Of a DNA stretch of 64,000 bases, positions 1 through 64,000 are shown piece after piece. The position numbers were made by a program, and so were the translations under genes. The notes beneath the pieces were generated by a model. That model did not search any database and was not told the origin of the DNA. It saw only the letters and a list, made by a program, of their open reading frames with translations. Source of the stretch: Diplosphaera chodatii (taxonomy: Eukaryota > Chlorophyta > Trebouxiophyceae > Prasiolales > Stichococcaceae). Every line of letters begins with the position of its first letter. Positions within the stretch are counted from its first letter, which is position 1. The DNA lies in the NCBI GenBank assembly GCA_032358165.1, contig JAALGY010000032.1:3720001-3784000 (forward strand), given 5' to 3'.

Positions 1-140
1 ACGGACGTTCCAAGGCGTCCACCGCGACTGTTGTGTCTATTACAACAATCATATGCCTCTGCAGCCGTGTACCTCGCAGCCCGGCTGTGTAGAGCTGCCG
101 TACATGTGAATTGAGGTGGGAGCGTTTCCCCTACCTGCAG

Positions 141-3100
141 GGGGCACTCGTTCTGGCGGTCGTCGCTGCCGCGCTGCTTGCAGCGGCCGCACCCGCGGTG
201 AGCACTGGTTCAAATAAATTGAGCACGTGCTGGCTGCGGCGTCTGGCCTGCTTGCTCGATGATGCCTGTGCCACATGCCGGTTGGTCAAACCAGCGAGCT
301 GCTGCAATTACCACCACGCCCGGGACTCTTGACGTGGCACCGGCCGCATTGTAGGCAGCCGTCAACGACGTGGATGTGCTCAACTTCGCATTGAACCTGG
401 AGTACCTCGAGGTGAGTCGGACGCCCGGTGGCAGTGCAGCAGTCCGACATGGCGACTACTGTTTTTTGTCCGATTACGCGTCGAACGCCAGTGAGTCAGC
501 CTCACGGTTGTCGTTGCCTGTCTGCAGGGCGAGTTCTACGCCTTGTGAGTCCTCTGGCACGACCCGTGCCGGCTCCTGCCGTGGCTGGATGTACTGCTTC
601 ATTGCTCACACTTTGCACTGCATTGCCTGGAACTTCGTGACAGCAGACACGTGTAACCGCTACGCGGTGCTGACTGAACTGACGGTCATTGTCAACCCTG
701 CCTGCAGCGCTGTCTACGGAAAGGGCCTGCCGGCAAACCTGAGGTGTGCTGTGCTGAGTTCCCCTTCAGAAGCCGAACGGCTGCCCATCCGACAAGTGCC
801 CATCGTCAGCCAAAGAATAAAACGTGCTCATACAAGCTTCCGAAACGTGGACAGCAGCGGCATCTGGCAGCAAGCGACACCGTGTGAGTCCTGATGCAGG
901 GGTGGCGGCCCGCCCTCCATCGGTGGCAAGAAGTACAAGTTCAACACCGAGCTCGTCGGGGTGCGGCATGGCCTGCAGTGCACCTCCTAGGCCATCATCC
1001 TGTTCGTCAAGTGTCCAAACGCTGCAAGCTCCTGTTTGCCGGAGTACCAGACATGACGTGTTGAGCCCCTTCCCCTGCGGCGCATGAGCTGTCTGAGCAC
1101 CCCCCATCCCCTGCTGGCGGAATTCTAGCTGGCCCGCTGTTGGGCTGTGCAGTGCTGGGCTGCCCGCATCAGGCTGCAGGCACCCGAGGGGATGTGGCAC
1201 AACCGGTACAAGGACTCAGAACCGAGAATCAGTGTCCTCCTTGCTGCAGCGCATCGCCGTCGAGATCGCCCAGGACGAGATTGCCCACGTCAAGTTCCTG
1301 CGCGCGGCGCTCGGCCGCGCAGCCGCCAGGATGCCCAGGATCAACATGTGAGTCGCATGTCGATGGCCGACATCCATGGCCAACGTCATCGCTGATGAGT
1401 TGTGACAGGACACCACTGGACACCACTTGTGTCAGCTGTCTAGTCCTGCACAACAGTGGCGATTGTGTTGAACCCATGCGCATCTCATTGTTGATGTGCA
1501 TGCCCATATCTGGCTGAGCTGTGGCTGCATGTAGCAGCTTCCATGATGCCAGCACATACAGAGGTCTATGGAAGTCGTCCCACACTGCTGCGCCCTGCCC
1601 TGCAGCGGCACCGCATTCTCCGACGCCGCCGACGCCGCGCTGATGACCAAGCTGAACCCGCGCTTCACCCCCTACCTCAACCAGCCGCAGGACCTGATCT
1701 TCCTGCACGGCGCCTTCATCTTCGAGGACGTGGGCGTGACCGCCTACAAGGTGCAGACAAGAACTTGCTGAGCATGTTGCACTATGGTCATGCCAAGGGC
1801 TCAGGCGGCACCACAACTCACCGCCTGCAGCATGCACCTCCAGTTGTGTCTCGGTTGAAGTGCCTTGCGCACATGCCTTGTGCCGCTGCTGACAGACTGG
1901 TTTCGCACCTGTTGCATAGGGCGCCGCCCCGCTGATCGCCAGCAAGGCCTACCTGAGCGCCGCCGCCGGCATCCTGTCCGTCGAGGCATACCACGCAGGT
2001 AAAGTGACGAGTGTCTGCGGCATTTGATAGAATCGCCGCCACTGCATTGGCACACACCCTGCAAAAGTGTACGTTCTCGTCACCGTGCTGGCTCTGAGCC
2101 TATGCCATGCTCTGTGCCCGCAGGTGCCATCCGCACGCTGCTGTACGCGTCCCTGGCCACCAAGATCCAGCCGTACGCCGCCACGGTGCGCATCTATGCC
2201 CCCCTGATGTGATCTGGTGTCTCACGAAGCCGCGCCGTCTGTGAATCGCAGCAGAGCGTGCGCCTGCTCACAGCAGATCACCACCATTTCTCATTCCCTG
2301 AAACCCGCATCGCCTCGATCATGAAGTCTGGGGTTTTTAGGTGTGCCTTTGAGAACTGCCCCGCAGGTGCTGGACATCACGTGGGCCATCTCCCGCCTGC
2401 GCGGCAAGGTGGGCGGCGGCAAGGACCAGGGCCTGCAGTCCCCCCGCACCGGCGGCGCCAACATCGTGCCCGCCGACGGTGCGACCCCTTTCAGGATCCA
2501 GGGTTTAGGGGACCGAACAGCGGGGTCACGACTGGGGTCGATCCATGTACAAACTGGGAACTCGCAGTCCTGGGCCATCTGAGTTGATTGCATCTTCGTC
2601 ACCGCACCTGCTCACTGCTTGGAGCTGTGTGGCCGGCGGCTTGGGCACAGCAGATGCCAAGTATGTTGTGCAACTGCTTGGTTTCGCGGTTGTGCCTGCC
2701 CACCCTATGCTACTACGTGCTGAAGGATCTGAGCATGCTGCTATACAGGCAACTCGGTGGCCTTCGGCCGCACCACCAGCCAGGTGCTGCGCATCGTGTA
2801 CCTGGGCGGCGCGTCCAGGGGGTGAGTCATATTCCTGTATCCAGGATCCAGCCTCAGATAGCTAGCCCATATTCACGTGTTCTGCATGCACCGTGTGCGA
2901 TCCTGCTGCAGCGACCTTGTGCTCTTGAGGCTGGCTGAACCGTTCTGTCTCGCTGTGCAGTGGCTTCTTCCCCGACGGCCTCACCGGCACCATCAAGGTG
3001 AGCAGTCAAAGCAGGAGCCTGCATCACTTTTGAGCTGATGCAAGGCATGTATGTCAGGAAGCGCATTCAGGCGCCACTGATGACTGGTGCATGCTCGCGG

Positions 3101-3161
3101 GATGGCTCGTCACGATTGGGGGTTCTGACCAGCCTGCCTGTGCGCACTGCAGACCGCTTGA
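141..3161 (+). CDS. Ferritin-like desiccation-related protein, copy 1 (5' partial)
   Basis: Spliced gene of the Ferritin_2 / PCC13-62 desiccation-related family. Visible exons give, in order: a hydrophobic Ala/Leu-rich signal segment (141-197); a first helix containing [14 protein letters not shown] followed by [18 protein letters not shown] (707-742); [14 protein letters not shown] (about 900-950); [18 protein letters not shown] (about 1262-1312); an [18 protein letters not shown] exon; [12 protein letters not shown]; a helix with [25 protein letters not shown]; a [18 protein letters not shown] exon; and [12 protein letters not shown] ending TA-stop at 3159-3161. The ExxH-type pairs (DEIAH, EAYH) are the expected di-metal ligands. 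By comparison with the downstream copy, the ATG exon lies left of the window. Family role: secreted or vesicular stress protein; biochemical activity is not established. Confidence 0.85.
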
Positions 3162-3949
3162 GGGCAACTACATGTCTCCGCCTCACTGCTGGAGGGCGAG
3201 CTGGCGTTTTGACGCCATGCTGCGGCATTCAGTGCCGTTTGCGTCGGAGGCCAACAACTCAATCTGCAGACTTCAGTTACTGTAGCAGACCGTGAAACAC
3301 CGAGCATTTTTGCATGGACATATCTAGGCAGGCCCGAGGTTTCTGTCAGTCATTTTGGTCTCTATGGTCCACAGTATCCACTTGCATTTGATTGCTCTGC
3401 CTGACTACTGTCAACTCGCCAACCTACGGTTGTGTTGAAAACTGGGTGCAATTGCTGGTTCAGACACGCACCTTCGCACGTGGCACTTACTTTCAGGCAT
3501 AAGCAGCAGCAGCTAGCAGCCCCTCATCAGTCACCACAAGGTGCCACGTACATCGCATCTGGTCCGAGCCCCTCTGACCCACACATGTGACTGTCGCTTC
3601 GACAAGCGCCAACATTGAAGACTTGAGACTCGTTACAGCATCAGTTGGTACCTGCAATGACCTCGTCCCCCGCCTTACAAAGCCACGAGAATCTATCCGA
3701 CAGGAATATAAAAACCTTGGATGTGGCAGCCGGGGCAGCAGCACCACAACGCCCTGGATGCTCTCACTTTTCAGCACATCCGCATGTTTGCGCGGTACTG
3801 AAGTCAGAACTTTGCAGTAGCTCACCTGCACAACTCATCAGCACACTCTCAGAACCGGACGTGACGGCACTGCGCTCGCATCTACATCACAGCACGCGCA
3901 ATACCTTCCCGTGCCCACCGCCTGTGCCAGACAGGTGTCGCAGGCCAAC
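3162..3949. other. Intergenic gap between tandem ferritin-like genes
   Basis: About 790 bases after the stop of copy 1 and before the ATG of copy 2. I see no coding exon supported by homology or consistent splice sites. It should hold the 3' UTR of copy 1 and the promoter of copy 2. Confidence 0.5.
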
Positions 3950-6900
3950 ATGAAGGTGAGATGATCCCGCACTGCCTTTGCGCGCTGTTGATCGCTCCAG
4001 ATAGGTGCGCAGCGGGTGAACCCCGAGCATGCGGCTGCGTGGGCTGTTATTCGTCGCGTTGCGACCCATGCGCCAACTAGCGTGCCGGACACGGCACAAA
4101 TGATGACATGCTGTGCTACATGCCATCGGGACCCCTGGCAACATGCGCACAGCCAAGCGTAAGCACTGCACCTGCCGCACAAACTCCCACAGGCTCAGAT
4201 TTGTTTCTGCGCCCTGGTCCCATATTCGTCCCAAATAGATGTTCAGGCACAGTACGCAGATACGTATTGCAGTTGTGCATGGCATTTTCGCGGAGTCAGG
4301 CGCAAAGTCGTGCCCAGGTGCCGGGCAAGCGTGCCCAGCTCTATCTCCTGCTGGCAGGGCCCAGTCAGCATGATCAGGCATGCACGGCAGCCTGACGCCA
4401 GCTGCTGTACTACAAGCAGGTGGCCCTGGTCGCAGCCGTGGCCGCCGCGCTTCTGGCGGTGGCGGCCGTCACGCCCGTGGTGAGCCGCATGACGAATGGC
4501 AACCTTTCCCTTGCGTCAGCCACAGACGTTACTCCATAGCAGATACACCACTTGACGCCCATACTGGTTGATGTATGTGATTTATTCTGCTGTATAGGCC
4601 TCTCAGGGGGTCACGGATGTGGACATCCTCAACTTCGCGCTGAACCTTGAGTAAGGGACCCCGGCTCTGAGCACTTGCACCTCCGTTGCCATGCATGCAT
4701 CTTTTGATCAGCACGCGTGTCGCGCCCTGCCTTGTCGCACGCACTTATCACTGATATAGAATTTGCGATGCGGTTTAGGTACCTGGAGGCCGAGTTCTAC
4801 CTGTACGCCGTGACCGGCTCTGGCATCCCCAGCCAGTACCGGTGGGTGCACCCTTGAGCAGGGTTTTGACACCTGCACTGCAAGCTGCCGCAGTCGCCCG
4901 CCTGCCACATGCCAATGGCAGCTCGCCGTGCGTCACAGCTCTCCGTGACAAGCAGCCTTTGATTGTGGTGTGCACATGCAGCGGCGGTGGCCCCCGCTCG
5001 ACTGGTGGCAGGGAGGCTGACTTCTGCCGCAAGAGCGTCAAGGTACGTGCAGCCTTACCTGACCAGCTTTGTGGAAGACCGCCGAGTAGTCAACTCGCAC
5101 GCGTCGCCGCCGCTCAGCCCCTGACCTCCTGTATGTCTGCAAATGCAACACCAAGGTGCCGCGCAGCCCCGCCATCCCAGAGGCCACCAACAACAGATGA
5201 TGACTGCCTGTACCAATCGTGCATAGTGTTGCTGCGCTGCAGAGGATCGCCACGGAGATCGCCACCGACGAGCTCAACCACGTCATCTTCCTGCGGACCG
5301 CCCTTGGCAGCGCTGCCGTGCCCATTCCGCTGCTGAACATGTGCGCATGCCTGACCAGCGTGGCAGATCCGCTGGTGCAGCCAGAGCCTGTGTCAGTCGC
5401 CACTTTGGAGGGTTGAGAGCCAGCCATGTCTGCGTGCTGTGTAACATCTATATGTGGCTCTACGCCTGGGCAGGCAGGGCTGCCTGTCGTCAAGGTCCGT
5501 GCTGTATCCGCTCAACCCACAAACGACGAGTTCTCTGCACCGCAGTGGAACCGCGTTCGCTGATGCCGCCGATGCCGCGCTGAGCACCAAGCTGAGGCCG
5601 CGCTTCTCTCCGTACCGCGAGAGCGACTACGACCTGCTGTTCCTGCACGGTGCGCCCCGCATTACGTTTTGCCGTACAGCGCAGCACAGCTTGCTCAGTC
5701 TTCATAACATGCAGGTTGGGACATGTTGCCATGACTGCCGCTGTGCATGGCATGCTTGGCTGTGGTCATGTGACACCGCTGCTGCTGCGCCTCCAGGCGC
5801 CTTCATCTTCGAGGACGTGGGTGTCACCGCCTACAAGGTGCGAAGCCCACCACCCTGCAGCGCCAATACCCTCGTCTGTGATGCACATGTCAGGGAACGC
5901 AGCGCTGTCTTCCTGTAGTGATGGCACACTTGCGGTCGCTGCCCTGCACAGCAGCTGCACCAGCACTGCAGCACGAAATTGCCAAGCGATGCTGGGGAGC
6001 TCCACGCCGAGCCCGCTGCGCCACCCCGCGGCCTGACCGCATGCCTGCGCACCGCAGGGCGCCGCCGCCCTGATCTCCAGCAAGGCCTACCTGGACGCCG
6101 CAGCCGGCATCCTGTCCGTGGAGGCGTACCACGCCGGCTCCATCCGCACCCAGCTGTACCAGAAGGTGCGCCTCGCAGCGTTTTCGAGATCGAGTCGTGG
6201 TGCCTGGCGCCCCGGCGATGTTCTCGAGGCTGCGCCCGCCCCGGATGGCGAGGGTGGCTGCTCCTCCCCTGCTGGGATGCCCCGCTGCTGACACCTGCAA
6301 CGCTGACCCAGCGCGCTCCGGAGCTGACGGCCCAAGTGCCCTGATCGGGGTGCGGTGTGGTGCAGGCCGACGTGAGGGTGCGCCCGTACGGCGTGCGCGT
6401 GAAGGACATCGTCGCCGCCATCTCCGCGCTGCGCGGCGCTGTTGGAGGTGAGGCGTCGGGCTGCCCCGACTGTCTGCCACAAAAACGCCGCAGACCATCC
6501 GCAGCTGTGGTGCACGTGCGCTGAGCTGTGTGCCCGACTGTGCGCTGAGTGCGCCCGACGAGGCGGCGCGTGCTGACAAGGGTCTTGCATCCCGGCAGGC
6601 GGCAAGGACGAGGGCATCGTGAAGGCCCGCGCCGCCAACATCGTGCCCACGGATGGTGCGCTGCCAGCACGGCGCATGCCCGTTCCATGTGTGCAGCTAC
6701 ACCCCTGAACAATGTGGCTTTGCAGGTCCACCACTGCCTGGGGCCAGCAAGTCCCGTCGGGGCTGGCTCCAGTTGGGCAGCCGTGAAGAGCGGTGTCCAA
6801 CGGCATCGGATGCTGCTGGTTACGCGCGACGGGCTGCTGCTCATCACCTTGATCGTGTGCCCCTGCAGGCAACAGCATCGCCTTCGGCCGCACGACGGCC

Positions 6901-7237
6901 GAGGTGCTGCCCATCGTGTACCTGGGCACCGCCGGCGGCGGGTGAGCCACTACACCCTGGCCCCCCTGCACTTGCGGTTGATGGGCCCCCCCTGCTGCTG
7001 CATCGCACATGAGGCTGGTGGCATGTATGTGCGTGCTGGCTTGGCACGGTGACTGCAGCAGCATGCTGACAGTGGTTTGTTTCCGTTTCGTAGTGGCTTC
7101 TTCCCCAACGGCCTGAACGGACTCATCAAGGTGAGCCCATGCCTGGCTGGGATGTGCCAAGGCGTGCTGCTGGCATGATCAAACCCAATCGGATGGAACA
7201 AACACCTGTTGCAGTGGGTTCATGGCATTGGTTGTTG
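3950..7237 (+). CDS. Ferritin-like desiccation-related protein, copy 2
   Basis: Complete paralogue of the preceding gene, same strand, same exon order. Exon 1 is ATG AAG (3950-3955) followed by GTGAGA; exon 2 continues with [14 protein letters not shown], a signal peptide. Later exons encode [98 protein letters not shown], an [29 protein letters not shown] exon, [43 protein letters not shown] and [12 protein letters not shown]. Ligand pairs DELNH and EAYH are kept. The last acceptor is ambiguous: stop at 7235-7237, or IK-stop using the CAG before 7265. The shared intron layout indicates tandem duplication. A TGTAA at 7530-7534 could be its poly(A) signal. Confidence 0.87.
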
Positions 7238-8086
7238 ACAAGCAGACCATGCTTACTGTTGCAGTGATTGCGGGTCTACTAAAGGATGGCGACTGGGGTG
7301 GAGAGCGCCACGTAAAGCATCTGCACACAGCGCATGGTTATCAAGTGTATGAACGTGGGGACGAAGACAATATGAGTTTTTGATCGGCTGTCGAATTTGC
7401 TTCATTGCACTGGACCTGTGCTGCGAGCGCCTTATTCTTATATTTTTGATCCCGTGCTGGATATCCTGCTGAGTGCAGTGGTTGGCGCGTATGTCACGTA
7501 GCAATGTTTGATTTGTTTTACCTGCTGTATGTAACGGCAGTGAGATGCCTCGGAGCATCGGGCAGCTGCGACACAGGCACCCTGACAGTGTGCCAGCAGC
7601 AACCATCGGTCAGAGCATGGGCAGGTCTAGTCAGAAGGGCTGCCAGTCAAAGGTATCCCCATTACACCTTGCACTTGAGGGACTCTCCCGACTCTGTCAT
7701 GGCCATCGTCGGGTGTGGCATTGACATGCTTGCAGGTTGCAGCAAGTTGAACGCCAGGGTCAAGTCAAGCATTGGGGACCAGAATATCGCCGGCCATTTG
7801 CCTATATACCCAGTACATATCACATGGGATTTGCTGAAAAAAGACCACCTGAGTCAGATCGTGTTGCCTCGTCGACGGCAGCAGCAGTCTATCTACGCAG
7901 TCATTATCGGAGGAAGGTCGTGGACTGGCTCCTTCTGCATGGCCTGTAGAGCACGCAGGCTGACCACGCCTCCCGTCACTGCTTACAGCCAGCTGTGCCG
8001 GCGCGCCATCTGATATGCAGCCCAACGGCAGGGCTCCTCTTCAGCCTGTGATGAGCCTGTGATGGCGACCGCGTGACCCCTAACGC
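7238..8086. other. Intergenic region before the transporter gene
   Basis: About 850 bases with no exon I can support. It includes AT-richer stretches and a TGTAA motif at 7530 (green-algal poly(A) signal type), and should contain the promoter of the transporter gene. Confidence 0.45.
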
Positions 8087-11000
8087 ATGCAAGAGACGAC
8101 CAGCGAACGGAGCGTGCACCCCTTTTCGGTTGAGACGCCTCCCGAACTGCCACCTGACCCGCAGCCGCCAGCTGTGACCCCGGAGCCGGACATGAGCGCA
8201 CTCGCCTCAGCGGCCAGCGGCGACCTGCAGCCGCTGCTGGATGAGGAGGCGCAGCACAGCTGGCGAAGACAGCGTGGAGACCTGCGCTGCCATGACTCGG
8301 CGGCGTCATCCAGCAGGTGTGCGACTGTGGCCTACGTAGGTTCGAGCAGTCAAGGTACCCCATACGGCCATCCTGCATCCCGCAACCAATCAGCTCAGCA
8401 ACATCTGCCAAGAGCACAGAGAGCAGCTCTGGCTGCAACCACCACCCATGGGATGTACACCTGCTGCCAGCTCAGGCGCTGAGCCAGGTGGCAGGCATGG
8501 CGGTGCACATACCGGAGCTCCTGCAGACGCCGGCAGATGTGCCCTATACAGAAGCATTTCCAGTACGCAGCATCAGCCCTGCACAGCCTGTCGCTTCCGC
8601 CTGCAGGCTGTCCGACCAGCCGCGTGCCGTGTGGATTCTGACGCTGTTCGCCGGCATCGGCGGCTTCCTGTTTGGCTACGACACCGGCGTCATCAGCGGC
8701 GCGCTGCCGTACCTGCGCGACGAGCTGCTGCTGCCGGTCATCCACGATGACAGATGGTGAGGGTTGCGTATGACTCCTCTCGAGAGGAGTGACATTCATG
8801 ATAAAATTGATGGCAAGCTCGACCTTCAATTCCTACACCCGCACTGCCCATGGCATGTTGCCCATTGCCAACTCGAGCCCACAGCCTGAATGTGCCTCCG
8901 TCTGGCGTTGTCACAAGGCAGGACTGATCACCTAGTGAGAGATTTGTATGTCTGCGGGCAGGCTGCAATGGGTGCAGGGCGCAATTGTCAGCTCAGCAGT
9001 CGCAGCAGCAGCCGTTGGCGCTGCGATCGGCGGCGTGCTCAGCGACCGCATAGGTGGGCATGGGGCCTTCATGCACATCATTATGAACGCCATGCTATGG
9101 GTTCTGTCAGTCCCACAATGCAGAAGGGCCATCGCAGCATTGATATTGGTGGTGTGGCTGAACACATGCGCAATAGCAGATGCAGACATGGAGAACATAT
9201 CAATGTTGCGCAGGCCGGAAGCGCATGCTGCTTGCGGGCGATGTGCTGTTTGCAGCGGGGGCATTGTTGATGGGCCTGGCGTCCAGCATCACCCTCCTCA
9301 TATCAGGTCCTTCCAGCACCCCAAGCTGATTCCGCAGCGCCCACAGATGCTGTGACATCAATGCCGTCTGTCTGATACATGCACTCGGCCCGCGACAAGG
9401 ATGTGCCCTTGCTGTGCCTTGCATAATTGTGCAAGGGGCACTGCTTGACTTGGTGGTTCACCGCAGGGTCACTGTGTGCTGCCGAGTGCTGTCGCTGTGT
9501 GACCCTCCCTGCCCCGAGGCTGCTGGTTCCAACCCTTACCGGCAGTGCCCTCTGATGCTGTGCCCTTGGCCTAAGCACCACAGCATGATCGGGCACATGA
9601 TGGTGCTGTACATCTGTGAAGAGCTTTACATTGTATGCTTTTAGGCAGAGTTTTGGTGGGCCTCGGGGTGGGCCTTGCATCTGTGACTGTCCCGGTGAGC
9701 ACTGCCGCCACAGCAATGTCTGTTAGGGCTTAGAACCCAGGACTCCTTTGAATAGATATCTGGAGAGGTCGAACTGAGTTGCTGGTCGCACCTGACAGGT
9801 GTACATTGCCGAGGCAGCGCCGCCAGCTGTGCGCGCCAGCCTGGTTACTGTGAATGTGTTCATGATCACCTGCGGCCAGTTCGCAGCCTATGTTGCCGAC
9901 TATGCGTGAGTGCTGGCTGCCCTCAGGCGTGCTGCTACCTCACCAATCTTTGGGCGATATGCCAGCTGCAGCACACATTCTAGCTCAGGCTTCCCAGCGC
10001 TGATTGCGAGGGTGTCTTGCCTGAAAGTAACGTCTTCTAGCACAGGTTCACCTTTGTGCCTGGTACCTGGCGGTGGATGCTGGGCATCGCGGGCGTCCCC
10101 GCCCTGGTGCAGGCGGTCGGCCTGCTGTTCCTGCCCGAGTCGCCCAGGTGCTGCAGCGAGGATCTCGATGCGAGTTCTGCTCCATAAATGTCGCGTGTGG
10201 CCCGAAGTGGTGTGTAGTGCGGTGAAACTAGCTTGCGTCGCAAATCTGCCAATTTGACACTTTCAAGGCTGCTGGTCAGTACTGCTCCTGTGTCAAACAG
10301 GTGGCTGGCATCCGGGGGCCAAGCAGACAAAGCAAAACAGGCACTGCAGGCGCTGTATGCGCAGCCAGACGCTGAGACAGCGGCAGCTGAGCTGCACCTG
10401 AAGGAGGGCAGCTGCGGCGATGGCGGGAATGGTGGCCAGGTCGGAGATGGTGTCGGCATTGACAGCATTGCGGAGGACGACGCTGCCGAGGCAGAAGGCA
10501 ACAGCCATGCTGACCTGATTAGCGGTGGTGGCAGCGCCGGCACAGCGGCAGAGCAGTCAACGTGGCAGCTGCTGCGCAGCGCGGCCGTGCGTGCAGAGCT
10601 CAGGCTAGGTGCATCCGTGTGAACCTGCTTGCAGAGCCTGGTGACGGCAGCCTTGCTTCGCTGCTGCTGCAGCAACATGTGCTTGCAGCAACGCCTCACG
10701 CTGACTGGCTTGTTCGCAGGCCTTGGCCTGCAGATACTACAGCAGCTCGGCGGCATCAACACGGTGCGCTGCTATGCCATCACCATGTTTACACCTCTTA
10801 AGCCTGTGCACTGATGCATGTACCTGTGCACCAACAACTAAGTGCACCCACTGCGAGCTGCGTGATCTACATGCACATGGACTTGACGTGCAAGGGGGTT
10901 GCCTGGCCTCCACTGCAGGTGATGTACTACACGCCGGCAATCCTGCAGCTCGCGGGCGTGACGGACAAGCGCGATGCGCTGCTGGTGGCCCTCATACCGG

Positions 11001-12758
11001 CAGCCGTCAATGCTGGCGGCACCCTGGTCGGCATGGCCGCCATCGACCGCTTCGGCCGCAGGTGGGAGCAGATTGTAGCTATCATTCCTTCACATCTGTT
11101 TGTGGCGTGTTCCAGCAACTCCTGCAGCGCACCTGGCGTGGCCGCCCTCACTGACATGGCCCGAGACGTGTGGGGCACTGATGCCTTGAAGCGGGTCCGT
11201 CTGGGGTGTTTTGATCCGACAAGCACGCCAGTGCTGCAGTGCAAGGCCATGTGCAACAGCTCACTTGCAATCCGTCATGTGCTTTCCGGCAGGAAGCTCA
11301 TGCTGAGCAGCACGCTGGGCGTCGCGGCGGCGCTGCTTGCGCTGGCCGGCGCCTTCCGGCTGCTGGAGGGCAGCGCCCCGGCGGTCGACGCGGCCGCCAG
11401 CACGTGCCCCGTCGGCGCGCCGCCGCCCGGCAGCTGCCCCGCCTGCTTGACAGCCGGGTGCGCGTGCCAACCTGTGCAGGAGCTGACAAGCCCTTGCGGC
11501 AACAGGCCGCCATGGTCAAAGTCCACCAGCTGGCACGGCCATGTCCCACTGTCACCGGCCTGTCGGAACAGATGTGAATGTCAGAGGTGTCCGTGTGATT
11601 ATCCTTGCCTCTGCGTGAGCCTCATATGTGTAGTGTGATGGGTCATGGGTGTCAATGCGCCTTCGGCATGCAGGTGTGGCTTCTGCGAGCCGCTGGGGCA
11701 TGGGCTGCAGCCGGGGACATGCGTGCCGCTGTCAGCGGAGGCGCAGTGCACCGCGGACGGCCGCCACGCCTTCTACCTCGCCGGCTGCCCAGGTGCTGGC
11801 AGACTCCAGTGCTGACATCACGAATTGAGGAGGTCCTTCTGCGAGGTTGCGCTAGTAGGTATGCAGCCCTTGGCACCCTCGTATGAGCACCGCAGGTCCC
11901 CTGACTACCAGCACGTCATTGCGTGCAGACCTGACACATACATGGCAGGCGGCGTCTTGCCTTTGGACGTAACAGCTGCTAACTCTGGCTGGCCTTGTGT
12001 CGGCCCTGCAGGCGCCCCGGCTTACACAGCCCTCGTGGTGGCGGCCATGCTCGCGTACCTGGCCGCATTCTCGCCCGGCATGGGGCCCGTGCCCTGGGCC
12101 GTCAACGCAGAGATCTACCCGCTACAGCTGCGGGGCCTGGCCAACGGCGCAGCCACCGCATCCAACTGGCTTGCAAATGCAGCGGTGAGCACCTCATTGC
12201 CATACCCATTGAATGCAGACATAAAGGTCTCACCGCAGTGCCGGGTGGTGTCCAGGTGATCCGATTAATCCCAGGTAATTCTGGTCATTTCGATTTGTTG
12301 TGCTGCAGGTCAGCCAGACGTTCCCTGTAGCGACGGCGGCACTGGGCGGCTCTGGCACATTCCTGGTGTACGCCTGCATCGCCGCCGCAGGCACAGTCTG
12401 GGTGTTCTTCGCCTTGCCCGAGACCGCAGGTGCGCTCCTCCCACACCGTAATCAGCTGCTGCGTCACATTTTAAGCAGGTCCCTGTAATGCCCGCGCAGC
12501 GCTGCACGCTGCTCGCTGTTTGCTGCAAGGGCGCCAGCTTGCCTGACCGTGACCATGCAGAGCAGGCATGTCGTACTCTGCTGCTCCTCAAGTGCCTGAC
12601 GAATGCCGAAAGTAGCCTCACAAGACTGCGATGGCTGTGCAGGGCTCAGCCTCGATGAGGTCCAGGAGCTGTTCCGCAGGCGCTCAAGAGCATCAGAGCC
12701 TGAGGTAGCCGTGTCTGACTCCGGCACAGCAGCGGCCGAGCAGCTTGGTGACAGCTGA
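8087..12758 (+). CDS. MFS sugar transporter, probable H+/myo-inositol symporter
   Basis: Twelve-helix Major Facilitator Superfamily protein of the sugar-porter family, plasma or vacuolar membrane. The N-terminus from ATG 8087 is Pro/Glu-rich and cytosolic. Then come [20 protein letters not shown] with [10 protein letters not shown] (TM1), [20 protein letters not shown] (TM2), SDRIGRRKALLAGDV, an [20 protein letters not shown] exon, [16 protein letters not shown], a variable acidic central loop (about 10320-10600), [14 protein letters not shown] and [14 protein letters not shown] (TM7), DRFGRRKLML, a Cys-rich extracellular loop with CPAC, CGFCEP and similar (11400-11790), [19 protein letters not shown] (TM10), and FFALPETAG followed by [12 protein letters not shown]. 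The TGA is at 12756-12758. The long Cys-rich loop between TM9 and TM10 is a hallmark of plant/animal INT-type inositol transporters; the substrate is inferred from this. Confidence 0.88.
8773..8790. repeat. 18-bp perfect palindrome in transporter intron
   Basis: ACTCCTCTCGAGAGGAGT reads identically on both strands. It lies 15 bases after the donor of the exon ending in HDDRW. It might be a protein-binding site or chance; no partner copy was seen nearby. Confidence 0.4.
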
Positions 12759-13438
12759 GGTGCTGCAAGTTGGCTGCGTGTACAACAGAGACATGAGCGG
12801 CAGCAGCATTAAGTTCTGGCAAGGAACTGCCATTGCCAGGGTTGCATGCAGGGGACTGTCAGCCAGTTGCTAGGAAGGAACAGCAGTCTACAGAGTCTGC
12901 CAGTGTTTAGGGTAGCAATAGATGACAACGGCAGCGTCCAGCGAAGTGGGAGTGCCTGTGCCATACAGTGACATCACACTGAACACACTGTGGCGCCAGT
13001 TCTTTGCTCGAAGGCGAGCTGGCAGCACTTCTGTGCGCAATCTTCGATTGTACTCTGTTTTAGCATAGGAGGTGTTGCAAGGCACATCAGATTGACTTGG
13101 ACTACACAATGATGCGCTGCAATGACTCTGCAGCGGTCCAGCGCCCTGTGCTACCCGCACAATTGCATTGTTGTAACTTATCACGTATGACGATCAATCA
13201 TAACACTGACATCTGTCCAACTATATGTGCTATGCAGCATGAAACAGTTGGAACACTGTCACTGCGCTGCATTGCTGTTGTCGTTTGATTTCAAAGTTCA
13301 TGACTGCATCAGCAGGTCACCGGCTTGGGACATGTGCCATCAGTGATCGTCCCGTGCCGCGGCCGACTCCCCTGACATTCCAAGACTGGTTCGCCGTATC
13401 TGCATGGGCTCAGCCATGTCACTCACTTGATGTGAGCA
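12759..13438. other. Convergent 3' intergenic region
   Basis: About 680 bases between the converging transporter (+) and PKA regulatory subunit (-) genes. No coding exon, structural RNA or repeat was recognised; it presumably holds both 3' UTRs. Confidence 0.5.
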
Positions 13439-15412
13439 TTACAGGGACATGTACTGAAGTACTGCCCAGCATTGCACCTGTGCATTCAGCGCCTGGTACT
13501 CTTTGATCTTCTCCTCGAGGATGTCCTCGACCGGCCCTGAGGGAGTGAGCATGCAATGTTAGTGCAGGACCGCAGCAACTGCCACCTGTGCTGTACGTGC
13601 CTCATCACCATGAAATATAGGAAAGACTGCAAGCGCTGGAATGACGATGCTGTGCTGCCATGCATGATCATAAAGTCCCGAAAGCGTCCTGAAGGCGGGA
13701 AGATGCTCACCCATGAGACGCTCAAAGGCGTCCCGCCCCAGTGACAGGAGGTTGACCTTGGACGACGCAGCCACGACGTCCGCAGCCCGCGGGCCATGCG
13801 TCACCAGAGCCACCTCCCCGAAGAAGGCGCCGGTGCCCAGCGTGGCCACCACCCTCTTGCTGCCCTGCACGTAGGCTGCGAGGAACTGCAGGGGTTGTCC
13901 ATGGCTGCCGGTGCAGCAGCGCATGCTCAGGCGCGACCTGGCTGTGCTGGCAGCACCTGCGTGGCGTGCAGTATGCAGTAGTGCTCGTCTGCCGCACCTG
14001 GGTCGTCCTGAGGCACATCACAGTGCCAGACTCGATCAGGTAGAACTTGGCTTCGCTGCCAAGGGGCGCCCCCTCCTTGAGTATGTACTCGCCCTCTGCA
14101 AAGACCTCTGGCTCGAGGCAGTCCTGTGTGATCAGAGCAGCACCTGAACACGTTGTATCATGTCTCAGCAACAGCTGTGGATTGCATCGTCCTCAGGCCG
14201 CAGCAGCCAGCAGCATCTCACTGCGATGGCCGCCCGCTGCTCCGCCAGCAGGCCGCTGAAAATCGGCATAGCAGCCAGCGCGCCCTCGAAGCGCGCCCGC
14301 CTCGCCGCCGTGGACGCCACCACCACGCTGCGGAACGTCTCGCGGTCCACGCCCCACAGCGTGCCGGGCGTCACCGCCTGCAGGCATGTACAAGCACTGC
14401 ATGCAGCATGTGAATCTGTGTGCACCTTTGACAATTCGGCGGCATGCTGCTCTGTTTGATCAATGGCGGTGTGTGGCGAGGTTGTCAGGTGCAGCCATGT
14501 GAAGGCGACCAGAGCGTGCACAAGGCTCCGTCTTCAGCTGCTATGGTCACTCCCGCAACCAACCTGGACAGTTGCAGCGCGCGGGCAGTTGTACATGAGG
14601 GCCAGCTCGCCAAAGGAGCCCGAGCCCTCGTACTTGAACACCTGCCGCTCGCCCTTGATGGCCACGAAGTCCCCGGCTTCGATGACGTAGAAGTTGTCGC
14701 CCTCCTCGCCCTCCCTGGTACCAGGACGCGGACGAAAGCACCTCAAGACGTGCTGGACGTGGGGTTGGCGGCAAGGCATATGACGACAGCAGGCCTGTGT
14801 CGGCAGTGTCGGCTCATCAGCTGACCTGATGACGACCTCGTCTGCGGCAACAGGCTTCTCAAACATGGCATCCACGATGCCATGCTCCTGTTCTTCCTCC
14901 AGCCCTGTGGCATACAAAGTGAGGTGCTGCAGCGTCACCAACTGCAGCTCTGCCGCCTGATCTGTACTCTGCCTTCACAAGCAGGGCGTCACGGCTACTT
15001 GTGAACCTTGTAAATCCACTGGTGGATGCTGTTGCACCTCCAAGCAGGAAGGAGCGCTTGATGACGGCACGTATGCGCGCTCTTGCGGCGTCGCTCTTCT
15101 CCACCATCTTGGGCGTGTGCGCCAATGCAAGCGACAGCGGCGCCACCTCAGCACTCACCTGATCCAACCAGCCTCCATTTTCAGGGAGCCAGTCGTGTTT
15201 CGCTGGCTGAGTCGCTCGTGCACTTCGTGTGTAACACTCACCGATCCGCGTCTGCCTGCACGCATGCGAGGCGCAGGTGGCGTTGCAGGTGCCGCCGGAA
15301 GCTCAGAAAACGTGTCTTCTGCATGCTTGTCTGCGCTCTGGGGGGCTTTGACTGCCATTTGATGGACAGGCACAGTGCTGATGGCTCGGTCTGCAAAGCA
15401 GCGCCTGAACAT
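13439..15412 (-). CDS. cAMP-dependent protein kinase regulatory subunit
   Basis: Two tandem cyclic-nucleotide-binding domains with an N-terminal inhibitor site. Exon 1 (ending 15242) encodes a short Ala/Pro-rich leader and RAGRRGS. After an 83-bp intron (15159-15241) the next exon opens [14 protein letters not shown], so the mRNA reads RRGSVSAEV, the canonical RRxS-type PKA inhibitor/autophosphorylation motif. CNB-A has [18 protein letters not shown] and the phosphate-binding cassette [20 protein letters not shown] has [14 protein letters not shown] and [18 protein letters not shown]. Both cassettes keep the Glu and Arg that contact cyclic nucleotide. The C-terminus is [18 protein letters not shown], stop at 13439-13441. 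No N-terminal docking/dimerisation domain is visible, so an upstream exon may be missing; an internal ATG near 15358 is an alternative start. It lies head-to-head with the HDAC gene. Confidence 0.87.
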
Positions 15413-15791
15413 GCTGTTTGTGCTGTTGCACCACCTCGGATCATCCTTGGCCGGACAGCAGGATCAGGTGGAACTGAAAGTCGGAGACGGGTTGCCGATG
15501 GGGTTGACTTTACAGGCCAGCTGCTGGCTGACAGTAACATCGTCTCGGTGCTGTGGCGCGCCAAATGACATAAATCTAGCTTCGGTGCAGCCGGCCGGCC
15601 TGATTAACCGCACAGCGCCCTGCACGTACTGATGGCATTGGCCATCAGATCTGCTGACATCATAATCCATTGCAGTTGCAGATGACCACGCAGGACAGCT
15701 GTTGATTGAGTGCATTGACCTTGCATCAGCCAGCATGAGGCAGCCTCAGTAGCATTATTTTGCTTTTGATGGTGTCGGAGCTGCAATATCT
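15413..15791. promoter_or_regulatory. Putative bidirectional promoter, PKA-R / HDAC11-like
   Basis: About 380 bases separate the divergent starts of the PKA regulatory subunit (-) and the class IV deacetylase (+). No specific motif is claimed; promoter function follows from position only. Confidence 0.4.
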
Positions 15792-18488
15792 ATGCAACAA
15801 CGACTTCAAATTATGCCTAGCAGTATGCCACCCGTCAGCGATGCGTTCAAAGCCGCCTACGCAGATGTTGGCGCATGGCGGCGTGCAGACCAGCTGCCCA
15901 TTGTCTACCATCCCAGCTACAACATCGGGTGGGCAAGCTTGGCATGGTACCCTGCACTTGGCGACATGCGCAGGAGTTGCCGCATGCATGTGGATGCTCG
16001 AACACATGGCACGTGTGCTGTGTCAGGTTCTGGGGTCTGGAGCGGGTGCATCCGTTTGATAGCCAGAAGTTCAGGCGCATTGTAGACCTCCTGCAAGCAG
16101 AAGGCCTCGTGCAGCCCAAACAGGTGCACCGAGCCCGCAGCCTTGCTTTTGATATGCTGCACTGCGTGTTTGCGCTTGTCCTCGCGCCCGTACACAGTGC
16201 ACAGCAGCCCAGGTAACAAGTGCAGCTTGCCTCCTGGATGGACCTGTGATCCAATCGTTGGCAGACAGCGCTTCACATGATGGCTGGGCACCTGCAAACG
16301 CACTGGTGCTGTGTTGCAAGCAGCTGGTGACGCCGGTGGAGGCGAGCAACGAGGTGCTGCTGGACGTGCACACCCCGGAGTACCTGGACCAGCTGCACAG
16401 CAGCTCCCGCAAGGCAGGCCCCGCTCCACGCACAGCCAAGGCAGCCACGCCCACACCGCTGCGCTGTTGCTGTGCTTCTCTGTGCTGTTCTTCTCTGTGC
16501 TGTTCTCCTCTGCGCTATTCTCCGCGCAACCCCGTCCACCTTGCAGCCTGCTGTGCTGCTCCTGGCGCAGGTGGCAGCGGTCGCAGAGCTGCCGCCGCTG
16601 GCGCTGCTGCCGAACTGGCTCGTGCAGAACAGGGTACGGCAGTGTTGCAACTGCGGGGAAGGTCTTCCTTCGCACAGCTCAACCCTCCTGCTGCACAGCT
16701 GTCCTCGTATCTGGGGTGGTTTGCCGACGTCTGGGCGCTGACACCGCCAGCCTGCTGCGTGCAGGTCTGCAGACCCTTCCGGCATCATGTCAGCGGCACC
16801 ATGCTGGTGCGCCGTCTCATACGATGCACAGGTTCTCGAGCTGCTTTCATGTGCCTGGATCCACATCAATATGTGGGGTTGGCGCCCAGCTCAGCTCCAA
16901 GTTGTGGTGGTCCAGGCAGCGGCGTTGGCGCTGGAGCATGGCTGGGCGATCAACCTGGGCGGCGGCATGCACCATGCACGCTTTGACCATGGCGAGGGCT
17001 GGTGCGCATTTGAATATTTGAATACTGCTGGACCGACTGGATCTGCGTCTTTGGGGTTGCGTACGGATCCTTGGCAGGTCCGGCCTCCCCACAACTCAAC
17101 GCTGGAGAGCATTGGCAATGACTCTCGGACTGTTTGCGCTGCAGGTGTGCATACAGCGACTTGGTGCTCGCATTACGGCGGCTGCGGCGGGCATCTGGTG
17201 GTCAAGTCAGAAAGTGTATGATCATCGACCTGGATGTGCATCAGGTTGGACCATCGGGCTGGTGATGCCCTCTGCATCACGGCAGATAATCACACACACA
17301 CTACAAGCATCGGGACTGAGTGCCTTCGTTGCTGTGTCCCACGAAGAGATTGACCAATCGTGCTGCTGGTGGCGCAGGGGAATGGGCATGAACGTGACAA
17401 GCTGCAGTTTGATGACCGTAACCTGTACATTCTGGATATTTACGGCCGGGTGCGTCGACAGCACCCCGGCCTTATCATAAGGCAGACAGGCTCGCTGCCT
17501 TGCGCAGCTTCACACCACGATTGGCGTCATGCAGTTCTTTTGAACCGTTTCACTGATGCAGGATCTGTGGCCTGGTGACACAGCGGCCAAGCAGGCCATT
17601 GACATTGACGTCGGCATCCCCTGCGGTACGTCCCATGAGGCACGTCCTCAAAGTTCGTTCACCCTGCAGTGCCATGTTTTGCACATGTGTAGCTGGCTGG
17701 TGTCAGCAACACCGTGCAGATGATGGCTGCATCTGCGGTGGATGGAGGAGCCATGCATGGCCCCATCCTCGTCAAGCATCCAGCTGCTGACCCAAGCTTG
17801 ACCTGCCGTTGAACGTCTGGTCGCAGGGATTGGCGATGCCGAGTACCTCCAGCACACGCAAGCAGCGCTGCAGCGTGCGTTCCAGGAGTTCGAGCCAGAC
17901 GTAGTGCTGTACAATGCAGGCGAGCGTCGACATGCTTCACACCTGAGAAGCAATGCCACTCGACAGGACTGTATGTTTGCGCAGCAGTGCAACAAGCTTC
18001 AGCGACTCTGTCCACAGTGCAGTCTGTCACATGCCTGGACAGCGCTGCATTTGCTCATGCTGGTCCAGACCAACTGTGCAGGAACTGACATCCTTGCGGG
18101 TGACCCGCTTGGCCGTATGCAAGTCACAGCAGAGGGCGTTGAGCAGAGGGACCAGCTCGTGTGGCAGGCCGCTGCCCAGGCAAGCTGCTCTTCACGGTCT
18201 GCTGAACCGCATGAGTAATGTGATCTCGAGGGAATGATGGTCCTCATCAGTCCCCTTGCTTTGCTCGATGCTGCTGACGGCTGCATAATTCGTGCATTGA
18301 GCTGCTTCTATTGCACACTGCAGGCTGGCGTCCCCATTTGTATGGTACTGAGCGGAGGCTATGCCCGTGACAACTACAGGGTAGTGGGAGGATCGTTGGC
18401 AGAACTGTTGCACACGTTCAGATTGATAGGGTCGGATTGCACACCAAATGCGCTCCAGCCGCTGGCGCAGTCTGGCAAGGATGATTGA
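15792..18488 (+). CDS. Class IV histone deacetylase (HDAC11-like)
   Basis: Zn-dependent lysine deacetylase/deacylase of the HDAC11 / plant HDA2 class. Exons encode DQLPIVYHPSYNIG, FWGLERVHPFDSQKF, the HTPEYLDQLHSS exon, AELPPLALLPNWLVQNR, VCRPFRHHVSGTML, AINLGGGMHHARFDHGEGW, YSDLVLALRRLRRASGG, IIDLDVHQ joined to GNGHERDK, NLYILDIYGR, AIDIDVGIPCG, EPDVVLYNAGTDILAGDPLG, CMVLSGGYARDN and VGGSLAELLHTF. Catalytic features present: tandem His in GGMHH, Zn ligands Asp and His in DLDVH, the third Zn ligand Asp in NAGTDIL...DPLGR, and the transition-state Tyr in GGYAR. The start is ATG 15792; internal ATGs (MPSS) are alternatives. The stop is at 18486-18488. Length and small compact fold match class IV rather than larger class I/II enzymes. 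Confidence 0.92.
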
Positions 18489-19061
18489 TGTGCACCATGT
18501 CACAGCCGCTTGCATGCGCATATGTGTTACCAACATGTATGAGGATGGAGGGAGCAGAGCGAGGTTATTCGCCTGAGATCATTTTAGCAAAGGGGTTGAT
18601 GCAATCTGGCCTCATGAAGCTCTGAGTTATCATCCACAAGCACAGTGCAGCTCGTTAGGGCCCTCACGGCACTGGTTCCGCAATGCAATGGCAGGCGCTT
18701 GAGCGCCCGGCAGTAGTAGATAGCCGACTGCCTGTGGCGTCATGGTTGTCAGGATCCGCGGCACCGGAGAAGGGCTACACTTTTTGCCTGAGCTGGGGCA
18801 GCAGCAACTTCCAAAGTGGTCCAATGCCCCAGAGTCACTTCCTGCTGTCAACTCCTGCACAACGGTGTGAGCTAGTCGGAGGTTGACTCGGCTGCCGTTC
18901 GTTGCACATGTACATGATACCTAGCGAGGGGGCAACGACAACTCTACCAGCATCTGTACGCATATCCACCCACCTCTGCCCGTCACGCCGTACATCCAGC
19001 TATTCATGGCCTTGCCGAGGCCTTGAAGCAATGCTGTGCAGATAAAACGCATGGCTTATGG
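18489..19061. other. Convergent intergenic region
   Basis: About 570 bases between HDAC11-like (+) and the unrecognised minus-strand gene. A 67-codon frame at 18683-18886 has no support from splice pattern or similarity. Nothing else was seen. Confidence 0.4.
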
Positions 19062-20303
19062 TCAAAACCCATGCATGATGCTGTACATTTGCAACATCAC
19101 TGGTAGACTCACTCGGCTGATGTTATGATGGCCAACATCATCAGAAGCACCCAGGCAGGTAGATTGCCACATACAAGCACTGCTCGATGAAGCAAATTGC
19201 ATACGTGAGTCAGACTTCTGCAAGTTGGCGATGCCATGGCTCCACGCTGTCAGGATATGTCTCCTCATATCTGGGATGTGAAGGTCAAGGGTCAACAGCG
19301 CATCTGCAAGCAGAACTGCATCTTCAGCGCTTGCTGGCCCTAGGCCGTTATAGCATGCGACAGAAAGCGTGAAAACATGCTGCTGCTGCAGTCTGTAAGG
19401 CTTACTGAACGGGTTTTCGATCTTGCCGGTCACGATGGCTGGATCCAGGTAGTGGTGGAAGCGCAGCTGCTCAAATTCCTTTGGCGTCAGCAAGCAAACT
19501 CTTCCCGTGCGTGGGTCGTCGCCCTTGATGACCGGCAGCCTGCAGCCAGGTGCATACACTTTGGCACCGGAGAGCAGCCCTCCACAAACGTTCAAGCCCT
19601 ACAGGCAGTCATGCACGTCGCGCAGCAGTCGAGCTGCGTGGCAGGTCAGACCAGACGTGACATGCAGTGTGTGCTCACCTCGTGCCGTTGATCTTGATTG
19701 TCTCTGGCCTCAGCCTGAAGCGAAAAGCATTAGCCAGCGCGAAGTACGAACATTCTCCCCGTCGGCTGATCGCCATGCGTGTGAGGCACCCATCACATTC
19801 AAAATACACGAGGCATCGGATTTCGCCCGAAAAATTGTCCCTGCACACAGTGGCACCGGCATGCGCTGCCAGGAACCGATGGACTGGAGTGCGCACAGCA
19901 TGCAGACTTGCAGTGTTGCCACCGAAAGTGCACGGTGTCAGTGGCGCCTCAGGCCTTACTTGAGTTCCTCATTGGACACCCCCAGCATGTTGACGTTGGC
20001 AGTCAATAAGTTACACCCCTGGTGTGCGCCCTGCACGGGCGGAGTGTCTCGGTCAGTGAGCGAATACTGCACATGTTTGCCTGTACGCTTGCAGCTTGCT
20101 CCTGGTCGGACGATGCTCTGCGGCGCAGCAAAGAACGACGCGCATGCATCTGCTGGATAGGCACCGCCACCGTGCGATGAAAGCTTGTGGCAACATGTGA
20201 AGGGGCTACCTGAGCAAAATGCACTTCTATTCGCGACGGCCAAGGCACCTGCGGCAGAGGTCAGCGTGCGGCTGGCAAATCTACCGGCAAAACGCAACGA
20301 CAT
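19062..20303 (-). CDS. Unrecognised protein, possibly mitochondrially targeted
   Basis: I do not recognise this gene. A minus-strand frame from ATG 20303 begins MSLRFAGRFASRTLTSAAGA, basic and hydroxylated like a mitochondrial presequence, and runs to about 19956. An adjoining frame holds FSGEIRCLVYFECDGCLTR and ALANAFRFRLRPETIKINGT (to about 19690). A GTGAGC donor follows, and an acceptor near 19598 opens GLNVCGGLLSGAKVYAPGC, then PRTGRVCLLTPKEFEQLRFH and DPAIVTGKIENPFS with a GTAAGC donor near 19407. Splice signals and protein-like composition support coding. The first junction, the 3' exon and the stop at 19062 are uncertain. Confidence 0.45.
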
Positions 20304-20856
20304 TCAAGGTGATGTCACTGGGCCGTTGCTGCTGGTGCACGTGTACTAGGATTGCAGGAGAGGAAACTGACGCATGGGCATCTGCGATGATGCGGCGCGA
20401 TGACACACCTTTATTTGCTGGGCGCACTGTCTACCAGCAGGATGGGTACTGGTAGGGCAGCAGACAGTACCTCAGGTTGTCAATATCTGATGTGCGATGC
20501 GCAAGTGCGGCTTGCCTTGCTTTGTATGTGCCCATCGCACGTTGCAGCCCATACCATCACGCTGACACTGATAGTGGAGTCCCGTCCCAGGGTGCCTGAA
20601 CAGCAGAGCAAGCGTAGTCCTCAATTTGATTCACATTCACTTCCTGTTTGCTTCGTTATATATCAGACCTCATTAGTGCCCGGTGTCAGACGAACATCCC
20701 GGCGCAGCGGACGTGTGCCTGCAGCAAAATCGAAGGCTTCGTTCAACTGCGATCAGTTGAGACGCAGCACACTCAGGGCGCGTCTACCCAACGCTTCGAC
20801 TCTAGGTGAGACGAACCACGATATCAAGCTATCTAAAATGTTCAGAGCAACCAAAA

Positions 20857-20884
20857 CTCTACCAGTGGAACCCCAAATATATTG
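20857..20884 (+). repeat. Left terminal inverted repeat
   Basis: Starts CTCTACCAGTGGAACCCC, then AATATATTG. It pairs with 24995-25022 read in reverse complement, with mismatches only around position 16-20 of the repeat. Confidence 0.7.
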
Positions 20885-21249
20885 CCCAATAATAATTGCT
20901 CAGTCCCCAATATATTGATTTTGTTCCAGCGCCATATTGTGTTCTCAGCCAAGCCGCAATATATTGGGCAATACCAGCCAATATTGTCACGACCGTAACA
21001 ATAAATTTGGGCAAGGGGGCTAAACAAAACCGTCAGCGGGAATGTGCAGGTAATTATATTGGTATTTCAAACTAGAGTAATGCCCTCATCAATTTTATTG
21101 CAATAATTCAGCAGTCAATGCAATATATTTGATGTCAGCGTCAATAAAGTCAGCATCAATATTTTGCACGCGATGCAATATATTGTTGTCAGCATCAATA
21201 ATCATGATGCTGCCTGAAGAGCTCCCCAATATATTGTGCTGCGACGGGC

Positions 21250-21836
21250 TTGGGTATGTTGCTGATGGGAGTTCCCAGTCGGAGGGTTTGCCTATCAGCA
21301 CTTGTCCGTTACGCTTACAAATGTGCGACCAACTGCCAACTGCCGCTACTGCGCCTCACAATCAGACAAAGTAACGCGCGTCGCAGCTGCCAAAAATGCA
21401 GCCGTGCAGGCGCTCGCTGCCCATCATGTCAGGCCGGGGCTGTGGGCTGCACTTGCCGCCATTTGCGGCGAAATCTTGCGTGTAGCACACCTCACGGGCA
21501 TCAGACCGGCCGCAAAGCGCGGTGCCATGCGCGGCAGCCTACACTGGCTACTGAATCAATTTTACCCAGTTGCAAAGCTGCATATGTCAGCGCGTATCCT
21601 GCCATCGTCGTAAAATTTCACAACTGTCGGCAGCCGCATGCATGCATAAAGCACTTGCACACAACCTATGATGGCGGTCTGCGGCTGATTCAGCTGTTGC
21701 ATTCGTTAGTGAATGATACCAACGAGTAGCACTACATCGCATGGGATCGCAAGCCGAACTGCCAGTATGGTTGCTCAACGGTGTAGTCAGATCTGCACTG
21801 AGCGATGCCTGCCAGATATTGCCCGCGATATTGCCA
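21250..21836. other. GC-richer internal segment of the TIR element
   Basis: This block is closer in base composition to the host than the AT-rich ends. Open frames of 100-159 codons exist here (for example 21302-21613 with AVQALAAHHVRPGLWAALAA), but none resembles a transposase or any known family. It may be a captured host fragment or the remnant of an older element interior. Confidence 0.35.
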
Positions 21837-21841
21837 GTATA
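21837..21841. repeat. Target-site duplication, left copy
   Basis: GTATA immediately before the LTR that starts TGTAGAGACC; matched by GTATA at 24875-24879. Confidence 0.9.
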
Positions 21842-22036
21842 TGTAGAGACCTGTGCGTCCTAACAGGCTTGCTGGATAAGCTAACATACGTTACAGGATA
21901 GATCTAGTGTAATGTATATTGTGTATTCAAGTCAAGCACCGAAACAGAGTCAAAGCTGTGACAAGATCGATGGTCAATGCAGGTGCAGAGGAATCTATGA
22001 TAACTGACTGTGGCTGTAGTCCTAGTACTCACTACA
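21842..22036 (-). repeat. 3' LTR (195 bp)
   Basis: On the plus strand it runs TGTAGAGACC to CTCACTACA, with TG/CA termini. No difference was found from the copy at 24680-24874 when read through. For the minus-strand element this is the downstream LTR. Confidence 0.92.
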
Positions 22037-22048
22037 ATCCTCCCCGCT
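22037..22048 (-). other. Putative polypurine tract
   Basis: On the minus strand GCGGGGAGGAT lies directly upstream of the 3' LTR, the position and composition of a plus-strand primer. Confidence 0.6.
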
Positions 22049-22083
22049 AACTAAAATTCTGGCGTCCTCGCCACGTGTTATCT

Positions 22084-24210
22084 CTAGAAGTGATGGGTCT
22101 TCACATATTGCTTGGCGGCGGCATTTAGATTGCTGATTGGCTCCCAAGTATTGTGGTCGGCTGAATAGTCTTTCCATTTGATGTAGTATTCTTTGCGAAA
22201 GTTGCCTTTATGCTTGATTTTTCTGGTTGCAATAACGTCTTCCACCTCAAAGAAATTTAAAGGTAAGTCAATAACAACATCAGGTGGCTTTGGAGTTAGT
22301 GGCTCATCTTTGTCGGAAAGGTCGTCGTCTGTTGAAGGTCGGTAGTAAGGCGGCTTGGCTTTAGGCTCAGGTCGGTAGGTAGGCTCAACGGTAGGTGTTG
22401 GCGGCGGTGGTTTTGGCAATTCCGGTGAAGAAATATCGTTAACGTCAGTAACAACGTGCTTGCACAGTGTGTCAAGTCGATCAAGCGATACCTTGGCGGA
22501 GGCGGAGAGATCATCCACCACAATGTGCATATTCATCTCGATGTCCTGACCATATGCTGAATGGACGAGGAAGTCGTGCTTGTCTTTGAGATCTGCATAC
22601 TGTGGTGTCCAAATAGGTGAGGCGATGTCATTGATATAAACAACAAGTAAAGGTGAAGAAGGTATGCCAGGTTGCCAAAATGGCGTCAGATTGTAATCAT
22701 TAATGAAAGGCATTCCCAAAATAAGTTCATGTGTGCTATCAGGCATATCTGCCACGAAGAACTTTCTTTGCTGGTGTTCAACACCGATTTGAGAAATAGC
22801 AAAATTGACGATGACATATTCATTGCAATTGTGCTTAGATTTATTCGCCAAAGAAAGAGTTCTCAAAGTTGCACATTGATAGCGTGGCAGTTTAAGTTTG
22901 TCAGCAATATCAGGTCGAATCAGATCTGCAGATGCGCCGGTGTCAATAATAGAAGTAAATTCTGAATTGTTCAAAGTCACCCCGATGGTCCATGGTGCCA
23001 TGGTTGGTGGGTCGTTGGAAATCGTTGCTTGTGTTGACGTGGAGTGGGTGTTGCAGTCGGTGTCGTCGCCAAAGAGTGACACTAGTGCCTCGGAAATGAC
23101 GCACTCCTCTTCTTCCTGAACTGGACCATATGTGAAAGATCGTACATTGGATTCAAAATCAATTGTGCTGGTCAACCCACTTGGCTCAAGAACGGGTGTG
23201 CTGATGTCCACTGCTGCCACGGTGATATTCGCTGGCCGCTCGGTGCTGTTATTGGAGTTGTTGGGATTACTGCTGGCAGAGCCGTCGTAGTGATGCTTGT
23301 TTCTGCGAGAAACATTGCCAGAGCCGTTAAACCGTGGAGGCATATTGTCTGTAAACTGCTGACCTTGGGGTCTGCCGAAGCGGCTGCGATATCCATTATT
23401 GATGTTGTTGACTTCCATTGGTACGGCGGTGTCATGGAATTGTAGAGACCGGTCTGGGTACGGCCTGTAAGCTGAATATTGTTGACGGTGGTAAAAAGGA
23501 CGTTCATCAAAGCTATGAGGAATATTGTGACGAGTGCGGGTGAAAATCATTTCGCTTTTAGAAGCAACTTGCATCGCGTGTGAAAGTGTCGTGCAGTTTT
23601 CCATTATCACTTCACGTGCTAGCCCATCTTTCAAGCCATGTATATACTTGTCAAGCTTCTCATCCTCTTGCATGTTACGTACCAAGGTGATGGTCTTCAG
23701 GAATTCTGAGTTGAAATCTTGGACAGATCCACGTTGCTTGATGTGGTGCAACTTGTCCCTAGCCATGGCTGGTGCTGTGATAGGCTGAAAAGTGTCAATC
23801 AAATCCTTGCAGAATGATGGCCAGGAGTCCAGGACACCAGCAGCGTGCATGTCTTGAACCCTGTGCTCATACCACACAGCGGCAGTCTCGATTAAATACG
23901 TGCTGCCAAATGCTACCCACCGCTCTGGATCAGCATTAGTAGCCTCCAAATATTTGGTCAAAGTGAAGATCCAAGAGCCCAGATGCATGGTGTCGCCGTG
24001 CCCAGGAAAAGGTCGAGGTTTGTTGGCATGCGCCATTGACTTGGTGCTCTCTCGCATAGTTGCCTGCTGCAGCTGTGCTTTAACAGTAGAAAGCTCAGTT
24101 CTCATCTCACTGAAAGATGCAGCAGCAGATGCTAAGTCCTTTTGCATTTGATCCCATTCCTCTCGTGAAGGAGTCTGACTAACACCAGTGTCCATACCGA
24201 CGCCTGCCAT
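22084..24210 (-). CDS. Gag-protease-chromodomain polyprotein of LTR retrotransposon
   Basis: Uninterrupted 708-residue ORF from ATG 24210. Residues about 10-50 are helical. About 70-240 form a Retrotrans_gag-type capsid region (for example AVWYEHRVQDMHAAGVLDSW and FNSEFLKTITLVRNM). About 240-340 is Asn/Arg/Tyr-rich without a CCHC zinc knuckle. A retropepsin-like domain has the active site IIDTGASADLI near residue 420 and a later LILGMPF. Residues about 590-645 are Pro-rich, and the last 60 form a chromodomain (FFEVEDVIATRKIKHKG, YYIKWKDYSADHNTWEP). In ordinary chromoviruses the chromodomain is the tail of integrase; here it follows Gag-protease directly. AT-rich codon use differs from host genes. 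Confidence 0.9.
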   Translation of the reverse strand: MAGVGMDTGVSQTPSREEWDQMQKDLASAAASFSEMRTELSTVKAQLQQATMRESTKSMAHANKPRPFPGHGDTMHLGSWIFTLTKYLEATNADPERWVAFGSTYLIETAAVWYEHRVQDMHAAGVLDSWPSFCKDLIDTFQPITAPAMARDKLHHIKQRGSVQDFNSEFLKTITLVRNMQEDEKLDKYIHGLKDGLAREVIMENCTTLSHAMQVASKSEMIFTRTRHNIPHSFDERPFYHRQQYSAYRPYPDRSLQFHDTAVPMEVNNINNGYRSRFGRPQGQQFTDNMPPRFNGSGNVSRRNKHHYDGSASSNPNNSNNSTERPANITVAAVDISTPVLEPSGLTSTIDFESNVRSFTYGPVQEEEECVISEALVSLFGDDTDCNTHSTSTQATISNDPPTMAPWTIGVTLNNSEFTSIIDTGASADLIRPDIADKLKLPRYQCATLRTLSLANKSKHNCNEYVIVNFAISQIGVEHQQRKFFVADMPDSTHELILGMPFINDYNLTPFWQPGIPSSPLLVVYINDIASPIWTPQYADLKDKHDFLVHSAYGQDIEMNMHIVVDDLSASAKVSLDRLDTLCKHVVTDVNDISSPELPKPPPPTPTVEPTYRPEPKAKPPYYRPSTDDDLSDKDEPLTPKPPDVVIDLPLNFFEVEDVIATRKIKHKGNFRKEYYIKWKDYSADHNTWEPISNLNAAAKQYVKTHHF

Positions 24211-24622
24211 CTTGCAAGGCTATTAAGTTGGTGTAGTGGAGCTCAAGTGCTTGTTTGTTATCTCTATAGATGGTTTTAAGTTTATTGTAGTTGGTTTTCT
24301 CAATTGAGGGTTGCTTACGAAACTTTCTACGAGTGCGGCAACTTGCTGCAGACTCCAAATATACTGTCAAGCGATCAATGATCTTGCTTGCAAGGTGCGC
24401 TTCTTTACTTATCTCAGTTTGATAGGCCTGAAGGTGTTTGTAGGCCGCTTGCTCTCGCTGAATTGCAGCTGCACGTGTCTTCTCGGTCAATGCCCTGACC
24501 AGTTCGCCAGGTTGCGGTGTTGATACACGCAACAGGTCTATGACGCTTGCTTTGATCAGCGCTTTGAACTCTATGCCAAGGTTTGCAACCAATATGCGGT
24601 TTGCAGCAGGGTGTGAAGGCAT
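24179..24622 (-). CDS. Retrotransposon ORF1, 147 residues, unknown function
   Basis: Starts at ATG 24622, 57 bases inside the 5' LTR, and ends within the start of the Gag ORF, overlapping it by 32 bases in a +1 relative frame. The product is rich in Lys, Arg, Gln and Glu with a likely alpha-helical or coiled-coil centre (QREQAAYKHLQAYQTEISKE), then a basic stretch CRTRRKFRKQ. It matches no family I recognise. It could be a separate leader protein, or join Gag by frameshifting or splicing; an incidental frame is less likely given its length and position. Confidence 0.55.
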   Translation of the reverse strand: MPSHPAANRILVANLGIEFKALIKASVIDLLRVSTPQPGELVRALTEKTRAAAIQREQAAYKHLQAYQTEISKEAHLASKIIDRLTVYLESAASCRTRRKFRKQPSIEKTNYNKLKTIYRDNKQALELHYTNLIALQDGRRRYGHWC

Positions 24623-24661
24623 ACGGCACTTTCAATGGCTGCTCAAGTCAATACGCAACTT

Positions 24662-24677
24662 CGCGGCTGTCCCCCCA
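24662..24677 (-). other. Putative primer-binding site
   Basis: Reading the minus strand, the 5' LTR is followed by AT and then TGGGGGGACAGCC, starting with TGG as expected for pairing with a tRNA 3'-CCA end. The donor tRNA was not identified. Confidence 0.6.
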
Positions 24678-24679
24678 AT

Positions 24680-24874
24680 TGTAGAGACCTGTGCGTCCTA
24701 ACAGGCTTGCTGGATAAGCTAACATACGTTACAGGATAGATCTAGTGTAATGTATATTGTGTATTCAAGTCAAGCACCGAAACAGAGTCAAAGCTGTGAC
24801 AAGATCGATGGTCAATGCAGGTGCAGAGGAATCTATGATAACTGACTGTGGCTGTAGTCCTAGTACTCACTACA
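24680..24874 (-). repeat. 5' LTR (195 bp)
   Basis: Identical partner of 21842-22036. On the minus strand it carries the promoter of the element; transcription would run toward lower coordinates into the two ORFs. Confidence 0.92.
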
Positions 24875-24879
24875 GTATA
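24875..24879. repeat. Target-site duplication, right copy
   Basis: GTATA immediately after the LTR ending CTCACTACA; five-base duplication typical of Ty3/Copia-type integrases. Confidence 0.9.
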
Positions 24880-24994
24880 TTACGTGTCAACTACTTCTAT
24901 ATTGACCCGAGAATTATTGGCAATATATTTTTCCGTCCGAATTATTGCATTAACCAGCTGGTTCCAGGCCCATATTGCCCCCCAATATATTGCT

Positions 24995-25022
24995 TAATAT
25001 ATTGGGTGTTCCACTGGTAGAG
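24995..25022 (-). repeat. Right terminal inverted repeat
   Basis: The reverse complement reads CTCTACCAGTGGAACACCC then AATATATT, matching the left terminus at 20857. It defines the outer boundary of the interrupted element. Confidence 0.7.
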
Positions 25023-25347
25023 AAAGCATGCTGCTGAGCAGCTGGACGACGGATTCGCCTACTGCACAGTGTCGTCCTGATTTTGCGAACGCCTGCCTCA
25101 CGCACAGCCCCACGTAACATCGATGGTGCCTGCCATGCTGTTCTGAGTTACTGGTGCATCGGCAGTTTGGTAATCTCTCTGCTACACCTGCAATGCCTGC
25201 AACATGCGTCATGACGCCAGGATCCCATGCACAATGCAATGCTTACGAAGGTGCATGCATGCATCCATGCATGCATGGGTCCAGTACTGCAATGCAAGAG
25301 AAGCTTAATCGTGATCTGATATCGACAGCTTGCGTGATTACTGCAGC

Positions 25348-25665
25348 ATGGACCGCGAGAATGGTGGTGTCCAGCTCGGCGTGTTCTTCAGCCTCGTGGC
25401 CGTGACCTTGGTTGCCAACGTTTGCGTTTGGTCAAAAGAGGTGGGTTGGATGCGCTGTTGTCGCTGGCATGCATGGTTTATGTGGATTGCTGACGCCTCG
25501 GCCAAACACCTGCGCTGTCTGTATGTCTGATGTCTACCTTGGTACCTGTTGCAGATGTACAACGCTCTGCGTGACGACCTGCCGCCCAGATCCATGATGC
25601 TGCTGAGCTTTTACTGCGTCGCGCGGCCCATTCATTACATCTGCTGCATGTTCGGCTCGCAGTGA
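25348..25665 (+). CDS. Small membrane protein, unrecognised (possibly 5' partial)
   Basis: Two exons: 25348-25440, starting MDRENGGVQLGVFFSLVAVT with donor GTGGGT, and from about 25555 (after TTGCAG), with MYNALRDDLPPRSMMLLSFY and ending CMFGSQ-stop at 25663-25665. About 67 residues with one clear hydrophobic helix near the N-terminus and a Cys-rich tail. The ATG follows an acceptor-like ACTGCAG, so upstream exons may exist; the TIR element ends only about 325 bases upstream and could have displaced them. No function is recognised. Confidence 0.45.
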
Positions 25666-27019
25666 CGACACGGCATGTGCAGTGCAGCCCCAACCTGCCC
25701 CTAGCTAGTGTGTTCCATGAGCATCGGTGGATCGATGCCAGCAGCACTTGGGTCGATTTTGGTTCCGATGGATAGTGACACCGCGAAACGTATGTAGGAA
25801 ACTGTTCGTCATTTCACTTCGTTTGCCTGCCGCCATAGCCCTGTGGTATACCTGCTACTCACATGTGCAGCACTCGTGCAAGACTGTGACCATGCAGCCT
25901 TACGATGAAAAGTTGATGTATGTGCCACACCAGACGTTCCAAGTCAGGGTTGATGATCCCATGATGCATGCCCGAGTTGGTCACACATGCACGCCGTACT
26001 CCTGCGCAGCCAAACACACACACTGACGGACTACTGCTGCAGCAGTATAGACGCCTCAAGCAGCGGGAAGGGACATGCTGTGCTGCGACTCATGTCCTGT
26101 GTAGCTCTGCAGCACTACTGTCCACAAAGCGTGATGCAGTTCTCGCTATGCAGCTACATTGGAGCCATCACGTAAGGATGACTGATGGAAGCAGCAGGGC
26201 GCATGCATCGTGCTTTCCCTTTGAACGTCTGAAGCACAGTGGTTGCAGCACACGTTAGCCGAAGTACGACACAGCAATCGAAAGCTTGCCAGCGACACGC
26301 TGAGGCGCCCAATCCGGCGGGGCTAGGACTAGCCTGCAGCGGGATCGAACGCCAGCACGACCAACAGCGGCTCGTTACCACGCACAAAAGGCTGAGGTGG
26401 GTCTTTTCTACGTCTCATTCTATATATGCGAGCCATGCGCTTGCATGCCGGCAGAAAGCTATGAGCGGGTGTGGCTTTTGCAGAGTGTGTCTTGGTGTCG
26501 TTCAGAACACTGGCCAAGCAAGCATGTCAATAGCCCAAACTGACGGATCCCACTACATATTGAGTAGAAATGATCTCAAACTTTATGTGAGTGCTGTTGC
26601 ATGCGTACAACATCGTGAGCGGTCAGTTCACGCTGACTATGACAACGGTCGAGTGGCTCATACATGCATGCACCTGCTTCTGGCCCTGCCTTGTCCCTGA
26701 CGTAAAACGATTTATGAGTAGCATGTGCATGCGTGCAAATGCGTTGAAGAACTGCCGACCATAGTGTAGTGATCAGCATTCCAAGTCACCTTGGACTGAC
26801 GCTGTGCTGCTTGGCTGTTCCTCCCAGTGCACTTGTTCGCTGCGACTGGTATTTACTGAGCACCATCAGCAACAGAAATAGCATGCTGCGTGCAGGAGCC
26901 GATCCAGAGATCAAGCAGACAACATGTCACAGGTACCAGTACCGGGGCGCCCTGCGGTGCGTGCCCTTGCCATGTGTCATGAAGTCATCTGCACCTTCTG
27001 ATGCTCTAACGGCGATCTC
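25666..27019. other. Gene-poor stretch
   Basis: About 1.35 kb between two membrane-protein candidates. Several 60-150-codon frames occur on both strands, but none has family resemblance or consistent splice borders. An exon near 26880-26940 of the next gene is conceivable. No RNA gene was identified. Confidence 0.4.
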
Positions 27020-28290
27020 ATGTCACTTGGTTTCAGCATGAGGCTGCACCGACCAAGCACATCATTGCCAGTTCTGCACGATATGACGTCAGCCCACTGG
27101 ATGCTGCAGGTGTCGGCACGTGTTGAGCTCCTTGGGGTTGAGGACTTCGAGCCCATCCTTGTGCGCATGAAGATGGACGAGGACGGGCAGTACGTCATCC
27201 CTTTTGGCGCCATCAACGACGACTGGCGCTGCAATCAGCTGTATGCACAGGGACGCCAGGGCGACACAGACTGGCAGCCAGTGCTGCTGCAGCGTGTCCG
27301 TGGGCACCTGCAGGTGCAGCTGTCCCCGGCCCTGCTGGCAGCAGCCTCGTGTGGCATGCTGATCGACCTGCAGATTGGTGGTGCGTGCGTATTCTGGTAC
27401 AAGTGGCATGTGGGCAGTCGCGCATGGGATATCTTGCGTCACATGGCCCGCAGGCAGGTGGCATTTAGCCTGGAAGCCACATACCATGGCTAAAGTACAG
27501 TGTTTCTTCCTCGTTGCAGTCTTTCCAGATGCGGACCTTGCAACAACCCATCCCCTCCACTATGAGAAATTTATGCAATCAAGTGCGCGTCCAAGCCTCT
27601 CTGACCAGCCATGACTGTCTTGTATCGTTGCCAAGGCTCCCTGAGCGCACGCTTCTGCTCAGAATCAAGCTGCAGCTCGTGAATGTGTGTTCACCTGGCC
27701 GACCAGAAGATGGCGCCCGCAAGAACAAGAACCTGCAGACCATGGCTGTGGTGTTGACCTTTGGAGGGTTCGTCTACACGTTCTACAACATCCACTGGCT
27801 CTGTGCGCAAGGCACCCTGCGGAAGTATATGCATTGCTGATGATCTAACAATTAGCATCGTCATGGAGTGCACAGTGCCTGTGACATGCGTATAAGCCGA
27901 CAGCCTTGCATGCACGACCCATGCTGAGAAGGGGTAACTCTCCAGCTGCATGCTTGTATGCCAGTTGTCCAGCTCACTTCAGCGTGTGTACTCATTGCAG
28001 TCGTGCATTGCCGGGACCCCACCACCTTCCTGTTCGGCAATATCCTGCAGTTCTATGCCATCAACTTCCTCTGGCATAATTGTGTGGGCGACGTGCGTAA
28101 GAGCACCTGCATCACCTGCTTGCCCTTCTGGTATCTGACAACTGTGGTGTCGGTCTCACAGTGTATCTTCTGCATGCAGCTATGGGACCAGGCACTGAAC
28201 AAGACGCCTGCACCAATCATCATGCACTCTGCGTTTATCCTGTACGAGAAGCCAGTCCGGGCCTGCCGCTACATCTGCAGCTTCTTCTAG
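27020..28290 (+). CDS. Multi-pass membrane protein, unrecognised
   Basis: Spliced gene. The first long exon contains ARVELLGVEDFEPILVRMKM, GQYVIPFGAINDDWRCNQLY and RVRGHLQVQLSPALLAAASC, a soluble or lumenal portion. The next exons give QMRTLQQPIPSTMRNLCNQ, then an exon with IKLQLVNV and RKNKNLQTMAVVLTFGGFVY (hydrophobic), DPTTFLFGNILQFYAINFLW, and a final exon CIFCMQLWDQALNKTPAPII ending ICSFF-stop at 28288-28290. At least two or three membrane segments. The start is provisional: the ATG near 27020 may be preceded by further exons. A TGTAA at 28432 fits a poly(A) signal. No family is assigned. Confidence 0.55.
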
Positions 28291-28431
28291 AGGCAGGCTG
28301 CGATATCATGGCACAGCCCGCACAGCGGGTGATGGCAACATCTGGACCACTTTGTGCAGTGTCACAGCAGCGACATCATCCTGGCAATGCATTCAGCATG
28401 ATGACGAGAAGCTATGCCTCTTGTAAATTCG

Positions 28432-28436
28432 GGGAT
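28432..28436 (+). terminator. Possible poly(A) signal TGTAA
   Basis: TGTAA about 140 bases after the stop at 28290; UGUAA is the usual polyadenylation signal in chlorophyte algae. Confidence 0.35.
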
Positions 28437-28516
28437 GCCTTGAGGGAGCAGCGATTGATGTCAGTGTGATCAGGGCAGTGATTGGCTGATCCAATACGCA
28501 CAGCAGGTGCTTTGTA

Positions 28517-28558
28517 TGAAGTATGAAGTTCAGGTGTGAAGTATGAAGTTCAGGTGTG
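28517..28558. repeat. Short tandem duplication (20-bp unit, two copies)
   Basis: A unit of the form GAAGTATGAAGTTCAGGTGT is repeated twice head to tail in the non-coding gap between the membrane protein and the prolyl hydroxylase. Confidence 0.7.
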
Positions 28559-28870
28559 CAGAGAGCTGCCAAGATCGGAGCTGGCAGCCACTTGGTGCGA
28601 TCTTATGTGCAGGGAAGACAAGCAGCTGGTCGTGCGTGTTCACTTGTAAAGGACGGCATGATGGACAATAGGACATGCTGGTGGACTCTTAACAAGTGTG
28701 AAAACACATGACACGAAGTGGATGCTCAACATCTTGATGCCACTGCTAGCGGCTTCGAGCAATCCTATGCAGGCTGTGATTCAAATCAATGTCTAGCACT
28801 GGCATGGGCAGCCATGGTCGTACGGCAAAGGCTGTAGATGTGCTACTCCAGTTCTGTGCGTCGCGGACTA

Positions 28871-30058
28871 TCAATCTGTCTTCGCAACATCTGCCTTGCC
28901 AGGCGCTGCAACCTCCTCCTTTTTCGGGGCATCCGGGTCGCACACCTTGCACGCTGGGCGGCAGTACTTCAGCATGTAGGTCGGGTTCGCCTTGCACTCG
29001 CCAACGGCTGCCCACTCTTCACACCTATCATCGGCGTCAACACAGTCGCCCCACTTGGCTCGCTGTTCCTCTGCTGATAGCCCAAATGCGCCTGTGTGTA
29101 TCCATTTCGTTGCGGACCACTTCTCGCCCTTGAGGGTGGGGCAGCTGCCGTGCATGGAGGTGGGGTCCTCCTCGCCGTTGGGCTTGAGGCTATAAAACAG
29201 AAGCGCATCCCCCCGCACTGCCTTCACCGCAAGCCCCTCCTTGGCGCAGTCCGACCACTCAGGTCCTGTGACCTTGTTCTCCGCCTTGGGAAACACCGTC
29301 TCACCGCCCACCTCTGGAGTCGTCAGGTACATGAGGACGGTGGCGATGCGCTGGCCGCCGTTCTCAGGCCGCGCATTGACCTTGTCATGGAAGTAGTCCT
29401 CATGCGGCTTGTACTGCTGCCCATTCTGGTAGTGCAGGATCTGCAGGCCCTCGCCATTCTCGACAGGCAGGAAGCTGACATGCGACAGCCGCTTCTCAAT
29501 GCGCCTGATGGTCTCGTCCTGGCCGCGCGAGTAGAACGAGCCGGTCGAGGTGCGCACATCGCTGTCCACGCTGCCGCCCGTGCTGCTGTCCACCACGGTG
29601 CTCTTGGTCATGCGCTCTCGCGCGTTGTTGATGAGGTACTCGCACTCCTCCGCGGAAAGCAGTCCCTTGAAGATGAACGCCCTTGGCGACCAGCTGATCT
29701 GCTTGACCTCCCCTCGCCACATCTCCTTGCCAGACTCGCCAAAGCCAATGGTGGCCGGGTCATCAGCCAGCGGCTGCTGCTGCGGCAGCTCGCCCTTCCA
29801 GCCGGGGAACCGGTCTGTGTCCTCGATGTACTCATTCGCTGGCGCCGCTGAAACGATGGCCAGGCTGGCTGCCAAGACAAAGGCAGCTGTGACCACCATT
29901 ACGGCATTGGCTGGGCGTGTCACCGCTGCTCTGACGGATAGAGCGACAGGTGGCCGCCTATGTCTGCTGCCCAGCCGCATGGATGTAGGAGGGTTGTGAC
30001 CGGCCAAACCGGCAACTTGGACCCCGAAATGTGGGCTGCTGATGTAAGTCACTGCCAA
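28871..30058 (-). CDS. Prolyl 4-hydroxylase with C-terminal ShKT domain, intronless
   Basis: Single open frame of 395 residues in an intron-dense region. After a basic N-terminus there is a signal anchor (about residues 52-72, MVVTAAFVLAASLAIVSAA). The 2-oxoglutarate/Fe(II) dioxygenase domain (about 115-320) has ISWSPRAFIFKGLLSAEECE, the iron ligands His and Asp in YKPHEDYFHD (about residue 220) and the distal His in TSMHGSCP (about 301), followed by KWSATKW, whose Lys binds 2-oxoglutarate. Residues about 338-377 hold six cysteines in ShKT spacing (CVDADDRCEEW...CRPACKVC). The tail is Lys-rich. It hydroxylates peptidyl proline in the ER/Golgi, in algae mostly on wall glycoproteins. The start could also be the ATG encoding MRLGSR. 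Confidence 0.95.
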   Translation of the reverse strand: MAVTYISSPHFGVQVAGLAGHNPPTSMRLGSRHRRPPVALSVRAAVTRPANAVMVVTAAFVLAASLAIVSAAPANEYIEDTDRFPGWKGELPQQQPLADDPATIGFGESGKEMWRGEVKQISWSPRAFIFKGLLSAEECEYLINNARERMTKSTVVDSSTGGSVDSDVRTSTGSFYSRGQDETIRRIEKRLSHVSFLPVENGEGLQILHYQNGQQYKPHEDYFHDKVNARPENGGQRIATVLMYLTTPEVGGETVFPKAENKVTGPEWSDCAKEGLAVKAVRGDALLFYSLKPNGEEDPTSMHGSCPTLKGEKWSATKWIHTGAFGLSAEEQRAKWGDCVDADDRCEEWAAVGECKANPTYMLKYCRPACKVCDPDAPKKEEVAAPGKADVAKTD

Positions 30059-33928
<3,870 letters not shown>

Positions 33929-34195
33929 GCGGCCCTTGCAGCATGTATTGGTAGCCGGATCAACGGGGACCACTGGGACCCTGAAGCACCACTGTTGGCA
34001 GCGCATAACAGGCAGAAACTGCCCGCTGCAGCTGTGCCTCACGCAGGCCAGTCTTGCGGATGATGGCCAAGTGAGATGTGTGTCTGTTGACAGCCACAGC
34101 CCTTCTGAGCACCATACAGCAACCTATTGCACACAGCTAGCTACTCTGCTATCATGTGAAGTACAGACTTCTGGTAAAACTGGTGTACAGCTGAG

Positions 34196-37100
34196 CTACA
34201 AAACTCTGCTGCCCGCTGCGAGCCCAGCAAGTTTGCCAGTCACGAAGGCCCAGTAGAAGTTGAAGCCGCCAATGCGTCCAAACACATCCAGCAGCTCGCC
34301 AGCCACATGCACACCCTGCAAAGTCGTGCAAGGCATGAGTCAGACGGTCGTCGATCACGTCAGGAGGAGTGTCAAACACGGGCCGTGCTGCACGACTCTG
34401 CACACGGTAGTAGCAGAGACAGCCAGGTCAACCTACCGGCAGCTTGCGGCTCTCGCATGTAGCACAGTTCAGCTCGCTGAGCGGAATGCCGCCGCCTGTT
34501 ACCTCAGCCTGCAGCATCATGTACAGCACATCCAGGCTTGCATGTACCGGATATGAAAATGCACAGCGTGCACCTGCAGCATCCCTTGCAGCTGGCAGCA
34601 ATGCAATATTTATCAGGAATGTATCTGCAGGAAGGCGAAGCGAGTCTGAACGTCAAGCGTGCCACCTTCATGTAGCCCTCGTGGCCTGTGACGTCCAGCG
34701 GCCAGGCCGTCAGCGCCGCCAGCAGTGCCTGCCGCTGCGCCTTGCGCAGCTCGGCGGCCCGCGTCGCCCTTGCGTCCACATCTGCCGCCGTGCACAGCGC
34801 CTGCAGCAGGCAAGATGCCATTGGCTGGCTCATGCTGCTGCAGGGCACAGCTACGCGCATGTTGAACTCCAGTATGTTGGACATACCCTGCTGGGTAGCT
34901 CAGTGCTGTCTGGGGTGTACCTCGGCAAGCCGCGTTGGGATGCCGCGCTTGTGAAGCACGCTGCCTACTGTCTGGCCACCGGCATCTGACAACGCCGCCG
35001 CCCAGGACGTCTCCGGCTCGCCCGTCCAGTTTGCCGTCAGCGCTGCATCCACATGCTACACAGCTCAGGCTCACGCCGTGCTGCACCAAGTCCGAGTACC
35101 TCGCATGGGACATGGTGACAAGCTTGCCAATGGGTACCTCCAGGCACACGTCGATTTGGTGCCTGCACATGTCTTGTGTGCATGCACGTCTGGCACAACC
35201 ACGAGATGCACACAGGGCCCTGGCGGCGGCGTGTGCCGCTCCAGCGCCATCACGGCGTGGTGCGACAGGTCCACCAGTACCCTAAAACTCTAACGACATC
35301 CTGCTGCTCACCTGGCAGCGGCGTGTGCCGCTCCAGCGCCATCACGGCGTGGTGCGACAGGTCCAGCACCGCGGGGCCGGTCACGCCCCGGTGGCTGAAC
35401 AGCAGGCTGCCTCGCTGCGCTGTGGACGGCTTGCCTTTGCCGCCCGGCTTCCTGGCTGAAAACTGCACGCCATGCACCGTCAGCCCTGCAGCATGCAAAT
35501 GCGATTCTGTGATTCGACCCGCCTTGAATCTGGCATTCAGGGCACCTGTCACGCTGGCCCCTGCACGTGGGGCTGACGCTTGCACCCCTATATGATATGG
35601 GCCTGAGAGTGTGGACCCTGCTGTCACCTGACAGCTGCGCGCCGCTTGGGTGGGAGCCCTTGAGCGGCGTCAGCGCCGGGTATGGGTCGCGCAGGCTGTG
35701 GCCAAGGGCCCGCAACACGCGCCAGCCGCCGCCATCGGTGCCCAGCTTCGGGTACGACTTGCCGCCCGTCGCCATGACCTGTGGAGCATCGAAATGTGGC
35801 GTCTGCGGCTGATTCGGATGAAAGTGGGACGAGCACGAGCGGCGGATGGCCTGGTGCACGGAGGCCTGGTGGTTGAGGACAGCCGGGCCGACCATCCTGC
35901 GGCGGACCAGAGGCGAGCCAGGCAGGAGATCCTGGCACATCTTGCAGCTGGGTTGCCACCCGGCTCACCACGCGGCGGGCGTGGAAGGCGCTGCCATCCT
36001 GCAGCCCGCACCTCCAGCCGCCTGCAACCCCGTCTGCTCGCAGGTCCGCCAGGCCGGCCCCGTAGCGCACCGAGACGCCTGCTGCCAGGCACGCTGCCAG
36101 CAGCTTGTCCCGCACCTGCGAGAGAAGCTGCATAAACTCTGATCAGCAGCTGATGCACAGTGCTTTGCACACTACAGGTGGACTGGCAGTCCAGTGTGGT
36201 CTGCATGGGGCGTGTCTTCTGTATAATAGCTGTGTGAGGCACATGCCGTCCCACTTTTCAACCTCAGGCTCTGGCCAGGTGCAGCAGCTGCCACACCTCA
36301 CGGGAGCTATTGCTGGTGGGGAACCACTTGAGGGTGGCCGCCTCCAGAGCCAGTTGCAGCCCAATATCCTGCTGCAGCCTGCACATTGGGAAGCGTGTGC
36401 ACCTGAAACAATTGCAACCATGCCGCCCGTGCTTCCTGAACACCCCACACGACTTCGCCACCACATGCGCTCTGTGTTGGCAGCTGTCCAATAGACGACC
36501 CAAGGCCTAAGCTGCGGGACGTGTGCATGGAAGCAGCTGCAGCGTACTGCTTTGTCACTCAAAATAGATATGGCCACGCACCAGGCCCTGCACTCGTCCA
36601 CGGGCCAGGAGGCGAGCATGCCGCGCAGTGCCGCGGGGCTGGACTCCGTGAAGAAGTCGCGGCCGGGGTCCACATCCGCTGGCAGCACGTTGCTGCAGCA
36701 GAGCAGCAGCAAGGATGTCTCCCATGCGCGTCACTCATGCCTAATCTGTGCCTCTCTGACGCCCCTCTCACTGTCATCAGATCACAGTTGATAGACCAAC
36801 AACACCATGCACGTTGCCGGGGGCCAGATCGAGTGCAGGCCTTGCTCAGTCGGTGATGCAGCGCACCAGCGGGTGCCGCCGCTGACGAGGATCTTGCGGC
36901 CGGCCTCAGCCTGCCGCTCCAGTATTGTCACCTGCTCAGCACCAGAACAGTCGCTGTCTGCAAGCGTGTGATGCACCGAAATAGGTGTGGTGGCCTTGTG
37001 GCAGCCTTTGCAGCTTGATGGAATGTGTCTGTACACACCTGGGCGCCCTGCTGTGCCGCGAAATAGGCCGCTGCAAGGCCAGCCGCGCCACCGCCGATGA

Positions 37101-37338
37101 CTGCCACATCTGCTGAGAGGCCGTTCTTCTCTGATGCTGACGCGTAGAGCGCGCAGCACCGCCTAGTGCGCTTGCCGGCGGTGCCGTAAATAGGTCGCCC
37201 ATGCTGTGCGCCATGGCCGGTGCCATGGCAAGAGCGCCAGTGGGTGGGCAAACGATGGAGCTGTGGCACACAATGTATTGATTTGACGTTCTGACTTAGA
37301 CCATCACCATTGAGCATGACATACGCCGCAGCTCGCAA
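34196..37338 (-). CDS. HI0933/YhiN-family FAD-dependent oxidoreductase
   Basis: Flavoprotein with an N-terminal dinucleotide-binding fold: DVAVIGGGAAGLAAAYFAAQ, then VTILERQAEAGRKILVSGG and RCNVLPADVDPGRDFF (the family's SGGGRCN motif, here SGGTRCN). Middle exons have LALEAATLKWFPTSNSS, LAACLAAGVSVRYGAGLADL, the signature ATGGKSYPKLGTDGGGW and FSHRGVTGPAVLDLSHHAV. The C-terminal part has LLAALTAWPLDVTGHEGYMK, EVTGGGIPLSELN, LPGVHVAGELLDVFGRIGGF and NFYWAFVTGKLAGLAAGS, ending with TAG at 34196-34198. The residues before the FAD fold are basic, Ser/Thr/Ala-rich and suit an organelle transit peptide; the exact ATG (37338 used) is uncertain. The family's physiological substrate is unknown. It is head-to-head with SUMO. 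Confidence 0.9.
35219..35365 (-). repeat. Partial exon duplication inside the flavoprotein gene
   Basis: A 55-bp segment at 35311-35365, the 3' end of the exon encoding DLSHHAVMALERHTPLPG plus part of its donor, recurs at 35219-35273 with one mismatch, offset 92 bases. The upstream copy on the minus strand has a working GTGAGC donor. The second copy lies in the following intron and its donor position reads GGCCCT, so it should be spliced out. Confidence 0.85.
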
Positions 37339-37591
37339 TACTGTTCACAATGTCTATTCGAGCAAACGATGCACCACGAAATGCTCGCTATATGCGGCTG
37401 CCAGCGTGCCAGTGCGACCATTCACTGCGCGATGATTCCACAAGTACAGTGACAAACGCAGTCTGGTGGCTAACAGGCAATGAGCGACCCGTCCGCTGTT
37501 CAAGCTTTGGCGGTGTCTGACATCATGTGCCCAGCATCCGACCTGGACAGACAAATACCATTTGCATGCATGCACAAACTTCATCAGCACC
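37339..37591. promoter_or_regulatory. Short divergent promoter region, flavoprotein / SUMO
   Basis: About 250 bases separate the inferred start of the flavoprotein (-) from the SUMO ATG (+). Promoter role is inferred from position. Confidence 0.4.
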
Positions 37592-38230
37592 ATGGCTGAA
37601 CCTGATGTCAAGCCGGATGTCAAGCCAAACACAGCGAGCAGCGATGTGCTGAACCTGGTGATCCGGGATGCACAGGGTGCGCACTGTTGCACAGCACCAT
37701 CGATTCACACAGATAGAGCTCTGGGGCCACTGGAGCTTAAAGTGTATGCTCTGCTGCCCAGTCAGAAAGGCCTTGAGGGCCTTGCGTCGGCCTGAAGCGC
37801 AGCAGTATAACAGCGTGTTTGAACGCTGTAGCATGTGCTTCGTCGCAGCGGCACTGTGGACATTAGCATGGCGGCCTTGAGTCAAGGCTCATTGGGAGAT
37901 GCTTGGGTTGCAGGTGATGAGGTGCACTTCAAGGTGAAGCCCACCACCAAGTTCGAGAAGATCTTTAATGCTTGGAAGACGCGCAAGGCTGTGCAGACTG
38001 GCGTGCGCTTCATGGTCGACGGCGTGCAGCTGCATGCGCATCGAACGCCGGGTGAGGAGCATCATGTGCGATGCGCAACTGGACTCCCTACACTCAGTCT
38101 CTTGCATGGCATGCTGCTGGTCCTCACGATTGCAACTCTTCCTCGCATTCCTCCTGGTGCAGCGGATGAAAACCTGGAAGACGGGGACGCCATCGATGCC
38201 ATGGCTGAACAGATCGGCGGCAGTGCATAA
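37592..38230 (+). CDS. Small ubiquitin-like modifier (SUMO)
   Basis: Three visible exons. Exon 1 starts MAEPDVKPDVKPNTASSDVL and ends in VIRDAQ plus one base (donor GTGCGC). Exon 2 begins near 37913 with GDEVHFKVKPTTKFEKIFNA and ends VRFMVDGVQLHAHRTP. Exon 3 begins near 38160 with ADENLEDGDAIDAMAEQIGG, then SA-stop at 38228-38230. The ubiquitin fold, DG..L...TP and LEDGD.ID..xQ.GG signatures are SUMO, and the GG followed by two residues implies processing by a SUMO protease. A KxE-like site (VKPD) lies in the flexible N-terminus and could allow chain formation. It acts in nucleus and cytoplasm by conjugation to lysines. Confidence 0.95.
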
Positions 38231-38696
38231 TGGGCAACGCGCATGGGCGCCAACGTAGTGGTTTTTCCAATTCCGCAGACAGTCCCTAATAAAATGGGCA
38301 GTGCGAGCGCAGCATGAGAGCCGCTGGGTCAGGGACTGGTGCCAGCGGCAGCACCCAAAGGCAGCAGCCTCCCAATTCAGGGGTGCAGCCTGCAGCAGGG
38401 TCCTGCTGCATGCTGGCTGACAATCCCGTGAGTAGAGGAAGTCGTGTGGCAGACAAGCAGGAGGGAACACGGGGCGCAGAAATAGCGGTCAGCTTTTCAT
38501 TTCAGTGTTTTGTCCGCCTCAGAGCAGTAGACGAGCAGGAAAAAGATCAGGACACTTTTCTTGCAATGTGCAAGGTGATTCGACCAAAGAAGCGGGTGCA
38601 TCTTGAAAATCTGATCCCTGAGGCCCTCAAGCGCCAAGGGGCCACTGCAATAGCTGTGGTGTTATCGCACTGCAAAACGCTGCAGCTCCCGTGTCA
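38231..38696. other. Convergent region after SUMO, with an unassigned frame
   Basis: About 470 bases between the SUMO stop and the 3' end of the Mut-7-like gene. A plus-strand frame (38314-38811) includes RPKKRVHLENLIPEALKRQG, protein-like in composition, but it overlaps the exonuclease gene on the other strand and has no recognised homology. It is more likely 3' UTR than a gene. Confidence 0.35.
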
Positions 38697-41600
38697 ACCG
38701 CAGTACAGCATTATCGTATTGTCCGCCATGCCAATATATGTGCCCGCAGTTGCCACACCTACAGACGCAGCAGCGCTTTTCCAACTGACGCTCCACGGGC
38801 GCCCATCGTAAGAGACAGTGGGGTCATCACCAATGTCGTGCGCATGGCAAACTTTGCAGCATCGAGGCACAGCAACGCACCGCCAGAACTGCGTGTATGT
38901 CTGCCGGACCGCCGCAGGCACCTTGCTGTCTTCGGGCAGCTCGTCGCCTGACAACGGCCTGCTGGCACTTCAACTCTGCTCGGTTGCTCTCCGACAGTGA
39001 GTTGCGGAGCATCACCCAGCGGATAGCATGCCACGCCACACACACCCATCGAACTTTAGCATGGAACAGGCCGGGGCCAGCCATGCGTCTCAATGGCATC
39101 ACATGCCGCCGTGTCGTCCCACCTGTTCTCAAACTCGCCATTGCACTTGGCACAGCGTGAAAGCAGCCCCAGCGCGTCTGTGTCTATTGAGAAGGCTACC
39201 AGCACCTGCGGACACATACAGCACTGAATCATGCCGGGAACTTCTGATCCTGCCCTTCATATACCCCTTGCTGCCCTCGTGCAGCAGGACGTGCCTCCTG
39301 CAGCTGCGACCGCTTGTCGTTGCCGCGGAGGAAGTAGGCGGCGTCGCTGTAGCGTCGCTCGATGAACGCCCGGTCCGCTGTCAGCACAACCCGGCCTTCA
39401 GCTTCGGCGCAGTCCACAAGCGCTCTGGAGGGGAGACATGAGAGGAGTCTGAGGAAGAGCTGCTTATGAATTAAGCAGTTTGGTGTGGCCTTTCTGCAGG
39501 CGGCGGGCTAGCTCTATCTGGGGTTGTGCTGAGACTGGCATTATACAAGGTCCGTTTGATGATTACATCATCCATTGATGAGTGCAACAACGTAGGGTGA
39601 GTCAGTAGCACCTGTAGATACGGTGGCGGGGCTGTGTGTGGGGGTCCACAGGCGCCGATGCTGCGTCTATGCCGCACAGGCGCAGCTGCCGTGCCAGTCC
39701 CTCTGCACGGGTCGGTCCCACTCGAGGTTGCTCCCGAGCCAGAAACATTCTCGGCTGTGGCAAGACATGTGTCGCCTCGCAAGCGACGATGCAAGTGTCA
39801 ACAAGGGCACTGCCGGTCAGCAGGTATGGACCATCAGGATATGGCAAGAATTCACCTGCCATAACATCGCACACGAAGCGGGCGTCTTCTGGCTGGCTCC
39901 ATGGCAACCGAACAGGTCGCTCTGGGTCAGGAGGTACGAGGGCATCAGGGCAAGCAGAAGGTGCATGACAGTGCTAAGGAAGCAGATCTGCCGCTGTTGG
40001 CACAGCAAACGAGCCATTTCAATCTCCACCTGCGAAGGCTGGGGTGCCCTTCCGCCCTGGGTTCGTCATGGCATTGAGCAGACGGCCTGCAACCTGCCCA
40101 TCCACCTGCAGCACCCAGGTCACCCGCATGCGCATGCCAGCCTCATGAAGTGTCACGGCAGACAGCAAAAGAAGTGACACCACCTTGATATCTGGTACTG
40201 TGCAGCCGTACAAAAGGCCTGTGTGAGGTGTGCCGCAGCTGCGTTCCAGCCGGCTGACTCACCAGCCTGTGGCCATCTTCAGTGCGTTTCAGCGTCCAGG
40301 CCTCGCCCCAGTGCCGCGTCACGACCTCAGCACCAAATCTGCTGCTGCCGGCAACCGGCTGTGCAGCCTCTGGTGCTGGGTTGCTGCCGTTTGTGTGCTG
40401 CAGGGTGGGCGCAGGGCGGCTGTTCATGCTGCTGCTGCTCGCTGTGGGCTGTGCAGTTGCTGATGCTGCACTGCTGCCGTTTGGGTGCTGCAGCTCTGCA
40501 GGCTGCGCCGTGCTGTCTGATCTGAGAGCATGCTGCTCTGGTGGCGCTGCCGCTGCCTGCAAGCGCAACAGAACGCTTGATGGCATGCTATCCAGCTAGG
40601 TGCAATGAGCCAAAGCGAGGCAGTTCCAAGCAGTCGCCCAATGTGCATCAGTCAGGCAGCGGGCACAGGGCTCCAGCGGCTGTTCGGGCTGCACTGACAC
40701 CACCATGTTGCTTGCATCACAAAAGCCTCACAAGCAGCGGTCACCATGGCATCCAGGAGGTGCAGCAGGCACACGGCGTCGGCGGCCGCGTAGCGCAGCT
40801 GCGCCTGCGACAGCGGCCGCGCCTCCCACGCGCAGCACTGCAGCGCCTTGTCCAGCGGCGCCCCCAGGTGCAGGGCCGCCATGCCCGACAGCCCCGGCAG
40901 CGGCGCCTGGACTGGTGAAGCGTCGCTGTGACTGTGTACGATGAGGGGTGCTTGAACATCACACTACTCAGCCTGACCATTTGCTGGGGTCATCTCATGC
41001 TTTGCCTCAGCATTGGAAGCCAGATTGGCACTCACTGCCGGCTCGTCATCTCCCGGTTCACCTGCTGCAGTGCGCCCCGCTTTGCCAGCAGCTGCTGCAG
41101 CGGCCGCACATCGACTGCCGGTCGGACGGACTTGACCGCCAAGAGCCCAACTCTCTGCCACCCAGCAGCACACTCCGGTCAGAAAGCAGTTGCAGTTGGC
41201 GATGACATCCGCAGACCTAGCAACAACCGTGTCTGATCGGGAGGAGCTTGTTGTCGCTAGGGCTTGGCTCAGGTCATCAAACTACGTCCATCTCACCTCT
41301 GACACAGCCCAGAGGTCGCCCGCAAGGCCAAAGCCCAACTTCAGCGTCGCCACATCAGCAAATAGCCGCTGGATCAGCTGCGCCGTCTCAGCGCGCGGCA
41401 GCACCATGAGGTCCTGCAACAAGCAGACGTCAACGATGGCCGTTTGCCTGCCTGAGTGCCCTGCGCACGAGGATGCAATGACATTGCAAGCATACGGCCG
41501 CTGCTGGCATCACGGCTCAAGTGTGGCAGCTCACCAGTACAAGGGCTGTGCAGGTGCCAGTCTGTGATGATCGCAGTGCCAGTTGTAGCAGCGCTGCTGC

Positions 41601-41805
41601 AGGAGTGGCAGCGCCAGGTGCCCATTCTGCATCAATTCCGATGGCATCCATGTCTGAGAGGCTGCCGCCAGGGAGCAGGTCCTGCTGAAGGGTTGCTAGG
41701 CTGGCTGAGGTGTCGATGAATCGCAGGCACACGCCTTCCGGCATCTGCCAGAAGCGGTCTGGCGCAGGCTGATCGTCTGCATGGACATTCGATGTGCATG
41801 GCATC
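38697..41805 (-). CDS. Mut-7-like 3'-5' exonuclease with C-terminal Mut7-C RNase domain
   Basis: N-terminal DEDDy exonuclease: VCLRFIDTSASLATLQQDLL, the Asp/Glu pair in DAIGIDAEWAP, LIQRLFADVATLKLGFALAG, and the third and fourth acidic/Tyr motifs in LSQAQLRYAAADAVCLLHLL (about 40780). Next is a long Ala/Ser/Gln-rich linker (about 40300-40580). The Mut7-C domain follows: FVCDVMAGEF...ARQLRLCGIDA, GRVVLTADRAFIERR, YFLRGNDKRSQLQEVLVAFS, and a zinc-ribbon-like SRCAKCNGEFENR with VPAAVRQTYTQFWRC. This pair of domains defines mut-7/EXD3-type proteins, linked to small-RNA or RNA processing. The start MPCTSNVHADD at 41805 is provisional, and the last exon and stop near 38697 are uncertain. Introns GT-AG. 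It is head-to-head with the F-box gene. Confidence 0.85.
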
Positions 41806-42434
41806 GCCGCAGGGTGCTGCACGCGGCACTGCTTCCTGTTGACCCTCAAATTCTGCAAGCTGCCGACGCTGGCCAACCTAGAAGCAGCGTGGCAGTCTTT
41901 GTGTAGCTGATGCCGTAGTACTCGTGAGGTAAGCCCCTTGGCTGCTACAGGTGAGCACGCTGCGCAAATGTGCATGTGCAGCACAGCACGATGCGGCCTT
42001 CGTATGCGACATGCAGCAGCGTCCGCCACACTACGATTGCGTCCTCAGATCAGGCTTGAGCCCTGGACGGCTCCCGGATGCTGTCAGGGCCAATTTGCTG
42101 CCACTATTGCCATGTCAGCACTTGGACTGTACTGCACCATGCCACATCATCAGGTACGAGCAAACTTGTAACGCAGTCACACTTTGATGGTGGCAATGGC
42201 CGCACGATGTGCACTTGTCGTCGCACACGGCACTATCACGGTGAGCGATCAGCTTCTGCATTGAGCACCCATCAGGGTGCATGCCGCATGCCACATCATC
42301 ATCATCATCAGTGCGCCCAACCAATTGCCGGGTAATATCAGCAGACCTGCATGATAGTCAGATAAAAGTCGTTGCACGCAGTCCTTCCATAGACCTTCCG
42401 TGCTTACAGAAGCCGTGGCGCAGGAACTGCTGCA
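41806..42434. promoter_or_regulatory. Divergent region, Mut-7-like / F-box
   Basis: About 630 bases between divergent starts. It includes a CAT repeat near 42296. No supported gene; presumed promoters. Confidence 0.35.
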
Positions 42435-43588
42435 ATGCTGCGCCCAGCGTCAATTGATGATCTACCGCCTGAAGTCTTGCAACAGATCCTCACCGCAACG
42501 GCCATTGGCCTGAGCGCGAAGCTCATTAATATCTCAGCCACTACCAGCCAGAGCAACACTGAAAGCTGCCGCAATCTGCAGTCCTATCTGCGCCTGCGAG
42601 CAGTGTGCTCTCGGTAGGTCCCGCATACTATGGCTGACAGATGCGCTGCAGCGTGCAACGACCATTTTGGACAGCTCCAAGGAACAAGGAACACAGTTGA
42701 ATGTATACCCGACGGCTCTGCGGTTGCTGATCCTTGCAGTTGGCGCGGCCTGCTGGACGCAATCCCGCTGCCGGTGGGGCGCATCAACCTGCACTCGGAC
42801 GCAAGGGATGTATGGGAGCTGGCCGTAGCGCATCTGCAAGTGGAGATTCTGCGGTTGTTCCCAAACTACACCGTGGATATGGAACCTGATGTCAAGGCCC
42901 TGGAGTCGCTGCTGGCCAGCAAATCCTTTCGGCGCCACTCAGCCACCAGCCTCCGCACCATCTTCTCCGTGGCATTCACAATGTCAGCGGACAGCGCTGC
43001 GGCCTTCACGCAGCTGGCATGCCTGCGCCGGCTGGACGCACGTGCTGCAGTGCCGCAGCTGCCAGCCACCCTGAAGGAGCTGGTGATCCACGGCCAAACA
43101 CGTCAGCTGCCAAGGCTGCCGCCTGACGTGCTCAGCGCCCTGCCGCAGCTGACGCTGCTCACGCTATGCCATGTTGCGGTGGACATCGGGGAGCTGCCGC
43201 GTAGCCTGGAGTCCATCGAGCTGATCAAGTATGTCATATTGAAGCAGGTGACTATGTAATCTCCTTGACAATGTGTTTTCGAATTTGCCGCACTGCTGTG
43301 GTTTCTGCCCGTATGACTTGCAGGCATTGACCACCTCCCCAGCCTGTGGACTTCGAACCAACTTGTTCGTGCAGTGTGACTCCTGGGCCTGCCCTCAACC
43401 AGGCGATGCGGGCTGCTGCTGCAGCAGCGGACATTGAACCGGATTACGTGCGCCATATATGGAGGAAGCGCCTGGACGGACAGATACGGGTGTACTGCGC
43501 GCTGAGGCCGGGCTGGGACAAGAGCGGCAAGCTTGTGGTTGTGGGTGCTGATACAATCAGTTGTGCAACGTTTGATGAGGTAGACTAG
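42435..43588 (+). CDS. F-box protein
   Basis: ATG 42435 opens a frame with IDDLPPEVLQQILTA and, after a short insert, YLRLRAVCSRW joined by an intron (donor GTAGGT near 42614, acceptor near 42740) to RGLLDAIPLPVGRINLH; together this is a standard F-box. The large exon continues with VWELAVAHLQVEILRLFP, SFRRHSATSLRTIFSV, FTQLACLRRLDARAAVPQLP and repeated L-P-x-L-P-type segments (LPRLPPDVLSALPQLTLLTL, IGELPRSLESIEL), irregular leucine-rich repeats that may bind substrate. The final exon encodes DIEPDYVRHIWRKRLDGQIR and VVVGADTISCATFDEVD-stop at 43586-43588; its acceptor (near 43375) is less certain. Likely SCF ubiquitin-ligase adaptor; the target is unknown. Confidence 0.75.
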
Positions 43589-43959
43589 CCTTTGATCGTG
43601 TGCGCACAAGGATCACCAGCATCAGCATGTGACTACGGTAAGCTCAGTGACAGCGGCGCCAAGCAGGCTTGCAGCACCTTTGCCATTGTTGGAGACACAC
43701 ATAGCTGGCCTGAAGATGTCATGACGCCCAAAAATGGGTGCATTGATACTCACACATAACAACTTCATGCCATTTACAGCAGCAGACCACGTTTTCCTCC
43801 CTGCATTACCTGATATGCACATGTCTTTGCGCTTCAACAACACTCAGAGTCCATGGCCAGCATGCCACTGGCTCGTGTGGCCCAACAGACGACTTGCAGC
43901 CACAGGCCGCTTAGAAGCAAGTGCCAGATCGCAGCTGGTACGTTCCGAGGTGGCTGCGG

Positions 43960-46614
43960 TCAAGCCCCAGGCAGGGGTGGCGGCGACCCCGGCGGTGGCG
44001 GCGGCAGCTCTGGAAGCAGGATGTCCAGCTCCTCCGCACGGGCACATGCCTTGTCGGCCGCCACGAATGCCTGGCTGGCGGTCTTGCCAACGGCCATGCC
44101 TCCACAGATGCCAAGCAGCTGCTCCCGGTTGTATTGCTGCCGCTCGAAACCTGCAGCTGTGAGGCCACTGGTGCTGCCACCGCTGCCATCGTTGGCAGCA
44201 TTCGCTGCAGCTGCCTTGTGCCCCGGCAGCTGCCAGGGCCTCATGGCAAGCGCGCGGCTCATGGGGATGGTCTCCCTCTCCGCTGCAGGGGCTGCGTCAG
44301 CGGCAGGGTCCACTGTCGCCATCCCATTGTTGTGGCTGTTGTGCAAGCGGGTAGCCGGAGCCGCTGCTTGCGCTGCTGCTGCTGTTGCGTCAGCAGCAGG
44401 ACTGGCATCCGATGCGCCAGTGACCGCTGCCCCGCTGTCAACGGTAACCAGTGGCGCCTCAGCCGCCCCTTCTCGACCCTGGTGGCCAGCGTCTGCCTCA
44501 GCCGGCGCGGCCGCAGCTGCACCGGTAGTGGTTCCTGGGGCACTGGAGCCGGCCATCGCTGCTGCCTGGGCGCCCAGCTGCTGTGCCAGCTGCTGCAGGT
44601 GCGCAGCACCGCCGCCGCCGCCGCCGCCGACTTCACTGCTGCTGTGCGCTGCTAGATCAGCATCCGCGGCGGCGGCGGCGATCTGCGCTGCAGTGGCCAC
44701 TGCACTGGCAGTCCCGCGGCGGGCCAGTGCTGTTGCAGCAGCAGCGGGCGCCGCGGACTGCAGGAAGCAGCAGGCAGCGGCCTCCAGAGCACCCGCTGCT
44801 TCCAGCTGCCCGCCCCACATGCGCTGCACCTCCTACAGCATTGCATATGAGGTGCTTTAAGCACGGACTAGCAGCCAGCTTTTCGCTCACCGCAGGCGAC
44901 ACTCGACACTGACAGGACAGTACAATCTGCTCTGCTGACATCTGGCAGGTCAGGCCCGGTGCTGGCCGTTTTGTCAATGCAGCAGCCCACGCCACACGAC
45001 AGCAGGAGGCCGGCACCGCACATGCCAAGCACAGCAGCCCTCGCACATTTCCCCAAATAGATGCACAGGCGACGGTGTCTACCTGCAGGGCGGGGTCGCC
45101 TGGCAGCAGGCGCGCAGCACCTAGTGCAGCAGCCTCCTGCAGCAGACCGGCCCGCTGCAGGGCCGCCAGAGCGCCGCGCACATCGCCTGCATGCCCCCAG
45201 AAGCTGCTGCCATCAGCTTTTGCACGGGGAGAAGCCAGAGCATGAAGCCAGGCATCGATATAGCTGTTGAACACTGAGCAAAGATGGGTCAGCACAGGTG
45301 GAGAACATGCACCGCGTCAGTACAAACATGGTCAGCACAGGCGAAAACATGCAGCACATCGGAGCTTGAAGCACTGTGATTCCTTAAGACTCGCCCCACC
45401 TGCTGCCACAAGCTGCGAGGCCGCCATCTGGGGCTCGCCCCTCACCTCCAGCTGGGCTGCATACACGGCCACTGCCGCTCGCCACACGTCCTTGCCTGCG
45501 GAACGTGCACAGTGAGGGGGGTTCTGCACATCTTGTAGCCGAGCCTTTCGGGTGCAAAATGACAACCGAGAGTCGAGAGCAGCTGTGCAGGCGTGAAGGC
45601 TGAGAAGGGTGCATAGATGGCAGCTCAGCTTGCAGCATCGCGGCCTGGAACCTGAACAGAGCAACACATACTGCAACAAGCGGAGTCCCGTGGACAAAGG
45701 CCGACCTGCTGCGATCGTCATGTTGACGAAGTCTGCCGTCAGCGCGTCGGCAGCCAGCACCGTGTGCAGGGCTGCAGCCGCATCCCCGGCCCACAGCTGC
45801 ATGACGGCCGCCTGCTGCGCCCGGTCCGCAGCGCCGGGCTCGTCGCCCTGCATTGTGGTGCAGGCGGCCTGGCAATAGGGGTTTCGGGCTGAAGGCTGTC
45901 AGAACTGTCCGCCAGCTGGCGCTGCGCAACCCGCCCCTGTGAATTGAGGTGTCCGGCTCCCAAAGGTCAACTTGCCAGTTGCACGTGCAGCAGTCCTGTG
46001 TACCGCTGACGCTGACCATGGATGTCATCCTCAAAGCAAAGGCAGCTTCCTGAGCGGTTCCTGCAGCAAGCTCCCAGGTGCAGGTCTGCATTGGGGCGTA
46101 GTATAGTCTGACAGACTAGGACCTGGTGTGCACCTCGAGAGCCGCAGAGGAAGCAGCCTGCAGCGCTGCGCCAGCATCCAGCGGCCCCTCGAACACGCCC
46201 CAACTGCGCAGCTGCTCGGCGGCGGTTGCGCTGCTTGCGCCAGCCGTACCAGCATCAGTGTGGGCACCAGGGCGGCCACCGGCCGCCTCCACCAGCGCTG
46301 CACACTGCTGCCGTGACAGCTGCAGGCAGGCTGCCAGGGCGGAGTCCGCGGCTGCTGGCTGCAGCAGCTGCGCGGCTGCGTCTCGGGGCGGCAGCACCGG
46401 CAGCGGCAGCGGGCGAGCGCCGAGGCTGGGGCCGTACTTCGCGTGGCGGCCGCGCTTGCCGCCTGTGGCAGCAGACGGCGCAGCGACAGGCGGTGCGAAG
46501 ACACCCGCTGCTGGGGTCGATGCTGAGGCGCCGCTTGCCCTGGAGTGACTGGATGCGGCGGTGCTGGCGGCCGCAGTCGTTGCCGAGGCTACTGGCTTTG
46601 CAGGCTCCGCCGCT

Positions 46615-46647
<33 letters not shown>

Positions 46648-46888
46648 AATGATGGCAGGGCCGCCGGCTGCTGCTGCTCAGGGCCGGGCGTGCTGGGCAG
46701 GACAGAATCGCTGCTGGCGGGCCCCAGAACCTGCTGCTGCTGCTGCTGTGGTGGCAGCCCGCCGTACCGCAGCCGCCCTGGGGACGCTGCAGCCACTGTA
46801 GACAGTGTCTCCAGCTCGCTGGACTCCGCTGAGTGTGAGGAACCTAGCGCCAGATCCTGCCGTTTGTCATCAGCAGCTGGCAGAGCGC

Positions 46889-46925
<37 letters not shown>

Positions 46926-49900
46926 ATCCTGCTGCTGCTCTGCCGCATAACCTCCTGCAGCAGACCTTAAACCGGCGCCGCTGTCGGCAGACATGCCGTC
47001 GCAGAGCGAAGGCGAGCGCTGCAGGGGGGGCTCAGGCGACGGGTGCGCCGGCTGCTGGTCTGGTGCACTTCTTGCCTCGATGTGCGCCAGAGGCACTGCA
47101 GCTGCTGCCTCTGCTGGGCTGCCCTGCAGCTTTGCCTGCCCCTGGTCACCACTGCCACTGTCATGCACAGCCGCTGAGGCCGCTGTGGCGTCAGGAGCAG
47201 CAGCACCACGTACCGGCTCCTGCTGCGCCGCGGTCTGCGCCGCTGCGGGAGGCCCTGCAGCAAAGTCTGCGGGCCACGCACGCACTGTCTGGTCCTCGGA
47301 GCCACTCAGAATGGTGCCCAGCCCGGTGCCGCCGCCGCTGCTGCTGGTGCTATGTGCGAATGGCGCTGCTATTGCGACGCCATCTGGGGACCCTAGCCAT
47401 GCGACCGTGCGCACACGGCCGGCGTGGCCCCGCAGCGTGCGCAGGTGCTGCAGCTGGGCGCCACCCTCTGCTGAGCTGGACATGCTGAAGACCTGCATGC
47501 CATCATGTGCACACCGTAAGATGTGAAGTTATGTCACACGGAAGGGTTTGTGCACATAAGCACGCCAGCCGCCACGCCGGCTGACCGCAGCCCTGTGTAT
47601 CCCTGCGGTGGCAACGGCGGCAAGACGAGCGCCTCGGCAAGTACACCAGCATGAGGATGACTGCCAGCTCAAGGGTCCTCATCCTTGTAGGGATGTCACC
47701 TGCACGGTGGCGTCTGAACAGCCGACGGCCAGGGCGTCGCACTGCGCATCTGGGCACCAGGCCGCCGCCAGCGTCGCCTCCGCCCCTGTGTGGGCTGTGG
47801 CGCCACCAGATGCTACAATGAAGCCCGTGTCCCTGCAGCATGCATACCATGCTGCCCTACTACTTGCTGAACTTCCAAAGGAGACGCATCTCCATGGCGT
47901 CAGAGCCACGCCTTCGCAGTGCCTGGGGTCCACATCATCACCTTCTGCTCAATGTGGGCGTCAGATTGCAAAAGCACAGGACGCACCCGCTGCCGCCTGC
48001 CGCCTGAAAGACGGCGACATTGCCATCGCCGCTACTGGCCGCCAGCCACCCGTCGGCTGCTGTTGGGGAGGCACCGCTGTGCAAAGCAGCGGAGTGAGCT
48101 GCTGTGCTGGGGGTGTCAGCGGCGCTGGTCGGCGGCCGCCACGCCAGGCAGGTGACTGCAGCGCCACTGCCCCGCCGCAAAACCCTGATCGGCTGCCACA
48201 CGCCGCCCGGCTGCGCTGATGCGACGCTGACGGCTCCACTGACGTCTCCTGCCGCAAGCAAGACACATCAAGGCATGTCAGCACTCCAGTGACAGACGTT
48301 GATGAACGCAAAAGCAGATCAAGTTGAGATTGTGGCAGGACTGTGTGACGGCAGCTGCATGAGGAGTGGTGTCCCTTTGTCAATGATGTACAAATGCGTC
48401 CGCTGAAGACTGACCACGCACCGTATGCCAAGCAATCGCCGCTGCCGCTGAAAGCAAAGGCACTGAGCTGTGAAGCCGCTGCGCTCGCCCCTCCCAGCAG
48501 CATCGGGGCAAGATCGACGGGCTTGCACTGCAGGCAGCGCGCGCACACTATTATAGGCGACACGGAGACATGGGAAGCCCTGTTCATTCCAGCGCACGGA
48601 GAGTAACCAGGAGTTGCAGCTAAGCCAGCAGGCTAAGCATGCTTTGATGGCACACGGGCTGCAATGGCGCCAGCGGTCTATTAGCATGTCAACCTTTCTG
48701 CAAGCACTGCCCAAGATGTACTGACTCACACAGCGTCGCAACATGTGCAGGGCAGAACATAAACTCCCAAACCAGCAAAGACGCACCGCAGCACTGTGCT
48801 GGTCCCAGCGCAGCAGGCAGCCTGCGCCGCACAGGCTGTGCAGCACACTGTAGCAATCGGCCCCATCCGCTGCGGAGCCATTGGCGGCGTCACAAGGCCG
48901 CCAGGCGACCTGCAGCACCGGTGCCTTGTGCCGCATCAGGAAGGGCACGGCCACACCTGCAGGAGTGTTGCGAGATCACGAGCCGAGTTGTTTTGAATGC
49001 ATAATGGTAACCTGCACCATTCGCAGATACTGCGGCGAAGCCGCCCAAGCAGGTCGACATCGTGACCGCCCTCGATGTGCGAACCGTGCTCCATGGGTCT
49101 GGAGGCCAAATCATGGGCAGCTGCTCATGGTACCAGCACCGTATGATTCAAGCCATTCTGGCCTGGGTTAACATCAACAGGGCAGCGGGAAAGCGCGCCT
49201 TTGGCAGAGTCCAGCAGCGCCACAGCGCCATCGCCGCAGCCGAGCGCCAGCAGGCCGCCCTCTGTTGGGTGCCATGCCACGGCTGTCACAGAGTCTGGGA
49301 TGCCCTGCACATGATGGACAGCATCAGCTTCGCCAACCGCTGTGCACGGTGCATGCATCGGAGCCCAGGGCCCTCGCCAGCACATGCCGTCTCATAGCAG
49401 ACTGTACCAATGTTTGCAGCATTGCAAGCGTCACGTGAACAGCTGGCGAGCACCTGCCAGAAGAGGTCCGATGCTGCTGCGGCGCTGGCACTGCTGCTGC
49501 TGCCCCTGCCTGGGTGCCGGAGTCGCACCGAGCGGTCACCACAGCCGACCGCTACCGCGCTGCCACCCGGCTGAACAGCAAGGCAATACGCGTGTCCGCC
49601 CAGCCCGAGCAGTTGCCAGTCCACCTTCACACAAGTCGCATGCCACCTGAACGGCTGCTTGGCATCTGTGTACGAAGCACTCCAGACCACCGCAGGATGG
49701 CGATACCAACGAGCCCAGGCTGCGCTTGTGTTAACTTTAAGCTTAATGGCATGCAAACCGGGCAGGACCCAGTGCTGACCTGCACACAGGCCAGCACTGA
49801 CTTCCCTTCTGCGTGCCAACCGCGCACCTTTGCAGCCTTCCAGGCATCTGCCGGAACTGACGGCGGCTGCAGCGGCAGCCGCCACAGCGCCACCGACCGG

Positions 49901-52639
49901 TCCATGCTGGTCGTCAGCATGCCGACGGGTGCTGGCGCATCGGCTGCAGCCGGTGCGGCGGCGGACTGCAGGGGGCCGAAGCTGAGGGAGAACACGCTTC
50001 GGGTGTGGTGCAGCGGCAGCCGCGTCGGTGGTGGCAGCGGCGCGGGCGCTGTGTCTGACGGCAGCGGGATGCTCCACGCAAACAAGCTCCCTGCTACCCC
50101 CGCAAGCTGAGGGTTAGAGAAGCTTGGTTTGGACACCACTTCGTGCAAGGTTTTGGTCCTCAGGGCCAACCGGACACCCTTGCCACTGCAGTCCCATTGA
50201 GCGGATGCCGCGCCAGTAGACCATCAGCAGCTCGACACCTTGCGCCTGTGCCATTGGAGTTTTGATAGCTTACCGCCCAACCCACTGCAGACAAGCTGCA
50301 CGGCGCCGCCGGAGCCCTGCTGCATGCCGGGCGCCTGGTGGGGAGCCCAAGCCGCAGCTACCCACACGCGACCTGCCTGTGCAGGCAATGTGCAGTTGAG
50401 CCATTGTGTGACTGCTCGTCGGCAAGCTGAAGTGTGTTCATGCAGCAGTGATGATAAGCCAGTAATCACTCTTCCCAGACACATTGCAGTTGTCGTGGTC
50501 CACAAATTGACATGCTGCAGACCATGGATTGAATGCAATTGGTCCGACTACGAGCCGAGTCGTGTACCTGCGCGGCTGACAGACCGCCCGGTTTTGGGAG
50601 GGTGAGCTCATGCAGCTTCCGCGGCTGCTGTGCTCGCCTGGCCGAGCTTGAGGTCGATCCCGGCCCTGCTGTCGCATGAGACCTGCTGGGCAAATGCGGA
50701 GCATGTGCAACTGTACACGTGCCTGGAAACCTGTGTGCTGACAAGCGCCCCGTCCGCGCAAGCAACCATCAGGAGCACAGGTGCGGTGCAAGGCACAGGG
50801 CATTCGATGCTGTACAAATGTGCAGGCACCTGCAGTCCCAGATCTGGATGCTGCCATCCCGCGCGCCAGCCGCCAGCAGATCGCAGCACGCACCCTGCTG
50901 CTGTGGCGCTGTCTGCCCACTCCCGGCTGGTTTGCCGACCGCTCCTCCAGGCCGCTGCACTGCATCCGCCACCGGCTGGGCCTCAACCGTTGCACCTGCA
51001 CTGTGGCCGTTGAGCTGCACGGCAGCCAGCTGCGCTGACGCCGCCGCCTCAGATGCGTCTCCGGAGGCGCCAGCGCTGGGCACGGCTGCACTGCTGCTCC
51101 CGCCTGCTGCCGCCACATCGCCAGTAGCGCTGCCACCATCAGCGATGCCAGCATCTGGGCCTGTCGCAGCTCCGCCTGCATGCTCTGCGGCAGGGTGCTG
51201 AAAGCGTGCCCACGCCAGGCTCTGCACGTCGCCGCGGAAGCCGGACAGCTGCGCCGTGATCGTGCCTGTGGCAATGTCAAACAGCAGCATGCTGCCATTT
51301 GCCACTCCCAACGCCACCTGCACGACAGCGAATTTTCGCACGAGTTGCTCAGGCTGCCAGGACAGACACCGATTGGAATGTGTTGAAAGGCATGCACATC
51401 TCACAGCCGTGTCCTCCTCATCGACCATCAAACAGCTGTCGCAGCACCTCAAGAGTGACTGCCGATGCACCACCGGCATCAGCACTGCTGATGCAGGTTG
51501 ACGAGCAGCAAGGGTGAATGTTGGGCACAGCAAACTCACCTCGTCTGCGTTCACCGGGGACGCTGCAACGGCGCACACGCTGGTGGGCAGGCCCAGCTTG
51601 TGCACCGTCGGCTTTGACGACACTTTGTCACCGCCGACGTGCCACACCGCCACCTCGCCGCCCCTGCAGCCCGCCACCGCAGCTGCGCCATCCCTAGAGA
51701 TCACATGATGCATGTACCCTGAGCACTGCCCATGGCCTGAATGCATACTGCCCGCATAGGCGGCGTTGGCCTCGACTGGAGGGTACAACTGGCGCCATTC
51801 AGACCTACTACCAGAATACTGTAGTGACAGCAATGGACCCATGACACGTTGACTGCAGCCTCCAGGCTCTGGCCCACCTGGTCACAGTGAGGCACATAAC
51901 CTCGGACGGCAGCTTGCGGCTGATCTTGAGCGTGCGCCGGGTCGCGGCGTCCCACAGCCGTAACGTTTTGTCTGCCGACCCGGACACCAGGCGCGGCTGC
52001 TGCTGCTGCGGCTGCTGCTCGCTGGAGCTGTGTGCTGGCGGCTGCGGCACGAACGCAACCGCTGTGACCCTGCAGAGGCGTCGAGTTGGCATGCTCACAT
52101 GCACAGGACCACATGTGACCGAGGTGTCGCAGCAAGGCTGCACATCTGCTGAACATGATTGACACAAGTAGCATGTGCAGTCGGCATTGGTATCAGCTTG
52201 ATCAAAGCAATATCTATACACCTGTTGTTGTGACCGGATAGCATGTGGGTGACGCGGTGCTCTGCCAACCGCAGCATGACGACAGCATTGTGCGCTGCAT
52301 AGGCTGCCCAGGTGCCGTCAGCTGACCAATCCGCCAGGCTTGCGCCATACCTGTGGATTCTATCATGACACCTTCAGGCTTGTGCCAAGCAGACTACTGC
52401 CCACAGCTGATACATCTGTACCTCGATCACAGATGTGGCGCCATGCAAGGCGGTGCCTGTGGGTTGATGTGCACCCGAAACACGATAACGGGCTTATAGC
52501 AACGGCAGCAGACTGCTCCTGGCAAAGCGTTGTTCCACCCAGTCACCAATGATGATGCATGCCAAACAGGTGGTGGTTGTGCTTGACTTGCCGCAGCTGC
52601 GCACCAGTTTGGCGACGGCGGGAGCAAAATCGAGCTCAT
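43960..52639 (-). CDS. GEMIN5-like WD40 / TPR protein
   Basis: Very large spliced gene. The start ATG 52639 gives MSSILLPPSPNWCAAAA, matching the LPPSPNW start of Gemin5, then YGASLADWSADGTWAAYAAH. WD repeats follow across about 52.3-47.3 kb: LVSGSADKTLRLWDAATRR, AVAGCRGGEVAVWHVGG, VALGVANGSMLLFDIATG, LLAAGARDGSIQIWD, MLTTSMDRSVALWRLPL, AVAVGCGDRSVRL, VTAVAWHPTEGGLLALGCGD, VPFLMRHKAPVLQVAWRPC, VTCLAWRPPTSA and TILSGSEDQTVRAWPADF. Then a Gln/Ala-rich spacer, and a helical TPR-like part: AVMQLWAGDAAAALHTVLAA, VWRAAVAVYAAQLEVRGEP, GHAGDVRGALAALQRAGL, MWGGQLEAAGALEAAACCFL. The end is Pro-rich, with TGA at 43960-43962. Gemin5 binds snRNA m7G caps/Sm sites and ribosomes; whether this protein does is inferred. 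Confidence 0.85.
46616..46649. repeat. CTG/CAG microsatellite (poly-Gln in GEMIN5-like protein)
   Basis: Run of about ten CTG triplets on the plus strand, read as a poly-Gln tract on the minus-strand CDS. Confidence 0.9.
46890..46926. repeat. Second CTG/CAG microsatellite (poly-Gln)
   Basis: Run of about twelve CTG triplets, followed closely by a further short CTG cluster; encodes poly-Gln in the same spacer of the GEMIN5-like protein. Confidence 0.9.
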
Positions 52640-53047
52640 AACTGATCTGTGCAAGGACCTTGCTCCAGCTTCACCTCCATGTCACGCCTTGCAGATACAT
52701 CACTGTAGTCACAGGTGAGCAATGCGGGCACAGAAGGGCACTCTCGCATGTTGTGTCAGCAATTCGGCCCCTGCCTGATGGCCGTCAGGGCTTTGCTCGA
52801 TTCGGGTGGTGCAGGCCAGCACAGTGCCATTACGCAGCTCGCCGCTGTTGCTGGACATCTGTCAAGCGTGACCCGCAGGCGTTGACCCACTTTCACGCAG
52901 TGCATTCCTGCAGCGGCTGGAATTTACATCAGCAATATGTTTGATTTCAACCTTAGTTGACCAGGGGTCCTACTAACTACCAGTGCTGAAGCTCCCAGCG
53001 AGCATCCACAGCCTCCTGCAGCAGTGCGATATTGCAGCTACGTGCAG
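52640..53047. promoter_or_regulatory. Divergent promoter region, GEMIN5-like / PurF
   Basis: About 410 bases between divergent ATGs at 52639 (-) and 53048 (+). No specific element is claimed. Confidence 0.4.
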
Positions 53048-56000
53048 ATGGCGCACCGGCAGGCGGGCGTGCACATGCCAGCCGCCGCGAGCAGCGTGCG
53101 AGTTAGCGCAGCGCCATGGCAGCATGCAGGGCCGCCGCGCCGCAGCCCTACAGCATCGCCGGCGCCGCAGTGCAGACAACACAGCCACTTGGCGGCCTCA
53201 GCGTCCTACTTCCACTCCGGAGCTAGCTTCTTGGACGCTGCTGCCGCTCGCCTGCTGTCGCAGTCAGCCGAGGCCGCCGCGGGGCGACTTGACAGGAGTC
53301 GCAATGCGAGGTGCATGACAGAGCGCCCTATAGATGATCAATGCTGCATATTCCATCACTTCGTCGTCAACATCAGACCCATGCACCGTTTGCAGAGCCG
53401 CTAAAGAGCAGCATTCTCAATAAAGGCTTTGTGCAGGATGACGGCCTGGAAGCCCACAGCATGCACACGTGACTGTACATTCTGCTGCAGGCATTGCACG
53501 CCACGGGCGTGCGGCATCATCGGCATCCATAAGCAGGGCGGCTTCGCCAATGCGGAGCTGTATGAGGGCCTGCTGTCGCTGCAGCACCGTGGCCAGGTGA
53601 GTTTTGAGCACGTCACGCTAGTGTATCAGCGGCCAAAGGAGAAGCGGGTTGATGTACCCTCTGGTTGCTGCAGTGCATGCATGCTGGCAGCCACGGCAGC
53701 ATGGCCACACAGTGTGCAAGTGCCCTACCGTGTGCCATGCTGCAGGACTCGGCGGGCATGGTGACGACGGACTGGGTGAAGTTCGCCGAGCGCAAGGACA
53801 ACGGCCTGGTGTCGGACGTCTTCAGCAGCGAGTCCCGCATGCGCAAGCTGCCAGGTGAGCTGCTCTCAGCTGTGACTTTACTGGGTCATACATCATGGTG
53901 CAGTACAGCGCCATTTTCGCCAGTGGTCCATAGTGGGATACAACATCAGCGATGTCAGCAGCTTACCAGGCAGTCCAGTGTGAAAGTATTTTGGAAGGTA
54001 TTGGTGGTGAGGACAAGCTGAATCGACCATGCACAGGGCGGGCGGGCATTGGTCATGTGCGGTACCCGACGGCAGGAACGCCCTCGGCGCAGGAGGCGCA
54101 ACCCTTCTTCGTGAACAGCCCCCTGGGCATCTTCCTGATCCACAACGGCAACATCACCAATGCGGCGGCGCTGCGGGAGGGCCTCAACAGCAGCAACAGC
54201 TTCTTCAACCGCCACCTGCGCACGGACTCCGACTCCGAGGTGCCCACCTTATGCAGTTTATGTTCACCGTGTTCCCGTAGTTTCCTTGAGTATCACGCAG
54301 ACAAGCCGCAGTCCAGCGACACATGTGTACAGGCATGTAGCAAAGGCAAGTCGAGGGGCACACAATGGAGGGTTTCGGTCAACCTGTGCAGGTGCTGCTG
54401 AACGTGCTGGCGGATGGCATCCACAGGGCGCACCAGCGGTGCCTGGCAGAGGCGTCCTGCGACCCCAACCAGGTCTGCAGCACAGTCTTCACACCTGCAT
54501 TGCTAGCTTTCTTGCAGTTTTCTCAGGTTTTTGACGTGATTCACATCGTGACCTGCCTCTCTGTCATGGCGCGCAGAAAAAGTCGGACCTGGTGTTTGAC
54601 GCGGGCGCGGAGGCGATGCGGCTGCTGCAGGGCAGCTACTCGTGCATCTGCCTGGTGCACGGCGTCGGCACCGTCGCCTTTCGGGACCCATACGGCATCA
54701 GGTGACAGCTCAGCAGACGCAGTTGAACCAGCCAGTCGTGCAAGCTGCTGCTGCCGCAACCCTGGCATCCTCTATGTTGGACCATACGGCTCGCGTGTAG
54801 GATTGCTCACATATAGAATTGAATCCTCATGACAGACACACATCCATGTACACAGGCCGCTGGTGCTGGGGCAACGGGACTCTCCAGAGGGGCCCGAGTA
54901 CTGCGTCGCCTCGGAGGACTGCGCCTTTGGGCCCATCGGCTACCGGCGGGTGCGGGACGTGCGGCCAGGGGAGATGATCATCATCAGCCCCGAGGTGCGG
55001 CTAGCCTGGAGTTCACCTTTTGATCGCCTGATATCATGCAGCATGATGCAGGCAGCACACCGGCTGAGCATACGCCCGAAGCATGCTTGCTCAAGGTCGT
55101 CATGAACAGAGCTGACTTGCTGACCTCCGTCATGACAGCTGGGTCCTGCTGCTGTGCAGGGCAAGCTGATTAGCCGGCAGTGCGCGGAGAGCAAGCAGAC
55201 GGCGCCCTGCATCTTCGAGTACATCTACCTGGCGCGACCCGACTCGGTGCTCAACGACATCCCGGTGTACAACTTCCAGCTGGGCCTCGGCAGCCGCCTC
55301 GCCGCCCGCATCAGGTGCAGCAGCATATTTGCAGAGCTGCGTCACTTGCCGCGCTTGTCTGTTCAACAAATCAATCAGATCAGCTGGGTAAGTGGAACTG
55401 AACTATGTTGGCATCAGTGGCAGTCAAGAGGCAGTCGTTCACATTTGAGCTGCACGCTCTGCCAGTGTATGCAGCGTTCACGTGTTACTCCTGCAATCTA
55501 TAAGCCTATCTGGAGTCACACCAAGGCCTTGACTGTGCCCGTCATGTTGCTGCAGACAAACCGGGTGGGACATCGACTGCGTGGTGCCGGTGCCGGACGG
55601 CAGCCGGCCCGCGGCGATCCAGATCAGCGCGGAGCTGGGGCTGCCCTACAGGGAGGGCCTGGTGAAGAACCGCTACGTCGGCCGCACCTTCATCATGCCC
55701 GACCAGGTGAGTCTCCGCTCCCTCCTCCACCGCAGCCTGCACTGTGGTGGGCATGCTCTTGCCAGCAGTTCCCTGCGCTGCAACCCGCTGTTGTGGAAAC
55801 ATTATAAGACAAAGGAGGAATCCGGCCCCGGGCTGGCCATGCCTTCTTCTATGAGCACCTACACCTCTGTTTGCATTGTCAAACAAGCCTGGGTGCCTCG
55901 AGTTGATGTGTAGCACTGCGCCTTGCAGCGCACGCGGGAGCTGAGCGTGCGGCGGAAGCTGAACGCGATGCCGGCGGTGTTCAAGGGCAAGTCGGTGCTG

Positions 56001-57183
56001 CTGGTGGACGACTCCATCGTGCGGGGCACCACCATGAGCCAGATCGTGGACATGGTCCGGCGGGCAGGCGCCAAAAAGGTGAGAGTTTAAAAAAAATTCA
56101 CCCTCAGCCGCTCCGCCATGTGGAGAGGAGTGCGTGACGGGGAAGCTCTGTCAGCTGCGCGATGCTCTCTGGCTTGCCATCCGTACCAGCACATGGTTGT
56201 TGGGTTGGTGCTCACAGCCCTACAGGCCTGTACATGTAGCTTGCTATCATGCAATGCATGCAGGCGCCTTGCGCTGCACCACATGCCATCAAGGTTGCCC
56301 AAACCCATCCACCCGCAGTGGTGGCAGCCATGTCTGAGGTGCACTGCCTGAAAGGGACGCTGATGCGTGCATCCCCAGGTGTTCCTTGCGAGCGCGAGCC
56401 CTCCGGTTCGGTACCCCAACGTGTACGGCGTGGACATGCCGACGCGCCGCGAGTTTGTGGCCAATGAGAAGTCCGAGGTGTGCCTGCTGATGTGCTGCTG
56501 GGTGACATGTAGCTTGTGCCGCATCCACATGCGTGTGGCAGGGCATTCACCATTTGGCTGCATCCAAGTTTGACTAAACCAATGCTATACTAAACCAATG
56601 CAACTGCATCACCTGACGCTTGGCACAAGTCGCCACCTTGCAAGAGGTCCTGGCATTTGCTTGCTGCAGGTTTCTTGCGCATCTCATTAGTAGCTGTCAG
56701 CATCTGTCAGGAGGCTGCTGGCTGCACATGCACACCTGCACCATCTTGGCATGGTGGGTTACACCGCTGACCCTGCTTGCACAGGAGGAGATCAAGGGGC
56801 TGCTGGGCGCGGATGGCCTGCTGTACCAGACGCACGCAGACATGATCGCGGTTGGCCACGAGCTGAACCCCGCCATCACCCAGTTCGAGGACTCCTGCTT
56901 CACAGGTGCAAGGGGTGCTTGCAAAGCACTATCTGTGCATGCATCCAGCCACGACCCCGCTGCCTGCGCATGGTGCCTCTCGGTTTACTGTGCCACGTCA
57001 ACAGCTGTGGAACGAGCACTCACGCCACGCACATGTGCTTGTGCAGGCCGGTATGTGACCGGGGACGTGCACCCCGAGTATCTGGAGGGACTGGAGAGCA
57101 GCATCCGGGTGTCGGCGCGCGACCGCGCTGGCAGGAACCTGGACGCTGCAGGGGGCCTGGTGGCAGCTGCCGCCAAGTCCTGA
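53048..57183 (+). CDS. purF: Amidophosphoribosyltransferase, plastid-type (first step of purine synthesis)
   Basis: Converts PRPP and glutamine to 5-phosphoribosylamine. Exon 1 from ATG 53048 ([20 protein letters not shown]) is Ala/Ser/Arg/Pro-rich with almost no acids, a transit peptide; it ends at 53310. Exon 2 from 53491 reads [20 protein letters not shown], where the Cys before GIIG is the N-terminal nucleophile exposed by propeptide cleavage. Then [14 protein letters not shown] joined to [134 protein letters not shown] and the PRPP motif [20 protein letters not shown]. The end is [14 protein letters not shown]...AKS-stop at 57181-57183. Complete; an ancestral cyanobacterial/plant-type enzyme by sequence. 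Confidence 0.95.
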
Positions 57184-57626
57184 TCAGGATTCAGAAGACA
57201 CACCAGCCAACTACTCTGACTCCTGTTCACGAGCTCGCCGAGTCGACCAGGCTCGGCAGAGTAGGCCATAGTACGGCAGAAGAGGGGAAAGAGGACAACA
57301 GAGTCTCGGTGTAGTGGCAACAACATAGTGACCACTTCAGGCGTGCATCAAGTGCAGCAGGCACGAAACCACTACCACGCATCTACTATTGTACAGATGT
57401 TGTCCCAACAAGAGATTGAACAACGTGAACCAGGTGCTCATCGTTAGACATCTCAGAGGCGGCACATACCGGTACATCGTTCACATAAGCGTACAGCTGC
57501 ACTTGAGACTCTGTCTCATGTCGTCCGGGCGCCTGTTTGCCTCTGTTCCAACATCAATGCACAGTCGACATGTTTTGCCCTCGTATGGCGTCATCTCACG
57601 TGCATACGGTTTCAATGCGGGCAGAT
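57184..57626. other. Convergent intergenic region after purF
   Basis: About 440 bases between the purF stop and the 3' end of the minus-strand GST copy B. No gene seen; presumed 3' UTRs. Confidence 0.45.
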
Positions 57627-59901
57627 TCAGCTTGCTGGCCTCTGCTGATCATTGGCTGTGTCTCCTGCCGGTGGAACATACTCCTCACACGCTTTGGGAG
57701 GCGGCTGGAACCCTTCCCACACCTGAGACGACGACTTCACGGTGTCAAGCATCTGCGAGCACAGCTGTGTGCGCTTTTGCACTGGTGTGCCAGCCAGCCA
57801 CCGCACCAAAGAAATGCACTTCACGAGGAAACGCTTTTTTTGGCCTCTTACGATGTCATGAGCAACGCAACAACACACAACAAAATCGGTTGGATGGGAT
57901 AAGCTCAAAACGCCACCCACCCGAGCCGCAGCAGGGCGTGGCATGATGCGGTCGTTGTACCTCCTGCACAGGCAGCCACCAGCTGAGGCATGTGTGTGGT
58001 TGTACCAATCAGCGCACGACGCAGATGGTATCTGGCATGGCGGCTGACGCGCCGCGGGCATAGGGGTAGGTAGATAACAGTTCTTTTACTACCCCTAGCG
58101 GCACGCCATCGCAGTGCTGCAAGGGAGGTGAGGGGGCTGGCGGGGGCTACCTGATGTTGGGGAATTTGCTGCCGGGCTCGCTGCTCATGTCGGGGAACAT
58201 CGCCACCCAGAAGCCCGCGCTGTACACCACCTGCAGCACATACCGCGTGGACTGTGGCTCCTGTTACTGCACTGTCGACAGTGATGTGGCCAGTGGCGCT
58301 GAGCAGCTGGCGCAGATCAGGGGGTTTAGGTTTTGGGTGTAGGATTTTGCAGCGCACCGCGATGTCAGCAGCGCTGAAGGTGTTGTTGACCAGGAACTCT
58401 TTGCCCTGCAGGGTGTCCTCCAGCACCTGGTACCCCTTGAGCGCCCTGTGGGGTAAAACCACACCATTTGCTACAACTTACAGGAGCATGAGCAACTGCC
58501 ATGTATGCATGATGTGGCTGCGCTTCTGCGATGTTCAACGGTTACAACAGTTACCAAAGTCAAGGGGAACCACCACGCACGTCTGCCACGCAGCCTCTGC
58601 GACGTCGGGTCTGCGCAGGTGAGCGGGCAGGGGCGACTGGTCGGTGTGTAGCATCCAGCGTGACAGCGGGTCTGACAGCACCGTCTCTGTAGTTGCGAGG
58701 CAGACAGGTGAATCAGGGTTTGCGGCATACAGTGTGGGTAAGAGTTAGCAAACAGGAAGCATGAGATGTATGCAGCATGGCGTCATCAAGCACTCGCACA
58801 CGTTGCTCGGCTAGATACTGGGCGTGACAGCATAGCAGATGAGGCCATGTCTACTGCAGGTTTGCGGGGGGGTTTTCAGTTGTGCATCCATTGCATCATC
58901 AACGGGAATATGGGTGAATTCCCACCAGCACGGAACATCCAGTTGAGGAATTCGGCCCACCCGGCCGCGTCGCCGTCTGTTGGCTGCAGGTGGCCTTGAC
59001 CTGTGTCAATGAGGGTATATGTTGATGTATCTGCACTGTAATGCAGATGGAAGTACACCCGGCGGCGACACACCCGTGATATGGATGGAGCGACTCAGAG
59101 CACTTGCAATGTGACTCTGCGGCGACCAGGCAAGTTTGACAGCACGAGAGTTTGCAATGTAAGAGGAGTTGACTTCGACCGCAGCACGCACCAAAGAATT
59201 TCAGGATGTACAGCAGGATGCCGCACGATTCGTTGATGTAGATGCCCTTATGGTCTGTCAGCACGGGGATCCTGCGGTGCAGTCATCAGTGGCCGTCTTC
59301 AATCAGGAAAGGCTGTGCGTGGCATGTGTATCCTACATTAGCATTCACGCACGGCTGCCAGCGAGGGTGCAACTGCACTCGAGGGATCTTCATGCGCACG
59401 TTGACATGGGTTCCAGCTTCTTGTACTCACCGCCCATCATGTACATCTGCATGGCATCATAGACTCATGATCGCATACTGTGGACGGCAATGTAGATTTT
59501 GCTGCGCTCAGTAAGAAAACTGCATCACAGGGCTCAGCATGCACAGCATGGTTGGCCCACATCGCCAAACTCCATCTTATTGACTTCAATGCGGTCGCTC
59601 AGATCCACGCCTGCGTCCTTCAGCTCCTACATGCGCGCAGCGTGCGTCAGCAAAGGGGATCACTGGTGCCATTCTCATTTAGAAACAGTGTCATTGTGAG
59701 TCGCTCGCATATGATGGTGCAATGACACCATTTTAACGTATGCGTGAAGGATGCTGCGAGCATTGCCAAATATCAACAGATATACACCCGAGTCATACTC
59801 TTCACTCCATGCTCTGAACCGCGCACCTCGAGCAGGTGGACTACCCGCGCTGATCTGCACGGCAGTGCATGCACCAGGGTAAGCTTGCCGGGCTGCGCCA
59901 T
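57627..59901 (-). CDS. Glutathione S-transferase, tandem copy B
   Basis: Starts at ATG 59901 with MAQPGKLTLVHALPCRSARV and VHLLE. Further exons: ELKDAGVDLSDRIEVNKMEF (about 59566-59640), a short MMGGEYKKLEP exon, VPVLTDHKGIYINESCGILL (about 59240), DAAGWAEFLNWMFRAGG, ETVLSDPLSRWMLHTDQSPL with DVAEAAW, ALKGYQVLEDTLQGKEFLVN with NTFSAADIAV (the C-domain SAADI motif), VVYSAGFWVAMFPDMSSEPG, FPNIR joined to RYNDRIMPRPAAAR, and VWEGFQPPPKACEEYVPPAG, stop at 57627-57629. The N-terminal thioredoxin fold has the cis-Pro VPVL and Glu-Ser (NESC) that hold glutathione. The site where family members have Ser/Cys reads PCRSARV. Probably cytosolic detoxification; substrate unknown. Confidence 0.82.
58052..58104. 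other. Short inverted repeat in a GST intron
   Basis: TAGGGGTAG and CTACCCCTAG are spaced by about 20 bases and could form a hairpin in the intron before the RYNDR exon. It may affect splicing or be incidental. Confidence 0.35.
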
Positions 59902-60564
59902 GGCTGCTGCGTGCAGAATATAGGGCCAGGCTATGTCGGAGGCAGAGTTTCTCAGGTTGAGTGGCCGCAAGACTGTTTCTTGCATCCAAGAAGCATGCGG
60001 ATCTGCACGACAAATCCAGACAGCAAAGTTGCTCCACCGGGAGCAAAATCCACATCAGCAAGGCACTGGCAGCGAAGCTGAGAGCCCACTTCGTGTTTGG
60101 TGACGGGCGATAACATACATGCATCGGAAAATGGGCGGCGGAGATGACGGAGTACTGTGGCTCACTCTCTTGCCTGCCAATCGGAGCGCAATAATGGTAC
60201 AAGCCAGGCGTCAAATGCGTCAATACAAGCGGACAGGCCCAGACATGCACGGTGCCGAGCGAGCCCAGAATCTGAATGCCCTATATATTATGCTATCAAC
60301 AGCGCAATACACAGTTTCAACCCTGCAGTCCCACCGCCTTCAAGCATACTTCAGAGCTGTTCCCCTTCCAGTGCGGTGCGCTTCACACAAACGACACTTA
60401 CATCTGCTTCGTTCGCTTCGTTGGCCGCTTGAACCTTCTGCGCACTTCAATTGCCATACGTAGCCTCCAATGGAGTCAAGCTTCAGGTAGCGTCAGCGGC
60501 CATGTTCGCCGCCGCAGCTTCGGTCGTCCCAGGGATGACACACTTGCCACGAGTCCACGACCGC
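59902..60564. other. Gap between tandem GST genes
   Basis: About 660 bases upstream of copy B and downstream of copy A. It should hold the copy B promoter and copy A 3' UTR; no further gene recognised. Confidence 0.45.
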
Positions 60565-62346
60565 CTATGCATTAGCGTCGCCCATGTCCGGTGGCTGGAA
60601 GCCTGCCCAGACACGCTTCGCCGCCGCCCGCGCCATGAGCCGCTCTGTGTATGCCCTGCAGCGCCGACATGCCAACCATCAGGCCCTTCGAGCTGCACCT
60701 GGCAATCCCCGCTGGTCATTGACGGCATTAATCCAGCATCAGAAAGCGTGTCAGCGCACATGACATTGGGGAACTTGTCGGCGCCGGGAAGCTGCAGCCA
60801 GGCGAAGTAGCCCGCGCTGTAGCCGACCTACACATGTCAGAGGTAGGGAGCGGATGAGGAGACCTGGTTTCTTAGTGCGTATACACTCCAACAGCAGGGG
60901 GACAGGACCTTGTGATCAACACGGCCTCAGGGTGCAGACAGCCCTCGATGTGTAAACATGTAAATTCAGGTCTGCTTACAGCAATATCTGCCGCGCTGAA
61001 TGTGTCATTGACCAGGTACTCCTTGCCCTCCAGGGCATCCTCGAGCACCTTGAATCCCTTCATGGCCCTGCAGACGGCATACAAATGCCCTTTAAACATG
61101 GCACGACAGGTCAAACCACCAGCAGCAGAACGGAGAACTGCGTGGAACACTGACGAAAGTTAACCAGAGGACATCCAGAGGAGTGGTGTGACTGACGCAC
61201 TGCTGCTGCCCGGCCTCTGCGACGTCGGGCTTGCGGATGTCTGGCGGCAGCGGCGACAGTGGGGAGTTGAAGAACCAGCGGTCAAGCGGCAGCGCCAGCA
61301 CCGTCTCTGTGGGGCACGCAATCAGCGGGGCATCAGGCACAGGCTAAAGTAGTCATGCAAATCTGTACCAGTGGAAACTTGCAGCAACTAGTCTATGCGT
61401 ATGCGAGGAGGCATCTTTGACGCAGGTTGATTCACCCGCGCGGAACATCCAGTTGAGGAACTGCGCCCAGCCCGCTGCATCATCATCAGCCGGCTGTAGG
61501 TGGCCCCCACCTGCAGGCAGACAGCACGCCAATGCGACATGCAGTCATGTGCAGCTGCACATGAGCAGCTCTAAAGCCGTGGCAGTGACACCATTTGCCA
61601 ATGCCGGCTCACAGGTCGGCTTCAACCATCCGCTGAGCCCGGAACTGACCGAACATCTTGAGAATGTACAGCAGGATGCCGCAGGATTCGTTGATGGTGA
61701 TGCTCTGATGGTCTGTCAGCACCGGCACCCTGCAGGTATGAACAGCAACCGTAGTAAGATAGCCGACCACCGTGTCATACAAGTATCGACAGCATCCATG
61801 GAGATCGGGGTGCCGTGCCCGGCATCTGGTATGCATGTATGCGGACAGCGCACGCACGTGCCGCAGGGATTGATCTTCAGGTACTCAGGGCTCTGCAGGT
61901 ACTCCTGTAAGTTTCAAACAGCCTGCTCGCCCTCATTTTTGCTGTACGCGCCTACATGACCGTGATCAAGGCGAAGCATGTGCAGCATGCCGCACCATGT
62001 CGAAGTCGATCTTCTTGATGTCGATGCGGTCTGACAAATCCACGCCCAGATCCTTCAGCTCCTGTGGGCATCACAGCTGCCACTGAGGATCTGAGGTGTC
62101 TTTGTTCGCCGTGGTGTGGGACACAGAGCTGGGGTCCCATGCATAAAATGTGCTGCTGCGCTCTGCAGTACATGTGCTAGTGCAGCGGCTGCGACCCACG
62201 CACCCGGATGCAAAACGGAACGCGCACCGGTAGCGCAGGCAACAGCAACAGCGGTGCACATTGCAACATACCTCGATCAGCTCCACCACTCGGGTCGACC
62301 TGTTCGGCAGGGAGTGGTACAGCGTCAGCTTTGGGGTCCGCGCCAT
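60565..62346 (-). CDS. Glutathione S-transferase, tandem copy A
   Basis: Starts at ATG 62346: MARTPKLTLYHSLPNRSTRV then VELIE. Exons then give ELKDLGVDLSDRIDIKKIDF, EYLQSPEYLKINP, VPVLTDHQSITINESCGILL with YILKMFG, DDAAGWAQFLNWMFRAG, ETVLALPLDRWFFNSPLSPL with DIRKPDVAEAGQQQ, AMKGFKVLEDALEGKEYLVN with DTFSAADIAV, VGYSAGYFAWLQLPGADKFP with NV, and AYTERLMARAAAKRVWAGFQ ending PPDMGDANA-stop at 60565-60567. Same exon plan as copy B, so tandem duplication. The catalytic-serine region reads LPNRSTRVV, the normal S-x-(S/T)-R arrangement of phi/theta-like GSTs. A longer start (MCFPAATFKM...) is possible. Confidence 0.85.
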
Positions 62347-62650
62347 CTTGAATGTGGCTGCTGGGAAGCACATGCAAGGCCTTTCTGCAGCTGAGAGTGG
62401 TGCGAACTGCGGGCGTGTCGGAGATCTGGCAGGGAGATCGACATCATCTAGCGCTCCAGGCGGCGCAGTCGCTGCAGGGCGGGCTCGCCACTTGCAGGCT
62501 CCCGCTCGCTTGTCGAGGCATTGTTTTGGACACGAACGTGCCTTTTCACAGCTGTATCTTATCTTCAAGACCCTGACACAAATCTGCAGCGTCGCAGGGC
62601 GGCGATCAAGTAGTATGCGGTGCTTGAGTCGGGACACAGCAGCGCCGGTA
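62347..62650. promoter_or_regulatory. Divergent region, GST copy A / Mid1-like gene
   Basis: About 300 bases upstream of the GST start and before the first plausible exons of the plus-strand gene. Promoter role inferred from position; the start of the plus-strand gene is not fixed. Confidence 0.3.
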
Positions 62651-64000
62651 TGACTTAGGTGCAGCTGGGCACGGGAGATGTCGGGCGCGGGAACCTACAC
62701 CATATGGATGCAGAGAAGCACGCTTGGCCTTCTGGCACTCTTGATATTGTCAGGCAAGCGGTGTTTCCCTGCCGAAGTAGCAGCGGCAGCGCTGCTTGGT
62801 TGTTGGCGTGGACAGTCTATCCAAAGCATGGATGCTTACGATCCCGAGACACATTGATGACGCGATTCTTGGTACATCCGCACGCAGTACACGCTGGACA
62901 ACCGCCAGGACCGGCAGCATGCACCGTTCGATGCGTGCACAGCCGAGATGGAAATGGTCAAGCTCACCTCTTGCCTACCTTTGGTGCAGGTCTGGCCAGC
63001 CAGGCAGCCGCTGCCACCTACTGGCCGAGGCAGTACCAGTGCGCGCCGTACCAGCCGCCGGCCTGCAAGGCAACGTTCCAGATCGGCAGCGAGGACAGGC
63101 TCAACTACACCGCGCCTTACGAGGTGCCGATTTGTGCGGCTGCTCGAGTCCGTTCCAGCTATGCTTGAAATACCAGAACCTAGATCCATTGTATTCACAA
63201 ACCTCTGGCAATGACGGTCGTGCCTGTGGTGGCTCACCCCATGCGCACAGTCTTTTGAGGAGCGTGATGTGGAGGTGTGCAGGAGGACTGTGGCAGCACA
63301 CATGAGTGCGCATCGCCCGACGTGCGCACCTCGACATACACCTACAACAACGGCTCCGGTAGCATTCAGGTGTGACATCGACTGCATCCTAGTCGTGCTG
63401 CCGCGCCTGCCATGCAGGTGATTGTCTGCCCAGCATTACCTACATGGGATACCTACATGGACTAGCGTTCAGACCTACGCTGATATGCATACGCCACTGT
63501 AGGTGGCGCCCTGGTTCTGCAGCGCAGCATCCATAGCGTACCCAGCGCGTGTGGCATCGGACACAGGGCTGCCGCCTGGCAAGCTGGAGGACCAAATGGC
63601 CGCCTGCGCCTTCGCCAACCTGCGCTTTGGGCTGCTGCTGGAGGACTGCAGGTGCGGATGCATTGCGCGTGTCCCTCAGCCTGACATCATGCCAGCCACA
63701 AGCTGCGTTTGCTGATGCTGCTTGAGACTGGCCACATCAAAACTGTCAGTTTGCCAGGAGGCGGTTTTGTCATGCCAGCAGCAGGCGAGCCACAGCATTT
63801 TGGTGCGCAGGGATGTGCAGCTGTGGACGTGTGACGACTGCCTGCGGGCGTACAAGGCGTGGCTGTGCGCCTCGCTGTTCCCGCGCTGCAATGGCGCTGG
63901 GCCAAATGACGGGGTCACCAAGCCCTGCATCGAGCTATGCTGGACCGTCAGCCGCAGGTGACACATACGCATTACCGTGAACAGCGGCTGGGTGGTGGCT
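62650..64000 (+). CDS. Cys-rich Mid1/FAM155-like calcium-channel subunit (3' partial)
   Basis: Spliced gene running off the window. Supported exons: YWPRQYQCAPYQPPACKATF with IGSEDRLNYTAPYE (to about 63120); EDCGSTHECASPDVRTSTYT with YNNGSGSIQ (about 63278-63370); FCSAASIAYPARVASDTGLP with FANLRFGLLLEDC (about 63515-63651); and TCDDCLRAYKAWLCASLFPR, CNGAGP and KPCIELCWTV (about 63820-63957), followed by a GTGACA donor. The CxxC...AYKxWLCA..FPRC...PC..LC pattern is the cysteine-rich domain of fungal Mid1 and animal FAM155/NALF, auxiliary subunits of Cch1/NALCN channels. The 5' exons and ATG are not determined; 62650 is an estimate. Extracellular disulfide-rich protein, probably membrane-tethered. 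Confidence 0.65.

Follow-up and report, generated by a model that had tools for sequence, protein, structure and literature searches.

Structure of the element

The window, a stretch of 64,000 nucleotides, contains an LTR retrotransposon of 3,033 bp at positions 21842–24874, which lies on the minus strand and runs from 24874 to 21842. In element orientation, the 5′ LTR (24680–24874, minus strand) and the 3′ LTR (21842–22036, minus strand) measure 195 bp each, and pairwise comparison found them identical at 195 of 195 positions. Their termini are of the TG...CA type, with TGTAG at the start and CTACA at the end. On either side stands the target site duplication GTATA (21837–21841 and 24875–24879, no strand assigned), read from the flanking sequence and, for the first of the two, also from related empty sites. 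The polypurine tract GCGGGGAGGAT (PPT, 22037–22047, minus strand) abuts the 3′ LTR. The 11-letter sequence GCGAGGACGCC, upstream of the tract, has a counterpart elsewhere in the genome: identical letters precede the PPT of the C33 chromovirus. Two nucleotides inward of the 5′ LTR, after AT, follows a primer binding site (PBS)-like sequence, TGGGGGGACAGCC (24665–24677, minus strand), which starts with TGG. ARAGORN detected 0 tRNAs at the six other exact TGGGGGGACAGCC sites of the genome, and a genome-wide search with a tRNA-shaped pattern whose acceptor stem was fixed to fit TGGGGGGACAGCC gave 0 matches. Because no fitting tRNA was found, we treat this PBS as a candidate only.

Two open reading frames (ORFs) were identified. 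ORF1 (24179–24622, minus strand, 147 amino acids) is open, overlaps ORF2 by 32 nucleotides and contained no Pfam family above the cut-off; its matches in the genome were confined to the four copies of the element described below. ORF2 (22084–24210, minus strand) encodes a protein of 708 amino acids in which Gag, protease, a remnant of reverse transcriptase (RT) and a chromodomain follow each other. The Ty3-type capsid domain of Gag lies at 23533–24048 (minus strand; Ty3_capsid PF19259, E 3.7e-13, residues 58–229 of the stop-to-stop frame), and ORF2 also matched Retrotrans_gag (E 7.6e-11). A retropepsin-like protease with the motif DTGA lies at 22699–22983 (minus strand; Asp_protease_2 PF13650, E 1.8e-9; PF13975, 6.6e-8), and the C-terminal chromodomain, of the integrase-tail type, at 22105–22251 (minus strand; Chromo PF00385, E 1.3e-13). 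Neither RT nor RNase H nor integrase was among the eight families listed at E≤1 for ORF2 of the window copy, and the ORF2 protein contains no CCHC zinc knuckle. A structure model of the whole 708-residue protein reached a mean pLDDT of 29.6 and was set aside.

Most of the preliminary description of this locus is thereby borne out, namely the identical 195-bp LTRs, the GTATA duplications, the PPT, the two open ORFs and the 708-residue protein with Gag, retropepsin and chromodomain. Its PBS is present as a TGG-start sequence, but the cognate tRNA was not found. Its statement that the element lacks all of pol holds for the RT, RNase H and integrase domains, but not for the protease, the RT N-terminal remnant and the integrase-tail chromodomain, all of which remain.

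A mobile family of four copies

We searched a genome assembly of 85.6 Mb in 55 contigs, in which copy counts are lower bounds. The chlorophyll a/b-binding family has 56 members matched in the same genome, which makes the host a phototroph and presumably an alga. The LTR had at least eight matches, all within four copies, and the internal part of the element at least four. All four copies are 3,033 bp long, align without an indel, keep both ORFs open and show 0 differences among the 195 positions of their own two LTRs. Each copy has a target duplication of its own (GTATA, ATCGC, ACTTC and AGTAC), and none of the six copy pairs shared a 16-mer in the flanks when 1,305 bp on each side were compared in either orientation. 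The C26 and C18 copies differ at 9 sites and the two C8 copies at 3, while 44–46 sites separate the two groups. At LTR positions 23 and 123, copy-specific variants are present in both LTRs of a copy, which is the pattern expected from reverse transcription.

When joined to each other, the flanks of the window copy matched C13:32841–33230 with 98% identity over 390 letters, straight across the junction; 8 further of 14 places cross the junction at 69–94%. The window copy thus lies within another dispersed repeat, related sites of which exist without the element, and these empty sites confirm the insertion.

A one-off dead deletion copy is ruled out by the four copies with separate target duplications, and a segmental duplication by the unrelated flanks in both orientations. 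Judged from its sequences, the element is a young, low-copy mobile family, here of four copies. This agrees with the preliminary description, which had called the element young and mobile and had proposed a search for further copies with the same LTR; at least four exist, with the protein open in all four. Neither a solitary copy nor a near-identical full-length parent, which it had named as contrary evidence, was what we found in the assembly, with counts that are lower bounds.

ORF2 differs between the two copy groups by 11 synonymous and 22–23 other changes (dN/dS 0.56–0.59), and ORF1 has a dN/dS of 0.29–0.39 on 7–8 changes only. In 2,000 runs of a neutral simulation, the probability of at least 11 synonymous among 33 changes was 0.29, and that of no stop was 0.35. 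The changes in ORF2 within the genome, few as they are, fit neutrality at this depth. We therefore discarded dN/dS among the four copies as a measure of selection, and the dN/dS check proposed earlier for the 708-residue ORF falls within the neutral expectation on few changes.

Origin by internal deletion

A stretch of 57 residues before the chromodomain linker (22324–22494, minus strand), left of the presumed deletion, aligned to the N-terminal RT segment of P0002, a protease-RT protein. The score was 107, compared to 33.4±6.4 for shuffled controls, none of 1,000 of which scored as high. Against the RT N-terminus of C15, the same stretch scored 62 (0 of 1,000 shuffles as high), and it scored 48 against those of both C9 (8 of 1,000) and C33 (16 of 1,000). 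The chromodomain had its best match outside the family in the integrase tail of C10 (39% over 54 amino acids, E 1.1e-11). The integrase tail of C9 came next (1e-5), approximately level with two C28 loci (1.3e-5) at which no integrase was seen.

The RT remnant before the chromodomain points to an internal-deletion derivative, and the earlier claim that the element is unlike any simple derivative of this kind has to be given up. On the simplest reading, a deletion that kept the frame brought the RT stub and the integrase-tail chromodomain together. By the type of its chromodomain, the element classes as chromovirus-derived; with only this domain and the RT stub left, it is not to be classed as an autonomous chromovirus. 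We consider it very probable that the locus holds a semi-autonomous, chromovirus-derived Ty3/gypsy LTR retrotransposon, which arose by an in-frame deletion from RT to the integrase tail and borrows RT and integrase in trans.

By its sequence, the ancestor was shortened in frame: the part that begins just inside RT and reaches close to the integrase tail is gone, the RT N-terminal stub has been joined to the chromodomain, and the product is present as four insertions, each with Gag, protease and chromodomain open. In the proposed course of events, Gag encoded by the element itself would form the particles that take up its RNA, and an autonomous Ty3 element would provide the RT and integrase for reverse transcription and integration in trans. 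Such borrowing had been suggested before, and a mobile four-copy family that has neither enzyme of its own would have to obtain both in trans.

The role of the chromodomain

The chromodomain probably still folds as a reader of histones, carried on Gag or on part of Gag, and could help to hold the particle or the cDNA at chromatin. Residues F654, W679 and Y682 occupy the cage positions, as placed through the structure-match alignment; they are aromatic and identical in all four copies, as is the aspartate of the protease motif DTGA. Among solved structures, the best match of the domain was Chromo domain-containing protein 1, presumably the histone reader Chp1.

There is nevertheless a serious chance, only a little short of even, that the chromodomain is functionless. 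It would then mark the 3′ side of the deletion, free of selection and retained through a reading frame that is open by chance; what counts would be Gag and protease alone, or just the LTRs with a packaging signal. The dN/dS of ORF2 between copy pairs is no different from neutral, as this explanation would have it, and in the C8b copy the change L695R falls within the domain. In addition, P0001, a relative described below, ends before the chromodomain. However, the strength of the Chromo match and the cage residues kept in four of four copies argue against a loss of function, as does the good conservation of Gag and protease to P0001, which indicates that the other parts of the protein are being kept.

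Conversely, the chromodomain might act from the particle, the Gag-protease-chromodomain protein tethering the core or the cDNA to marked chromatin and steering the borrowed integrase; by analogy this is conceivable, although we are doubtful of it. The aromatic cage positions and the match to Chromo domain-containing protein 1 would suit such a role. Precedent exists in the Gag-borne chromatin tethers of retroviruses, parts of Gag from murine leukaemia virus and foamy virus being described as tethering to nucleosomes in the portions of the sources available to us (PMC6021111, PMC12125541). But no targeting was seen among the four insertions, whose flanks share no 16-mer, and the domain could be cleaved from the protein by the element's protease. 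Gag may direct the element to chromatin. That we are dealing with a long-lived pol-less lineage, with a working chromodomain on its structural polyprotein and with the particle rather than the borrowed integrase choosing the chromatin for landing, appears unlikely to us.

Targeting of LTR elements is usually attributed to integrase. In an element that has dropped integrase but kept the chromatin-reading tail of this enzyme on Gag-protease, targeting and catalysis would be uncoupled, and one could ask directly by experiment whether integration is steered by a chromodomain in the particle.

Relatives and the age of the pol-less form

In the protein database, at least two proteins, P0001 and P0002, matched at E≤0.001 among the 7,993 best candidates scored. 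P0001 comprises 630 amino acids and stems from a contig of 2,069 bp. A query restricted to the protease segment had one match among 185 candidates, P0002, and missed P0001. No relatives were confirmed in viral contigs or prokaryote genome contigs. Aligned over 84% of the protein, P0001 and the window protein share 54% of their residues, with 37 of 63 identities in the N-terminal coil, 121 of 164 in the capsid, 67 of 162 in the next part, 84 of 145 in the protease and 34 of 82 in the linker. The sequence of P0001 stops before the chromodomain, either at a stop or at the end of its contig.

Both proteins contain PPPPTP in the RT stub, where P0002, C33, C9 and C15 have LPPxR forms; both have MNM.I...DLS.S in common, and about 24 columns of P0002 are missing from both. 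The linker scores were 148 for the window protein and P0001, 107 for the window protein and P0002, and 63 for P0001 and P0002. When the linker of P0001 was compared with RT N-termini, 1 of 1,000 shuffles scored as high for P0002, and 46, 263 and 464 of 1,000 did so for C33, C9 and C15, respectively. The altered linker common to the window protein and P0001, together with its top score, suggests a common pol-less ancestor, and the pol-less form may be old; the shuffle results for the linker of P0001, which stands out against P0002 but not against C33, C9 or C15, count against such an ancestor.

The same features, PPPPTP, MNM.I...DLS.S, the missing columns and the highest linker score, weigh against two independent losses of pol. 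On that view, the window family would stem from a recent deletion in a P0002-like element, and P0001 would either have lost pol on its own or never have lost it. We hold such a double loss to be rather unlikely, even though an RT stub can still be made out in the window protein and the protease points the other way. Here the window protein is 67% identical to P0002, which has RT, and 57% to P0001, and a FastTree tree of five protease sequences (window, P0001, P0002, C33 and C9) grouped the window protein with P0002 with a support of 0.611. This grouping speaks, if weakly, against one old deletion common to the window protein and P0001.

Search for an autonomous partner

Our search of the genome turned up no element with this LTR that exceeds the four copies in length (counts being lower bounds). 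When the LTR was compared by blastn with eight other Ty3-like loci, the best match, of 18 nt (E 0.5), was no better than chance. Integrase zinc-domain matches numbered five in the genome (C33, C34, C9, C15 and C26:4327618). Of these, C33 and C9 encode protease, RT and RNase H; C15 has RT and integrase frames. The PBS of other Ty3 elements, where one could be read, differs from that of the family, being TGGTTTCAGAGC in C9 and C10, TGGTCTCAGAGCC in C15 and TGGCCCTCCC in C33. Allowing up to three mismatches, the pattern of the PPT-LTR junction had 32 matches, among them four junctions of the family itself and one 5′ end of a C8 copy; since the reversed control gave 30, the remaining matches look like chance. 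By LTR, PPT-LTR junction and PBS, we found no autonomous partner in the genome: the PPT is of a similar type in other elements, while LTR and PBS are unshared. Partner counts, too, are minimum values, and the partner may be missing from the assembly; common LTR ends, PBS and PPT serve as the criterion for naming a pair, not for recognising gag without pol. Other Ty3 elements with RT (C33, C15 and C9) could act in trans, and the low numbers (at least four copies, five integrase zinc-domain matches) make a helper search tractable in this genome.

The element has a GC content of 0.465, and the GC3 of its ORFs is 0.47–0.48. Four other Ty3 elements of the genome (C33, C15, C9 and C10) lie higher, with a GC of 0.545–0.58 and a GC3 of 0.565–0.67 in their gag and pol frames. 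This difference, like the failure to find a partner or a tRNA for the PBS in the genome, would be in keeping with a horizontal entry of the family, its helper being elsewhere or lost. We think such an entry improbable, and a decayed related gag at C38 (53% identical to P0001 over 89 amino acids, GC 0.471) indicates that the lineage was present in the genome earlier.

Comparison with known elements

Within the same genome, the element resembles C33 and C9 in retropepsin and chromodomain, C15 in the chromodomain, and C33 also in a Pfam gag and in GAGGACGCC before the PPT. All three differ from it in having RT and integrase between the end of gag and the chromodomain, and in LTR and PBS.

LTR elements with gag and without pol are known as TR-GAG elements (Chaparro et al. 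2015, as cited in PMC5818461). The features by which semi-autonomous and TR-GAG elements are recognised are all present here: paired LTRs with a target duplication in four of four copies, an intact gag(-protease) without RT, RNase H and integrase, and several copies that have moved. The window element is thus like the TR-GAG elements as cited in PMC5818461, with gag and without pol; it differs in its chromodomain, as the group A chromodomain matched no non-autonomous element in the Coffea study, according to the part of that report available (PMC5818461).

Several further systems are described in sources accessible to us in part. RLG_Sabrina_SA, termed semi-autonomous, and RLG_WHAM of wheat are Ty3/gypsy elements that, like the window element, have a Gag-protease ORF and lack RT and integrase; unlike it, they are high-copy and linked to the named autonomous element Wilma, and the available text names no chromodomain for them (PMC9744471). 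RLG_Quinta of wheat is a Gag-coding derivative of the centromeric RLG_Cereba, a CR-domain element, and its movement was proposed to occur in trans, which likens it to our proposal; it is reported to be long-lived (28–35 My). In contrast to the window element, it is reported to encode Gag and a domain of unknown function and to have LTR ends, PBS and PPT in common with Cereba (PMC11302176), whereas no such partner was found here. RLG_Kyoko of the lichen alga Asterochloris is, like the window element, a green-algal deletion derivative of a chromodomain element (RLG_Beelzebufo) that kept Gag and lost RT and integrase. It differs in being described, in the text at hand, as coding for GAG only, as centromere-specific and as identical to its partner in PBS and PPT (PMC12542154).

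Among the matches listed from the open-licence literature, and as far as their accessible text goes, we came across no element that lacks pol and bears a chromodomain at the end of its Gag-protease. Semi-autonomous elements with Gag only, or with Gag and protease, have been described before (Sabrina, WHAM, Quinta and Kyoko), and to these the window element would add a variant not found in print within that scope, a Gag-protease protein that retains the integrase-tail chromodomain.

Genomic surroundings of the element

Comparison of window 21600-25027, with the element removed, revealed that the element is nested inside another dispersed repeat. Relatives of this host repeat were found on contigs C13, C49, C33, C35, C32 and C12, and the similarity to them stops at about 25022-25027 of the window. 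A minus-strand open frame at window 28874-30064 encodes a 2OG-Fe(II) oxygenase domain together with an ShK domain, and we take its product to be prolyl 4-hydroxylase-like.

Other LTR elements and satellites in the genome

On contig C10, a young LTR element was observed at about 2268-6466 of the extracted locus G000:C10:2216001-2226000. It is flanked by a GCAGC target duplication, and its LTRs measure 533 and 547 bp, with both repeat blocks 100% identical each. One of its ORFs comprises an integrase core and a chromodomain, while the second (420 aa) belongs to no family; the domain search detected no RT domain in either of these two ORFs. The locus G000:C9:1-9000 carries an autonomous-type chromovirus truncated by the contig end, with a 276-aa ORF (5364-6191, minus strand) upstream of gag that matched no Pfam family. 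Close to contig ends, arrays of a satellite of about 336 bp adjoin chromoviruses at two further loci (L056, 9000-9836; L060, 2127-4841).

Paired contigs

Chlorophyll-binding genes of the assembly gave near-equal scores across the contig pairs C26/C27, C14/C24, C9/C31, C17/C45 and C25/C41, a pairing that would fit a genome of diploid, hybrid or duplicated origin.
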